Source: a virus
DNA: 38,967 bases
Strand: one strand, 5' to 3'
IMG/VR virus record: IMGVR_UViG_3300046530_000173
Coordinates: 1 to 38,967 of that record
The notes under the pieces are model-generated. The model did not search any database. It saw only the letters and a list, made by a program, of their open reading frames with translations, and was not told where the DNA came from. This document shows positions 1 to 38,967 of the stretch, piece by piece. The first letter of the stretch is position 1. Each line of letters begins with the position of its first letter. The translations under genes were made by a program, and so were the position numbers.

Positions 1-127
1 GGTGCCTCCTTTCGCGGGGTGCCGTTCCTGGTGGACACCGACAGCGTGCCTGTCGGTCGGCGCACGCAGTTGCATGAGTTCCCGCAGCGCGATCAACCCT
101 TTGTCGAAGACCTGGGGCGGCGCACCC
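1..127. repeat. terminal direct repeat, left copy
   Basis: Bases 1-127 are identical to 38841-38967. A repeat of exactly 127 bases matches a common assembler k-mer length, so this is most simply the overlap of a circular contig rather than a biological repeat. It means that the molecule closes on itself and that the unit genome is 38,840 bp. The repeat lies inside a coding sequence, and joining the ends restores an uninterrupted reading frame. Confidence 0.95.
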
Positions 128-1323
128 GGCGCTACAAATTCACCGGGTTTGTCGCCGGCGATGATTGCCTGGCGCAGCGTGATCGCCTGCTGACCGCGCT
201 GGACAAGCCCGGTCCGGGCGAGTTGGTGCATCCGTGGTTCGGCCGCCTGACCGTCACCGCCGGCGAGTGTGAGGTGTCGCATGCGCGCAATGAATTGGGT
301 CTGGTGCGCTTCAGCCTGGAATTTGTCGACGGCATGCTGGCCTTCCCGGTGCAGTCGCCGAACACCCGCCGGCAACTGACGGCCCAAGCGCCGGGCCTGC
401 TGACCTCCACCAAGGATCGCTTCAACGCGGCGATGGCGTCGGCGGATCTGGCGCGACAACGGATCAGCAAGGTGCGTTCGGCGCTGTCGGGGGCCTTGGG
501 CTTTGCCTTGAAGTTCCTGAACCCGGCGTCGGCCTTGGGCAGCGATATCAACGGCCTGGTGTCCTCGCTGCTGAAAGGGCCGGGGCCGTTTGCCGACAGT
601 CTGCTGGCACAGATCAACGGCCTGGCGCGTTCGTTCGGCGGCTACGGTTCCGGCGGCTCCTCCAGTGACTCCGGCTCTAGCAACTCCAGTAGCTCCAGCG
701 GCGGCTCCGGCTCTAGCAGTTTCAGCGCCGGATCCGGCGCCAGTAGCTCATTCCAGGGCAGCAGTGCCAAGGTGGCCGAGGCGGCGGCGTTATCGGCCTC
801 GGCGCCGGCCACCGAGGACGCAGAGGTGGCGGTGATCCAAGCCGCGGTGATTGCCCTGGTGCAGGACGCGGCGCTGCTGGATGTGCTGCTGGACATGGCC
901 GAGGTGCCGGTGGCGTTCCTCCCGAGTGCCAGCGCGCCGGCGGCCCTGGACGTGCAACTGGCGCAACAAGGGGCGACGGTGGTGGCCGGTACCGCGGTCG
1001 AGACGGCGGTACCGGTCGCCGAGGACGTGCTGGCCGTGCGTGACACGATCAGCGAGGCGATATGGTCGGTGGCGGGCGAGAGTCAGCCGGATCACTTCGG
1101 TGTGCTGAGCCAAGTCCGCCAGGCCCTGGACCGGCACTTGACGGAGGTGGCGCGCAGCGGCGTGGGCCTGCGCACCTATGCCCCGGCCGAAACCGTCTCG
1201 GCCCTGGTGCTGGCCCATGCGCTGTATGGCGATGCCTTGCGCAGCGGGGAAATTGTCGCGCGTAACCGGGTGCAGCACCCGGGCTTTGTCCCGGCCACCG
1301 ATCTCCAAGTAGCGAAGGCCTGA
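1..1323 (+). CDS. Mu N-like tail/DNA circularization protein (3' part)
   Basis: This is the gene of the Mu gpN family (DNA circularization protein, a tail/baseplate component). Its first nine codons lie at 38814-38840, across the circle junction, so the full protein has 449 residues. The N-terminal part carries the family-type sequence beginning RGVPFLVDTDSVPVG. Around codons 215-255 there is a Ser/Gly-rich linker that splits the protein into an N-terminal domain and an Ala/Val-rich C-terminal domain. It sits between the tape measure and the gp44 homologue, as in Mu. The frame is open from base 1 to TGA, and the next gene starts 2 bases later. The name is traditional; the role in the virion is probably structural. 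Confidence 0.85.
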   Translation, partial: GASFRGVPFLVDTDSVPVGRRTQLHEFPQRDQPFVEDLGRRTRRYKFTGFVAGDDCLAQRDRLLTALDKPGPGELVHPWFGRLTVTAGECEVSHARNELGLVRFSLEFVDGMLAFPVQSPNTRRQLTAQAPGLLTSTKDRFNAAMASADLARQRISKVRSALSGALGFALKFLNPASALGSDINGLVSSLLKGPGPFADSLLAQINGLARSFGGYGSGGSSSDSGSSNSSSSSGGSGSSSFSAGSGASSSFQGSSAKVAEAAALSASAPATEDAEVAVIQAAVIALVQDAALLDVLLDMAEVPVAFLPSASAPAALDVQLAQQGATVVAGTAVETAVPVAEDVLAVRDTISEAIWSVAGESQPDHFGVLSQVRQALDRHLTEVARSGVGLRTYAPAETVSALVLAHALYGDALRSGEIVARNRVQHPGFVPATDLQVAKA

Positions 1324-1325
1324 GC

Positions 1326-2435
1326 ATGGATCAGCTGAATAACGTCACCCTGGGGGTGGGCGGGCACGACTACGGCGGCTGGAAAAGCGTCAGCATCGGC
1401 GCCGGCCTGGAACGTCAGGCGCGCGACTTTACCTTGGGCATCACCTGGCGCTGGCCGGGCAGCGGCGAGGTGCCGGTGCGGATTCGCCAGGGTGAAGCGG
1501 TAGAGGTGCGCATTGGGCCGGAGCTGCTGTTGACCGGTTATGTGTTCAGCACGCCGATTCGCTACGACAGCGAGTCGGTCACGCTGAGCATCACCGGGCG
1601 CTCGCGCACCGCGGATCTGGTCGATTGCGCCGCGGTCAATCAGCCGGGGCAGTGGCGCGGGCAAAACGTGCAACAGATCATCGCCGCGATTGCTGGCGAA
1701 TACGGGATCGCGGTGGTCAATGAGGCGCCGCTGACTCTGGGCGTGGACGACCACAGCATCGAGCCGGGCGAGACCGCGTTTGAAAGCATCGACCGGCTGT
1801 TGACCCTGTCGCGGTTGTTCAGCACCGACGACGGCCTCGGCCGCCTGGTGATTGCCCAGCCGGGCAGCGCCGGGCGCGCGGTCGATACCCTGGAGCTAGG
1901 CAAAAACCTGTTGTCGGGGGACACCAATCTGGATTTTTCCGGGGTGTTTTCCGAGTACGTCAGCAAGGGCCAGCGCAGCGGTAGCGATGACAGTTTTGGT
2001 GCGCTTGCCAGCGAGGTCGAGGGGCGGATCGTGGATGCGCGGGTTGACCGGCGGCGGGTCAAGGTCATCCAGCAATCCGGGCAACTGACCGCCAAGCTGG
2101 CCCGGGAGCGGGTCGAGTGGGAGCGGGCTAACGCGGTCGGCAAGGCCTTAACGGTCAACTACGTGGTGCAGGGCTGGCGGCAAAGCAACGGCGCGCTGTG
2201 GCGGCACAACATGCTGGTGCGGGTGATTGATCCGCTGATCGGCCTGGATCGCGACATGTTGATCAGTGAAATCAGCTACGAGCTGAGCGAGCAGGGCACC
2301 ACGGCCAAGATCAGCGTGGCCCCGCCCGAGGCCTTTCTGCCGGAGCCGAACGACGCCTACGAGAAGCGCAAGGCGAAGAAGGGCAAGCAGACCGACAACT
2401 TTGAATACCTCATTCCAGCGGACTACAAACCATGA
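1326..2435 (+). CDS. baseplate hub protein, Mu gp44 (P)-like
   Basis: This 369-residue protein matches the Mu P/gp44 baseplate hub family, whose trimer links the tail tube to the central spike. Family-like features are an N-terminal beta domain, the segment GRSRTADLVDCAAV near residues 94-107, and a conserved C-terminal half ending in a basic tail. The start ATG lies 2 bases after the stop of the N-like gene, and the end overlaps the spike gene by 4 bases (ATGA), which indicates translational coupling. Order N-44-45-46-47-48 is that of Mu-type tails. Confidence 0.88.
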   Translation: MDQLNNVTLGVGGHDYGGWKSVSIGAGLERQARDFTLGITWRWPGSGEVPVRIRQGEAVEVRIGPELLLTGYVFSTPIRYDSESVTLSITGRSRTADLVDCAAVNQPGQWRGQNVQQIIAAIAGEYGIAVVNEAPLTLGVDDHSIEPGETAFESIDRLLTLSRLFSTDDGLGRLVIAQPGSAGRAVDTLELGKNLLSGDTNLDFSGVFSEYVSKGQRSGSDDSFGALASEVEGRIVDARVDRRRVKVIQQSGQLTAKLARERVEWERANAVGKALTVNYVVQGWRQSNGALWRHNMLVRVIDPLIGLDRDMLISEISYELSEQGTTAKISVAPPEAFLPEPNDAYEKRKAKKGKQTDNFEYLIPADYKP

Positions 2436-2950
2436 AAAACGGCATCGCGAACCTGTTGGCCCGCGGGGCGGTGGCCTTGGCCAATTCGGCCAGCAAGCTG
2501 CAAAGCCTGCAGTTGCGGCTGTTGGCCGGCGAGGTCAAAGACAACATGGAGCACCTGGAGCCCTATGGTTTCACCGCCTGCCCCCAGGCGGGGGCCGAGG
2601 CGCTGGCGGCTTTCATCGGGGGTGATCGTAGCCATGGCGTGGTGATCGTGGTGGCGGACCGGCGCTTTCGCCTGCAGGGGCTGAAGCCGGGTGAGGTGGC
2701 CCTGTACACCGACGAAGGCGATTTCATTCATTTCAAGCGGGGTCGAATCCTCGACATTGAAACCGTGACCCTGAACATCAAGGCCAGCGAGTCGGTGAAC
2801 TTCGATACGCCGCTGATCACCAGCACCGGGCGCATCGAGTCGCAGGGCGATCAGGTCGCCGCGGGGGTCAGCCAGATCGAGCACCTGCACGATGACGTGC
2901 AGCCCGGCAGTGGCCAAAGCGGGCCGCCGCTACCCGGGGGTGGCGCATGA
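2432..2950 (+). CDS. baseplate central spike, Mu gp45-like
   Basis: This 172-residue protein is a gp45/gpV-type spike that forms the membrane-piercing tip under the tube. The N-terminal half (to about residue 95) looks like the OB-fold portion. The C-terminal part has beta-helix-type sequence and ends in EHLHDDVQPGSGQSGPP, which contains an HxH motif. Spike tips of this family use HxH histidines from three chains to hold an iron ion. It overlaps the preceding and following genes by 4 bases each. Confidence 0.88.
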   Translation: MKNGIANLLARGAVALANSASKLQSLQLRLLAGEVKDNMEHLEPYGFTACPQAGAEALAAFIGGDRSHGVVIVVADRRFRLQGLKPGEVALYTDEGDFIHFKRGRILDIETVTLNIKASESVNFDTPLITSTGRIESQGDQVAAGVSQIEHLHDDVQPGSGQSGPPLPGGGA

Positions 2951-3333
2951 GCCGTGAGGCCCTGTTGCGCCGCGCCGTGACCATCAGCCTGTTCACCTGG
3001 CGCCGCGCCGGCCCGGATGACGGGGTCGACGACAGCGACCGCAAGGGCTGGTGGGGTGATTGCGTGCCGTCGGTGGCCGGCGACCAGATCGGCTCACGGC
3101 TGTGGTTGTTGTCGCGCCGGACCTTGGTCGCGCAGACCCTGCAGGATGCCCAGGCCTACGCCGAGGAGGCGCTGGCCTGGCTGCTCGATGACCAGATCGT
3201 CACGGCCGTGAGCGTTACGGTGGAGCGCCGTGGCAATGATCGAATGACTTTACGCGTCACGCTGACCGAGCAGAGCGGCGAAACGCTGGAACTGGATTTT
3301 GCAGACACCTGGGAGCTGATCAATGCTGTATGA
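2947..3333 (+). CDS. baseplate wedge protein, Mu gp46-like
   Basis: This 128-residue protein belongs to the phage GP46 family, the wedge component equivalent to P2 W / T4 gp25. The sequence contains DRKGWWGD near residues 30-37 and an RLWLLSR segment near residues 52-58, both typical of this family. It overlaps the spike gene by 4 bases and the gp47 homologue by 11 bases, so the set is made as one coupled block. Confidence 0.88.
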   Translation: MSREALLRRAVTISLFTWRRAGPDDGVDDSDRKGWWGDCVPSVAGDQIGSRLWLLSRRTLVAQTLQDAQAYAEEALAWLLDDQIVTAVSVTVERRGNDRMTLRVTLTEQSGETLELDFADTWELINAV

Positions 3334-4366
3334 GATTCCGACGCTACCGGCGCTGATCCAGCGCACCGAAGCCGATTTTGAGCGCAACGCCCCGGATGCC
3401 TTACGCCGCGCCGATGGCAAGGTGGCGGCGCGCGCGCTGAGCGGCACCGCCTTCGAGCTGTACGGCTATCAAGACTGGATTGCGCGCCAGTCCAACCCGG
3501 CGACCTGTGATGAAGCCATGCTGTTGCGCTGGGCCGCTTGGCGCCTGGAAGACGGCCGCACGCCGGCCGTCGCGGCCAAGGGCTGGGCGGCGGTGGTCGG
3601 CTCCAGCGGCGCCTTGGTCGACGTTGACCAGCTTTACCAGTTGCCGGACGGTCGCCGCTACCGCGTCACCGCAGCGGCCACCCTGGTGAACGGGGCGGCG
3701 AACCTGGCGTTAGAGGCCGAGGACGTCGGCGCCCTGGGCAATGTCGCGGCCGGTACCTTGACCGCGGTGACGCCGGTGCTGGGGGTCAACTCCAGCGCGG
3801 TGATTGGCGTCGATGGCCTGGTCGGCGGCACTGAGCAGGAAACGATTGAGGCGCTGCGCGCGCGGGTGCAGGCGGCGTTCAAAAACCCGAGCAAGGTCGG
3901 CAGCGGGGCGGACTTTGTCGAGTGGGCCTTGGAGGTGCCCGGCGTCACCCGCGCTTGGGCGCTGCCGCGCTGGATGGGCCCGGGCACCTTTGGCCTGGTG
4001 TTCGTGCGCGACGGTGATCCCGACATTATTCCCACGGCGGAGCAGGTCGCCGAGGTTCAAGGCTACCTGGACAAAAAGCGCCCGGTGACCGCCGAGGTTT
4101 ACGCCTTGGCCGCTGTGCCGCGGGTAATCAATTTCAGCATCCGTCTGGTGCCGGACAGCACCGCCCTGCGCGCTGCGGTAGAGCAGGCGTTGCGCGGCCT
4201 GATCGTCGACGAAGGCGGCGCCGGAGAAACCCTGCGGCTGACCCACGTGCGCGCGGTGATCAGCAATACCCCGGGGGAAACCGACCACACCTTGAGTGTG
4301 CCGCCGGTTGATGTGTCGATGACGGCCAGTCAGGTCGCGGTGCCGGGAGTGTTCACATGGCTTTAA
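3323..4366 (+). CDS. baseplate J family protein, Mu gp47-like
   Basis: This 347-residue protein is a baseplate J / gp47 wedge subunit. The N-terminus (LYEIPTLPALIQRTEADF) and the central GVDGLVGGTEQETIEALRAR segment near residues 163-182 are characteristic. In P2 and Mu such proteins build the wedge around the hub and join it to the fibre network. The start overlaps the gp46 homologue by 11 bases and the end overlaps the next gene by 10 bases. Confidence 0.92.
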   Translation: MLYEIPTLPALIQRTEADFERNAPDALRRADGKVAARALSGTAFELYGYQDWIARQSNPATCDEAMLLRWAAWRLEDGRTPAVAAKGWAAVVGSSGALVDVDQLYQLPDGRRYRVTAAATLVNGAANLALEAEDVGALGNVAAGTLTAVTPVLGVNSSAVIGVDGLVGGTEQETIEALRARVQAAFKNPSKVGSGADFVEWALEVPGVTRAWALPRWMGPGTFGLVFVRDGDPDIIPTAEQVAEVQGYLDKKRPVTAEVYALAAVPRVINFSIRLVPDSTALRAAVEQALRGLIVDEGGAGETLRLTHVRAVISNTPGETDHTLSVPPVDVSMTASQVAVPGVFTWL

Positions 4367-5001
4367 CCGAGGCGGATTACCTGCAGCAGCTGCGCCAGTT
4401 GTTACCGCCGGGGCCGGCGTTTGATCTGGAGTTACAACCGGACTGGGCGCAGCTGGTGGCGGCCCTGGCGCCGGAGCTGGCCCGGGTCGACGGCAACGGC
4501 GAGGCCCTGTTGCTGGAGTTGAATCCGGCCACGGCCACGGCGTTGCTGCCGCACTGGGAGGGTTACTTGGGCTTGCCGGATGTGTGCACGGTGCCCGGCT
4601 CGCAAACCCTGGAAGAACGCCGCCAGGCGGTGATCGACCGGCTGACCGCGACCGGGGCGCCGCAGCTGAGCTATTACCGCAAGCTCGGTACGCAGCTCGG
4701 CCTCGCCGTCGATATTCAGGAATTTCGCCCGGCCCGGGTGGGCCAGGTCAGCGTCGGTGATTTCTTGTATGGCGCGGACTGTTCGTGGAGCTGGCTCGCC
4801 GCGGTACCGGCGGCGGCGTTCGGCACGGAGGCTGCCGCGAGCCTGGATTGCCGGCTGCAACGGGACGCGCCGGAATACACCGAGGTGGTCCTGGGCTTTG
4901 GCCAGGAGGTGGTGGCCGAGATTACCCGCCAGGTGGATCAACTGTTTAACGCCATTCACTACGTGGCCCCGGCCGCGCTGGCCGGTTTCGAGGACTTATA
5001 A
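4357..5001 (+). CDS. tail protein, Mu gp48 / DUF2313 (YmfQ)-like
   Basis: This 214-residue protein matches the gp48/YmfQ family (DUF2313), the P2 gpI-like wedge subunit that anchors tail fibres. Recognisable parts are the N-terminal LRQLLPPGPAF, a WEGYLGLPD segment near residue 67, and the TLEERRQAVIDRL helix near residues 83-95. It lies between the J protein and the fibre genes, as expected for the fibre attachment subunit. Confidence 0.9.
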   Translation: MALTEADYLQQLRQLLPPGPAFDLELQPDWAQLVAALAPELARVDGNGEALLLELNPATATALLPHWEGYLGLPDVCTVPGSQTLEERRQAVIDRLTATGAPQLSYYRKLGTQLGLAVDIQEFRPARVGQVSVGDFLYGADCSWSWLAAVPAAAFGTEAAASLDCRLQRDAPEYTEVVLGFGQEVVAEITRQVDQLFNAIHYVAPAALAGFEDL

Positions 5002-5002
5002 C

Positions 5003-5908
5003 ATGCAGAGAATTTCCAGCTGGACCGATCTGGTCGCGGCCCTGGGCCTCTTTCGTTACGGCAGCGTAACGGCCGGCGTCGCCCCCACGCCTCTTAAGGC
5101 CGAGTGGCTGAACATGGTTCAAGAGGAGTTGGCGCATGTCGTGCTGGCCTACCTGCCGGCCCTGGACAAAAACGACAACACGCAGCTGCTGCAGGCTATT
5201 CAGAAATTCGGTTTGGCCTATGCCATGAAAGCCACCACCTTGGCCGGCTACGGCATCAACGATGCCTACACCAAAAACCAGACAGATTTTTTGTTATCCA
5301 GCAAAGCCAATTGGGCCATCACCCTGGCAGGGTATGGCATCACCGACGCCTACACGCAAACCGCCACCAACGCGTTGCTGGCGGGCAAAGCCAACAACGC
5401 CACCACGCTGGGTGGCTACGGCATCAGCGATGCCTACATCAAGACAGAGGTCGATTGGCTGCTGTCGCAAAAAGCCAACAACGCCATCAGCTTGGCAGGC
5501 TACGGCATCGGCGATGCCTACACCAAAACCGCCACCGATGCGTTGCTGGCGGGTAAAGCCAACAACGCCACCACGCTGGGTGGCTACGGCATCAATGATG
5601 CCTATACCAAGGCGACGATCGATGCGGCCTTGGCGGGTCTTTGGAACGATGCGAATGCCACGCCCAAAGCCATCCTTGCCCAGGCCTCAGCCGCGGTCGG
5701 TGGGGTCGGCACCTATGCACTGATGACCAACCGTAGCGGCGGCGCGCTCAGTGCGGGTCAGGTCGTCGCCGGCGGCAGTCTGACCTATGCCAACACCGAA
5801 GACGTCGTGCAAAACGGCGGCGCGGCGTCGGGCACCTGGCGTTGCATGGGCTTCGCGGCGGCGAACCCAAACGACCAAGGCACCACCCTTTTCTTAAGGA
5901 TCTCTTAA
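5003..5908 (+). CDS. short tail fibre protein with 28-residue repeats
   Basis: This 301-residue tail fibre protein is placed directly after the fibre-anchoring subunit. Residues 1-78 form an attachment domain. From residue 80 there are four complete 28-residue units plus a partial fifth, each beginning L-(A/G)-G-Y-G-I-x-D-A-Y, a pattern known from phage fibre repeats. The last 80 residues are a non-repetitive tip. I start it at ATG 5003, 1 base after the previous stop, although the frame is open further upstream. It is probably a fibre separate from the large receptor-binding protein at 6468. Confidence 0.85.
   Translation: MQRISSWTDLVAALGLFRYGSVTAGVAPTPLKAEWLNMVQEELAHVVLAYLPALDKNDNTQLLQAIQKFGLAYAMKATTLAGYGINDAYTKNQTDFLLSSKANWAITLAGYGITDAYTQTATNALLAGKANNATTLGGYGISDAYIKTEVDWLLSQKANNAISLAGYGIGDAYTKTATDALLAGKANNATTLGGYGINDAYTKATIDAALAGLWNDANATPKAILAQASAAVGGVGTYALMTNRSGGALSAGQVVAGGSLTYANTEDVVQNGGAASGTWRCMGFAAANPNDQGTTLFLRIS
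5240..5641 (+). repeat. 84-bp in-frame tandem repeats in the tail fibre gene
   Basis: Four 84-bp units (5240-5323, 5324-5407, 5408-5491, 5492-5575) and a partial fifth encode the LxGYGIxDAY repeats. Units 2 and 4 are more alike than neighbouring units, as are 3 and 5, so there is a 168-bp higher-order period. This fits duplication of a two-unit block. Homologous recombination here would lengthen or shorten the fibre without changing frame. Confidence 0.85.
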
Positions 5909-6391
5909 ATGCTGACTGTGGAATCTGCCCGCGAGCCCAGCTGGAACGTCGAGCGCACCGCCATCACCCTGCTGGTGGTGTTCGAGGAGCACGCGGCCAC
6001 CTTGGGCGCCATTCCGTTCACCGCCGCGCCCGACGATAGCGAAGCGTATGGCCGCGAGCTGTTTGCGCGCGCCGTGGCGCTGGAGTTCGGACCGATCCTG
6101 GAGCCGGAGACGCCCGCGCTGGCGCAGGCCGCGCTGCTGACCCGTGCGCGCCTGAGCGCCGTGGCCACGGCGACGATCAGCACGCTGCAGCCGGTGCTCG
6201 ACACCTTGCAGGATGCCGTGCGCCTGGGCTTGGCGACTGACCAAGAGGCGGCGGCGCTGCCGCTCAAACAGGCCGAGCTGGACGCCTGGTGCAGCTACCG
6301 CGTGTACCTGTCGCGGATCGAAACGCAAGCCGGCTTCCCCTCCGCCATTGACTGGCCGCCGGCCCCGGCCGTGCCGTTGGCCGCGGATTAA
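5909..6391 (+). CDS. tail fibre assembly chaperone
   Basis: This 160-residue protein follows the fibre gene with no gap (TAA then ATG). The C-terminal pattern YLSRIETQAGFPSAIDWP is typical of caudoviral tail fibre assembly proteins, which help fibre trimers fold and are not part of the virion. The middle is helical and Ala-rich. It is assigned from the C-terminal motif and its position. Confidence 0.75.
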   Translation: MLTVESAREPSWNVERTAITLLVVFEEHAATLGAIPFTAAPDDSEAYGRELFARAVALEFGPILEPETPALAQAALLTRARLSAVATATISTLQPVLDTLQDAVRLGLATDQEAAALPLKQAELDAWCSYRVYLSRIETQAGFPSAIDWPPAPAVPLAAD

Positions 6392-6428
6392 CCGGCGACG
6401 CAGCACCCCCTGATATGGATTTCCCCTG

Positions 6429-6451
6429 ACCTGCTGCGGCAGGTTTTTTTT
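6429..6451 (+). terminator. rho-independent terminator after fibre assembly gene
   Basis: A stem ACCTGC/GCAGGT with loop TGCG is followed by eight T residues. It separates the fibre assembly gene from the long fibre gene, whose RBS (GGAG in GCCTGGAGAAAAGT) follows immediately. It probably lowers, rather than blocks, read-through in the late operon. Confidence 0.85.
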
Positions 6452-6467
6452 CGCCTGGAGAAAAGTT

Positions 6468-9400
6468 GTGACAGATATTTCAGCCTTGGAAAGTTACGCC
6501 GGGATGTTGTCGGAGGCCGCCCAGGTGGCGCTCGCCGCCTCGGGTAAACAGCGCGAATATGTGGAGGCGGACAGTTCCACGGTCATTCAAACCGAAAATG
6601 GCCCGGTGCCGTCGCTCGCGCGCCAGGCGTTGCTGGCCGATAACAAAATCGGCTTGGCGCTACAGGACGTGGCGGCGCAAATGGCCGGGGCCATGACCTA
6701 CACCACCGTCTCGGCGGGCTTGGCGGCCGTGCCTAACGGCGGCTTTTTCAGTGTGCCGAGTGCCGACTCGAATGAATATCTGATTTCGTATCAGAACGTC
6801 GCCGGAGTGGCGGTGGAGAAGGGTCGTTACCCCAGCAGCAAGGCGGTCTCCGACGCCGAACTCGCGGCGGGGTCGGCCTCGATCTCTACCGACCTGACCT
6901 TCCTGGCGACCTGGGCCGCGGAGGCGAACAATGGCGGGACCATTACTCAACGCTACGGCCGTGCCTGTGGGCTCTCGGTGCCGCAGGGGTCGGTCGGCTA
7001 CCTGACCTATCTCAGTGTCATGTTCCCCACGGCCAATGTCGATGTCACCAGCTTGGAAGGCTCGACCGTGCAAGCGGTGATCACCGGTCGCTACACCGGG
7101 GCCTTCGGCGCTGGAGTTAAGCTGCGCGCCGACCGCACGTTTCGCGCGATGCGGGCGGGGGTGGCCACCAACGTCGGCCGTCTGGTCAGCGAGAGCTACG
7201 CCAATGGGCAGTTCAAGCGCGTGGTGCAGTACACCGTGACGGCCGCCGATGCCCAGCTCGGCATCGTGCTGAGCGTGGACACGGGCCCGGCGGCCAGCAC
7301 CAAAAGCACCTTGACCATCGACCGCGTGGCCTTCGGTGTCGTGGCGGCGGCGCAAAAGCTGACGCCGTACACCGCGGCGAGCCTGGAGCGGGCCACGCTC
7401 CTCGAAGAAATGAACGCCAATACCGGTCTGTCCTGGCAATGGGAACCGGCGGTGATTGATTCGGGCTACGGCTACTTCCCCAACGGCGCCGTGTCTGTGC
7501 CCGCTGGGGCCGTGTCGCCGGCCATCGCTGGGCTGAAGGTGGCGGCCGGCTCGACGGGGGCGGACGCTTACTTCTTCAACCTGATGAAACTGGATGCCGA
7601 TCAGGTCCAGTTGATGGCGGGGCACACGGTCCGGCTGGTGGCGAAGTTCACCGCCACGGCGGCGGCGCTGGATCTGCTGGACTTTCAGATGGTCACGGGC
7701 ATGCGGGCCGCGCGCGGTGGCGCGCCGTCGGCCACCGTCCCGGCCAAGCTGGTGTCGATGACTCAGGAAGGGACCACCATCACCAAGGTGATCGACTACG
7801 TGGTTGATGCCACCGACGTCTCCTGGGCGGTCAGCCTGGGGGTGCACACCGCGGCGGTGGCGCCGGCCGTGGCCATTTCCGCGCAGCTGCAATCCCTGAC
7901 CTGGTCGGTGCGCGGGGTGGGCGTCGGCAGTAAACGCCCGGCCGATCTGGCCATGTCGGCGCGCTTCAATGAACTGATCAAACCGACCGACCAGAAGATC
8001 GAGGCCAAGGGTTCGACGCTGCTGGTGTCTTCCGGCAATGTGGTCAACAAGGCCACGGTGACGGGCGCCTCGGATGTCAACGGCGGCGTGCTGGTCCGGG
8101 AAAACGGGGTGATCGTCGGCTTTGATATCCCGGCCGGCAAGAGCGGGGCGGGTGTCTACAACCGCTTCATGGTGCCCTTCGATGCCGCGACCCGGGCGGC
8201 GATTGTCGGTAAAACCATCCGCATGACCCTGGAGGCGGAGGTCAGCCCAACGTTCCAGGTCGACAAGAAGCTGCGTACAGATCGGGGTGTTTATGTCGAT
8301 GGCGCGATCGGCAATGCCGGCACGCTGGTCAGCGAAACCTTCGTCGGCACGCGGTATACCCGCGTGGTGGAGTACCTGGTGGCCGACGCTGCGTTGCTGT
8401 TTGGCCCGGTCGTCAGCTACGTGGCGGGGGCGGTCTCGACCAACGCCAATAGCTTTCGGGTGAAAGCGCTGCGCTGGCAGGTGCAAGAGGTGAACAACAG
8501 CGCGTTGACCGTGCAGGATTTCATGCTGGATCAACGCTTGGCGGCGCTCCCCCAGGAGGCTGCGCCGGTGGAGAGCGTGACCGGGGCCTTGACCGTGGTC
8601 GGGGCCCAGGTGGAGACCAAGGAGTTTTCCAACTTTACCCCGACGATCCAGGCGTTCACGGTCAATAAGTTGGGCGGCGCGGTGAGAACGCTGGAGCAAA
8701 CGGTGACCCTCAGTGCCCCGGAAGCGGTGGCCGTGGCGAACCATGCCTTCACCCTGATCTCGGCGCCTGCAGGCGGTGCGATCCCAGGGGCACGGCTGCC
8801 GCATCAGTACAGCGCCAATCGTGTCGTCACCCGGGTATCGGATGGCCTGGTGTTGACCGAAGGCGTGGATTACGCGGTGAAGCCCAACACCTGCTACATC
8901 TACGGGTTGAAGTCGATTGCCGATACGCCGTGCACCATCACCTATACCGGGTACCTGCATCGTTATGACCTGGTCTCGCTGGACCTGGCCACGGGTGGTC
9001 TGGTGGTCACCGCCGGTACCGGGCGGGCCATCGACCCGGAGGAGTACAAGCCCGTGCTGCCGGTCGGGCACGTCAAGCTCAATGAGGTGTATGTCTACCC
9101 CGCCGGCGTCGATGTCCTGCAAAGCTGGCGTTACCGCGGGCTGCGTGATCAGTTGGGCGGGCAGGCGGTTGATGATTGGCTCAGTTACTGCCGCTCCAAG
9201 CTGCCCAAGACGCTCGCCAAGCTGCGCCGCGGTCAGCCCATCCGGGTGATTGGCTACGGTTCGAGCAGCGTCGACATGGGCGGCGGCGCGCTCTATCCGT
9301 TGGAGGCCAACACCAACCGTGACCTGGCGTCGTTCTTCGACCGGATTCCGGTGGACACGCGGGCGAAGTACCCGACCTACAGCAACAGCGATCCTGACTT

Positions 9401-9965
9401 TGCCTGGTCTTCGCAGTCCTCGCACATCAAGTATGGCTTCGTCTGGCAACTGATCGGTGCGATGCGCGAGCGCTGGGGCGCGCAGGTTGAGTACCGCAAC
9501 TGGGGCGTTGGGGGAACGACCTCGGAGAATTCGAGCGTCAACGGCGTGCCGAACGGGGCGCACCCGACCCGGCTGAATGCCATGCTCGCGGATCAGGGCG
9601 ACCTGATGGTCCTGGCCTTTGCCAACGGCCTGAGCGCCGATTGGTGGTACAGCTCGCACCGCACCATCATCGAGGCGTTCCAGGCCCAGGGCGGCGAGGT
9701 CATTGTGCTGACGTCGCCGCGGCTCAACTTTTACGGCGAGGCGAGTGTCGGGGACACCGCTTGGAAGAAGTCCTACGACGACAGCGTTCGGGTGGCCCTC
9801 GACACCGGATGCGCCTATGTCCCCACAAACCTGATTGAGGGGCCAGGGCGTGAGGGCTGTACCGGCCTGAGCCAGCGCAACATGACGAACGCCAACCTGT
9901 ACAACCATGGCGGCCCGATTCAGTTGGGCAATACCGGAAAGCTGATGGCCATGATCATTCCTTAA
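6468..9965 (+). CDS. large tail fibre / receptor-binding protein with SGNH-like hydrolase tip
   Basis: This 1165-residue protein starts with GTG behind a good GGAG site. The N-terminus is an Ala/Ser-rich attachment part. Three domains of similar layout follow (roughly residues 205-290, 385-490 and 580-680). Each has a (V/I)RM/RLxxxF-type strand, a (K)LVSxxxxGTxxT(K/R)V(V/I)xY strand pair and a closing LxW/RVxFG-type strand, resembling jelly-roll carbohydrate-binding modules. From about residue 925 there is an SGNH/GDSL-hydrolase-like domain: GYGSSS (block I), NWGVGGTTS (block II Gly), FANGLS (block III Asn) and NHGG near the end (possible block V His). Such domains in phage fibres usually de-O-acetylate surface polysaccharide. 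The enzymatic assignment is inferred from these motifs. Confidence 0.75.
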   Translation: MTDISALESYAGMLSEAAQVALAASGKQREYVEADSSTVIQTENGPVPSLARQALLADNKIGLALQDVAAQMAGAMTYTTVSAGLAAVPNGGFFSVPSADSNEYLISYQNVAGVAVEKGRYPSSKAVSDAELAAGSASISTDLTFLATWAAEANNGGTITQRYGRACGLSVPQGSVGYLTYLSVMFPTANVDVTSLEGSTVQAVITGRYTGAFGAGVKLRADRTFRAMRAGVATNVGRLVSESYANGQFKRVVQYTVTAADAQLGIVLSVDTGPAASTKSTLTIDRVAFGVVAAAQKLTPYTAASLERATLLEEMNANTGLSWQWEPAVIDSGYGYFPNGAVSVPAGAVSPAIAGLKVAAGSTGADAYFFNLMKLDADQVQLMAGHTVRLVAKFTATAAALDLLDFQMVTGMRAARGGAPSATVPAKLVSMTQEGTTITKVIDYVVDATDVSWAVSLGVHTAAVAPAVAISAQLQSLTWSVRGVGVGSKRPADLAMSARFNELIKPTDQKIEAKGSTLLVSSGNVVNKATVTGASDVNGGVLVRENGVIVGFDIPAGKSGAGVYNRFMVPFDAATRAAIVGKTIRMTLEAEVSPTFQVDKKLRTDRGVYVDGAIGNAGTLVSETFVGTRYTRVVEYLVADAALLFGPVVSYVAGAVSTNANSFRVKALRWQVQEVNNSALTVQDFMLDQRLAALPQEAAPVESVTGALTVVGAQVETKEFSNFTPTIQAFTVNKLGGAVRTLEQTVTLSAPEAVAVANHAFTLISAPAGGAIPGARLPHQYSANRVVTRVSDGLVLTEGVDYAVKPNTCYIYGLKSIADTPCTITYTGYLHRYDLVSLDLATGGLVVTAGTGRAIDPEEYKPVLPVGHVKLNEVYVYPAGVDVLQSWRYRGLRDQLGGQAVDDWLSYCRSKLPKTLAKLRRGQPIRVIGYGSSSVDMGGGALYPLEANTNRDLASFFDRIPVDTRAKYPTYSNSDPDFAWSSQSSHIKYGFVWQLIGAMRERWGAQVEYRNWGVGGTTSENSSVNGVPNGAHPTRLNAMLADQGDLMVLAFANGLSADWWYSSHRTIIEAFQAQGGEVIVLTSPRLNFYGEASVGDTAWKKSYDDSVRVALDTGCAYVPTNLIEGPGREGCTGLSQRNMTNANLYNHGGPIQLGNTGKLMAMIIP

Positions 9966-9988
9966 TAGTTACGCGTCGCCGATCACAT

Positions 9989-10011
9989 GCCTGCCTCGAG
10001 CGGGCTTTTTT
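9989..10011 (+). terminator. terminator after large fibre gene
   Basis: A stem GCCTGC/GCGGGC (one G-T pair) with loop CTCGA is followed by six T residues. It ends the fibre transcript just before the lysis genes. The following RBS segment TGCCTGGAGAAAAGT copies the one in front of the fibre gene. Confidence 0.75.
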
Positions 10012-10027
10012 ATGCCTGGAGAAAAGT

Positions 10028-10453
10028 ATGACTAACACCGAGAAAGACCGCGACATCCTCGCGCGCACGCTGTGGGGCGAAGCCCGCGGTGAAAGCCTGG
10101 TGGGGCTGATTGCTGTGGCCTGGACTATTCGCAATCGCGTAAACGACGGCAAGGCCAATTCATGGTGGGGAGAGGGTTATGCCGGCGTGTGCCAGAAGCC
10201 TTACCAGTTCAGTTGCTGGAACAGGAACGACCCGAACTTCGCCTACCTGAGTGGCGCCAAGCCCATCCCGTTTCGTGAGTTTGCCCAAGCACAGATCGCT
10301 GCTGACCAGATCATCGCAGGCAAGGTGCCGGATCCCACTGGCGGGGCAACGCACTACTACGCGACGACCATGCCGAAGCCTCCAGTTTGGGTGAAAGGCG
10401 CCAAGCAGACGCTGGCACTAGGACGCCATCTCTTCTTCAAGGATGTGCCATGA
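10028..10453 (+). CDS. endolysin, SleB-like cell wall hydrolase
   Basis: This 141-residue protein belongs to the cell wall hydrolase SleB (Hydrolase_2) family, peptidoglycan-cleaving enzymes common as endolysins in Pseudomonas phages. The key motif is LARTLWGEARGES at residues 11-23, with the catalytic Glu in GEARGE. The C-terminal ATHYYATTMPKPPW-type segment (near residues 110-120) is also characteristic. There is no signal peptide, so release through the holin is expected. The stop overlaps the Rz start (ATGA). Confidence 0.88.
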   Translation: MTNTEKDRDILARTLWGEARGESLVGLIAVAWTIRNRVNDGKANSWWGEGYAGVCQKPYQFSCWNRNDPNFAYLSGAKPIPFREFAQAQIAADQIIAGKVPDPTGGATHYYATTMPKPPVWVKGAKQTLALGRHLFFKDVP

Positions 10454-10971
10454 ACCCGGCTGTGTTGAAGCTGGCACTTGTGGGTGTGCTGGGGCTTTTG
10501 CTGATCACTACCGTTAGCGTGTGGAAAGTGCAGGACTGGCGTTACGGCAAGCAACTCGCTGAACAGGCCGGCACGCATCAGGCAGACCTGACCGCTTTCA
10601 GTAATGCCGCCGCCGCGCAGGTCCGCACCGATCAGGACAAACGATTAGCGCTCGAGCAGCGCTTGGCGGCGATCGACAAAACCCATCATGAGGTATTGAC
10701 CAATGCTCAGAAAGACCAAGCTCACCTGCGCGATCGCCTTGCCACTTCTGATTTGCGGCTGTCAGTCCTACTCGACGCTGCGGATTCAGCCATTGGCTGT
10801 GCAGTGCCAACCAGTACCAGCGCCGTCGGCTTGGTTCATGGAGGAGCGCGCGCCCGACTTGACCCAGCGCATGCTCAACGAATTGTCGCCATCACCGGCG
10901 CCGGCGATCAAGGACTGATCGCTCTGGCTGCGTGTCAGGCCTACGTCAAAGACGTCTCAAAACCGAAGTAA
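10450..10971 (+). CDS. Rz-like inner-membrane spanin
   Basis: This 173-residue protein has one N-terminal membrane helix (residues 6-26), then a charged coiled-coil periplasmic domain (about residues 35-100). This is the i-spanin (Rz) layout, which fuses inner and outer membranes in the last step of lysis. It starts at ATG 10450, overlapping the endolysin stop. A complete Rz1-type gene is nested in the +1 frame. Confidence 0.85.
   Translation: MNPAVLKLALVGVLGLLLITTVSVWKVQDWRYGKQLAEQAGTHQADLTAFSNAAAAQVRTDQDKRLALEQRLAAIDKTHHEVLTNAQKDQAHLRDRLATSDLRLSVLLDAADSAIGCAVPTSTSAVGLVHGGARARLDPAHAQRIVAITGAGDQGLIALAACQAYVKDVSKPK
10703..10918 (+). CDS. Rz1-like outer-membrane lipoprotein spanin, nested in Rz
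   Basis: This 71-residue protein lies wholly inside the Rz gene in another frame. It starts MLRKTKLTCAIALPLLICGC, a signal peptide with a lipobox-like ICGC, and the mature part is Pro-rich, as in o-spanins. Nested Rz1 genes are standard in lambda and P2 (LysB/LysC). Position, frame and lipoprotein signal together make the call firm. Confidence 0.85.
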   Translation: MLRKTKLTCAIALPLLICGCQSYSTLRIQPLAVQCQPVPAPSAWFMEERAPDLTQRMLNELSPSPAPAIKD

Positions 10972-11025
10972 AAAGAGTGGCCGGGCTCGATGCGTCAACA
11001 TGTGAGTATGTTCTCTTGATAGGCC

Positions 11026-11772
11026 TTAAAACTCGATAGTCAGAATGTTATCTATTAGTGAGTATGTAGGTTGGCGACCCTCAAGCACCATTTGGCCAGT
11101 GCCCGCGCCAATAAAGAGAGGCACTGTGTGACCATCGCTATAGCAAGCCTGAGAATTAAAAGGCCAGCGATCCATGTGTTTAGTTTGGTAGGCGAACCAC
11201 ACAATTGCGTGATGCGTCATTGTAAATGCGCCGAAGCCGCCATTTGGCGGATCTTCTTCCATGTCATCTACATGAAATGATCCTTTGATTTTTACCGTAA
11301 TGGGTCGTGTCGCGGGGACTGCCCAAAAAACTACTACGACCGGACTCCATTGTGTTGTAGATATTATGCAATCACTCTGTCTGGCCAGAGCTGGAGAGCC
11401 TGCTCGATGTTTTGGTTCTGACAAAAAAATAGTCATTAAATGGCGAGCGCCGAGCCGCTCACCGTCTTTATTCATTAGTTCATTGCCACGAATTGAGAAT
11501 TCATTAGCGCGCGAGGACCCATGTGGACGAACATGTGTCACTCCAGAGCCATGAAGGCTTAATTTTCCTTGGCCATCAGATTGATATGAAAGTACTGCTG
11601 GTTGCTGATCTTCCCCAATTTCAGGAACTATCCACGAGATTTCTTCAAACTCAGGTGCTGAAAAGTAGATGCTTCCATCGTTTCTATTTTGAGTAATGCT
11701 GAAAATCTGAAAATTATCAGTCTCCGAACCAATGAAGATACGGCGGTTGGTAGCTGTTAATGATTGTTTCAT
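11026..11772 (-). CDS. hypothetical protein, probable accessory (moron) gene
   Basis: This is a 248-residue protein of unknown function, read against the late genes and of visibly lower GC. I choose ATG 11772 because AAAGGAG ends 9 bases upstream; ATG 11778 is an alternative. The sequence is mostly beta, with no membrane helix or signal peptide. It has a histidine- and tryptophan-containing C-terminal half (MTHHAIVWFAYQ near residue 190, then CYSDGHTVPLFIGAGTG). It lies convergent to the lysis genes at a probable prophage end, where lysogenic-conversion genes are usual. I do not recognise the family. Confidence 0.7.
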   Translation of the reverse strand: MKQSLTATNRRIFIGSETDNFQIFSITQNRNDGSIYFSAPEFEEISWIVPEIGEDQQPAVLSYQSDGQGKLSLHGSGVTHVRPHGSSRANEFSIRGNELMNKDGERLGARHLMTIFLSEPKHRAGSPALARQSDCIISTTQWSPVVVVFWAVPATRPITVKIKGSFHVDDMEEDPPNGGFGAFTMTHHAIVWFAYQTKHMDRWPFNSQACYSDGHTVPLFIGAGTGQMVLEGRQPTYSLIDNILTIEF

Positions 11773-11938
11773 TGGCATCGACTCCTTTCGAAAAAAAGCC
11801 AAGCATAGCAGGGGTAGTTGACAAAAGGGTTAACCGTTCAAATGGGTGGTCACCGGTTGTTGACCAGAGAGTTGGACATGCAAAGTGCTGTTACGAAGTC
11901 GTGGATGCCATCGTATTGGGAAAGACGTCCGCACATGG

Positions 11939-12265
11939 TCAGTTCCTCAGGTCCAGCTTGCCTATCTGCAACTGGCGAATGATCCGTTCTTTTTGATCCA
12001 GGACCAATGCCAGGCTACGGATCTGGGCAAGCTGGCCGGTGGTCTCTGCTTCCAGGTTTGCCATCCATGTCCGCTTCTTTTGGAGCTCTGCCGAAAGCTG
12101 ATCGTTCATTTTCACCAAGGTTGAAATATTTTCCTTTGCCGCCTGCAGCTGACGCTTTAGATCCTTTACGTCTTCCTCGAGCATGCTTGCGTAATGCTTG
12201 ACGGTTTCAAGGCGGGTTGGACTACCGAGCCATTCGCTGGTGTCTTCGATTTCGTAGGGGTCCAC
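11939..12265 (-). CDS. coiled-coil protein behind a LexA box
   Basis: This 108-residue protein is predicted to be helical almost throughout: residues 18-105 form a heptad-like coiled coil with many Glu/Lys/Gln/Leu. No family is recognised. The start is GTG at 12265, with AAGG 7 bases upstream. A near-perfect LexA box lies 17 bases before the start, so expression is probably induced by DNA damage. In coliphage 186 the antirepressor gene tum is LexA-controlled; an antirepressor or another induction-time function is possible here but unproven. The gene at 11772 lies downstream on the same strand. Confidence 0.7.
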   Translation of the reverse strand: MDPYEIEDTSEWLGSPTRLETVKHYASMLEEDVKDLKRQLQAAKENISTLVKMNDQLSAELQKKRTWMANLEAETTGQLAQIRSLALVLDQKERIIRQLQIGKLDLRN

Positions 12266-12281
12266 GGTCGGGCCTTATGGA

Positions 12282-12301
12282 TACTGTTTGGATATACAGT
12301 A
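12282..12301 (-). promoter_or_regulatory. LexA (SOS) box
   Basis: The plus strand reads TACTGTTTGGATATACAGTA, which on the minus strand has CTGT and ACAG separated by 8 bases, within TACTG...CAGTA. This is the gamma-proteobacterial LexA consensus (CTGT-N8-ACAG), including the flanking T and A. It lies between the 69-residue gene and the coiled-coil gene, 17 bases before the latter's start. Confidence 0.8.
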
Positions 12302-12350
12302 AACGAGGCGGGGCGTGATGGCGAATAGTGGCGACGGAATGCAAAGCTGG

Positions 12351-12560
12351 TCATTCCGGAGTCATCAGCACTGCGAGCGTCAGCTTAATAAATTCTTCGT
12401 TCTTATCGATGGTGTCCAGGGCTCCACGCACGTTGTCCGCAACGTCGGCAGCACCTCGTTGCTCGACCCAATTGGAAAGCTCCAGAATGGCCGCTTCGAG
12501 GGCGAGCTGGTTTTCGTTGATCTTGAATATTAGGGAAGGGAGTAAGTCAGAATGTGGCAT
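12351..12560 (-). CDS. small hypothetical protein
   Basis: This 69-residue protein of no recognised family is helical and acidic (pattern LEAAILELSNWVEQRG then VADNVRGALDTID). GAGG is 7 bases before the ATG. It is the promoter-distal neighbour of the LexA box and so lies upstream of the SOS-controlled gene on the same strand. The composition resembles small conserved phage proteins; the evidence is the RBS and the protein-like sequence. Confidence 0.6.
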   Translation of the reverse strand: MPHSDLLPSLIFKINENQLALEAAILELSNWVEQRGAADVADNVRGALDTIDKNEEFIKLTLAVLMTPE

Positions 12561-12633
12561 CGCGAATCCTCGGCTTTGAGGTCAGCGTAGCAGGGAGTTT
12601 TAGGTCGGCGGAACGCCGGTGGTTGAATTTCTA

Positions 12634-12861
12634 TGGGGCAAAAATGGGGCAAACCGTACGCCAACTCATGCCATTTAATGCCAAATGAACAAATAACACA
12701 TGATGTCAAAAAAGCCCTACAACCCTTTACTTACGGGTGCGTAGGGCTTTTTTGCTTTGGTACTCCAACACAATCGGCGTGTGGCTGGATAAGTCAGAAA
12801 TTGCTTTATTCATCAGTGGCTTAGAGCGCTGCTCTCAAAAGTGTGGGGCAAAAATGGGGCA
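12634..12861. other. candidate attP region with integrase arm-type repeats
   Basis: The 18-base sequence TGGGGCAAAAATGGGGCA occurs at 12634-12651 and again at 12844-12861, in the same orientation and 210 bp apart. Each copy is itself a double TGGGGCA and is followed by a related CGTAYGSC. Paired arm sites flanking a core are the usual plan of a tyrosine-integrase attP. The inverted repeat at 12708-12753 lies between them and could contain the core. The integrase gene ends 1.3 kb away, so the assignment is inference; the intergenic stretch at 14123-14163 is the alternative. Confidence 0.45.
12708..12753. terminator. 13-bp perfect inverted repeat, bidirectional terminator-like
   Basis: AAAAAAGCCCTAC (12708-12720) and GTAGGGCTTTTTT (12741-12753) are perfect inverted repeats. 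The intervening 20 bases contain a further ACCC/GGGT pair. With A/T runs at both ends it could stop transcripts from either side. It lies between the two arm-type repeats. Confidence 0.65.
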
Positions 12862-12918
12862 TTTCGTATGGCATTGCGTGAGCTTGAAGTACGGGGGCTC
12901 TTGGCTCAATCGCGCATT

Positions 12919-13004
12919 GCTCACCTCTTAATAATGGTGAGCTTCCCTACTTAAAATTTGCTCGCTGAGTCTTAGATTACCATGGGTATGGAGCGAGCAT
13001 ACCC
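12919..13004. other. cluster of alternative hairpins
   Basis: GCTCACC/GGTGAGC (12919-12942) is followed by two mutually exclusive stems: TGCTCGCT (12959-12966) with AGCGAGCA (12992-12999), and GGGTATG (12984-12990) with CATACCC (12998-13004). The shared bases mean that only one of the last two can form. No gene overlaps. A small RNA or a recombination structure is possible; no function is assigned. Confidence 0.45.
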
Positions 13005-13173
13005 AGCAGGAATGAGGTGCTGTGTTGAGAAATGCTTGGACTCTGACCCGTTTCCAGGATGAAACCCTGAGGAAAAGTGTGACGTGTCACAATCCATTTC
13101 TTGACATCAAAAGGCCGCATGACCGAAGATTCGCGCATCCCGTCGTTCCTATTTATTGCGAGGAATGATCGAT

Positions 13174-13199
13174 AAGCCCGGCTGATGCCGGGCTTTTTT
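13174..13199. terminator. terminator before ClpP-like gene
   Basis: The stem AAGCCCGGC/GCCGGGCTT (9 bp) with loop TGAT is followed by T residues. It insulates the ClpP-like gene from upstream plus-strand transcription. Confidence 0.85.
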
Positions 13200-13275
13200 C
13201 GACTATATAGGTGGCAAATGGCCACTATTGCCATATGATTTTTGGCAATAAGAACGTGTCAATTAAGGGTCATTC

Positions 13276-13929
13276 ATGGAAGTAGGTGCAATCGCCGAGC
13301 AGGATGGAACTGCTGCTGAGTCCGTAGTGTCACAGTTGCACGTTGTCAAAGCGGATGACAGGGAGACGATCGAACTCTCCTGCATCGATCCGGCATCGGT
13401 GGGGCCTTTGATTCAGGTGCTTCAGGATGCTCCGCTCGGAAAAAAGATCCGTATTTACTTGCGGGCAAACCCTGGCGGTAATGTGGGGCAACTGCAGGAC
13501 CTGATTGAAGCCTTGGGGCGCACCGACGCCGACGTAGAAATTGCGGTGGGCAGATTTGCTATGAGTTGCGCTGCGGTCCTTTGGCTGTGGTTCGCACTCG
13601 ATCCGATCAATCCTACGAATGATCCAAATGAAGGGCGAGTAGTTTCTGTTAATCCTTTGAAGCCTGCGGTGCTGATGTATCACCGCCCAAGATGGCCAAA
13701 TGGCGACTACTATCACTTCATTGATGATTTCAAGAACAAAACGATCCGAGACAGCGTTCGTGAGCAGGTAGATATGTTTGACGACCTGTTCTATCGTTAT
13801 CTTGATTTTCAGGGATTCAATGGAGTGCATGCAGCCACGTACTCTACGGGGCATGCAACCTTCAAGCACGTCTTGCAGCACATGTTAGAAACATATCAAA
13901 GCAACAAAGATTGCTTTATTCCCTTGTAA
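13276..13929 (+). CDS. ClpP-like (crotonase-fold) serine protease-like protein
   Basis: This 217-residue protein has a ClpP/crotonase fold. RIYLRANPGGNVGQL (residues 58-72) supplies the oxyanion-type NPGG, FAMSCAAVL (residues 94-102) matches the nucleophile segment (the S of ClpP ASMAA), and LMYHRP (near residues 134-139) matches the His of ClpP MHQP. A short N-terminal extension and a different C-terminal half set it apart from host ClpP. No ClpX/ClpA partner or capsid gene adjoins it, and the phage has a separate S49 capsid protease at 29463. It sits alone between terminators, near the probable attP, as lysogeny-expressed cargo does. AAGGG lies 7 bases before the ATG. Confidence 0.75.
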   Translation: MEVGAIAEQDGTAAESVVSQLHVVKADDRETIELSCIDPASVGPLIQVLQDAPLGKKIRIYLRANPGGNVGQLQDLIEALGRTDADVEIAVGRFAMSCAAVLWLWFALDPINPTNDPNEGRVVSVNPLKPAVLMYHRPRWPNGDYYHFIDDFKNKTIRDSVREQVDMFDDLFYRYLDFQGFNGVHAATYSTGHATFKHVLQHMLETYQSNKDCFIPL

Positions 13930-13945
13930 GGAAAGGAATCAGGTC

Positions 13946-14122
13946 ATGAAAAGCTTTAGCGCTAGCGAGTATCAAGCAAAGCACGCCGCAACCCCTCGCA
14001 AAGACGGGCTCAGTGGTCGTGACTACACTCTAGCCCGCGTACGTCGTTTCCAAGAGGCTGATCAAAGCCTGAAGCAAGCGTGCGCTGAGCTGGGTATCGA
14101 GAAACCCGTCATGACGTGCTGA
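13946..14122 (+). CDS. 58-residue hypothetical protein
   Basis: A short gene starts 16 bases after the ClpP-like gene, with AAGGAAAGGAA as RBS. The protein starts MKSFSASEYQAKHAATPRK; its C-terminal half (RVRRFQEADQSLKQACAELG) is helical and could be a small helix-turn-helix. It is followed at once by a terminator. It is probably co-transcribed with the ClpP-like gene. No family is recognised. Confidence 0.6.
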   Translation: MKSFSASEYQAKHAATPRKDGLSGRDYTLARVRRFQEADQSLKQACAELGIEKPVMTC

Positions 14123-14133
14123 TTTGCGATCCA

Positions 14134-14165
14134 AAAAAAGCCCGGCTATATGCCGGGTTTTTTTT
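14134..14165. terminator. bidirectional terminator between small gene and integrase
   Basis: CCCGGC (14141-14146) and GCCGGG (14152-14157) form a stem flanked by a run of seven A residues on the left and eight T residues on the right. It can end both the plus-strand cargo transcript and the long minus-strand early operon, whose last codon is at 14164-14166. Confidence 0.85.
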
Positions 14166-15423
14166 AGATGGATTCAGTCCTTCCGTTTCGCATTCGAATA
14201 TTTTTCCATATGTGCTGCAGCTCAGTCGGCGATTCATCGTCCATCCATTTAGCGTATACCTCGACCAGCATAGTGAAATCCTTGTGACCCATTTGCTTTG
14301 CGATGAATGCAAGGTTGCCGCGGGCAGTCAGGCACCAGCAGGCGTAGGTGTGTCGAGTCTGGTATGGCCGGCGCGGTCGAATCCCCGAACGCTTTTGGAT
14401 GGCTGCCCACTTGGTGTTCCACGATGTGGGGATAAACCAGTGGTTGATGATTTTCTTCCGGGCTTGCGTTGTCGGGGATAGGAGCGGTGTGACTGTTTCT
14501 ATGCGGCTTTCATGGCGGTTCATGTACACCTCAATCTCACGCACTGCGTGGTCGGCTACAAGCCCCATCAGAGTTTTGCAGGCATCGATAGCCGGCGGCA
14601 TCAACAGTACTGCGCGAGGCTTTCCAGTCTTGGGCACCTTGAATGTGCCGTCTGCAGTAATTGCCCTGGTGACGTTGATTTGTCCGGTGGTGAGGTCAAT
14701 ATCTTCGACTGCGAGCGCGCACATCTCGCCTGGTCGAAGGCCTGTGTAAACTGCGAGGGTAATCACCGCTGAATCTTGTGGATGAAGGCAGCCTTTGCTG
14801 AGTAGTTGTTCGAACTCGTGCTTGGTCAGCGGATCTGGCTCGCGGTCGGTCATGGCGAATCGTATGCAGGCGGCGGACAGACCCTTGCGGCAGTAGCTGT
14901 TGTTTTCACACCATGCCAGGAATCCTGCGAACGTAGCCAAATAATGGTTCGCGGTTGAAGGTGCCCGGGTGGCGATCAATTGTGTCCTAAGTAGCTGGAT
15001 ATCTTCGGGTAAAAGGATGCCCGCCAATCGGTCCGGCCCCAGCAATTCGGTGCAGATATCCAACGCATAGCCGTATTTTTCTTCGGTCATCGGGGTGATG
15101 TCGACAGCCTTGAGCGGCTTGTAGCGAGCCATCAACGCGAATAGACGCTCATCTTTTGTGGTGCTGTAGTTGGTTGCGTTCTTCGAGTTTGGAAAGTGTC
15201 GGGCGTAATCGAAATGGCCTGTTTTGATCTCATGAACGATTGCCGCCCTGAGCAGGGCGGCATGTTTAATGTTGGCTTTGGTTACAGGAAGGCCGAGGGA
15301 TTCGCGGCAGCGGACTCGCTGCCACATAAACACGACGCGGATGTTGCCGCCGTGTAATTCGATCCCTTTATGTTTTGCCAATTCGGCTTCTAGGCCGCTT
15401 CCTGCGGTGCGCTCTCGGCCCAC
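14164..15423 (-). CDS. int: tyrosine integrase
   Basis: This 419-residue phage integrase acts with attP and the host attB. The N-terminus (GIELHGGNIRVVFMWQ) is an arm-binding domain of the DUF3596 type, followed by a SAM-like core-binding domain (about residues 90-200). The catalytic domain has the first Arg in YTGLRPGEMCAL (near residue 230), the second-box YQTRHTYA (Gln-Thr-Arg-His, a common variant of HxLRH), the MGHKD box and the nucleophile Tyr in VEVYAKWMD. The GTG start at 15423 has GGAG 8 bases upstream and overlaps the excisionase gene by 34 bases. It is last in the leftward early operon. Confidence 0.93.
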   Translation of the reverse strand: MGRERTAGSGLEAELAKHKGIELHGGNIRVVFMWQRVRCRESLGLPVTKANIKHAALLRAAIVHEIKTGHFDYARHFPNSKNATNYSTTKDERLFALMARYKPLKAVDITPMTEEKYGYALDICTELLGPDRLAGILLPEDIQLLRTQLIATRAPSTANHYLATFAGFLAWCENNSYCRKGLSAACIRFAMTDREPDPLTKHEFEQLLSKGCLHPQDSAVITLAVYTGLRPGEMCALAVEDIDLTTGQINVTRAITADGTFKVPKTGKPRAVLLMPPAIDACKTLMGLVADHAVREIEVYMNRHESRIETVTPLLSPTTQARKKIINHWFIPTSWNTKWAAIQKRSGIRPRRPYQTRHTYACWCLTARGNLAFIAKQMGHKDFTMLVEVYAKWMDDESPTELQHIWKNIRMRNGRTESI

Positions 15424-15587
15424 TTGTCATACTCCGTCATGTTGATTGCGATACGGCCGTCTGGTGTTTTGCGCCAGATGCGCCCTTGTGCCCAGGTGCC
15501 GTTCTTCACTTTGTGACGTATGGCATCTTCGCTGTAGCCGGTGAGTTCGGATGCTCGGTTGATCATTACCCAGCGGGGAAGGCTCAT
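15390..15587 (-). CDS. xis: excisionase-like DNA-binding protein
   Basis: This 65-residue protein has the excisionase pattern WVMINRASELTGYSEDAIRHKVKNG, a winged-helix motif, then GRIWRKTPDGRIAINMTEYDKW. It should direct integrase towards excision. Its ATG overlaps the stop of the zinc-knuckle gene (ATGA), and its 3' end overlaps the integrase. Sharing one CI-controlled transcript makes both available on induction. Confidence 0.85.
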   Translation of the reverse strand: MSLPRWVMINRASELTGYSEDAIRHKVKNGTWAQGRIWRKTPDGRIAINMTEYDKWAESAPQEAA

Positions 15588-15757
15588 AGTGTTTGATCCC
15601 CGGCGCGGCGTGCGATGCCTTCGGCCTGGCGCTGTTTGCTACATTTTCGGTGGTTGCCATGTGCCCGCGACTTGCTGCACTTGTCGCAGATGGTGTTCAG
15701 GTCGAGCGGGGCCATATGCCCTGCACGTATTTGGACTGTTCGGCGAAGGGGGCTCAT
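15584..15757 (-). CDS. 57-residue zinc-knuckle-like protein
   Basis: A small gene is joined to both neighbours by ATGA overlaps (start at 15757 on the stop of the upstream gene, stop on the excisionase ATG). The sequence contains CDKCSKSRAHGNHRKC, a Cys-x2-Cys with following His and Cys that could bind zinc, and is rich in Arg/Lys. The double coupling and the metal-binding pattern argue that it is real. Function is unknown; nucleic-acid binding is possible. Confidence 0.75.
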   Translation of the reverse strand: MSPLRRTVQIRAGHMAPLDLNTICDKCSKSRAHGNHRKCSKQRQAEGIARRAGDQTL

Positions 15758-16134
15758 GCGGCGGCCCCTTGATCAGCGGTATTGCTGATGCGGTTAGCCA
15801 GTTCGAGGATTTTTTGCGATTGTCTCTCTGCCTTCAGCTGGGTTGACTCGGTCCCAGGCATCGCGCGCCACGTCAATTGAGCGAGGATCAGCGTGGACCG
15901 GGCTTGCAAGAGAGTTTGATAGTCGGCCGACGTGAACATCGGTTCGTTTCTGGGCAGGCTGCTTAGACGGATGATGTCGTTGGTGAGTGCGGCTACTCGC
16001 TCCCGATGGTATGTCGCTTGGGACGCAATGCCCTTCGCAAACGCTCGATGAATCGCTTTGCGGACGAAATAGGCCATCAACATGAGCCCGAGGGCTGAGC
16101 AGATAGCGATGATGGTCAGGTGTTGTGTTTGCAT
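15754..16134 (-). CDS. small membrane-anchored hypothetical protein
   Basis: This 126-residue protein has an N-terminal membrane helix (IIAICSALGLMLMAYFV, residues 8-24), then a basic stretch and a helical cytoplasmic part. The RBS TGAGG lies in GAGGAACACAGCACATG, a start region shared with other genes of this operon. Just upstream is one of the conserved-loop hairpins (16155-16194). No family is recognised. Confidence 0.7.
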   Translation of the reverse strand: MQTQHLTIIAICSALGLMLMAYFVRKAIHRAFAKGIASQATYHRERVAALTNDIIRLSSLPRNEPMFTSADYQTLLQARSTLILAQLTWRAMPGTESTQLKAERQSQKILELANRISNTADQGAAA

Positions 16135-16154
16135 GTGCTGTGTTCCTCAGTAGA

Positions 16155-16194
16155 GCCCGCCGCGAGGATTCTTGGTGAGAGGCTGGCGGCGGGC
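16155..16194 (-). ncRNA. conserved-loop hairpin H5
   Basis: On the minus strand, GCCCGCCGC pairs perfectly with GCGGCGGGC (9 bp). The 22-base loop contains CCTCTCACCAAGAATCC. It lies in the gap between the DUF2303 gene and the membrane-protein gene. It is one of six elements with the same loop motif and unrelated stems. Confidence 0.7.
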
Positions 16195-16210
16195 TATTGC
16201 TTAGGCTTTG

Positions 16211-17032
16211 TTAAAGGGTGGCTTCGTACAGTGGTACGTCACCGATTGCGCTCTGGATTTTCTGGCGAACGGCGTTGTAGGCCTCTTCAAGCACCTTGTC
16301 AGGGCGCACCAGCTCGAACCACATTTGCAGGCGACCTTCCAGAATGCGATAGCGGAAACGGGCAGGGACGCAGAAGGCGTCACCGCCAAGGAACGGTTTC
16401 ACGGCAATGAAGAATTGTTCGGGGATGCGCAGTTGACCTGCTTCGCCGGCACGACCGTCGATTTCTTCGTTGTAGGTCAGTTGAACCTGGCCGTTGTCGA
16501 GTCGGGTGCCTTGGCGGAAGGTGATATTTTTCTTGGCTTCCAGAGTGCGGCTGATCTCCAGCATGTCGGCAGCGCTTGGGTCGTTTGCTTCGTTTTCGCG
16601 CTGGGTGATGTCCTTGACGTTCTCTTCAATGAACTCGGCGAAGGTGGCCTGATCCATGCGCTTGCGATCGGTTTCTTTCCAGCGGCCCCACTCGATGGTG
16701 GTCGGGCAGCGGTAAGTGGCGATGTGGTCGCGCCAGGCTGGACTGGTTGGTTGGTGATAGTCGATGACAGCCGAGAAAGTGCGGCCCTCGGGGCCATTGC
16801 AGAACACTGCGGTAGCGGCATCGGCGAAGCGGTTCACGTATGCAATGAACGATTCTGCATCCAGGACCGTGAGTTTCTGACGCGTGCGAGTGGGGTTCGG
16901 CAGCAGGTGTTCAAGGGAGTGGACGCCCACGCCGGCAGGAAGCAGGGAAATGGGGGCTGCCAGCCCTTGATGATCAATCGGTTTGCCGATCGCCTGTGCG
17001 AGGGTGACCAGTTCTTGAATTGCTTGTTGCAT
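16211..17032 (-). CDS. DUF2303 (YfdQ-like) protein
   Basis: This 273-residue protein is of the DUF2303 family, seen in early regions of many lambdoid and Pseudomonas prophages. Typical parts are the VNRFADAATAVF segment (near residues 66-77), AVIDYHQP and WRDHIATYRCP in the middle, and a conserved C-terminal barrel-like half. The biochemical role is not known to me. The start context GGAGCACAGCCAATG resembles those of neighbouring genes. Confidence 0.85.
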   Translation of the reverse strand: MQQAIQELVTLAQAIGKPIDHQGLAAPISLLPAGVGVHSLEHLLPNPTRTRQKLTVLDAESFIAYVNRFADAATAVFCNGPEGRTFSAVIDYHQPTSPAWRDHIATYRCPTTIEWGRWKETDRKRMDQATFAEFIEENVKDITQRENEANDPSAADMLEISRTLEAKKNITFRQGTRLDNGQVQLTYNEEIDGRAGEAGQLRIPEQFFIAVKPFLGGDAFCVPARFRYRILEGRLQMWFELVRPDKVLEEAYNAVRQKIQSAIGDVPLYEATL

Positions 17033-17040
17033 TGGCTGTG

Positions 17041-17076
17041 CTCCATGGGGTGATGCTGTGGTGAGAGGTTTTGGAG
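17041..17076 (-). ncRNA. conserved-loop hairpin H6 (weaker stem)
   Basis: On the minus strand CTCCA/TGGAG (5 bp) encloses 26 bases containing CCTCTCACCACAGCATC. The loop motif is well kept but the stem is short. It lies just before the DUF2303 start, and the 3' arm overlaps the GGAG of that gene's RBS, so stem formation could occlude translation. Confidence 0.5.
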
Positions 17077-17082
17077 TCAGGA

Positions 17083-17427
17083 TTACTGACTGACGTGGCG
17101 CAATTTTTCGGGCGCCTGATCTTCGCTGACGGTGCGTAGCGGCAGGTCCTGTTGACGTGGATCGCGGCGGGTCAGATTGCCCTCAGGCGTCAGGAAGAAC
17201 AGTGATGTGCCGCGGGACAGGATCGGTTCTTTCGCTTTGACGTCGGCCTTGATGGTCATCTGGCCGCTGCCGTCAGGCTTGTAAGTCAGCTTGATGTTCA
17301 GCTCTCCGCCCTTGCCGGTCAGGCGGATAGCATCTACCAGGCTGTGTTGGGTTTCGCTGAGTTCATCGAGCAGACCGCCGGCCTCGATATCCCGTAGCGT
17401 GTCGATGAAGGGGCGTGCTTTGCTCAT
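17083..17427 (-). CDS. conserved hypothetical protein of the early operon
   Basis: This 114-residue protein sits directly upstream of the DUF2303 gene; I recall such pairing in other Pseudomonas phages. The sequence is acidic at the N-terminus, with a beta-rich middle (ELNIKLTYKPDGSGQMTIKA, residues 42-61). The start region GAGGCACAGCACATG matches the operon's common RBS form. A G/C hairpin (about 17461-17474, CCCCTG/CAGGGG) precedes it, without the conserved loop motif and without a T run. Confidence 0.7.
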   Translation of the reverse strand: MSKARPFIDTLRDIEAGGLLDELSETQHSLVDAIRLTGKGGELNIKLTYKPDGSGQMTIKADVKAKEPILSRGTSLFFLTPEGNLTRRDPRQQDLPLRTVSEDQAPEKLRHVSQ

Positions 17428-17486
17428 GTGCTGTGCCTCATTGAGTTGATGTTGTTTGCCCCTGGCCGGCAGGGGTCACCGTTGAA

Positions 17487-17732
17487 TCAGGCCGCTTGCT
17501 TCGCCGCTTGGGCATCCAGGTAGGCGGCCAGGTCGTGCAGGTAAACAACTGCGGTGCCTTTGTTTCCTGATCCGCCTAGGCGGGTGACTTTCAATTCGAT
17601 TCGGCCAGCGCTGATGCGGCGTAGCAGGTACCGATCGCTAGATATGTGAGAGAAGTAGCGCTCGCGGATGGCTGATAGCGTTGGGCATGGTGTCGCCCAT
17701 TCCTTTCGCAATTGGTCGATGGTGTTGCTCAC
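17487..17732 (-). CDS. PrtN-family transcriptional activator
   Basis: This 81-residue protein is of the pyocin activator PrtN family. The match is PTLSAIRERYFSH (residues 17-29), an RRISAGRIELKVTRLGG segment (38-54) and the C-terminal VVYLHDLAAYLDAQ (62-75), which follow the family layout. In P. aeruginosa PrtN binds P-boxes (tandem ATTGnn(n)GTnn(n)) and turns on pyocin genes after PrtR is cleaved. Here the gene is in the repressor-controlled leftward operon, and a P-box-like array stands at 24619-24659 before the late genes. The start is GTG at 17732, overlapping the previous stop. Confidence 0.75.
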   Translation of the reverse strand: MSNTIDQLRKEWATPCPTLSAIRERYFSHISSDRYLLRRISAGRIELKVTRLGGSGNKGTAVVYLHDLAAYLDAQAAKQAA

Positions 17733-18112
17733 GCGGCGTCCTCCCCGAACCCCTCCGTAGGGGGCAGCAACTTGAGGCGGATCAACTCGGCGAGACCTTC
17801 TTTGCTTTTGCCCTTTGCTGCAGCGCAGATTTGGCCCTTGTCGTCAGCTACCACGGCGCCGAATGGATATTCGGGCGAATTGGTAGGGGTCACGTAAGCG
17901 ACCTGACCCTCTTGAATCACGCTGTTGACGCAGCGGAACACTTCAGCAAGTTCAACAGTGCGGCATGGGATGCTGTCCAGCAGATCAATGGCTTCGCTCG
18001 CTGCGCCGATGAGCGTTGCGCGGCTGACCACGCCCGGGCTGTCCAAATAGATCGGAATCAGTCGAAGGGCGCCGAGTGCTTGGGTGTAGGCATTGAAGTA
18101 GTTGGTTGTCAT
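17729..18112 (-). CDS. hypothetical early protein
   Basis: This 127-residue protein starts at ATG 18112, overlapping the stop of the KilA-C-like gene (ATGA). It ends on the GTG of the PrtN-like gene. The N-terminal half is helical; the C-terminal half contains YPFGAVVADDKGQICAAAKG (a beta hairpin). The family is not recognised. Coupling to both neighbours supports its reality. Confidence 0.7.
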   Translation of the reverse strand: MTTNYFNAYTQALGALRLIPIYLDSPGVVSRATLIGAASEAIDLLDSIPCRTVELAEVFRCVNSVIQEGQVAYVTPTNSPEYPFGAVVADDKGQICAAAKGKSKEGLAELIRLKLLPPTEGFGEDAA

Positions 18113-18384
18113 GCTGCGGCGTCCTTGTTCGTGATGGTGATTCCAAGCTTTTTGGCCAGCCAATCAATCCCTTCCTCTTTCACCATGACCACGGCGTAGT
18201 GAACGGGTTTGCCGATCGTTGGATTCCAGCGGACACGGGGGTCTGAGTACAGGTAGCCCCGGTCACGGTATTGGCTGGCAAGGTCGCCACTGCTATTGAA
18301 AATGCCCAATTCCCGCAGCCTGGTACGGAACGCGCGGGGTTTGAGGCCGAGTACTGCGGCGGTTTGGTCCAGGGTGCGGTTCAT
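18109..18384 (-). CDS. stand-alone KilA-C (antirepressor C-terminal) domain protein
   Basis: This 91-residue protein resembles the KilA-C/ANT domain found at the C-terminus of phage antirepressors: LDQTAAVLGLKPRAFRTRLRELG (residues 5-27) is the helix-turn-helix part and GKPVHYAVVMVKEEGIDWLAKKLG (58-81) the remainder. The usual N-terminal Ant/BRO domain is missing, so it may be a DNA-binding subunit rather than a full antirepressor. Confidence 0.75.
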   Translation of the reverse strand: MNRTLDQTAAVLGLKPRAFRTRLRELGIFNSSGDLASQYRDRGYLYSDPRVRWNPTIGKPVHYAVVMVKEEGIDWLAKKLGITITNKDAAA

Positions 18385-18394
18385 GGCGCTGTCC

Positions 18395-18769
18395 TCAGGC
18401 TGCGAGCAGTTTTCGAACGTTGCTCAGCAGTGCTTCTGACTCGGCCAGCATCCGCTGTATTTGAGATGCGGTATCCGGTTGCTCTGTTGGCGGCGTAGGC
18501 TCTGCCGACTCAATACGCCCGTTCGCGATGTCCTGGATGAAATCCCGCAGATGCAGGTGATTCGCGCGATCTGAACGCTTGAGAGTCAATTCGCCGGTGT
18601 AGCCGCCGAAGTCAACGCTAATAACTGCGCTGTCATCGGTGAGCTCTACTTCAAAGCTTGCATGGATGGTTTGCTCTGGTCGTTGAAGAGGGCATACGGC
18701 CGCACCGCCAACCTGGAGCATGTGATGCAGCAGATCTTGTTTTGCGAGAGGGATGAGGTAGCTGTTCAT
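18395..18769 (-). CDS. hypothetical early protein
   Basis: This is a 124-residue protein with no recognised domain. A beta-rich centre (HASFEVELTDDSAVISVDFG near residue 37) is followed by a helical C-terminus (MLAESEALLSNVRKLLAA). It overlaps the operon's first gene by 4 bases. Confidence 0.65.
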   Translation of the reverse strand: MNSYLIPLAKQDLLHHMLQVGGAAVCPLQRPEQTIHASFEVELTDDSAVISVDFGGYTGELTLKRSDRANHLHLRDFIQDIANGRIESAEPTPPTEQPDTASQIQRMLAESEALLSNVRKLLAA

Positions 18770-18972
18770 GCTGCATCACCTCCGAACGGCCAAGTGCTGA
18801 CATCCGCTGCGGCGGTATCGACAGGCTGGACGGCCTCGGTGCGGCCTTTGGGGTTGGCGATCACTAGCAGCCCTGTACGGTGCTGGATGGCCTCGACTGC
18901 TGCGCGGCTACTGCATGCAGAAGGGTGTAGGTAGACCGGGCAGCGGGTATTGCTGTGCTGTGTGGTTTGCAT
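18766..18972 (-). CDS. first gene of leftward early operon, hypothetical
   Basis: This 68-residue protein starts at ATG 18972, only 2 bases after a 5'-terminal hairpin. Two Cys near the N-terminus (NTRCPVYLHPSACSS) and the rest of the sequence do not identify a family. As the first gene behind the leftward promoter it should be made earliest. The usual RBS is absent apart from GAG within the hairpin's 3' arm, so its translation is likely to depend on that structure. Confidence 0.6.
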   Translation of the reverse strand: MQTTQHSNTRCPVYLHPSACSSRAAVEAIQHRTGLLVIANPKGRTEAVQPVDTAAADVSTWPFGGDAA

Positions 18973-18974
18973 AT

Positions 18975-19003
18975 CTCGTACTCTTTGGTGAGAGGTGTAC
19001 GAG
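18975..19003 (-). ncRNA. conserved-loop hairpin H4 at the 5' end of the leftward mRNA
   Basis: On the minus strand CTCGTAC pairs perfectly with GTACGAG (7 bp) around the loop ACCTCTCACCAAAGA. The -10 of the leftward promoter ends at 19008, so transcription should start within a few bases of the hairpin's first base. The hairpin ends 2 bases before the first start codon. The untranslated leader is therefore essentially this element. Confidence 0.75.
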
Positions 19004-19007
19004 GCAA

Positions 19008-19036
19008 ACTATACGAATGCTCATAAATGCAGTCAA
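19008..19036 (-). promoter_or_regulatory. leftward early promoter
   Basis: On the minus strand TTGACT (19036-19031) and TATAGT (19013-19008) are separated by 17 bases, a near-consensus sigma-70 promoter. It drives the long minus-strand early operon. Repressor-like operators overlap both hexamers. Confidence 0.85.
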
Positions 19037-19049
19037 TGCGAATTTGCAT
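19011..19049. promoter_or_regulatory. candidate operators at the leftward promoter
   Basis: ATACGAATGCTCAT (19011-19024) covers the -10, and ATGCGAATTTGCAT (19036-19049, a palindrome with two mismatched positions) abuts the -35. Both share AT(A/G)CGAA and a 14-base AT-N10-AT form with sites between cI and cro. Control by CI or Cro is inferred. Confidence 0.6.
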
Positions 19050-19068
19050 AAGTGGTCGTGCAGGTGTT

Positions 19069-19093
19069 AAAAAACCCGCTCAATGGCGGGTTT
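19069..19093 (-). terminator. terminator of the repressor gene
   Basis: AAACCCGC/GCGGGTTT (8 bp, loop TCAATG) lies 36 bases after the repressor stop on the minus strand, with a T run on that strand. It separates the repressor transcript from the leftward early promoter. Confidence 0.85.
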
Positions 19094-19128
19094 CACTTAA
19101 CTTTGGAATAAGCTGAGGTTAGTGCTGG

Positions 19129-19800
19129 TTAACCGACCCCGCCGCCTCTCCATATCACGCGCCCCAGGAATGGCATTTCATGAATAGCTTCTTCGGTCGC
19201 TGGCTCATCTGGATTGGCTATTTTATCCGCGTTGTCGCTTCGAATGACCCAGCTGCCGGAGAGCTGCTGGGTTAACCTTTTAATGCTGTTGCCGCCGTCT
19301 GGCCTGCGTATTACGTAGACTTGCTTGTCTCTCGGCTCTGTCTGCGACGTATCGAAAAGTACAACGTCCCCATCGAAAATGTATGGCTCCATGCTGTCGC
19401 CTTCGGCATAAATGACATACAGATTTTCAGGTTTCGCTTTCATGCGCTGCAACCAGTCACGCTTGAAAGCGAGGCCCTCGGTCGTTTGTACATGCTCATT
19501 AAGGTAGCCATGTCCGCACGAACCTTTGGCCTTGAATTGTGGAATCAACGCGTAATCCTTTGCGCTTGGCGAGCCATCTCTTGCCGGTTCGGATTCACTG
19601 CCGAAAAGAAGCCAGTCCGGGGTAACGCCAAGTGGCCGCGAAAGCGCTTCCAGCGTTGATTTTCTTGGGCTTGAGCTTTCGCCGGATAAAATTCGGTTGA
19701 TGGTAGGTTGTGGTACCGAGGACCTGCGACTTAGCTGGCTCTCGTTCAATCCAACCTCGCGCATCTTGGCTCGAAGGCGCTCTGCAATTTCCACCGGCAC
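19129..19800 (-). CDS. cI: CI-like repressor with S24 autoprotease domain
   Basis: This lysogeny repressor has an N-terminal helix-turn-helix (LNESQLSRRSSVPQPTINRI), a linker, then a LexA/CI peptidase domain: cleavage region KGSCGHG, catalytic Ser in EGDSMEPYIFDGDVV and Lys in NSIKRL. RecA-stimulated self-cleavage should induce the phage. The frame is open up to 19902, but that would run through the cro promoter. I prefer GTG 19800 (223 residues), which begins just before the first predicted helix. No Shine-Dalgarno precedes it, so a leaderless or near-leaderless mRNA is likely. The exact start is uncertain; the identity is firm. Confidence 0.9.
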   Translation of the reverse strand: MPVEIAERLRAKMREVGLNESQLSRRSSVPQPTINRILSGESSSPRKSTLEALSRPLGVTPDWLLFGSESEPARDGSPSAKDYALIPQFKAKGSCGHGYLNEHVQTTEGLAFKRDWLQRMKAKPENLYVIYAEGDSMEPYIFDGDVVLFDTSQTEPRDKQVYVIRRPDGGNSIKRLTQQLSGSWVIRSDNADKIANPDEPATEEAIHEMPFLGRVIWRGGGVG

Positions 19801-19818
19801 ACCATACGTTTTTGAATT

Positions 19819-19856
19819 ATGCGAATTGTATTGCTTCGAGTTATCCGTTTTCGTAT
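19819..19856. promoter_or_regulatory. candidate operators between cI and cro
   Basis: ATGCGAA at 19819-19825 and inverted ATACGAA at 19850-19856 (within ATCCGTTTTCGTAT, 19843-19856) flank and overlap the rightward promoter. They share the half-site seen twice at the leftward promoter. Confidence 0.6.
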
Positions 19857-19859
19857 GAT
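19831..19859 (+). promoter_or_regulatory. rightward early promoter (PR-like)
   Basis: TTGCTT (19831-19836) and TATGAT (19854-19859) have a 17-base spacer. Transcription would begin near 19866, 25 bases before cro. It is the only good promoter in front of cro and the replication operon. Confidence 0.8.
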
Positions 19860-19890
19860 TTGCTATGAGAAAGCTCATGGGAACAGAGTC

Positions 19891-20088
19891 ATGACAATTC
19901 AAGAGATGCTTACCTACTTGGCGGTTCGGGGTTATTCCCAGCAGGCGATCGCCGATAAGGTCGGGTCAACACAGCCGACTATTCATCGTGCCAGTAAGGG
20001 CGCGGGTATTTCTTACGAGACGGGAAAGGCCATTGAGTGCCTTTACCTTCTCGAGAAAGAAGCGGCTGATCGAGAGTCAGCGCTTTAA
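19891..20088 (+). CDS. cro: Cro-like repressor
   Basis: This 65-residue protein is mainly a helix-turn-helix: GYSQQAIADKVGSTQPTIHRASKG (about residues 14-37). It is divergent from the CI gene and is the first gene of the rightward transcript, the lambdoid cro position. The frame is open upstream, but ATG 19891 fits the promoter and fold. It would shut down CI synthesis and, later, early transcription. Confidence 0.82.
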   Translation: MTIQEMLTYLAVRGYSQQAIADKVGSTQPTIHRASKGAGISYETGKAIECLYLLEKEAADRESAL

Positions 20089-20096
20089 AGGGTGCC

Positions 20097-20132
20097 GGGC
20101 TGGGGCCTCTCACCATAAGAATCCCCCAGCCC
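20097..20132 (+). ncRNA. conserved-loop hairpin H1
   Basis: GGGCTGGGG (20097-20105) pairs perfectly with CCCCAGCCC (20124-20132). The loop is CCTCTCACCATAAGAATC. It begins 8 bases after the cro stop. It is not a terminator because no T run follows. Confidence 0.75.
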
Positions 20133-20175
20133 AGCGTGGCGATACGCAGCACATACCGTACCGCCAGATGAAGCA

Positions 20176-20213
20176 CCGGCCTGCAACCTCTCACCAAAGA
20201 AACTCCAGGCCGG
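20176..20213 (+). ncRNA. conserved-loop hairpin H2
   Basis: CCGGCCTG (20176-20183) pairs perfectly with CAGGCCGG (20206-20213). The 22-base loop contains CCTCTCACCAAAGAAACTC. The stem is unrelated to those of H1 and H3. Confidence 0.75.
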
Positions 20214-20254
20214 AAGTAACGAAATACACGTACATGCAAGTCGCTACATAGCGC

Positions 20255-20296
20255 GTCGGCTCAGGACCTCTCACCATAAGAATCCCCTGGGCCGAC
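20255..20296 (+). ncRNA. conserved-loop hairpin H3
   Basis: GTCGGCTCAGG (20255-20265) pairs with CCTGGGCCGAC (20286-20296) over 11 bp with one U-G pair. The loop is ACCTCTCACCATAAGAATCC. The spacing of the loop motifs in H1-H3 is about 80 bp (20106, 20187, 20267). Confidence 0.75.
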
Positions 20297-20383
20297 TGGA
20301 ACGATGAACCGTGCTGCACAGCACGATTCGCACAGCACATCGGTCGTGGTCGTAGAATAGAGCGTGTTTGGTTCTACGGCCAC

Positions 20384-20406
20384 ACCGTAAATAGGGGATT
20401 TACGGT
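20384..20406 (+). promoter_or_regulatory. hairpin presenting the ribosome binding site of the CII-like gene
   Basis: ACCGTAAAT (20384-20392) and ATTTACGGT (20398-20406) form a perfect 9-bp stem, with the loop AGGGG as the only Shine-Dalgarno candidate; the ATG follows at 20408. A second stem GTAGAA/TTCTAC lies just upstream (about 20352-20377). The loop AGGGG could pair with CCTCT of the H1-H3 loops (5 pairs, one G-U). Confidence 0.65.
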
Positions 20407-20407
20407 T

Positions 20408-20896
20408 ATGAGTCGCACAGATCTTTTGCCGGGCGCAGGTCCGGTCCTTTCGCTACGCAAAGCCCTTTACCGGGCAGGCCATGATTATCGGGGCGGTGTG
20501 ACTGCTCTGGCACTGGACATGGTCATCGATTACGACACCCTCCAGAAGAAGCTAAAGCACGACGAAGAGCGCCGGTGGCTTGATCCTGATGAGCTCGAAG
20601 AGGTAATACGCCTGACGGCCAACCCCTTGGTGCTGGACGCCCTGATGCGGCCCGCTGGTATGGTTTGGTACAAGCCGGAAGCGGCGGCGCCGACCAAGGA
20701 AGCTTTGCTGGCAGTCAGCAAGGTGCTGCACCAGACCGGCCTGTTTGTTTCCAGCATGCACGAAGGTGCTGCCGACAACGTCTGGGAACAGCACGAAGTG
20801 GAATGCCTGGAGAAGCACGGCACGGACGTTATCCGCGCGGTGTTGGGCATCATGGCCGGGGCCAGGGAAGCGATGGAGGCCCGCCAAGATGACTGA
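20408..20896 (+). CDS. CII-like phage regulatory protein
   Basis: This 162-residue protein is of the phage regulatory CII family (P2/CP76 type). Characteristic are SLRKALYRAGHDYRGGVTALAL (residues 16-37), YDTLQKKLKHDEERRWLDPDELEEVIRLT with its helix-turn-helix-like layout (42-70), and the PAGMVWY segment near 82. Members act in the lysis-lysogeny decision. A 319-base structured leader separates it from cro. The 3' end overlaps the next gene by 8 bases. Confidence 0.85.
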   Translation: MSRTDLLPGAGPVLSLRKALYRAGHDYRGGVTALALDMVIDYDTLQKKLKHDEERRWLDPDELEEVIRLTANPLVLDALMRPAGMVWYKPEAAAPTKEALLAVSKVLHQTGLFVSSMHEGAADNVWEQHEVECLEKHGTDVIRAVLGIMAGAREAMEARQDD

Positions 20897-21092
20897 CGTT
20901 ATCGATATCGCCAACGACCAGGCCGAGTACTTCCTGCAGGTGGCATTGGATCGCCGTCCGCGCCCGGCATGCGCTGTCAGCGCGCAATTCTGTGAGGATT
21001 GCGACGAACCTATCCCGTTACTTCGTCAACAGACGATCCAGGGTTGTGCGACCTGCGTCAGTTGCCAGGGGTTGCGGGAGCGGCGCAGATGA
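20889..21092 (+). CDS. DksA/TraR-family zinc-finger protein
   Basis: This 67-residue protein has the four-Cys finger CEDCDEPIP ... CATCVSCQ (residues 35-59) of short TraR-like proteins, which bind in the RNA polymerase secondary channel and change promoter output without needing ppGpp. It lies between the CII-like and primase genes and overlaps both (8 bases and ATGA). Confidence 0.85.
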   Translation: MTDVIDIANDQAEYFLQVALDRRPRPACAVSAQFCEDCDEPIPLLRQQTIQGCATCVSCQGLRERRR

Positions 21093-23782
21093 GTGATCAC
21101 GACAACCGACTGCCTACTGCTGATTGGGCTCAGTTCTACATCGATACATTCGGTTTGGCGCTAGTTCCGATCGAGCCCGGTGAAAAGGGTCCGAAGGGGA
21201 AGGGGTGGAACAAGCCGGGTGGCTACTTCACGGAGTCGGCGAAAGCTGCTCTGTTCTGGGAGAAGAAGCCCCGGCACAACCTCGGCGTCGTCTTGGGGCC
21301 GAGCCGCGTCTGTTCTCTGGATGTTGATGATGTTCAGTGGGCTCGGCACGTGCTGTATGACCAACTGGGAATTGACCTTGATGCTATGGCTTTGGTGTTT
21401 CCAACCGTAGTTGGCAACCCGGCGCGCTTTCGCATCATGTTCCGCGTCCCTGACGGCGTTGAGCTGAGCCGTCATTCACTTGCGTGGCCCAATGAAAAAG
21501 ACCCTGATGGTTCGATCCACAAGGCTCTGATCGCGAAGGCTAAAGCTGCCAAGGACGCTGGAGATGCGGTAGGTGAAGCGGAAGCGCAGGCCGAGGCGGA
21601 TGAGTATCAGCGGATCACCGTGTTCGAATTGCGGGGTGGGTTGGTGCAAGACGTGTTGCCGCCATCTATTCACCCAGGCACTGGCAAGCCCTACACCTGG
21701 CGCACGCCGCCGAGCTCTGTTGATGGCTTGCCGGTGCTTGCGCCTGAGTTGCTGAAGATCTGGAACAACTGGGACATCTTCAAGCGCGACGCTGAGGCCG
21801 CTTGCCCATGGGCACCCAAACCGAAAACGCCACCGGCGAAAGTCATCAAGCGTCCACCCCCTGCATCAGGCAAGCCGTCGGTTATTGATGAATTCAATCG
21901 CAGCCACGACGTTGAAGAGCTGTTGCGCGCACACGACTACATCAAACGCGGCAGCAAGTGGCTGTATCCGCACAGCAGCACCGGGATGCCGGGTGTAACG
22001 GTCAGCGAAGGCAAAGTTTACTCGCACCACGGCGCCGATCCGCTCGCGAACGGACATCAGAATGATGCATTTGAAGTTTTCTGTTTGCTCGAGCACGGCG
22101 GCGACCAATTGAAGGCGGTAAAAGAAGCTGCACGCATGTTGGGTATTCAGCATTCATCGCGGCCTGATCCGCGAGATCTTCCCCCGACCCCATCCGGTGA
22201 TGTGAGCGAGCCGAGCTGTGCGAACGACGACGTCAGCGAGGCCGCTCCGGCTCCTGATGGGGGTGCGGGGGGCGCGTTGACGCTCGATCAGTTGCTTCGT
22301 CGTTTTGCGTTGGTCGAGGGCACCACACAAGTGTGGGACTGCGACCAGTCGAAGGTGATGAAGAAGTCTGCGTTTGAAGCCCGCGTAGGCAAGCCTCTCG
22401 CCAAGGCGTGGCTGGATGACATGGGCAAGCGGCTGATTGCTGATGATCACGTCCGCGACATCGAACAGGCGCGCCGGATGTCGGGCAAGAAGGGTGGTGC
22501 CCTTGGTATGCCGCCGACTGAGCGTTACGTCTACATCGATGGCACGAAAGACGTTTGGGATCGCGAGAAGAAGCGGCGTGTTGCCGAGGGTGCCGTGAAA
22601 ATGGCCTTGGGTGACGCATACGCGCTGTGGTTGAACAGCAGCGAGCGGCGCACTGTAGATGTGGACCACATTGTTTTTGATCCGACCATGACCAAGGATC
22701 CGGCGGTATACATCAATACCTTTGACGGTCTGCCATTGGAGCCAGTCAGAGACGATGCAGCTTGTGCGAACCTGCGGTGGCTGATTTCGTTCCTATGTAA
22801 CCACGATGAGAATGCGGCGACCTGGTTAACTCGTTGGCTGGCCTATCCGCTGCAGCACCTGGGCGCGAAGATGGATACCGCGGTGCTGATGCATTCCAGC
22901 ATGGAAGGCTCGGGTAAAAGTCTGTTTTTCGCCGATACCTTGGGCAAACTTTACGGCCAGTACGCCGCGACAGTTGGTCAGACCCAACTGGAAAGCAATT
23001 TCAACGCTTGGCAAAGCCGCAAGTTGTGGGCGGTGTTCGAAGAGGTTGTGAGCCGCGATCAGCGTTACAACCAGGTGGGCAAGATCAAACACCTTGTCAC
23101 GGGCAAAACGGTGCGGATGGAATCGAAGTTCATCAATGGCTGGGAAGAAGCCAACCATATGAACGCGGTGTTCTTGAGTAACGAGATTATGCCGTGGCCC
23201 ATCAGCGACAGCGATCGCCGAATGCTGGTGGTATGGCCCATGGAGACGTTGTCGGTCGAGCGCCAGAAAGCCATTGGACAGGAGTTGGAGCAGGGCGGCG
23301 TTGCAGCCCTGTACGGCTGGCTGCTGTCGATTGATCTAGGCGACTTCAATCAGCGGACGCGCCCGCCATCAACGGATGCCCGTGAACGACTGGTGGCCTT
23401 GAGTAGGGCCGGTTGGCAGACGTTTCTGCACCTGTGGAAATACAGCGAGCTGGGCCAGGGTCTCTGGGGCCCGTGTTTGTCGACGGACCTTTACTCGCTG
23501 TTCCTGGAGTGGTGCCAGCGCAACAAAGAACACGTGATGAGTCAGACGAAGTTCTCACTGTTCATCAACTCCGAAGTGGAAAAGACGCGATCAATCCCTT
23601 GGACCGATGGCAGTAATCGCAAGTTTGGCGCGTTCTTCTTTCCCGTCGACCAGGATGCTTCCCCACCCCCATCACTGAAAGCGGCCGAGCTGGGCGCGAT
23701 GGTCGTCAGCTGGCGAGCGAAAGCGAAGCTGGCGGGTTGGAATGTGGACAATTGGGACCACATCAAGGCGGCTGCCGCATGA
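21089..23782 (+). CDS. primase-polymerase/helicase replication protein
   Basis: This 897-residue protein combines an N-terminal prim-pol domain and a C-terminal DUF5906/D5-like helicase. In the first, FGLALVPIEPGEKGPKGKGW (residues 15-34) and VCSLDVDD (near 72-79) carry the acidic active-site pair. A CxxC-free middle linker follows. The helicase part has Walker A HSSMEGSGKSLFF (near residues 605-617) and a following acidic Walker-B-like VFEEV (near 650). It would start and unwind phage replication. It starts at ATG 21089 (ATGA overlap), although the frame is open earlier. The iteron field begins 16 bases after the stop codon. Confidence 0.88.
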   Translation: MSDHDNRLPTADWAQFYIDTFGLALVPIEPGEKGPKGKGWNKPGGYFTESAKAALFWEKKPRHNLGVVLGPSRVCSLDVDDVQWARHVLYDQLGIDLDAMALVFPTVVGNPARFRIMFRVPDGVELSRHSLAWPNEKDPDGSIHKALIAKAKAAKDAGDAVGEAEAQAEADEYQRITVFELRGGLVQDVLPPSIHPGTGKPYTWRTPPSSVDGLPVLAPELLKIWNNWDIFKRDAEAACPWAPKPKTPPAKVIKRPPPASGKPSVIDEFNRSHDVEELLRAHDYIKRGSKWLYPHSSTGMPGVTVSEGKVYSHHGADPLANGHQNDAFEVFCLLEHGGDQLKAVKEAARMLGIQHSSRPDPRDLPPTPSGDVSEPSCANDDVSEAAPAPDGGAGGALTLDQLLRRFALVEGTTQVWDCDQSKVMKKSAFEARVGKPLAKAWLDDMGKRLIADDHVRDIEQARRMSGKKGGALGMPPTERYVYIDGTKDVWDREKKRRVAEGAVKMALGDAYALWLNSSERRTVDVDHIVFDPTMTKDPAVYINTFDGLPLEPVRDDAACANLRWLISFLCNHDENAATWLTRWLAYPLQHLGAKMDTAVLMHSSMEGSGKSLFFADTLGKLYGQYAATVGQTQLESNFNAWQSRKLWAVFEEVVSRDQRYNQVGKIKHLVTGKTVRMESKFINGWEEANHMNAVFLSNEIMPWPISDSDRRMLVVWPMETLSVERQKAIGQELEQGGVAALYGWLLSIDLGDFNQRTRPPSTDARERLVALSRAGWQTFLHLWKYSELGQGLWGPCLSTDLYSLFLEWCQRNKEHVMSQTKFSLFINSEVEKTRSIPWTDGSNRKFGAFFFPVDQDASPPPSLKAAELGAMVVSWRAKAKLAGWNVDNWDHIKAAAA

Positions 23783-23797
23783 GTGCGCCTAAAAGTG

Positions 23798-24087
23798 TGT
23801 TGGGTGTGTTGGGTGTGTGTCGGGTTGGTTTTTGCTACCCAACACAGTTTCAGTCCTTTATTTACGCGGGTTTCCGGCTGTTGTGTTGGGTGTGTTGGGT
23901 TTGGTGTCGCGCGCGCGCATGCGTGACGTTATTTGCATTGAAGACGATGGGAAGTTTTTTTTCTTATGCGAGGAAAGAAAAACCCAACAAACCCAACACA
24001 CTCAACTCAACGTTAATAAAGTTATTGATTTTAAAGGGATTTATTTGTGTTGGGTTTGTGTCGGGTTGCGGGTTTTCTGTGTTGGGT
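23798..24087. repeat. iteron-like TGTTGGGT array, candidate replication origin
   Basis: Nine exact copies of TGTTGGGT lie in 290 bp: direct at 23798, 23807, 23884, 23893, 24048 and 24080, inverted at 23837, 23982 and 23991. Two TGTCGGGT variants are at 23818 and 24059. Three pairs have an identical 9-bp step. An AT-rich stretch (24011-24046) lies among them, and an alternating CG run is at about 23908-23919. This is the organisation of an iteron origin, next to the replication gene. A 111-residue open frame spans it but looks repeat-driven (see rejected items). Confidence 0.6.
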
Positions 24088-24110
24088 TCGGTTTTTCGGG
24101 GGGAAGGGCG

Positions 24111-24599
24111 ATGATCGAAGAAATTGAAGAGTTGATGCAGCATTGGGCCCGCCAGCACTGCCAGGTCGGCGACGGCGCCGGGTTGGGCAGTCCGATGGCG
24201 ACAATCATGCAATGGGGCGGCAGCGCGCCGCGTGGCACGCCTGGATCGCGGGACTTGTTGATGGCTGCGGGTGGCGGAATGGATCATGTTGCAACCGAGG
24301 TCGCTGCGGCCTTGGCGCAACTTGAGCGGCAGTCAGCAAAAGGGGCTCAGCTCGCAACACTGGCTCGCAATCGCTACTTGCCACAACCGGCGTATTCAGT
24401 TCGATCTCAATTGCAGTTGCTGGGGCTTCGTGAGGACGCTGATAGGACCTACCGGAATTGGGTTCATCGCCTGCATCAACAGGTGCAGCTGATCCTAACG
24501 GTTCGCAGTGCTACGACCCGGGGACTTGATCGACGTAGTGGTGCGCCTGAAACCAACCTGACCCGAGCCTCAACGAGCAAGCGCGCCCAAGCCTGCTAA
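24111..24599 (+). CDS. putative Q-like late regulator
   Basis: This 162-residue protein starts at ATG 24111 behind GGGGGAAGGG. The C-terminal half (RNRYLPQPAYSVRSQLQLLG, then DADRTYRNWVHRLHQQVQ) resembles the sigma-region-4-like helix-turn-helix of phage antitermination Q/ArpU-type proteins. It is the last early gene before the late promoter region and the holin, where lambdoid Q genes lie. The sequence match is modest, and a structural role is not excluded. Confidence 0.55.
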   Translation: MIEEIEELMQHWARQHCQVGDGAGLGSPMATIMQWGGSAPRGTPGSRDLLMAAGGGMDHVATEVAAALAQLERQSAKGAQLATLARNRYLPQPAYSVRSQLQLLGLREDADRTYRNWVHRLHQQVQLILTVRSATTRGLDRRSGAPETNLTRASTSKRAQAC

Positions 24600-24618
24600 C
24601 TACCGTTCGTCGGGGTAC

Positions 24619-24659
24619 TTTGTCGTTTTGTGGTCGTATTGAGGTTGTATTCATGTCGT
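24619..24659 (+). promoter_or_regulatory. P-box-like array (PrtN binding site candidate)
   Basis: Three tandem 11-mers, TTTGTGGTCGT (24627), ATTGAGGTTGT (24638) and ATTCATGTCGT (24649), follow a shorter TTTGTCGT (24619). They fit the P-box pattern ATTGnn(n)GTnn(n), repeated 3-4 times, known upstream of pyocin genes. The array lies 188 bases before the holin gene. Confidence 0.65.
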
Positions 24660-24669
24660 TTGCTGACCT

Positions 24670-24696
24670 ACCGAAAATGACCGCTTTTCGGTTTTT
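24670..24696 (+). terminator. terminator downstream of the P-box-like array
   Basis: ACCGAAAA (24670-24677) and TTTTCGGT (24685-24692) form an 8-bp stem with a T run. It ends early transcription beyond the Q-like gene, or blocks late transcription until antitermination. Confidence 0.75.
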
Positions 24697-24800
24697 CCGG
24701 ACAGGGGTAAAAAGTCCCCACGATATGGAATTTGCGCCTTGGCGCTTACCTCGCACGTGCTGTGCAGCTTCACCCGGCCACCCCTGAGCCGGTCACCCAA

Positions 24801-24822
24801 CCCCGCTTCGGCGGGGTTTTTT
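24801..24822 (+). terminator. terminator just before the holin gene
   Basis: CCCCGC-TTCG-GCGGGG is followed by six T residues, a strong terminator 25 bases before the holin ATG. The late transcript must pass it unless another start lies downstream, so antitermination is likely. Confidence 0.9.
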
Positions 24823-24846
24823 GTTCCTTTGCCGAGGAGGCAACGC

Positions 24847-25197
24847 ATGTCGACTGAACAGGAGGTGCAGCAGTCGCTGGCCGATCTTCCTACCTGGCTA
24901 CTGATCCTTGTGGCACTGGCGGGATTAACGGGTGAAATGTGGCGCGCTGATGCGGCAGGGATGGCGGTACCGGTGTTGGTCAAGCGGGTGCTGCTGCGCT
25001 TCGGTGCTTCGGCGGTGTTTGGTCTGGCAACGGTGATGCTTATCACGGCGCTGGGCTGGAGCCTGATGACAGCGGCTGCGATAGGTAGCGTTGTTGCTTG
25101 CCTCGGTGCCGATGTTGCCAGCGGCTTGTACGCACGTTGGCTGGCGAAAAGGGCTGGGATCTGCGAGGTGCCGCCGGGTAGTCAGCATGGGCAGTGA
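24847..25197 (+). CDS. holin
   Basis: This 116-residue membrane protein has about three hydrophobic segments (residues 15-30, 40-65 and 66-92, the first two separated by a short polar loop), resembling the LydA/phage-holin superfamily. The RBS GAGGAGG is strong. It is at the head of the late operon, away from the endolysin and spanins at 10.0-11.0 kb; a split lysis cassette of this kind is usual in some Pseudomonas phages. It overlaps the HNH gene by 11 bases. Confidence 0.75.
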   Translation: MSTEQEVQQSLADLPTWLLILVALAGLTGEMWRADAAGMAVPVLVKRVLLRFGASAVFGLATVMLITALGWSLMTAAAIGSVVACLGADVASGLYARWLAKRAGICEVPPGSQHGQ

Positions 25198-25546
25198 TCG
25201 GCGGGGCAGCAGCACTGAACGGGGTTATGGGTACAAGTGGCAAAAGTCTCGCGATGGCCATCTGCGTGAGCATCCCTATTGCACCATGTGCTCGACGGAT
25301 CAAAGGCCGGTAGCCGCTGCCATCGTTGACCACAAGATTGCGCCCAAGCTGAAGGACGCCAAGGACAGTGGTGATCCGGTTCGCATCAAGGCTGCATGGA
25401 AGTTGTTCTGGAACCCAAAGAACTGGGCGAGCCTGTGCAAGTTCTGCCACGACTCTACCAAGCAGCGGATGGAGAAGAGCGGTCGGCTCCCTGGGTGCGG
25501 CGCTGACGGCAAGCCGACCGATCCAGGCCACCACTGGAACCGGTGA
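25187..25546 (+). CDS. HNH endonuclease
   Basis: This 119-residue HNH nuclease has CTMC (near residues 33-36), the IVDHKIAPK motif (catalytic His), NPKNWASLCKFCHDSTKQ (N and second H), and so two Cys pairs for zinc. HNH proteins beside the terminase of HK97-type phages work with the terminase in cutting cos DNA. It lies directly before the small terminase gene. Confidence 0.88.
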   Translation: MGSDRRGSSTERGYGYKWQKSRDGHLREHPYCTMCSTDQRPVAAAIVDHKIAPKLKDAKDSGDPVRIKAAWKLFWNPKNWASLCKFCHDSTKQRMEKSGRLPGCGADGKPTDPGHHWNR

Positions 25547-25699
25547 CCAGCCGCCTCCGGCGCACCAAAAAAATGCACCACCCTGAGGGTAGGGGGGGTG
25601 AAAAACTTCGTTCGGACTTCCTTCTAGACCGCTCGCCCCCCTCTCTTCGCAAAGTCGGGAAAAATGAGGGGAGGGGGGTATCAATAGGCAGGGGTATTT
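25547..25699. other. G/C-tract intergenic region, candidate cos
   Basis: The 153 bases between the HNH and small-terminase genes hold GGGGGGG (about 25591), CCCCCC (about 25635) and GGGGAGGGGGG (about 25668), an arrangement of opposed tracts. cos sites of related phages lie here. No cut position can be read from sequence alone. Confidence 0.3.
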
Positions 25700-26233
25700 A
25701 TGGCCGGAAACGGAAACTCGGGTCGCCCTGGAAAACCAGCGGTGCTCAAACTTTTGCAGGGAAATCGAGGCCGGGAAAATCTCGATGACCTTCTGGCCGA
25801 AGCCACTTCGTCGGCGGTCCCTGTCGGGGCACCGCCAATGCCAGACGTCCTTTCGGCGGAAGCGATCGCTGAATGGGAGCAGTTAGTTCCCGCATTGATC
25901 GCGCTCGGCATTGTTTCGAACCTGGATTCGATGGCGCTGGCGACTTATTGCCAGGCCGCAGCTGATTGGCGGCGCTACCAGCGGTTGATCACCAAGCGCA
26001 ACGCTGCATCCGATGACGAATTGGGTGGCGATATCCAGACCTACAAAACCGGCGCGCAGCAAATGCACGTCCTCCGCCAGCTAGCGAACGACGCCGAAAA
26101 ACGCGCCAACGCCGCCGGCGCCCAGTTTGGTCTGTCGCCAATGTCGCGTCGCAATCTGAAAACCGCACCGGCGCCGCAAGGTGAGCTATTCCCCAATGAG
26201 CAACGAGACGCCGCAGACAAGTACTTCAGTTGA
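25700..26233 (+). CDS. small terminase subunit, P27 family
   Basis: This 177-residue protein matches the P27 family: GNGNSGRPGKPAVLKLLQGN at the N-terminus, then PPMPDVLSAEAIAEWEQLVPAL (residues 45-66) and a QFGLSPMSRRNLKTAP tail. It recognises packaging-site DNA and regulates the large subunit. The gene overlaps the large-subunit gene by 38 bases. Confidence 0.9.
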   Translation: MAGNGNSGRPGKPAVLKLLQGNRGRENLDDLLAEATSSAVPVGAPPMPDVLSAEAIAEWEQLVPALIALGIVSNLDSMALATYCQAAADWRRYQRLITKRNAASDDELGGDIQTYKTGAQQMHVLRQLANDAEKRANAAGAQFGLSPMSRRNLKTAPAPQGELFPNEQRDAADKYFS

Positions 26234-28010
26234 CGACCGCGTCACTGGCTTCGCTCACGCCGTCCTGGCTGGCGAAATCGTCGCTGGCCCCCATGTCCGT
26301 AATGCCTGCAAACGCCACCTTCGAGATCTCGAGCACGGCCCGTCTCGCGGTTTGGTCTGGGATCTTGAGCGCGTCAAGCGCGCCCTCGGCTTTTTCGAAG
26401 AAGTTCTTTGTCTCAACGGAGGTGATTACGAAGGCATGCCGTTCCTGCTCGCGCCCTGGCAAGCCTTTGTAGTCGGCAGTTTGTTCGGCTGGATGACCAT
26501 TGATGGTTATCGCCGATTCAGACTCGGCTACATCGAGACCGGAAAAGGGTCGGGCAAGAGCCCGTTGGTTGCTGGCATCGGCCTTTATGGGTTGGTGGCC
26601 GATGGTGAGCAGCGCGCCGAAATTTATGCGGCGGCCACCAAGCGCGACCAGGCAATGATTTTGTTTCGTGATGCCGTGTCGATGGTGGACATGTCCAAGA
26701 AACTTCGCTCGCGACTTGTGCAATCGGGTCGTGATGAGAAGGTCTGGAACTTGTTTTACCCGAACACCAATTCTTTTTTCCGGCCCATCAGCGCCGACGA
26801 AGGGAAGTCGGGGCCGCGGCCACACATTGGATTGCTCGACGAGCTGCACGAGCATAAGACCGCGTCCACCGTGAACATGATGCGCGCTGGTACGAAGAAC
26901 CGACGCAAAGCGATGGTGGTGATGATCACCAACAGTGGCTCCGACAAGAAGACAGTGTGCGGCCAGTACCACGATTTGGGTGTGAGGATCTGTGCTGCCA
27001 TCGAAGATGACGACAGTTTTTTTGCGTTCATCTGCTCGATGGATGAAGGCGACGACCCGTTCAAGGACGAAGCTTGCTGGCCCAAAGTCAATCCCTCGTT
27101 GGACTACATCGCCGAGGGACAAAGCGATGGCATCCCCGGTCGTAAGTACCTGCGTGAACAGGTCCAGTCGGCCCGAGGGCTGCCGGCTCAGGAATCGGTG
27201 GTGCGCCGTCTTAACTTTTGCGAATGGACACAAGCCGATGCCCCGTGGATTTCTTGGGGTGTTTGGAAGCAAGCCGAAGAGCGGGTGCCGATGCGGCTGC
27301 TGCGCAACCGTCGTTGCGTCGGCGGGCTTGACCTGGCCAGCACCACGGACTTAACCGCATTCGTCCTGATCTTCTGGCCCGCCCCTCACGATCCGCACTG
27401 GCGGCTGCTGCCGTATTTCTGGATCCCGGACGACGATCTGCAGGGGCGTGAGGATCGTGACAAGGTGCCCTATGCCATGTGGGTTAAAGACGGACACCTC
27501 GAAACGACACCGGGCCGGGCCATCAGCAAGCTGCATGTGTTGCGTCGGCTGGTCACGATCTGCGCGTACTTCGACGTCGAGCGAATCGCTTATGACCGGT
27601 GGCGAATTGAAGACCTGTTGCAACTGATGTCCGAATACGACATTTCGCTGCCGGAAATGGTGGGCTTCGGCCAGGGCTACAAGGACATGGGGCCGGCCGT
27701 TGATGAGTTTGAGCGCCGCTTGCTGGGGCTGGCGCCTGAGCAGGACGTGATCGATCTAGAACCTGCTGACTGGGAAGTCGTTGAAAGCGAAACAGTTGAA
27801 ACCCTACGGCACGACGGCAACCCGGTAATGACCTGGTGCGCCGGCAACGCGGTGATCGTTTCCGATCCAGCCAACAACCGAAAGGCCGACAAGGCCAAGG
27901 CGACCGGTCGGATCGACGGCATCGTCGCATCCATCATGGCCGTCGGCATCAGCAGCAAGGCTGCTGGGCCGAGTGGCAAATCCATCTACGACGAAGGGGC
28001 AGGGATATGA
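26196..28010 (+). CDS. terL: large terminase subunit
   Basis: This 604-residue packaging ATPase/nuclease has Walker A TGKGSGKSP (near residues 116-124), Walker B HIGLLDELHEH (near 209-219) and coupling motif MITNSG (near 246-251). The nuclease part includes GGLDLASTTDLTAF (near 376-389). It resembles HK97-type (Terminase_1) proteins. The start is ATG 26196 with AAGGTGAG upstream; GTG 26181 is possible. Confidence 0.92.
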   Translation: MSNETPQTSTSVDDRVTGFAHAVLAGEIVAGPHVRNACKRHLRDLEHGPSRGLVWDLERVKRALGFFEEVLCLNGGDYEGMPFLLAPWQAFVVGSLFGWMTIDGYRRFRLGYIETGKGSGKSPLVAGIGLYGLVADGEQRAEIYAAATKRDQAMILFRDAVSMVDMSKKLRSRLVQSGRDEKVWNLFYPNTNSFFRPISADEGKSGPRPHIGLLDELHEHKTASTVNMMRAGTKNRRKAMVVMITNSGSDKKTVCGQYHDLGVRICAAIEDDDSFFAFICSMDEGDDPFKDEACWPKVNPSLDYIAEGQSDGIPGRKYLREQVQSARGLPAQESVVRRLNFCEWTQADAPWISWGVWKQAEERVPMRLLRNRRCVGGLDLASTTDLTAFVLIFWPAPHDPHWRLLPYFWIPDDDLQGREDRDKVPYAMWVKDGHLETTPGRAISKLHVLRRLVTICAYFDVERIAYDRWRIEDLLQLMSEYDISLPEMVGFGQGYKDMGPAVDEFERRLLGLAPEQDVIDLEPADWEVVESETVETLRHDGNPVMTWCAGNAVIVSDPANNRKADKAKATGRIDGIVASIMAVGISSKAAGPSGKSIYDEGAGI

Positions 28011-28192
28011 AATTGAGCGTCCTGTCATGGGTGGCTGGGCTGCTGGGCTTCGGCCTGCTGGTGTACGGCGTGGCAATGATCAGCACGGCGGCCGCCTGCA
28101 TCGTCGCCGGAGTTGGCTTGATGTCCTGGTCATTCCTTGCCGATCGCGCATCCGCTGCAATGAAATCCAAATCCAAACCGCAAGGGGGTTGA
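28007..28192 (+). CDS. small membrane protein
   Basis: This 61-residue protein has two hydrophobic helices (residues 3-24 and 25-45) and a basic tail (MKSKSKPQGG). Both ends are tightly coupled: the ATG overlaps the terL stop, and the portal ATG comes 2 bases after its own stop. The function is unknown. Confidence 0.7.
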   Translation: MKLSVLSWVAGLLGFGLLVYGVAMISTAAACIVAGVGLMSWSFLADRASAAMKSKSKPQGG

Positions 28193-28194
28193 GC

Positions 28195-29466
28195 ATGTTC
28201 TTTTCAAGCGTGCTCGGCGAAGGGCGCGGAAATATCACGGAAACGGGCGGCGGCTTTTGGCGCGGGCTTCTGGGTGGTGGTCGCAACAGTTCGGGCGTGA
28301 AGGTCACGCCCGAATCAGCACTGGGCCTGCCGATCCTGCAAAACTGCGTCACGCTGTTGGCGGAGACCATGGGGCAATTGCCTTGTGAAATGTACCGGCG
28401 GTTGGACAAGGGGCAGCGCGAAGCGGCCATTAATCATCCGGCGTATGACGTCCTTCGGTATCAGCCGAACGGGTTTCAGACTCCTTATGAATACCGGGAA
28501 TGCACACAAGGCGCTGCCGGACTGCGGGGCAACGCATACAGCTTCATTGATCGGCGGGACGACGGTAACGTCGCAGCGCTGTGGCCTTTGTGCAATGACA
28601 AGGTGCAGGTGCTGAAGGGTGGCGACATGTTGCCGTACTACCGGATCAGCGGTGGCGAAGCACTGCCGATGCGCATGATTCACCATGTGCGGTGGTTCAG
28701 CACCAATCATTACGTGGGGTTATCGCCGATAGAGGTTCATGCCGAATCCCTAGGTCTGGCTCAGGCGGTGCGGCAATACACAGGCAAAAGCTTTGCCAAC
28801 GGCGTGACTGTTTCAGGTGTGATCGAGCGCCCGCGTGAAGCTCCGGCGATCAAGGATCAAGGCAGCATCGACAAGATCGTTGATCAGTGGGGGCAGAAGT
28901 TCGGCGGCATGGACAACGCCAAGAAGGTTGCGCTGTTGCAAGAGGGTATGACCTTCAAGCCCGTTTCAATGAATAACGTGGACGCCGAGGTGCTGGGCAT
29001 CCTCAAAACCACCGGCACAGACATCGCCCGGATCTACAAAATCCCGCTGCCCATGGTCAACGACCTGGAGAAGTCCAACTACAACACCCTTGAGCAGCTG
29101 ATGATTCAGTTTGTGGTGTTCGCCCTGTTGCCTTGGGTCAAGCGCCATGAGCAGTCGATGATGCGCGACTTTCTGTTGCCTGCTGACCGGCGCGAGTACT
29201 TCATCGAATTCAACTTGTCCGGCCTGTTGCGCGGTGATCAGAAGAGTCGTTATGAGGCTTACGCCATCGGGCGCCAGTGGGGCTGGCTCAGCGTAAACGA
29301 CATTCGCCGGCTGGAAAACATGCCTCCGGTACCGGGCGGCGATATCTACCTGCAACCGCTGAACATGGTGGACGCCGGTAAGGGTGCTGCTGACTTGACC
29401 AACCCCAACGTGCGCGCGCAGCTCGAGCTGCAGCACGCTGAACTCGAGAGGATTCTGGCGCAATGA
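28195..29466 (+). CDS. portal protein, HK97 type
   Basis: This 423-residue phage portal has VTPESALGLPILQNCVTLLAETMGQLP (residues 38-64), the central PLPMVNDLEKSNYNTLEQ (near 282-299) and the C-terminal EFNLSGLLRGDQKSRYEAY (near 337-355). It forms the dodecameric DNA channel at one capsid vertex. It overlaps the S49 gene by 4 bases. Confidence 0.93.
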   Translation: MFFSSVLGEGRGNITETGGGFWRGLLGGGRNSSGVKVTPESALGLPILQNCVTLLAETMGQLPCEMYRRLDKGQREAAINHPAYDVLRYQPNGFQTPYEYRECTQGAAGLRGNAYSFIDRRDDGNVAALWPLCNDKVQVLKGGDMLPYYRISGGEALPMRMIHHVRWFSTNHYVGLSPIEVHAESLGLAQAVRQYTGKSFANGVTVSGVIERPREAPAIKDQGSIDKIVDQWGQKFGGMDNAKKVALLQEGMTFKPVSMNNVDAEVLGILKTTGTDIARIYKIPLPMVNDLEKSNYNTLEQLMIQFVVFALLPWVKRHEQSMMRDFLLPADRREYFIEFNLSGLLRGDQKSRYEAYAIGRQWGWLSVNDIRRLENMPPVPGGDIYLQPLNMVDAGKGAADLTNPNVRAQLELQHAELERILAQ

Positions 29467-30407
29467 AACACTACCTGCGAGCCTCCAGTCTGCTGTTCAA
29501 TCAGCCGCTGTTGGTGACGCCTGACATGTTGGACCTCGGCGTACGCTGGGCCAACCAGGCAATGAGCTTGAACATCGTCAACATCGGCGCCGTAGCAGGT
29601 GCCGGACTCTGGTCGGATGATGGCCTAGACCGCATCGCCCAGCGCGAGGAGGAACGCCGCACAGCGATCGCGCGCACCGGTATTGAAGTGATCCCAGTCA
29701 GCGGTGTGTTGGTCAGTCGCGGCAGCCACGTCAGCATGTGCGAGACGATGACCAGCTATGAAACGCTGCGGGCTCAGATTCGCAACGCTGTTGCGGATCC
29801 GATGGTCGAACGCATTGTGTTGGATATCGACAGCCCAGGCGGTTCTGCCGTGGGCGCATTCGAGCTGGCGGCCGACATTCGCGCCATGGCGCAGCAGAAG
29901 CCCATCACCGGCATCGTCAACTTCATGGCCTACAGCGGCGGCTACCTGATTGGTGCAGCTTGTAGCGATCTGGTGGTAAGCCAGACCAGTGGCGTCGGTT
30001 CGATCGGTGTCATCGCCAGTCACATGGACCGATCCAAACAAGAGGAAGGGATGGGCGTCAAGGTGACCACCGTGTTTGCCGGCGCTCACAAAAACGACCT
30101 CAGTCCTCACGAACCACTGAGCGATCAGTCGCTGAAGTATCTCAATGACGTGGTGCAGGAAAGTTATCAGCTCTTCGTCAACGCGATTGCCGATTACCGC
30201 GGGCTCTCAGTGCAGCAGGTCATTGCCACTGAGGCGGGACTGTATCGGGGGCAGGCGGGCATCGCAGCGGGCCTCGCCGATCGCATGCAGAGCCCGCAAC
30301 AAGCCGTCGATGACTTATCCAACTCGGTGGCATTGAGCCGAGCCAGCCGGCAGCAAGGCCGCCTTTCGGTCCGTGCAGCTGCACTGGATTTTCAAACCCA
30401 GATCTGA
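29463..30407 (+). CDS. S49-family capsid protease
   Basis: This 314-residue SppA/ClpP-like (S49, lambda protein C type) head-maturation protease has VLDIDSPGGSAVGAFELA (residues 119-136, oxyanion part), the nucleophile Ser in FMAYSGGYLIG (near 156-166) and GVGSIGVIASHMD (near 177-189). Its place between portal and capsid fits cleavage of the capsid N-terminal domain. Confidence 0.9.
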   Translation: MKHYLRASSLLFNQPLLVTPDMLDLGVRWANQAMSLNIVNIGAVAGAGLWSDDGLDRIAQREEERRTAIARTGIEVIPVSGVLVSRGSHVSMCETMTSYETLRAQIRNAVADPMVERIVLDIDSPGGSAVGAFELAADIRAMAQQKPITGIVNFMAYSGGYLIGAACSDLVVSQTSGVGSIGVIASHMDRSKQEEGMGVKVTTVFAGAHKNDLSPHEPLSDQSLKYLNDVVQESYQLFVNAIADYRGLSVQQVIATEAGLYRGQAGIAAGLADRMQSPQQAVDDLSNSVALSRASRQQGRLSVRAAALDFQTQI

Positions 30408-30429
30408 CCGCGTTCGCGGCAGTCGTCGA

Positions 30430-30452
30430 AGCCCGCCTTGTGCGGGTTTTTT
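30430..30452 (+). terminator. terminator between protease and capsid genes
   Basis: CCCGC-CTTGT-GCGGG is followed by six T residues, 18 bases before the capsid ATG. It may set the protease-to-capsid transcript ratio. Confidence 0.8.
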
Positions 30453-30469
30453 AATGCCCAGGAGGCACC

Positions 30470-31789
30470 ATGTCCCTTGTACTTCAATTGCGTAGCGAAC
30501 GCGCCAAGCTCAATGAGTCGATTCAGGCTCTGGCCAAGCTTGAGTCCGGTGGGGAAACCCTGTCGGCTGAGCAGTTGGCTCAATTCACCAGCCTGGAGGC
30601 TCAGTTCAATGTGCTGACTGACAAAATCAGTCGGGCGGAACAGGCTGAGCGAATGGCGGCAGCCAGTGCGGTACCGGTCAGTGAGTCGGCGCAAGGCCGC
30701 ACCGGTCCACCACTAGGTTACATTTCGGGGTCAGGTCCAGCCGATGCACCAGGTGTACGCATGGCCCAGATGGTCCGTTTGCTTGCCGCCGCGGGAGGGA
30801 ATCAGCACCAGGCTGCTCAAATGGCAGAACAGGGCGGCTACTCCACGGACGTTGCCATGGCGCTGAGCACCGTGACACCGGGTGCCGGTGGTGTGCTAGT
30901 TCCTCAAAACTTTGCCACCGAAATTATCGAGGCGCTTCGCCCGATGTCGGTAGTGCGCAAGATGGGCACCCGGAGTCTGCCGTTGAATAACGGCAACCTG
31001 ACCATGCCCCGTATCACTGGCAACACCATCGTGACCTATATCGGTACCGAAACCGATATCCCGATCACTGGCATGACGTTCGCTGATACGAAGCTTTCCG
31101 CGAAAAAAGCGGCAGCGATTGTGCCTATCTCCAATGACCTGATTGCCAATGCCGGTATCAGTCCTCGCATTGACGACATTGTTGTGAACGATCTGGCAGT
31201 GTCGATGGGGCTTTCTGAAGACCTGCACTTCATCCGCGCCGATGGCACCGGCACGCTGCCCAAGGGCATGCGCTATTGGGCGCAAGCGTTCAACGTGCTG
31301 CCTGCTCCGGACGTTGCTACCATCACCCTGGAGAAAATCGACCTGTTCTGCGGCGGCATGATGCTTCGCATCGAAACGGCCAACGTAATGATGAAGGACT
31401 GCGGTTGGTTGATGCATCCACGCGTGTTCCGCTGGTTGCAATCGCTGCGTGATGGCAACGGCAACAAAGCCTACCCGGAAATTGAACAGGGTCTGTTCAA
31501 GGGCTACCCGGTAGGTCTGAGCAACCAGATCCCGGTCAACCTCGGCGCCGGCGGTAACGAGACCGAATTCTACTTCGTCAACTTCGCCGACATGATGATC
31601 GGCGAAGACATGGACCTGACGATCTCGTTCAGCAACGAGGCCTCGTATAAGGATTCCGAGGGCAACATGGTCAGCGCTTTCCAGCGTGACCAGACACTGG
31701 TCAAGGTAATTGCCAAGCACGACTTCGGGCCACGCCACGTGGAGTGCATCGTGGTCGCCGTCGCCGTGAAGTGGGGCGCTGGCATGTAA
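30470..31789 (+). CDS. major capsid protein, HK97 fold
   Basis: This 439-residue protein starts behind AGGAGG. Residues 1-65 form a coiled-coil delta/scaffold domain, and about 40 linker residues follow. The capsid proper has GGVLVPQNFATEIIEALRP (near residues 140-158), the typical GTG.PKGMRYWA loop (near 261-272) and TVSFSNEASY-like FSNEASYKDS near the end. The upstream S49 protease probably removes the N-terminal domain. Confidence 0.93.
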   Translation: MSLVLQLRSERAKLNESIQALAKLESGGETLSAEQLAQFTSLEAQFNVLTDKISRAEQAERMAAASAVPVSESAQGRTGPPLGYISGSGPADAPGVRMAQMVRLLAAAGGNQHQAAQMAEQGGYSTDVAMALSTVTPGAGGVLVPQNFATEIIEALRPMSVVRKMGTRSLPLNNGNLTMPRITGNTIVTYIGTETDIPITGMTFADTKLSAKKAAAIVPISNDLIANAGISPRIDDIVVNDLAVSMGLSEDLHFIRADGTGTLPKGMRYWAQAFNVLPAPDVATITLEKIDLFCGGMMLRIETANVMMKDCGWLMHPRVFRWLQSLRDGNGNKAYPEIEQGLFKGYPVGLSNQIPVNLGAGGNETEFYFVNFADMMIGEDMDLTISFSNEASYKDSEGNMVSAFQRDQTLVKVIAKHDFGPRHVECIVVAVAVKWGAGM

Positions 31790-31796
31790 CCCTTTT

Positions 31797-31817
31797 GCCC
31801 CGCTTCGGCGGGGCTTT
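31797..31817 (+). terminator. terminator after capsid gene
   Basis: GCCCCGC-TTCG-GCGGGGC followed by TTT ends the capsid message 20 bases before the next ATG. The T run is short, so it is probably partial. Confidence 0.75.
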
Positions 31818-31837
31818 GCATATCTGAGGTCGAAGCG

Positions 31838-32125
31838 ATGAGCGATAAAGTTGTGGTGCGTTTTCTGAAGGCCTGGCGTGGTTACTCGGCAGACGAGTTG
31901 GCTGGGTTTGACGAAGAAGTTGTTGAAGGCCTGAAAGCCAAGGGCTTCGCTGAAGTCTACGAAAAGCCAAAAGGCGGTAAGGCTGCAACGACGAAAACCA
32001 GTAGTGCGAAGACCTCTGATGAGTCGGGCGCGGCCAGCGTTACCGCCGAGCCGCCAGGCGCAACCTCAAATCGTGCTGATGGCGGCGAAGGCAATACGGG
32101 CACCGATGACGACGCGAAGCCTTAA
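31838..32125 (+). CDS. small head-region protein
   Basis: This 95-residue protein has a folded N-terminal part (VVVRFLKAWRGYSADELAGF, residues 5-24, then EEVVEGLKAKGFAEVYE) and a disordered Lys/Thr/Ser/Ala tail. Similar short proteins follow the capsid gene in many HK97-type phages. The function is not established. Confidence 0.7.
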   Translation: MSDKVVVRFLKAWRGYSADELAGFDEEVVEGLKAKGFAEVYEKPKGGKAATTKTSSAKTSDESGAASVTAEPPGATSNRADGGEGNTGTDDDAKP

Positions 32126-32128
32126 GCC

Positions 32129-32680
32129 ATGGCCCGTCGAATCGAGTACTTCGGCGACCCGGTCCTGACACTGGAGCAGGTGGCTTTCCAGTGTCGGGTT
32201 GAGCCCGAAGACATGGAGCCGGCGCTGATCGAGCAGATCATCATCCCCGGCGTGACCACCCAGTGCGAGTCGAAAACTGGTGCTTCGATTCGTGGTGCCG
32301 TTTACGAAGAGGAATGGCCGGCCAATCGGCCCAGCGGGCATGCCCTGGACATAGGGCAGGCCAATGAGGTTGTCTCGGTAATGTCGCAGCAGCCAGACGG
32401 AACGTGGGTCGAACAGGCCGGCCCGTTTGAGCTGCGGCAGGACCAGCGGGAAAGCTTTCTGTTCTTCCCTGCATCTCGCCCTGGTGTTCGGCTTCGGATT
32501 CGCTATAAAGCCGCGCTCGATCTTGACCTTCACCCAGGTGTGCGTAACTGGTTGTTGATGGCGGCGGCGACGATCTACCGGCATCCGGAAATGTTCCTGG
32601 TGGGCCAGACGTTGGTTGAGCTGCCATCAGCGTTCCTTGATCACCTGGTGGCTGAAATCACCGTTCCGCCGAGGTTCTGA
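32129..32680 (+). CDS. head-tail connector, gp6-like
   Basis: This 183-residue protein shows the HK97 gp6 / DNA-packaging adaptor layout. It has LTLEQVAFQCRVEPEDMEPALIEQ (helical, near residues 13-36), a central beta insertion, and C-terminal VRNWLLMAAATIYRHPE (near 137-153), the conserved final helix. The ring would sit beneath the portal. Confidence 0.82.
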   Translation: MARRIEYFGDPVLTLEQVAFQCRVEPEDMEPALIEQIIIPGVTTQCESKTGASIRGAVYEEEWPANRPSGHALDIGQANEVVSVMSQQPDGTWVEQAGPFELRQDQRESFLFFPASRPGVRLRIRYKAALDLDLHPGVRNWLLMAAATIYRHPEMFLVGQTLVELPSAFLDHLVAEITVPPRF

Positions 32681-32682
32681 AT

Positions 32683-33045
32683 ATGGCCATGCGCGAGCCG
32701 AGTGCTGGTGAGTTGGACCGGCGCATTACATTGCGATTGAGGACGGACTTTCCGGCTCTGGATCAGGGACTTGATTCGTTGTTCACCGATCAGAAAAAGC
32801 GATGGGCAAAGATTGAACCGGTCGGTACCGCTGTTTACGCGAACGGTGTTCAGACCGATATGAAGATCACCCATCGGGTGACTTTTTACTATCTGAAGGG
32901 CATGAGCGAGTCGCATGAAGTGGTGCACGGTGCCGCGATTTATCGAGTGCGCAGAGTCGCGGACATGAACGGCAAGCGTCGGTTTACGCTGCTTGAGGTC
33001 GAAGAGCTAGGGGCTGAGCAAGCCGGGGGAGGGATCTATGGCTAA
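32683..33045 (+). CDS. head-tail adaptor / head closure protein
   Basis: This 120-residue protein is of the phage head-tail joining family: SAGELDRRITLR at the start, then KRWAKIEPVGTAVYANG, HRVTFYYLKG and RRVADMNGKRRFTLLEVEEL. It closes the portal after packaging. It overlaps the next gene by 8 bases. Confidence 0.85.
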   Translation: MAMREPSAGELDRRITLRLRTDFPALDQGLDSLFTDQKKRWAKIEPVGTAVYANGVQTDMKITHRVTFYYLKGMSESHEVVHGAAIYRVRRVADMNGKRRFTLLEVEELGAEQAGGGIYG

Positions 33046-33559
33046 CTCTGCTTCGGTCGACAGCTACTTGCATATCGAGGGCTTCGACAACTTTGGTAGG
33101 GATGTCTTCGATAAGCGAAAAATTCGTGCAGGCATGCGCAAGGCGGGATTACTGGTTGCCCAACACGCTCAAATGAATCTGGTGTTGGGCAAAGGCCAAG
33201 ACGGCTACCCGGAAAACCGGACCGGCGAAACAGTCAACTCCATCAAGTTCAAGGTGTCCAGGTCAGGGTTTCTGGTCAGGATTTCCCCGACCCTAACCCC
33301 TGGGATGGGGGAGTTCTACCCGGCCTATCTGCACTACGGTGTGAAGCAAGGTCGTCGGCCTGGGAAGCTTGCGCCCGGTAAAGGCAAAGGGCGCAAGAAC
33401 AGGCGCGCAGCTGGAGCCCGTGCCCGGCTCGTCGCTGAGAGAGCGGCTGGTGAATGGCGAATCACACCACGCGACAACTACATGGCCGACGCCCTGCAGG
33501 ATTCGGCATCGCAAGTTCACTCGATTCTTTCTACTGCGTTCGCCGCGGCCCTGCGTTGA
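33038..33559 (+). CDS. HK97 gp10-like tail completion protein
   Basis: This 173-residue protein of the HK97 gp10 type has VAQHAQMNLVLGKGQDGYPENRTG near residues 44-67, typical of the family, and a C-terminal ending in a helix (YMADALQDSASQVHSILSTAF). A basic, repetitive segment near residue 110-125 (RRPGKLAPGKGKGRKNRRA) is unusual. It bridges head and tail. Confidence 0.8.
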   Translation: MANSASVDSYLHIEGFDNFGRDVFDKRKIRAGMRKAGLLVAQHAQMNLVLGKGQDGYPENRTGETVNSIKFKVSRSGFLVRISPTLTPGMGEFYPAYLHYGVKQGRRPGKLAPGKGKGRKNRRAAGARARLVAERAAGEWRITPRDNYMADALQDSASQVHSILSTAFAAALR

Positions 33560-33583
33560 TCGCTGACCTCTCCGGACACCCCT

Positions 33584-34192
33584 ATGAAACTGAACCCCAT
33601 AGTTGCTCACCTGCGAGTGACGTGCCCTTCGTTTTCCGGCCGAGTTTCCGGCGGCATCGACTGGGATGCAGTAGTCGAAAGTGCACACTTGGCTCTGCCT
33701 GCTGCTTATGTGATTGCAACTGCCGATGCTGCGAGCCCGAGCAAAGCTCAAAACATGGTGATCCAGAACATCACGGATCAGTTCAATGTGGTGATTGTTC
33801 TGGACACCTCTGACGAGCGTGGGCAAGCGGACAATGACATTTTGCACCAGCTGCGCGCCGAGCTCTGGCGGGCTTTAGTCGGCTGGACACCGTCCCCTGA
33901 ATACGACCCCATTGAATATGGCAAGGGCGCGCTCCTGCATATCAGCCGTGCCAGGGTGGTTTACCAATACACATTCTTTTCCGAGTTCCAGCTAGGTCGC
34001 AATCGCGCCAGTGAGCCTGCCGAAACCTGGCAAGAGTTCGAACTCGATGGTCTGCCCGGTTTCAACGGTCTCGATTTCAACGTGGACTTCATCGACCCGG
34101 CTGACCCCAACCTGCAGCGTCCTGGCCCCGATGGTCGAGTCGAGGCGACTTTCTCCGTTGAACTCCCGCAACCCACTGAGGACTCTCCATGA
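33584..34192 (+). CDS. tail terminator-like protein
   Basis: This 202-residue protein is in the tail-terminator position. The N-terminal MKLNPIVAHLRVTCPSF and the LHQLRAELWRALVGWTPSPEY segment (near residues 87-107) resemble tail terminator (gpU/gp37-type) proteins. The C-terminal third is an acidic, Pro-rich extension. The last base pairs overlap the DUF2635 gene (ATGA). This is the boundary between HK97-like and Mu-like modules. Confidence 0.7.
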   Translation: MKLNPIVAHLRVTCPSFSGRVSGGIDWDAVVESAHLALPAAYVIATADAASPSKAQNMVIQNITDQFNVVIVLDTSDERGQADNDILHQLRAELWRALVGWTPSPEYDPIEYGKGALLHISRARVVYQYTFFSEFQLGRNRASEPAETWQEFELDGLPGFNGLDFNVDFIDPADPNLQRPGPDGRVEATFSVELPQPTEDSP

Positions 34193-34398
34193 GCCGCATG
34201 ACTGTGTACCCGGCCGAGGGCCGGGTGGTGCCCGACCCTGAAGCCGGCGGCAACTTGCCCCCCGAGGGCCGTGAGGTCCCGCGTGACACCTATTGGCTGC
34301 GCCGCCTGCAAGATCAGGACGTCACCACCGACGCGCCGAAAAAGGCTAAGGCCACCCCGAAAACCCCGGCGTTGGCCGAACCAGGGAGCATTGAATAA
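34189..34398 (+). CDS. DUF2635 protein, Mu gp38-like
   Basis: This 69-residue protein has YPAEGRVVPDPEAGGNLPPE, then GREVPRDTYWLRRLQDQDV, the DUF2635 / Mu gp38 signature. Its gene precedes the sheath in Mu-like tails. The role is unknown. The TAA overlaps the sheath ATG by 1 base. Confidence 0.88.
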   Translation: MSRMTVYPAEGRVVPDPEAGGNLPPEGREVPRDTYWLRRLQDQDVTTDAPKKAKATPKTPALAEPGSIE

Positions 34399-35882
34399 TG
34401 GCGGTCAGTTTTAACACCATCCCCAGCGATCTGCGCGTGCCGCTGTTCTACGCCGAGGTCGACAATTCGCAGGCCAACAGCGGCGGATCGAGCATGCCGC
34501 GGCTGATCGTGGCGCAGGTCAACGACGATGCCACCGCGGCGGAAATTGGCCACCTGACCCTGGTGTCGAGCCTGGGCCTGGCCAAAAGTATCGGCGGTGC
34601 GGGCTCGATGCTCGCGCAGATGTACGACACCTGGCGCCGCAACGATCCGGCCGGCGAGGTTTGGTGCCTGCCGATCAAAGCCACCGGCACCAAGGCGGAG
34701 GGCAGCGTGACGATCACCGGCACGGCCACCGCCGGCGGCGAGCTGAACCTGTACATCGGTGGCAGCCGGGTGCGCGCGACCGTGGCTAAGGGTGCCACCC
34801 CGACGGCTGCTGCCGCGGCGTTGGCGGCAGCGGTGAATGCCGCCGGGCTGGCGGTGACGGCGCTGGCGGAGGTCGGCGTGGTGACGCTGACCTGCAAGTG
34901 GTCAGGCCTGAGCGGTAACGACCTGGCACTGCAGCTCAATCGCCTGGGCCGCAACAACGGCGAAACCACGCCGGACGGCCTGACCGCGGTGGTGGCGCCG
35001 ATGACCGGTGGTGTGGGTACGCCTGACGTCGCGCTGGCCTTGGCCAACCTCGGCGATGAGCCGTTCGAGTTCATCTGTGCACCGTGGGCCGATGCCACCT
35101 CGCTGGACGCCTGGAAAGCCTTCATGGACGATTCCAGCGGGCGCTGGAGCTGGGCCAAGCAGCTTTATGGGCATGTCTACACCGCCCAGCGCGGCACCCT
35201 CGGTGAATTGGTCGCCTTGAGTGCCGCGCGTAACGATCAGCACGCGACGATTCACGGCTTTGAGACGGGCTGTCCCGATCCGGTGTGGAACGTGGCGGCG
35301 GCCTATGCGGCGCGCACCGCGGTGTTCATCTCGGCGGACCCGGCGCGGCCGACGCAAACCGGCGAACTGGCGGGCATCACCCCGGCACCGGCCGGCGCGC
35401 GCTTCACCTTGACCGAACGCCAGTCGTTGTTGAACCGCGGCATTGCCACGGCCTACTTCGGCGGCGGTGCGCAGCGCATCGAGCGGGCGATCACCAGCTA
35501 CCAGTTCAACGCCTTCGGCCAGGCCGATGATTCCTACCTGGACAGCGAGACGCTGCACCAGTCGGCGTATGTCATCGGTTACCTGAAGTCGCGGGTCACC
35601 AGCAAATACGGCCGGCACAAGCTGGCCAATGACGGCACGCGCTTCGGCGCTGGCCAGGCCATCGTCACGCCGAACGTGATTCGCGCGGAAATGATCTCCG
35701 GCTACTACGCCCTGGAGCAGCTGGGCATCGTGGAAAACGCCGAGGCCTTCGCGGCCAACCTGATCGTGGAACGCTCGGCCACCAACCCGAACCGGCTCAA
35801 CGTGTTGTATCCGCCAGACCTGGTCAATCAGCTGCGGATTTTCGCCCTGCAATACCAGTTCCGCCTGCAGTACGCGGTCTGA
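34398..35882 (+). CDS. tail sheath protein, Mu L-like
   Basis: This 494-residue contractile sheath protein has SFNTIPSDLRVPLFYAEVDNS at the start (Mu gpL family), the central insertion domain near residues 95-200 (ITGTATAGGELNLYIGG) and the conserved C-terminal half (QAIVTPNVIRAEMISGYYALE near 416-436). It defines the phage as a myovirus. Confidence 0.93.
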   Translation: MAVSFNTIPSDLRVPLFYAEVDNSQANSGGSSMPRLIVAQVNDDATAAEIGHLTLVSSLGLAKSIGGAGSMLAQMYDTWRRNDPAGEVWCLPIKATGTKAEGSVTITGTATAGGELNLYIGGSRVRATVAKGATPTAAAAALAAAVNAAGLAVTALAEVGVVTLTCKWSGLSGNDLALQLNRLGRNNGETTPDGLTAVVAPMTGGVGTPDVALALANLGDEPFEFICAPWADATSLDAWKAFMDDSSGRWSWAKQLYGHVYTAQRGTLGELVALSAARNDQHATIHGFETGCPDPVWNVAAAYAARTAVFISADPARPTQTGELAGITPAPAGARFTLTERQSLLNRGIATAYFGGGAQRIERAITSYQFNAFGQADDSYLDSETLHQSAYVIGYLKSRVTSKYGRHKLANDGTRFGAGQAIVTPNVIRAEMISGYYALEQLGIVENAEAFAANLIVERSATNPNRLNVLYPPDLVNQLRIFALQYQFRLQYAV

Positions 35883-35898
35883 TCCAACCAACCTGTAT

Positions 35899-35922
35899 AG
35901 CCCGCCGCGTGCGGGCTTTTTT
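35899..35922 (+). terminator. terminator between sheath and tube genes
   Basis: AGCCCGC-CGCGT-GCGGGCT is followed by T residues, 15 bases before the tube ATG. It may trim upstream transcripts while the tube is made from shorter ones. Confidence 0.8.
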
Positions 35923-35936
35923 GTAGGAGAGCGGCC

Positions 35937-36284
35937 ATGGGCCAGAAAGTTGCGGGCACCGTTTACATCAAAGCAAACGGGGTTCAGTTCACCGTCACCG
36001 GCGGCGTGGAAGTGCCGCTGAGTGACAAAAAACGCGAGTCGATTGCGCTGGGCTATTTCAAGGAAGAAGACCTGGTGCCGTTCGTGAAGGCCACCATCGT
36101 CGACTCCCCGGACCTGCCGATCAAAGAAATCATGGCCGACACCGATGCGACGATCACCGTCGAGTTCAAGAACGACCGTGTCTACGTGTTGTCGGGCGCC
36201 TACGTGGTCGACGAGCCGACCGCCAAGGGCGACGACGGCACCATCGACATTCAATGGGACGGCACCAAAGGAGGTTTCCAATGA
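35937..36284 (+). CDS. tail tube protein, Mu M-like
   Basis: This 115-residue protein is of the Mu gpM tube family: AGTVYIKANGVQFTVTGGVEV at the start, PDLPIKEIMADTDATITVEF in the middle and the C-terminal VYVLSGAYVVDEP strand. It stacks in rings inside the sheath. RBS AGGAG. The end overlaps the chaperone gene (ATGA). Confidence 0.92.
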   Translation: MGQKVAGTVYIKANGVQFTVTGGVEVPLSDKKRESIALGYFKEEDLVPFVKATIVDSPDLPIKEIMADTDATITVEFKNDRVYVLSGAYVVDEPTAKGDDGTIDIQWDGTKGGFQ

Positions 36285-36607
36285 GCCAAGTGGAAGAAGG
36301 TCAAGTCAAGGAAGCCAAGCCCTACAAACTGGCCACGCCGATTCAGGCGCATGACCAGGAAGTGCTGGAGATCACCCTGCGCCGCCCGACGGTGGCCGAG
36401 GTCCGTGCGATTAAGGCGCTGCCGTACAAGTTCGACAAACACGAGGACGTCACCCTCGACATGGAGGCAGCGGCCAAATACATCGCGGTGTGTGCCGGTA
36501 TTCCATCGTCGTCGGTGAACCAGCTGGACCTGTTCGACTTGAACAACCTGGGCTGGGCCGTGTCGGGTTTTTTCATGACTGCGGCATCGGCGAAGTCGAA
36601 GGCCTGA
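36281..36607 (+). CDS. tail assembly chaperone, short form (Mu gp41-like)
   Basis: This 108-residue protein corresponds to Mu gp41/P2 E: YKLATPIQAHDQEVLEITLRRPTVAEVRAI (helical-beta). It should bind the tape measure during tail assembly. It starts at ATG 36281, although the frame is open back to 36254. A frameshift near its end gives the long form. Confidence 0.85.
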   Translation: MSQVEEGQVKEAKPYKLATPIQAHDQEVLEITLRRPTVAEVRAIKALPYKFDKHEDVTLDMEAAAKYIAVCAGIPSSSVNQLDLFDLNNLGWAVSGFFMTAASAKSKA

Positions 36608-36735
36608 TTGCCGTGGCCTATGACCTGGCTTTCTTCTGGAAAGTTGGTCCCGAACAGATGATGGCACTGCCGCTGGATACGTTCGCCGAGTCGCTGGCGC
36701 ACGCCCAGCGCATCAATCAAATCCCGCAGGGGTAG
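36281..36735 (+). CDS. tail assembly chaperone, long form by -1 frameshift
   Basis: If ribosomes slip back one base at 36565-36574, the short protein is extended in the -1 frame to a 151-residue product. The added residues read HDCGIGEVEGLIAVAYDLAF and continue to the TAG at 36733-36735. The extension (AVAYDLAFFWKVGPEQMMALPLDTFAE) is the typical second tail chaperone sequence (P2 E', Mu gp41'). It has no start codon with RBS of its own, which supports production by frameshift. Confidence 0.8.
36565..36574 (+). other. slippery site for -1 frameshift
   Basis: GGGTTTTTTC is read as tcG-GGT-TTT-TTC in the chaperone frame. It holds two correctly phased X-XXY-YYZ heptamers, G GGT TTT and T TTT TTC, both allowing -1 tandem slippage. 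It lies 33 bases before the short-form stop. Confidence 0.8.
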
Positions 36736-36738
36736 GGT

Positions 36739-38814
36739 ATGGCCGATAAGTTTCAACTCAAGGCGCTGATTACCGGCGTCGACAAGCTGTCGCCGACCCT
36801 AGCCGGTATCCGCAAAAACGTCGCGGGCTTTCGCAAGGGGCTGGAGCGCACCGGTCTGGGCAAGATCGGCTTTAGCGACATTGTGACCGGGGGGGCATTG
36901 GCGGCCCCGTTCATTGCCGGTGCGGCGGCGGCGATTGAGTTCGAGTCGCAAATGGCCGACGTGAAGAAGGTGGTCAACTTCGAGACGCCGGCGCAGTTCA
37001 AGCAGATGGGCGACGACATCGGGCGCATGTCCGACCGTTTGCCCATGGCGGCCAATGATATTGCCAAGATCGTCGCCGCCGGTGGTCAGTCGGGCATTGC
37101 CCGCGAGGAGCTGCTGGGTTTTGCCGAAGCGGCGGTAAAGATGGGCATTGCCTTCGACCAGACCGCCGATGAGTCGGGCGACATGATGGCCAAGTGGCGC
37201 ACCTCGTTCAAACTGACCCAGGGCGACGTGGAAACGCTGGCCGATAAAATCAACTACTTGGGCAATACCGGACCGGCCAACACCAAGCAAATTTCCGACA
37301 TTGTCACGCGGATCGGTCCGCTGGGCGAGATTGCCGGTCTTGCCTCGGGGCAGATTGCGGCCTTGGGCGCCACCATGGCCGGCGTCGGCGTTGAGCAGGA
37401 TGTGGCGGCCACCGGCATCAAGAACTTCATGTTGGCCATGACCAAGGGCTCAGCGGCGACCAAAGACCAAGCGCTGGCATTCAAAGCCTTGCGCTTGGAT
37501 TCCAAGGAGGTAGCCAAAGCCATGCAGGCCGATGCGCAGGGGGCGGTGCTGGGCATCCTCGACCGCATCAAGAGTGTCGACAAGGACAAGCAGGCGGGGC
37601 TGCTTTCCGAGCTGTTTGGTACCGAGTCGATCACTGCGATTGCGCCGCTGTTAACCAACCTGGATCTGCTCAAAGGCAACCTGCAAAAGGTAGCGGATGC
37701 GCAGAAATACAGTGGCTCGATGGAGAACGAGTACGCCTCGCGGGCGGCTACCACGGCGAACAACCTGCAGCTGTTACGCAACGCCGCGGCCAGTGTGGCG
37801 CGAGCCGTTGGCAGTGCCCTACTGCCTGGGATCAATGCCGTGGTCGATAGCCTGCGGCCGATGATTTCCGGGATCGCGGACTTGATTCAGCACAACCCGC
37901 AGTTGGTTAAAGGCATCGCCATGGCGGCCGGGGCGTTCACCGCGCTGCGCATTGCCGTGTTCGCGGCCACTATGGCCACCCGGGTGCTGGGCGTGGCGTT
38001 TGCCACCACCCCTGTGGGCATCATCGCCGTGGCCATTGCCGCCGCTGCCGGGCTGATCGTGGCCAATTGGGATAAGGTCGGGCCGTTCTTCACCGCGTTG
38101 TGGGAGCTGATCAAGGCGCTGGCCACGCCCTTCATGGAGTTTATGAAGGCGGTGTTTGATTGGACTCCGATGGGCCTGATCATCAAGCACTGGTCACCGA
38201 TCACCGCCTTTTTCAAAGGCTTGTGGGAGGGGGTCAAACCGTATCTGCAGCCGATCCTCAGTGCGCTGGGGATGGAAGATGGCGGGGTCGGCATTACCGC
38301 CAAGGTGGCGGCCTATGCCGACGAGCAACGCCAGCGCAATGCCGGCGTCGGGGGTGGGACCGGGGCATTCCTGCAGGCCAATGCGGTGAGCCTGGCGAAC
38401 ATTCAGCAGAACGAACGCAATTTGACCCAAGCCGGCTTTGCGCCGGGGCAACTGTTGCGTCCGCCTGGTCTGCCAGCGCCGGGCGCGTTCGTGCAAGCCA
38501 AGGCGGCGAGCATGGCGAGCCCTTTGCCGAACGAACGCAATCTGACCCAGCCGAGCCCAGCGCCGGCGCCGGGCGCCTTACTCCAGCCGAGGCTGCCGAC
38601 ACCTGGCACCTTGCTCCAGCCGGGGCTGCCAGCGCCGGGCGCCTTGCTCCAGTCGGGTCAGGCGAATAACCGAACCCAGCTCGACGGGGCGTTGGTGGTG
38701 CGCTTTGAAGGTGCACCGCCCGGTGTCCGGGTTGATCCGGGCACGAGCAATCAACCGGGGCTGTCGATCACGCCGCAAGTGGGCTACCGCTCGATTTCAG
38801 GGAGTAAGCCGTAA
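36739..38814 (+). CDS. tape measure protein
   Basis: This 691-residue protein has TP901-type features: VDKLSPTLAGIRKNVAGFRKG at the start, the GGALAAPF hydrophobic helix, FESQMADVKKVVNFETPAQF (near residues 70-90), and several central membrane-like segments (about 415-440). The last 160 residues are Pro-rich with NERNLTQ (twice) and PAPGALLQ-type repeats. Length suggests a tail of about 100 nm, at roughly 0.15 nm per residue. The stop overlaps the next start (TAATG). Confidence 0.92.
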   Translation: MADKFQLKALITGVDKLSPTLAGIRKNVAGFRKGLERTGLGKIGFSDIVTGGALAAPFIAGAAAAIEFESQMADVKKVVNFETPAQFKQMGDDIGRMSDRLPMAANDIAKIVAAGGQSGIAREELLGFAEAAVKMGIAFDQTADESGDMMAKWRTSFKLTQGDVETLADKINYLGNTGPANTKQISDIVTRIGPLGEIAGLASGQIAALGATMAGVGVEQDVAATGIKNFMLAMTKGSAATKDQALAFKALRLDSKEVAKAMQADAQGAVLGILDRIKSVDKDKQAGLLSELFGTESITAIAPLLTNLDLLKGNLQKVADAQKYSGSMENEYASRAATTANNLQLLRNAAASVARAVGSALLPGINAVVDSLRPMISGIADLIQHNPQLVKGIAMAAGAFTALRIAVFAATMATRVLGVAFATTPVGIIAVAIAAAAGLIVANWDKVGPFFTALWELIKALATPFMEFMKAVFDWTPMGLIIKHWSPITAFFKGLWEGVKPYLQPILSALGMEDGGVGITAKVAAYADEQRQRNAGVGGGTGAFLQANAVSLANIQQNERNLTQAGFAPGQLLRPPGLPAPGAFVQAKAASMASPLPNERNLTQPSPAPAPGALLQPRLPTPGTLLQPGLPAPGALLQSGQANNRTQLDGALVVRFEGAPPGVRVDPGTSNQPGLSITPQVGYRSISGSKP

Positions 38815-38967
38815 TGAGTGAATGGCGCGACCGTAAACAGGGTGCCTCCTTTCGCGGGGTGCCGTTCCTGGTGGACACCGACAGCGTGCCTGTCGGTCGG
38901 CGCACGCAGTTGCATGAGTTCCCGCAGCGCGATCAACCCTTTGTCGAAGACCTGGGGCGGCGCACCC
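38814..38967 (+). CDS. Mu N-like protein, 5' part (continues at base 1)
   Basis: This is the start of the circularization-protein gene: ATG at 38814, sharing one base with the tape measure stop. Codons 1-9 are MSEWRDRKQ. From 38841 the sequence repeats 1-127, so the reading frame passes without interruption into the gene at the left edge. Confidence 0.9.
   Translation, partial: MSEWRDRKQGASFRGVPFLVDTDSVPVGRRTQLHEFPQRDQPFVEDLGRRT
38841..38967. repeat. terminal direct repeat, right copy
   Basis: This stretch is identical to 1-127. It should be removed when the circle is closed. Confidence 0.95.

Follow-up and report, generated by a model that had tools for sequence, protein, structure and literature searches.

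Three to six small hairpins mark the starts of the early messages in temperate Pseudomonas phages and in at least one relative, and within a phage the loop of these hairpins is identical. Between phages the loop differs, and this phage-specificity together with the concordance among copies is the main new finding of the analysis, going beyond the single sequence on which the preliminary description was based. From the family, its fixed positions, its compensated stems and its phage-specific concordant loops, all of which are observed, we infer a function: the hairpins form one family of regulatory RNA signals whose likeliest role, by analogy with nut and put sites, would be processive antitermination (probability roughly 45%). 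They point to an undescribed RNA-based control system.

The features concerned are given below in the coordinates of the window, i.e. the whole stretch of 38,967 bases that was analysed; the term reader is used for the factor that would recognize the loops.

15754-16134, minus strand: ORF of 126 aa without PHROG match, downstream of L3
16155-16194, minus strand: L3, strong hairpin in the intergenic space that follows yfdQ; loop CCUCUCACCAAGA; z -5.7
16211-17032, minus strand: yfdQ homologue (DUF2303), downstream of L2
17041-17076, minus strand: L2, weak 5-bp stem overlapping and just 5' of the yfdQ (DUF2303) Shine-Dalgarno sequence
17729-18112, minus strand: g122, pL-operon protein of 127 aa (phrog_8889); weak candidate reader
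18766-18972, minus strand: g68, leading gene of the pL operon (68-aa product, phrog_13491); position like that of N, protein not N-like
18975-19003, minus strand: L1, hairpin with a CUCGUAC...GUACGAG stem and a loop with CCUCUCACCAAAGA; z -4.3; the entire predicted 5' UTR of the pL transcript, with 2 nt to the ATG of the first gene
19008-19036, minus strand: predicted pL promoter, TTGACT-17-TATAGT
19129-19869, minus strand: cI-like repressor gene
19891-20088, plus strand: cro-like gene, directly 5' of R1
20097-20132, plus strand: R1, 8 nt past the cro stop codon; loop CCUCUCACCAUAAGAA; z -3.8
20176-20213, plus strand: R2, second tandem copy; loop CCUCUCACCAAAGAAA; z -4.6
20255-20296, plus strand: R3, third tandem copy; loop CCUCUCACCAUAAGAA; z -4.4; its class was used for covariation
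20348-20381: inverted repeat GGTCGTAGAA...TTCTACGGCC before cII
20408-20896, plus strand: cII (Phage_CP76), 3' of the R array

The 9-mer CCTCTCACC occurs exactly six times on the two strands of the 38,967 bases, where 0.26 copies are expected, and was never found more than twice in any of 100 shuffles of the window. All six matches fall at the hairpins and none outside them, each oriented in the direction of transcription. The six hairpins with one shared loop that the preliminary description had reported were thereby borne out, and its stem lengths (9, 5, 7, 9, 8 and 11 bp) proved about right. Its loop, CCTCTCACCA-N-AAGAA, held in the portion CCTCTCACCA, which is common to all six copies; the AAGAA tail is exact only at 20106 and 20267, the other copies showing two mismatches, three mismatches and, in two cases, more. 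RNA folding showed strong structures for five of the hairpins (z -3.8 to -5.7), each with an inner UCU-AGA mini-stem inside the loop displaying CACCA(N)(A). The sixth, L2, with its 5 bp, folds about as well as shuffled sequence (z -1.0, with 35 of 200 shuffles equally good), which qualifies the earlier statement that all six stems pair. The preliminary placement of one hairpin at the +1 of the leftward mRNA and of three in tandem after cro agrees with the predicted pL promoter, which precedes L1, and with the first R copy, which starts 8 bases past the cro stop. The R copies are located in the untranslated gap between cro and cII.

The hairpin family is real and under selection. Well over 100 phages and prophages of Pseudomonas have hairpins at the same positions, namely the predicted pL +1 and the cro-cII gap, the latter with two or three copies, while loci with a yfdQ module have further copies 5' and 3' of yfdQ. 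Relatives were collected in three scans: in viral contigs, 43 stretches came from exact matching of 16 bases and 104 from tandem loops; in species genomes the tandem scan gave 73 stretches, 14 of them Pseudomonas, and its matches outside Pseudomonas were mostly chance or unrelated repeats. Copy sets of 3R+3L, 2R+3L and 2R+2L were identified and the smallest is 2R+1L, so that L1 and two R copies form the core; L2 and L3 accompany the yfdQ module, which is missing from putida-type loci. Among 322 distinct copies from the 100 or more related loci, the flanking stem has a mode of 7-8 bp, compared with 3-4 bp when sites are random or arms re-dealt. Two-sided changes were seen in six of seven pairs of the last R hairpin; the compensated cells number 49, compared with 18 for shuffled data, and none of 500 shuffles reached 49. 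The longer stems and the compensation confirm that a loop kept on free stems marks a selected RNA structure, as had been proposed from the window, and the conservation of loop, positions and pairing in over 100 loci answers the check in related phages that accompanied that proposal. A promoter-like match is present in 69 leaders, in which the L1 stem mostly begins 3-5 nt past the -10 element and the ATG mostly lies 1-3 nt past the 3' arm; the L1 hairpin thus makes up about the whole 5' UTR. The L2 stem of some relatives encloses both the Shine-Dalgarno sequence and the start codon.

Relatives with other loops were located through g68, the first pL protein, or through cII. The loop differs between phages and agrees within each, with the forms CUCUCACC, CCUCUAC, CUCACCA, CUUACCA, CUCUGAC and CCCACCAC. 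CUCUCAC is the loop of phages Lodos, Turba and Meadow, CCUCUAC that of LPPA56, CUCACCA that of vB_PstS-pAN (pAN), CUUACCA that of PG1, CCCACCAC that of Halomonas phage vB_HmeY_H4907 and CUCUGAC that of the prophage in G180 (locus L426). Most proteins of Lodos and LPPA56 are 90-100% identical, and the loops of L1, R1, R2 and L3 are all different between the two. The concordance extends to a single loop base, C or U: every one of 54 P. stutzeri-type loci (mean of 3.3 scored copies per locus) has this base the same in all detected copies, and the g68 tree shows four switches of it. This count leaves aside the stutzeri-like loci L365, L382, L389, L390, L395 and L409, in which the pattern did not score; within-phage agreement is strong rather than absolute, since L389, L390 and L395 have mixed C and U copies. 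Such phage-specific, concordant loops argue for a trans-acting, co-evolving, phage-borne reader of all copies. With stems that vary freely, a loop peculiar to each phage and agreement to the single base across both early operons, the hairpins offer a genetic system in which a new RNA reader could be found, and natural loop-swap pairs for direct testing exist in Lodos and LPPA56 and in the C and U types of stutzeri.

Antitermination is the likeliest role because the smallest set consists of one copy at the start of pL and two after cro. Positions like those of nut and put sites, at the predicted pL +1 and after cro, had been noted in the window and are kept in over 100 loci. The stem would display a short loop of pyrimidine-ACC type, which in this phage reads CUCACC, and every copy carrying a phage's own loop would be recognized by that phage's reader. 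The signal would then modify RNA polymerase, allowing processive antitermination across untranslated gaps, with the yfdQ-linked copies serving as possible reloading sites; the untranslated cro-cII gap that holds the R array is a place where such a signal would be useful. L1, at the 5' end of the pL transcript, may in addition regulate how the first gene is translated, because no room is left for a free ribosome-binding site. The adjacency of L1 and L2 to start codons fits translational control equally well. No N/nut or put system is recognized in the early control of these common temperate phages of Pseudomonas, and the hairpins would add a kind of early control beside these two, or else a new RNA-RNA lysogeny switch.

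The hairpins resemble nutL/nutR of phage lambda, which act with N, and nutR1, nutR2 and nutL of coliphage mEp021 in being positioned on both early transcripts, and also in the small hairpin with a kept loop and a variable stem, in phage-specific recognition and possibly in having more than two sites; three nut sites are in use in mEp021 (PMC11893012). Unlike lambda nut, they occur without an excess of boxA and without an N-like protein, L1 starts at +1, and extra copies accompany the yfdQ module; the lambda boxB loop is purine-rich, whereas the loop here is pyrimidine-ACC. Canonical boxA with up to three mismatches was counted 47 times against 58 expected in shuffles, and no exact or near-exact boxA (GCUCUUUAACA-like) lies beside the hairpins, the matches at 16209 (minus strand) and 20080 (plus strand), with two to three mismatches, being at chance level. 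The scanned pL-operon proteins include no N-like Arg-rich protein and no family match to N, and g68 is not Arg-rich and is dispensable; both the boxA count and the protein scan thus agree with the absence of N and boxA stated previously. Like HK022 putL/putR, the present sites include one just after pL and one after cro and have no dedicated protein that could be recognized. It has been described that putL lies just 3' of PL and putR about 270 nt into PR, and that a put site measures about 70 nt and consists of two stem-loops (PMC9378689), whereas the hairpins here are single, of 29-42 nt, with the R copies in tandem; L1, a single 29-nt hairpin, lacks the two-stem-loop architecture. Furthermore, put is a cis-acting RNA that binds the zinc-binding domain of the RNA polymerase beta' subunit, and a cis-acting, host-binding RNA would not need loops that are concordant within phages and different between them. 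A comparison with Rfam, proposed at the outset, gave no match at gathering score among Rfam 15 covariance models, with only a sub-threshold Trp_leader match elsewhere and none to P4/P1-type RNAs. The literature search found no paper describing the loop in a phage and otherwise returned only known systems. The hairpins accordingly fall outside the nut family as tested, outside put by architecture and outside any Rfam family, and may still work alike.

The early proteins were considered as reader by elimination, and none fits in every case. Both cI and Cro were rejected, as each comprises many families for one loop: no fewer than six cI families (at 40% identity) accompany CCUCUCACC loops, and among them are the families of LPPA56 and Lodos, phages whose own loops differ. 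An N-like role for g68 was likewise rejected: the protein is identical in locus L335, where all copies are CUUACCA, and in L336, where all are CUCACCA, and it is missing from the 38-kb record L115, whose elements are intact, and replaced in L027, L059, L063 and L101. A dNMP kinase or another gene takes the place of g68 directly behind the L1 leader in L027, L059, L063, L101 and L115, and such replacements often keep the same first codons. Four prophages with g122 and no detected g68 possess hairpins with CUCUCACC- or CUCUCACA-type loops. The idea of a KH domain in g68, suggested by the YYAC loops, is unsupported because the predicted structure is poor (pLDDT 59). CII, KilAC, the zinc-finger protein, the primase and PrtN were set aside, since each shows about 97-100% identity when LPPA56 is compared with whichever of Lodos and Meadow is nearest, despite the loop switch. 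YfdP and YfdQ are not universal, as Lodos lacks yfdQ and putida-type loci lack both genes.

The protein g122 is a weak candidate reader and the best single candidate for a different function of the hairpins, namely that a phage-coded RNA-binding protein uses them as operators for the translation or decay of early mRNA, binding at L1 across the first gene's start codon, at L2 over the yfdQ ribosome-binding site and at the R copies in the cII leader. We regard this as rather unlikely. The end of L1 about 2 nt before the ATG and the L2 stems of relatives that enclose Shine-Dalgarno sequence and ATG would suit such operators, but the R copies lie away from start codons. The gene is carried by 144 of 147 loci, in Pseudomonas genomes 51 of 55 of its places lie 0.4-1.7 kb from g68, and the C/U state needs only two changes on its tree, compared with four on those of g68 and cI, five for the zinc-finger protein and six for KilAC; the trees of PrtN and YfdP, however, fit equally well with two changes. 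The C-terminal half of g122 is predicted to have an alpha-beta-beta-beta-alpha topology resembling a dsRBD (pLDDT 83), and this domain is all that putida-type prophages retain of g122. Its best Foldseek matches are the dsRBDs of DGCR8 (E 4e-3), and the VIA comparison with DGCR8 gave Z 5.3 (rmsd 3.0, 58 aligned), a score that unrelated folds equal: the top VIA rows include porphobilinogen deaminase, which is not RNA-binding, at Z about 6. No Pfam dsrm match was obtained among 24 g122 members by a search that drops most weak matches. Moreover, the elements persist in L434 and L255, which lack g122, and in the G180 prophage (L426), in which g122 is internally deleted to 60 aa, its N-terminal part being fused to the last helix, and g122 was looked for and not found in Halomonas phage H4907.

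Short complementary loops control several early-leader sites in the antisense immunity RNAs of P4 and P1. A reader of this kind would be an antisense RNA, a CII-activated leftward pE-type transcript over the R array with loops complementary to CCUCUCACCA, which would kiss the loops of L1-L3 and so shut the leftward operon when lysogeny is chosen. This is unlikely in our judgement, and equally so the boldest form of the proposal that one phage-specific reader, RNA or protein, recognizes free-stem loops in all early messages, in which the antisense strand of the R array is that reader; were it true, a CII-driven lysogeny transcript would silence several leftward genes through loop-loop pairing. 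The likeness to the P4 and P1 RNAs holds only for such an antisense RNA, and a protein repressor is present here, unlike in those systems. An antisense reader would outlast the loss of g68 or g122 because it requires no protein, and it would account for concordance between L and R copies down to single bases. The cII gene of the window belongs to the CP76 family, which we take to be the family of 186 CII. In phage 186, CII drives pE, which is convergent to pR (PMC6593788), and by analogy the inverted repeat at 20348-20381 may provide candidate half-sites for CII at a pE-type promoter directed leftward; pE here is a putative promoter only. Repeats like GGTCGTAGAA...TTCTACGGCC are also found in Lodos, LPPA56 and pAN. 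The strand test, which compared G.U with A.C departures from pairing and in which the R copies contradict each other, gave 19 A.C against 3 G.U for the first R stem, equivalent to G.U on the antisense strand, whereas the last R copy is reversed (11 G.U, 1 A.C), as for a sense structure, and L1 and L3 have no strand preference. The classes of R1 (20097-20132) and R3 (20255-20296) thus depart in opposite ways, as if paired on different strands. Many discordant cases have U in the L and C in the R copies, which a G in the antisense RNA would tolerate, but L395 has C in L and U in R.

It is highly improbable that the hairpins are start-associated or RNA-processing elements apart from antitermination, protecting the 5' end of the pL mRNA or serving as endonuclease sites. 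L1 is indeed a 5'-terminal hairpin, and start-associated repeats accompanied by inverted repeats are found in cluster K mycobacteriophages (PMC3203893); the distance of the R copies from starts and the phage-specific concordant loops are nevertheless left unexplained. The SAS/ESAS motifs of these mycobacteriophages are alike in being repeated, oriented motifs of unknown function at early-gene starts. SAS, however, has an invariant sequence of 13 bp and lies 3-7 bp ahead of starts, whereas here a loop stands on free stems and also far from starts; more than 100 nt separate the ends of the R copies from cII, and the loop motif is different, which places the hairpins outside SAS/ESAS.

Other elements were identified around these genes. 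A hairpin (20386-20406, CCGTAAA-TAGGGGA-TTTACGG) lies directly 5' of the cII start codon with the cII ribosome-binding site in its loop, and Lodos and LPPA56 have a similar one. A second short motif, (GG)ACACAGCAC(A), is found at 16135-16145, 17428-17438, 18955-18965 and 20314-20338 of the window, near start codons and in the stretch from the R copies to cII, and also in L196, L197, L195 and L199; ACACAGCAC is enriched in pAN and PG1, and in the window, at two mismatches, it shows no excess. The sequence ACACAGCA occurs eight times in 17 kb of pAN (0.5 expected). In the window, TGTTGGGT is present in 11 copies (1.2 expected), nine of which lie within 23798-24087 on both strands, just past the primase gene; this iteron-like cluster is a candidate replication origin.
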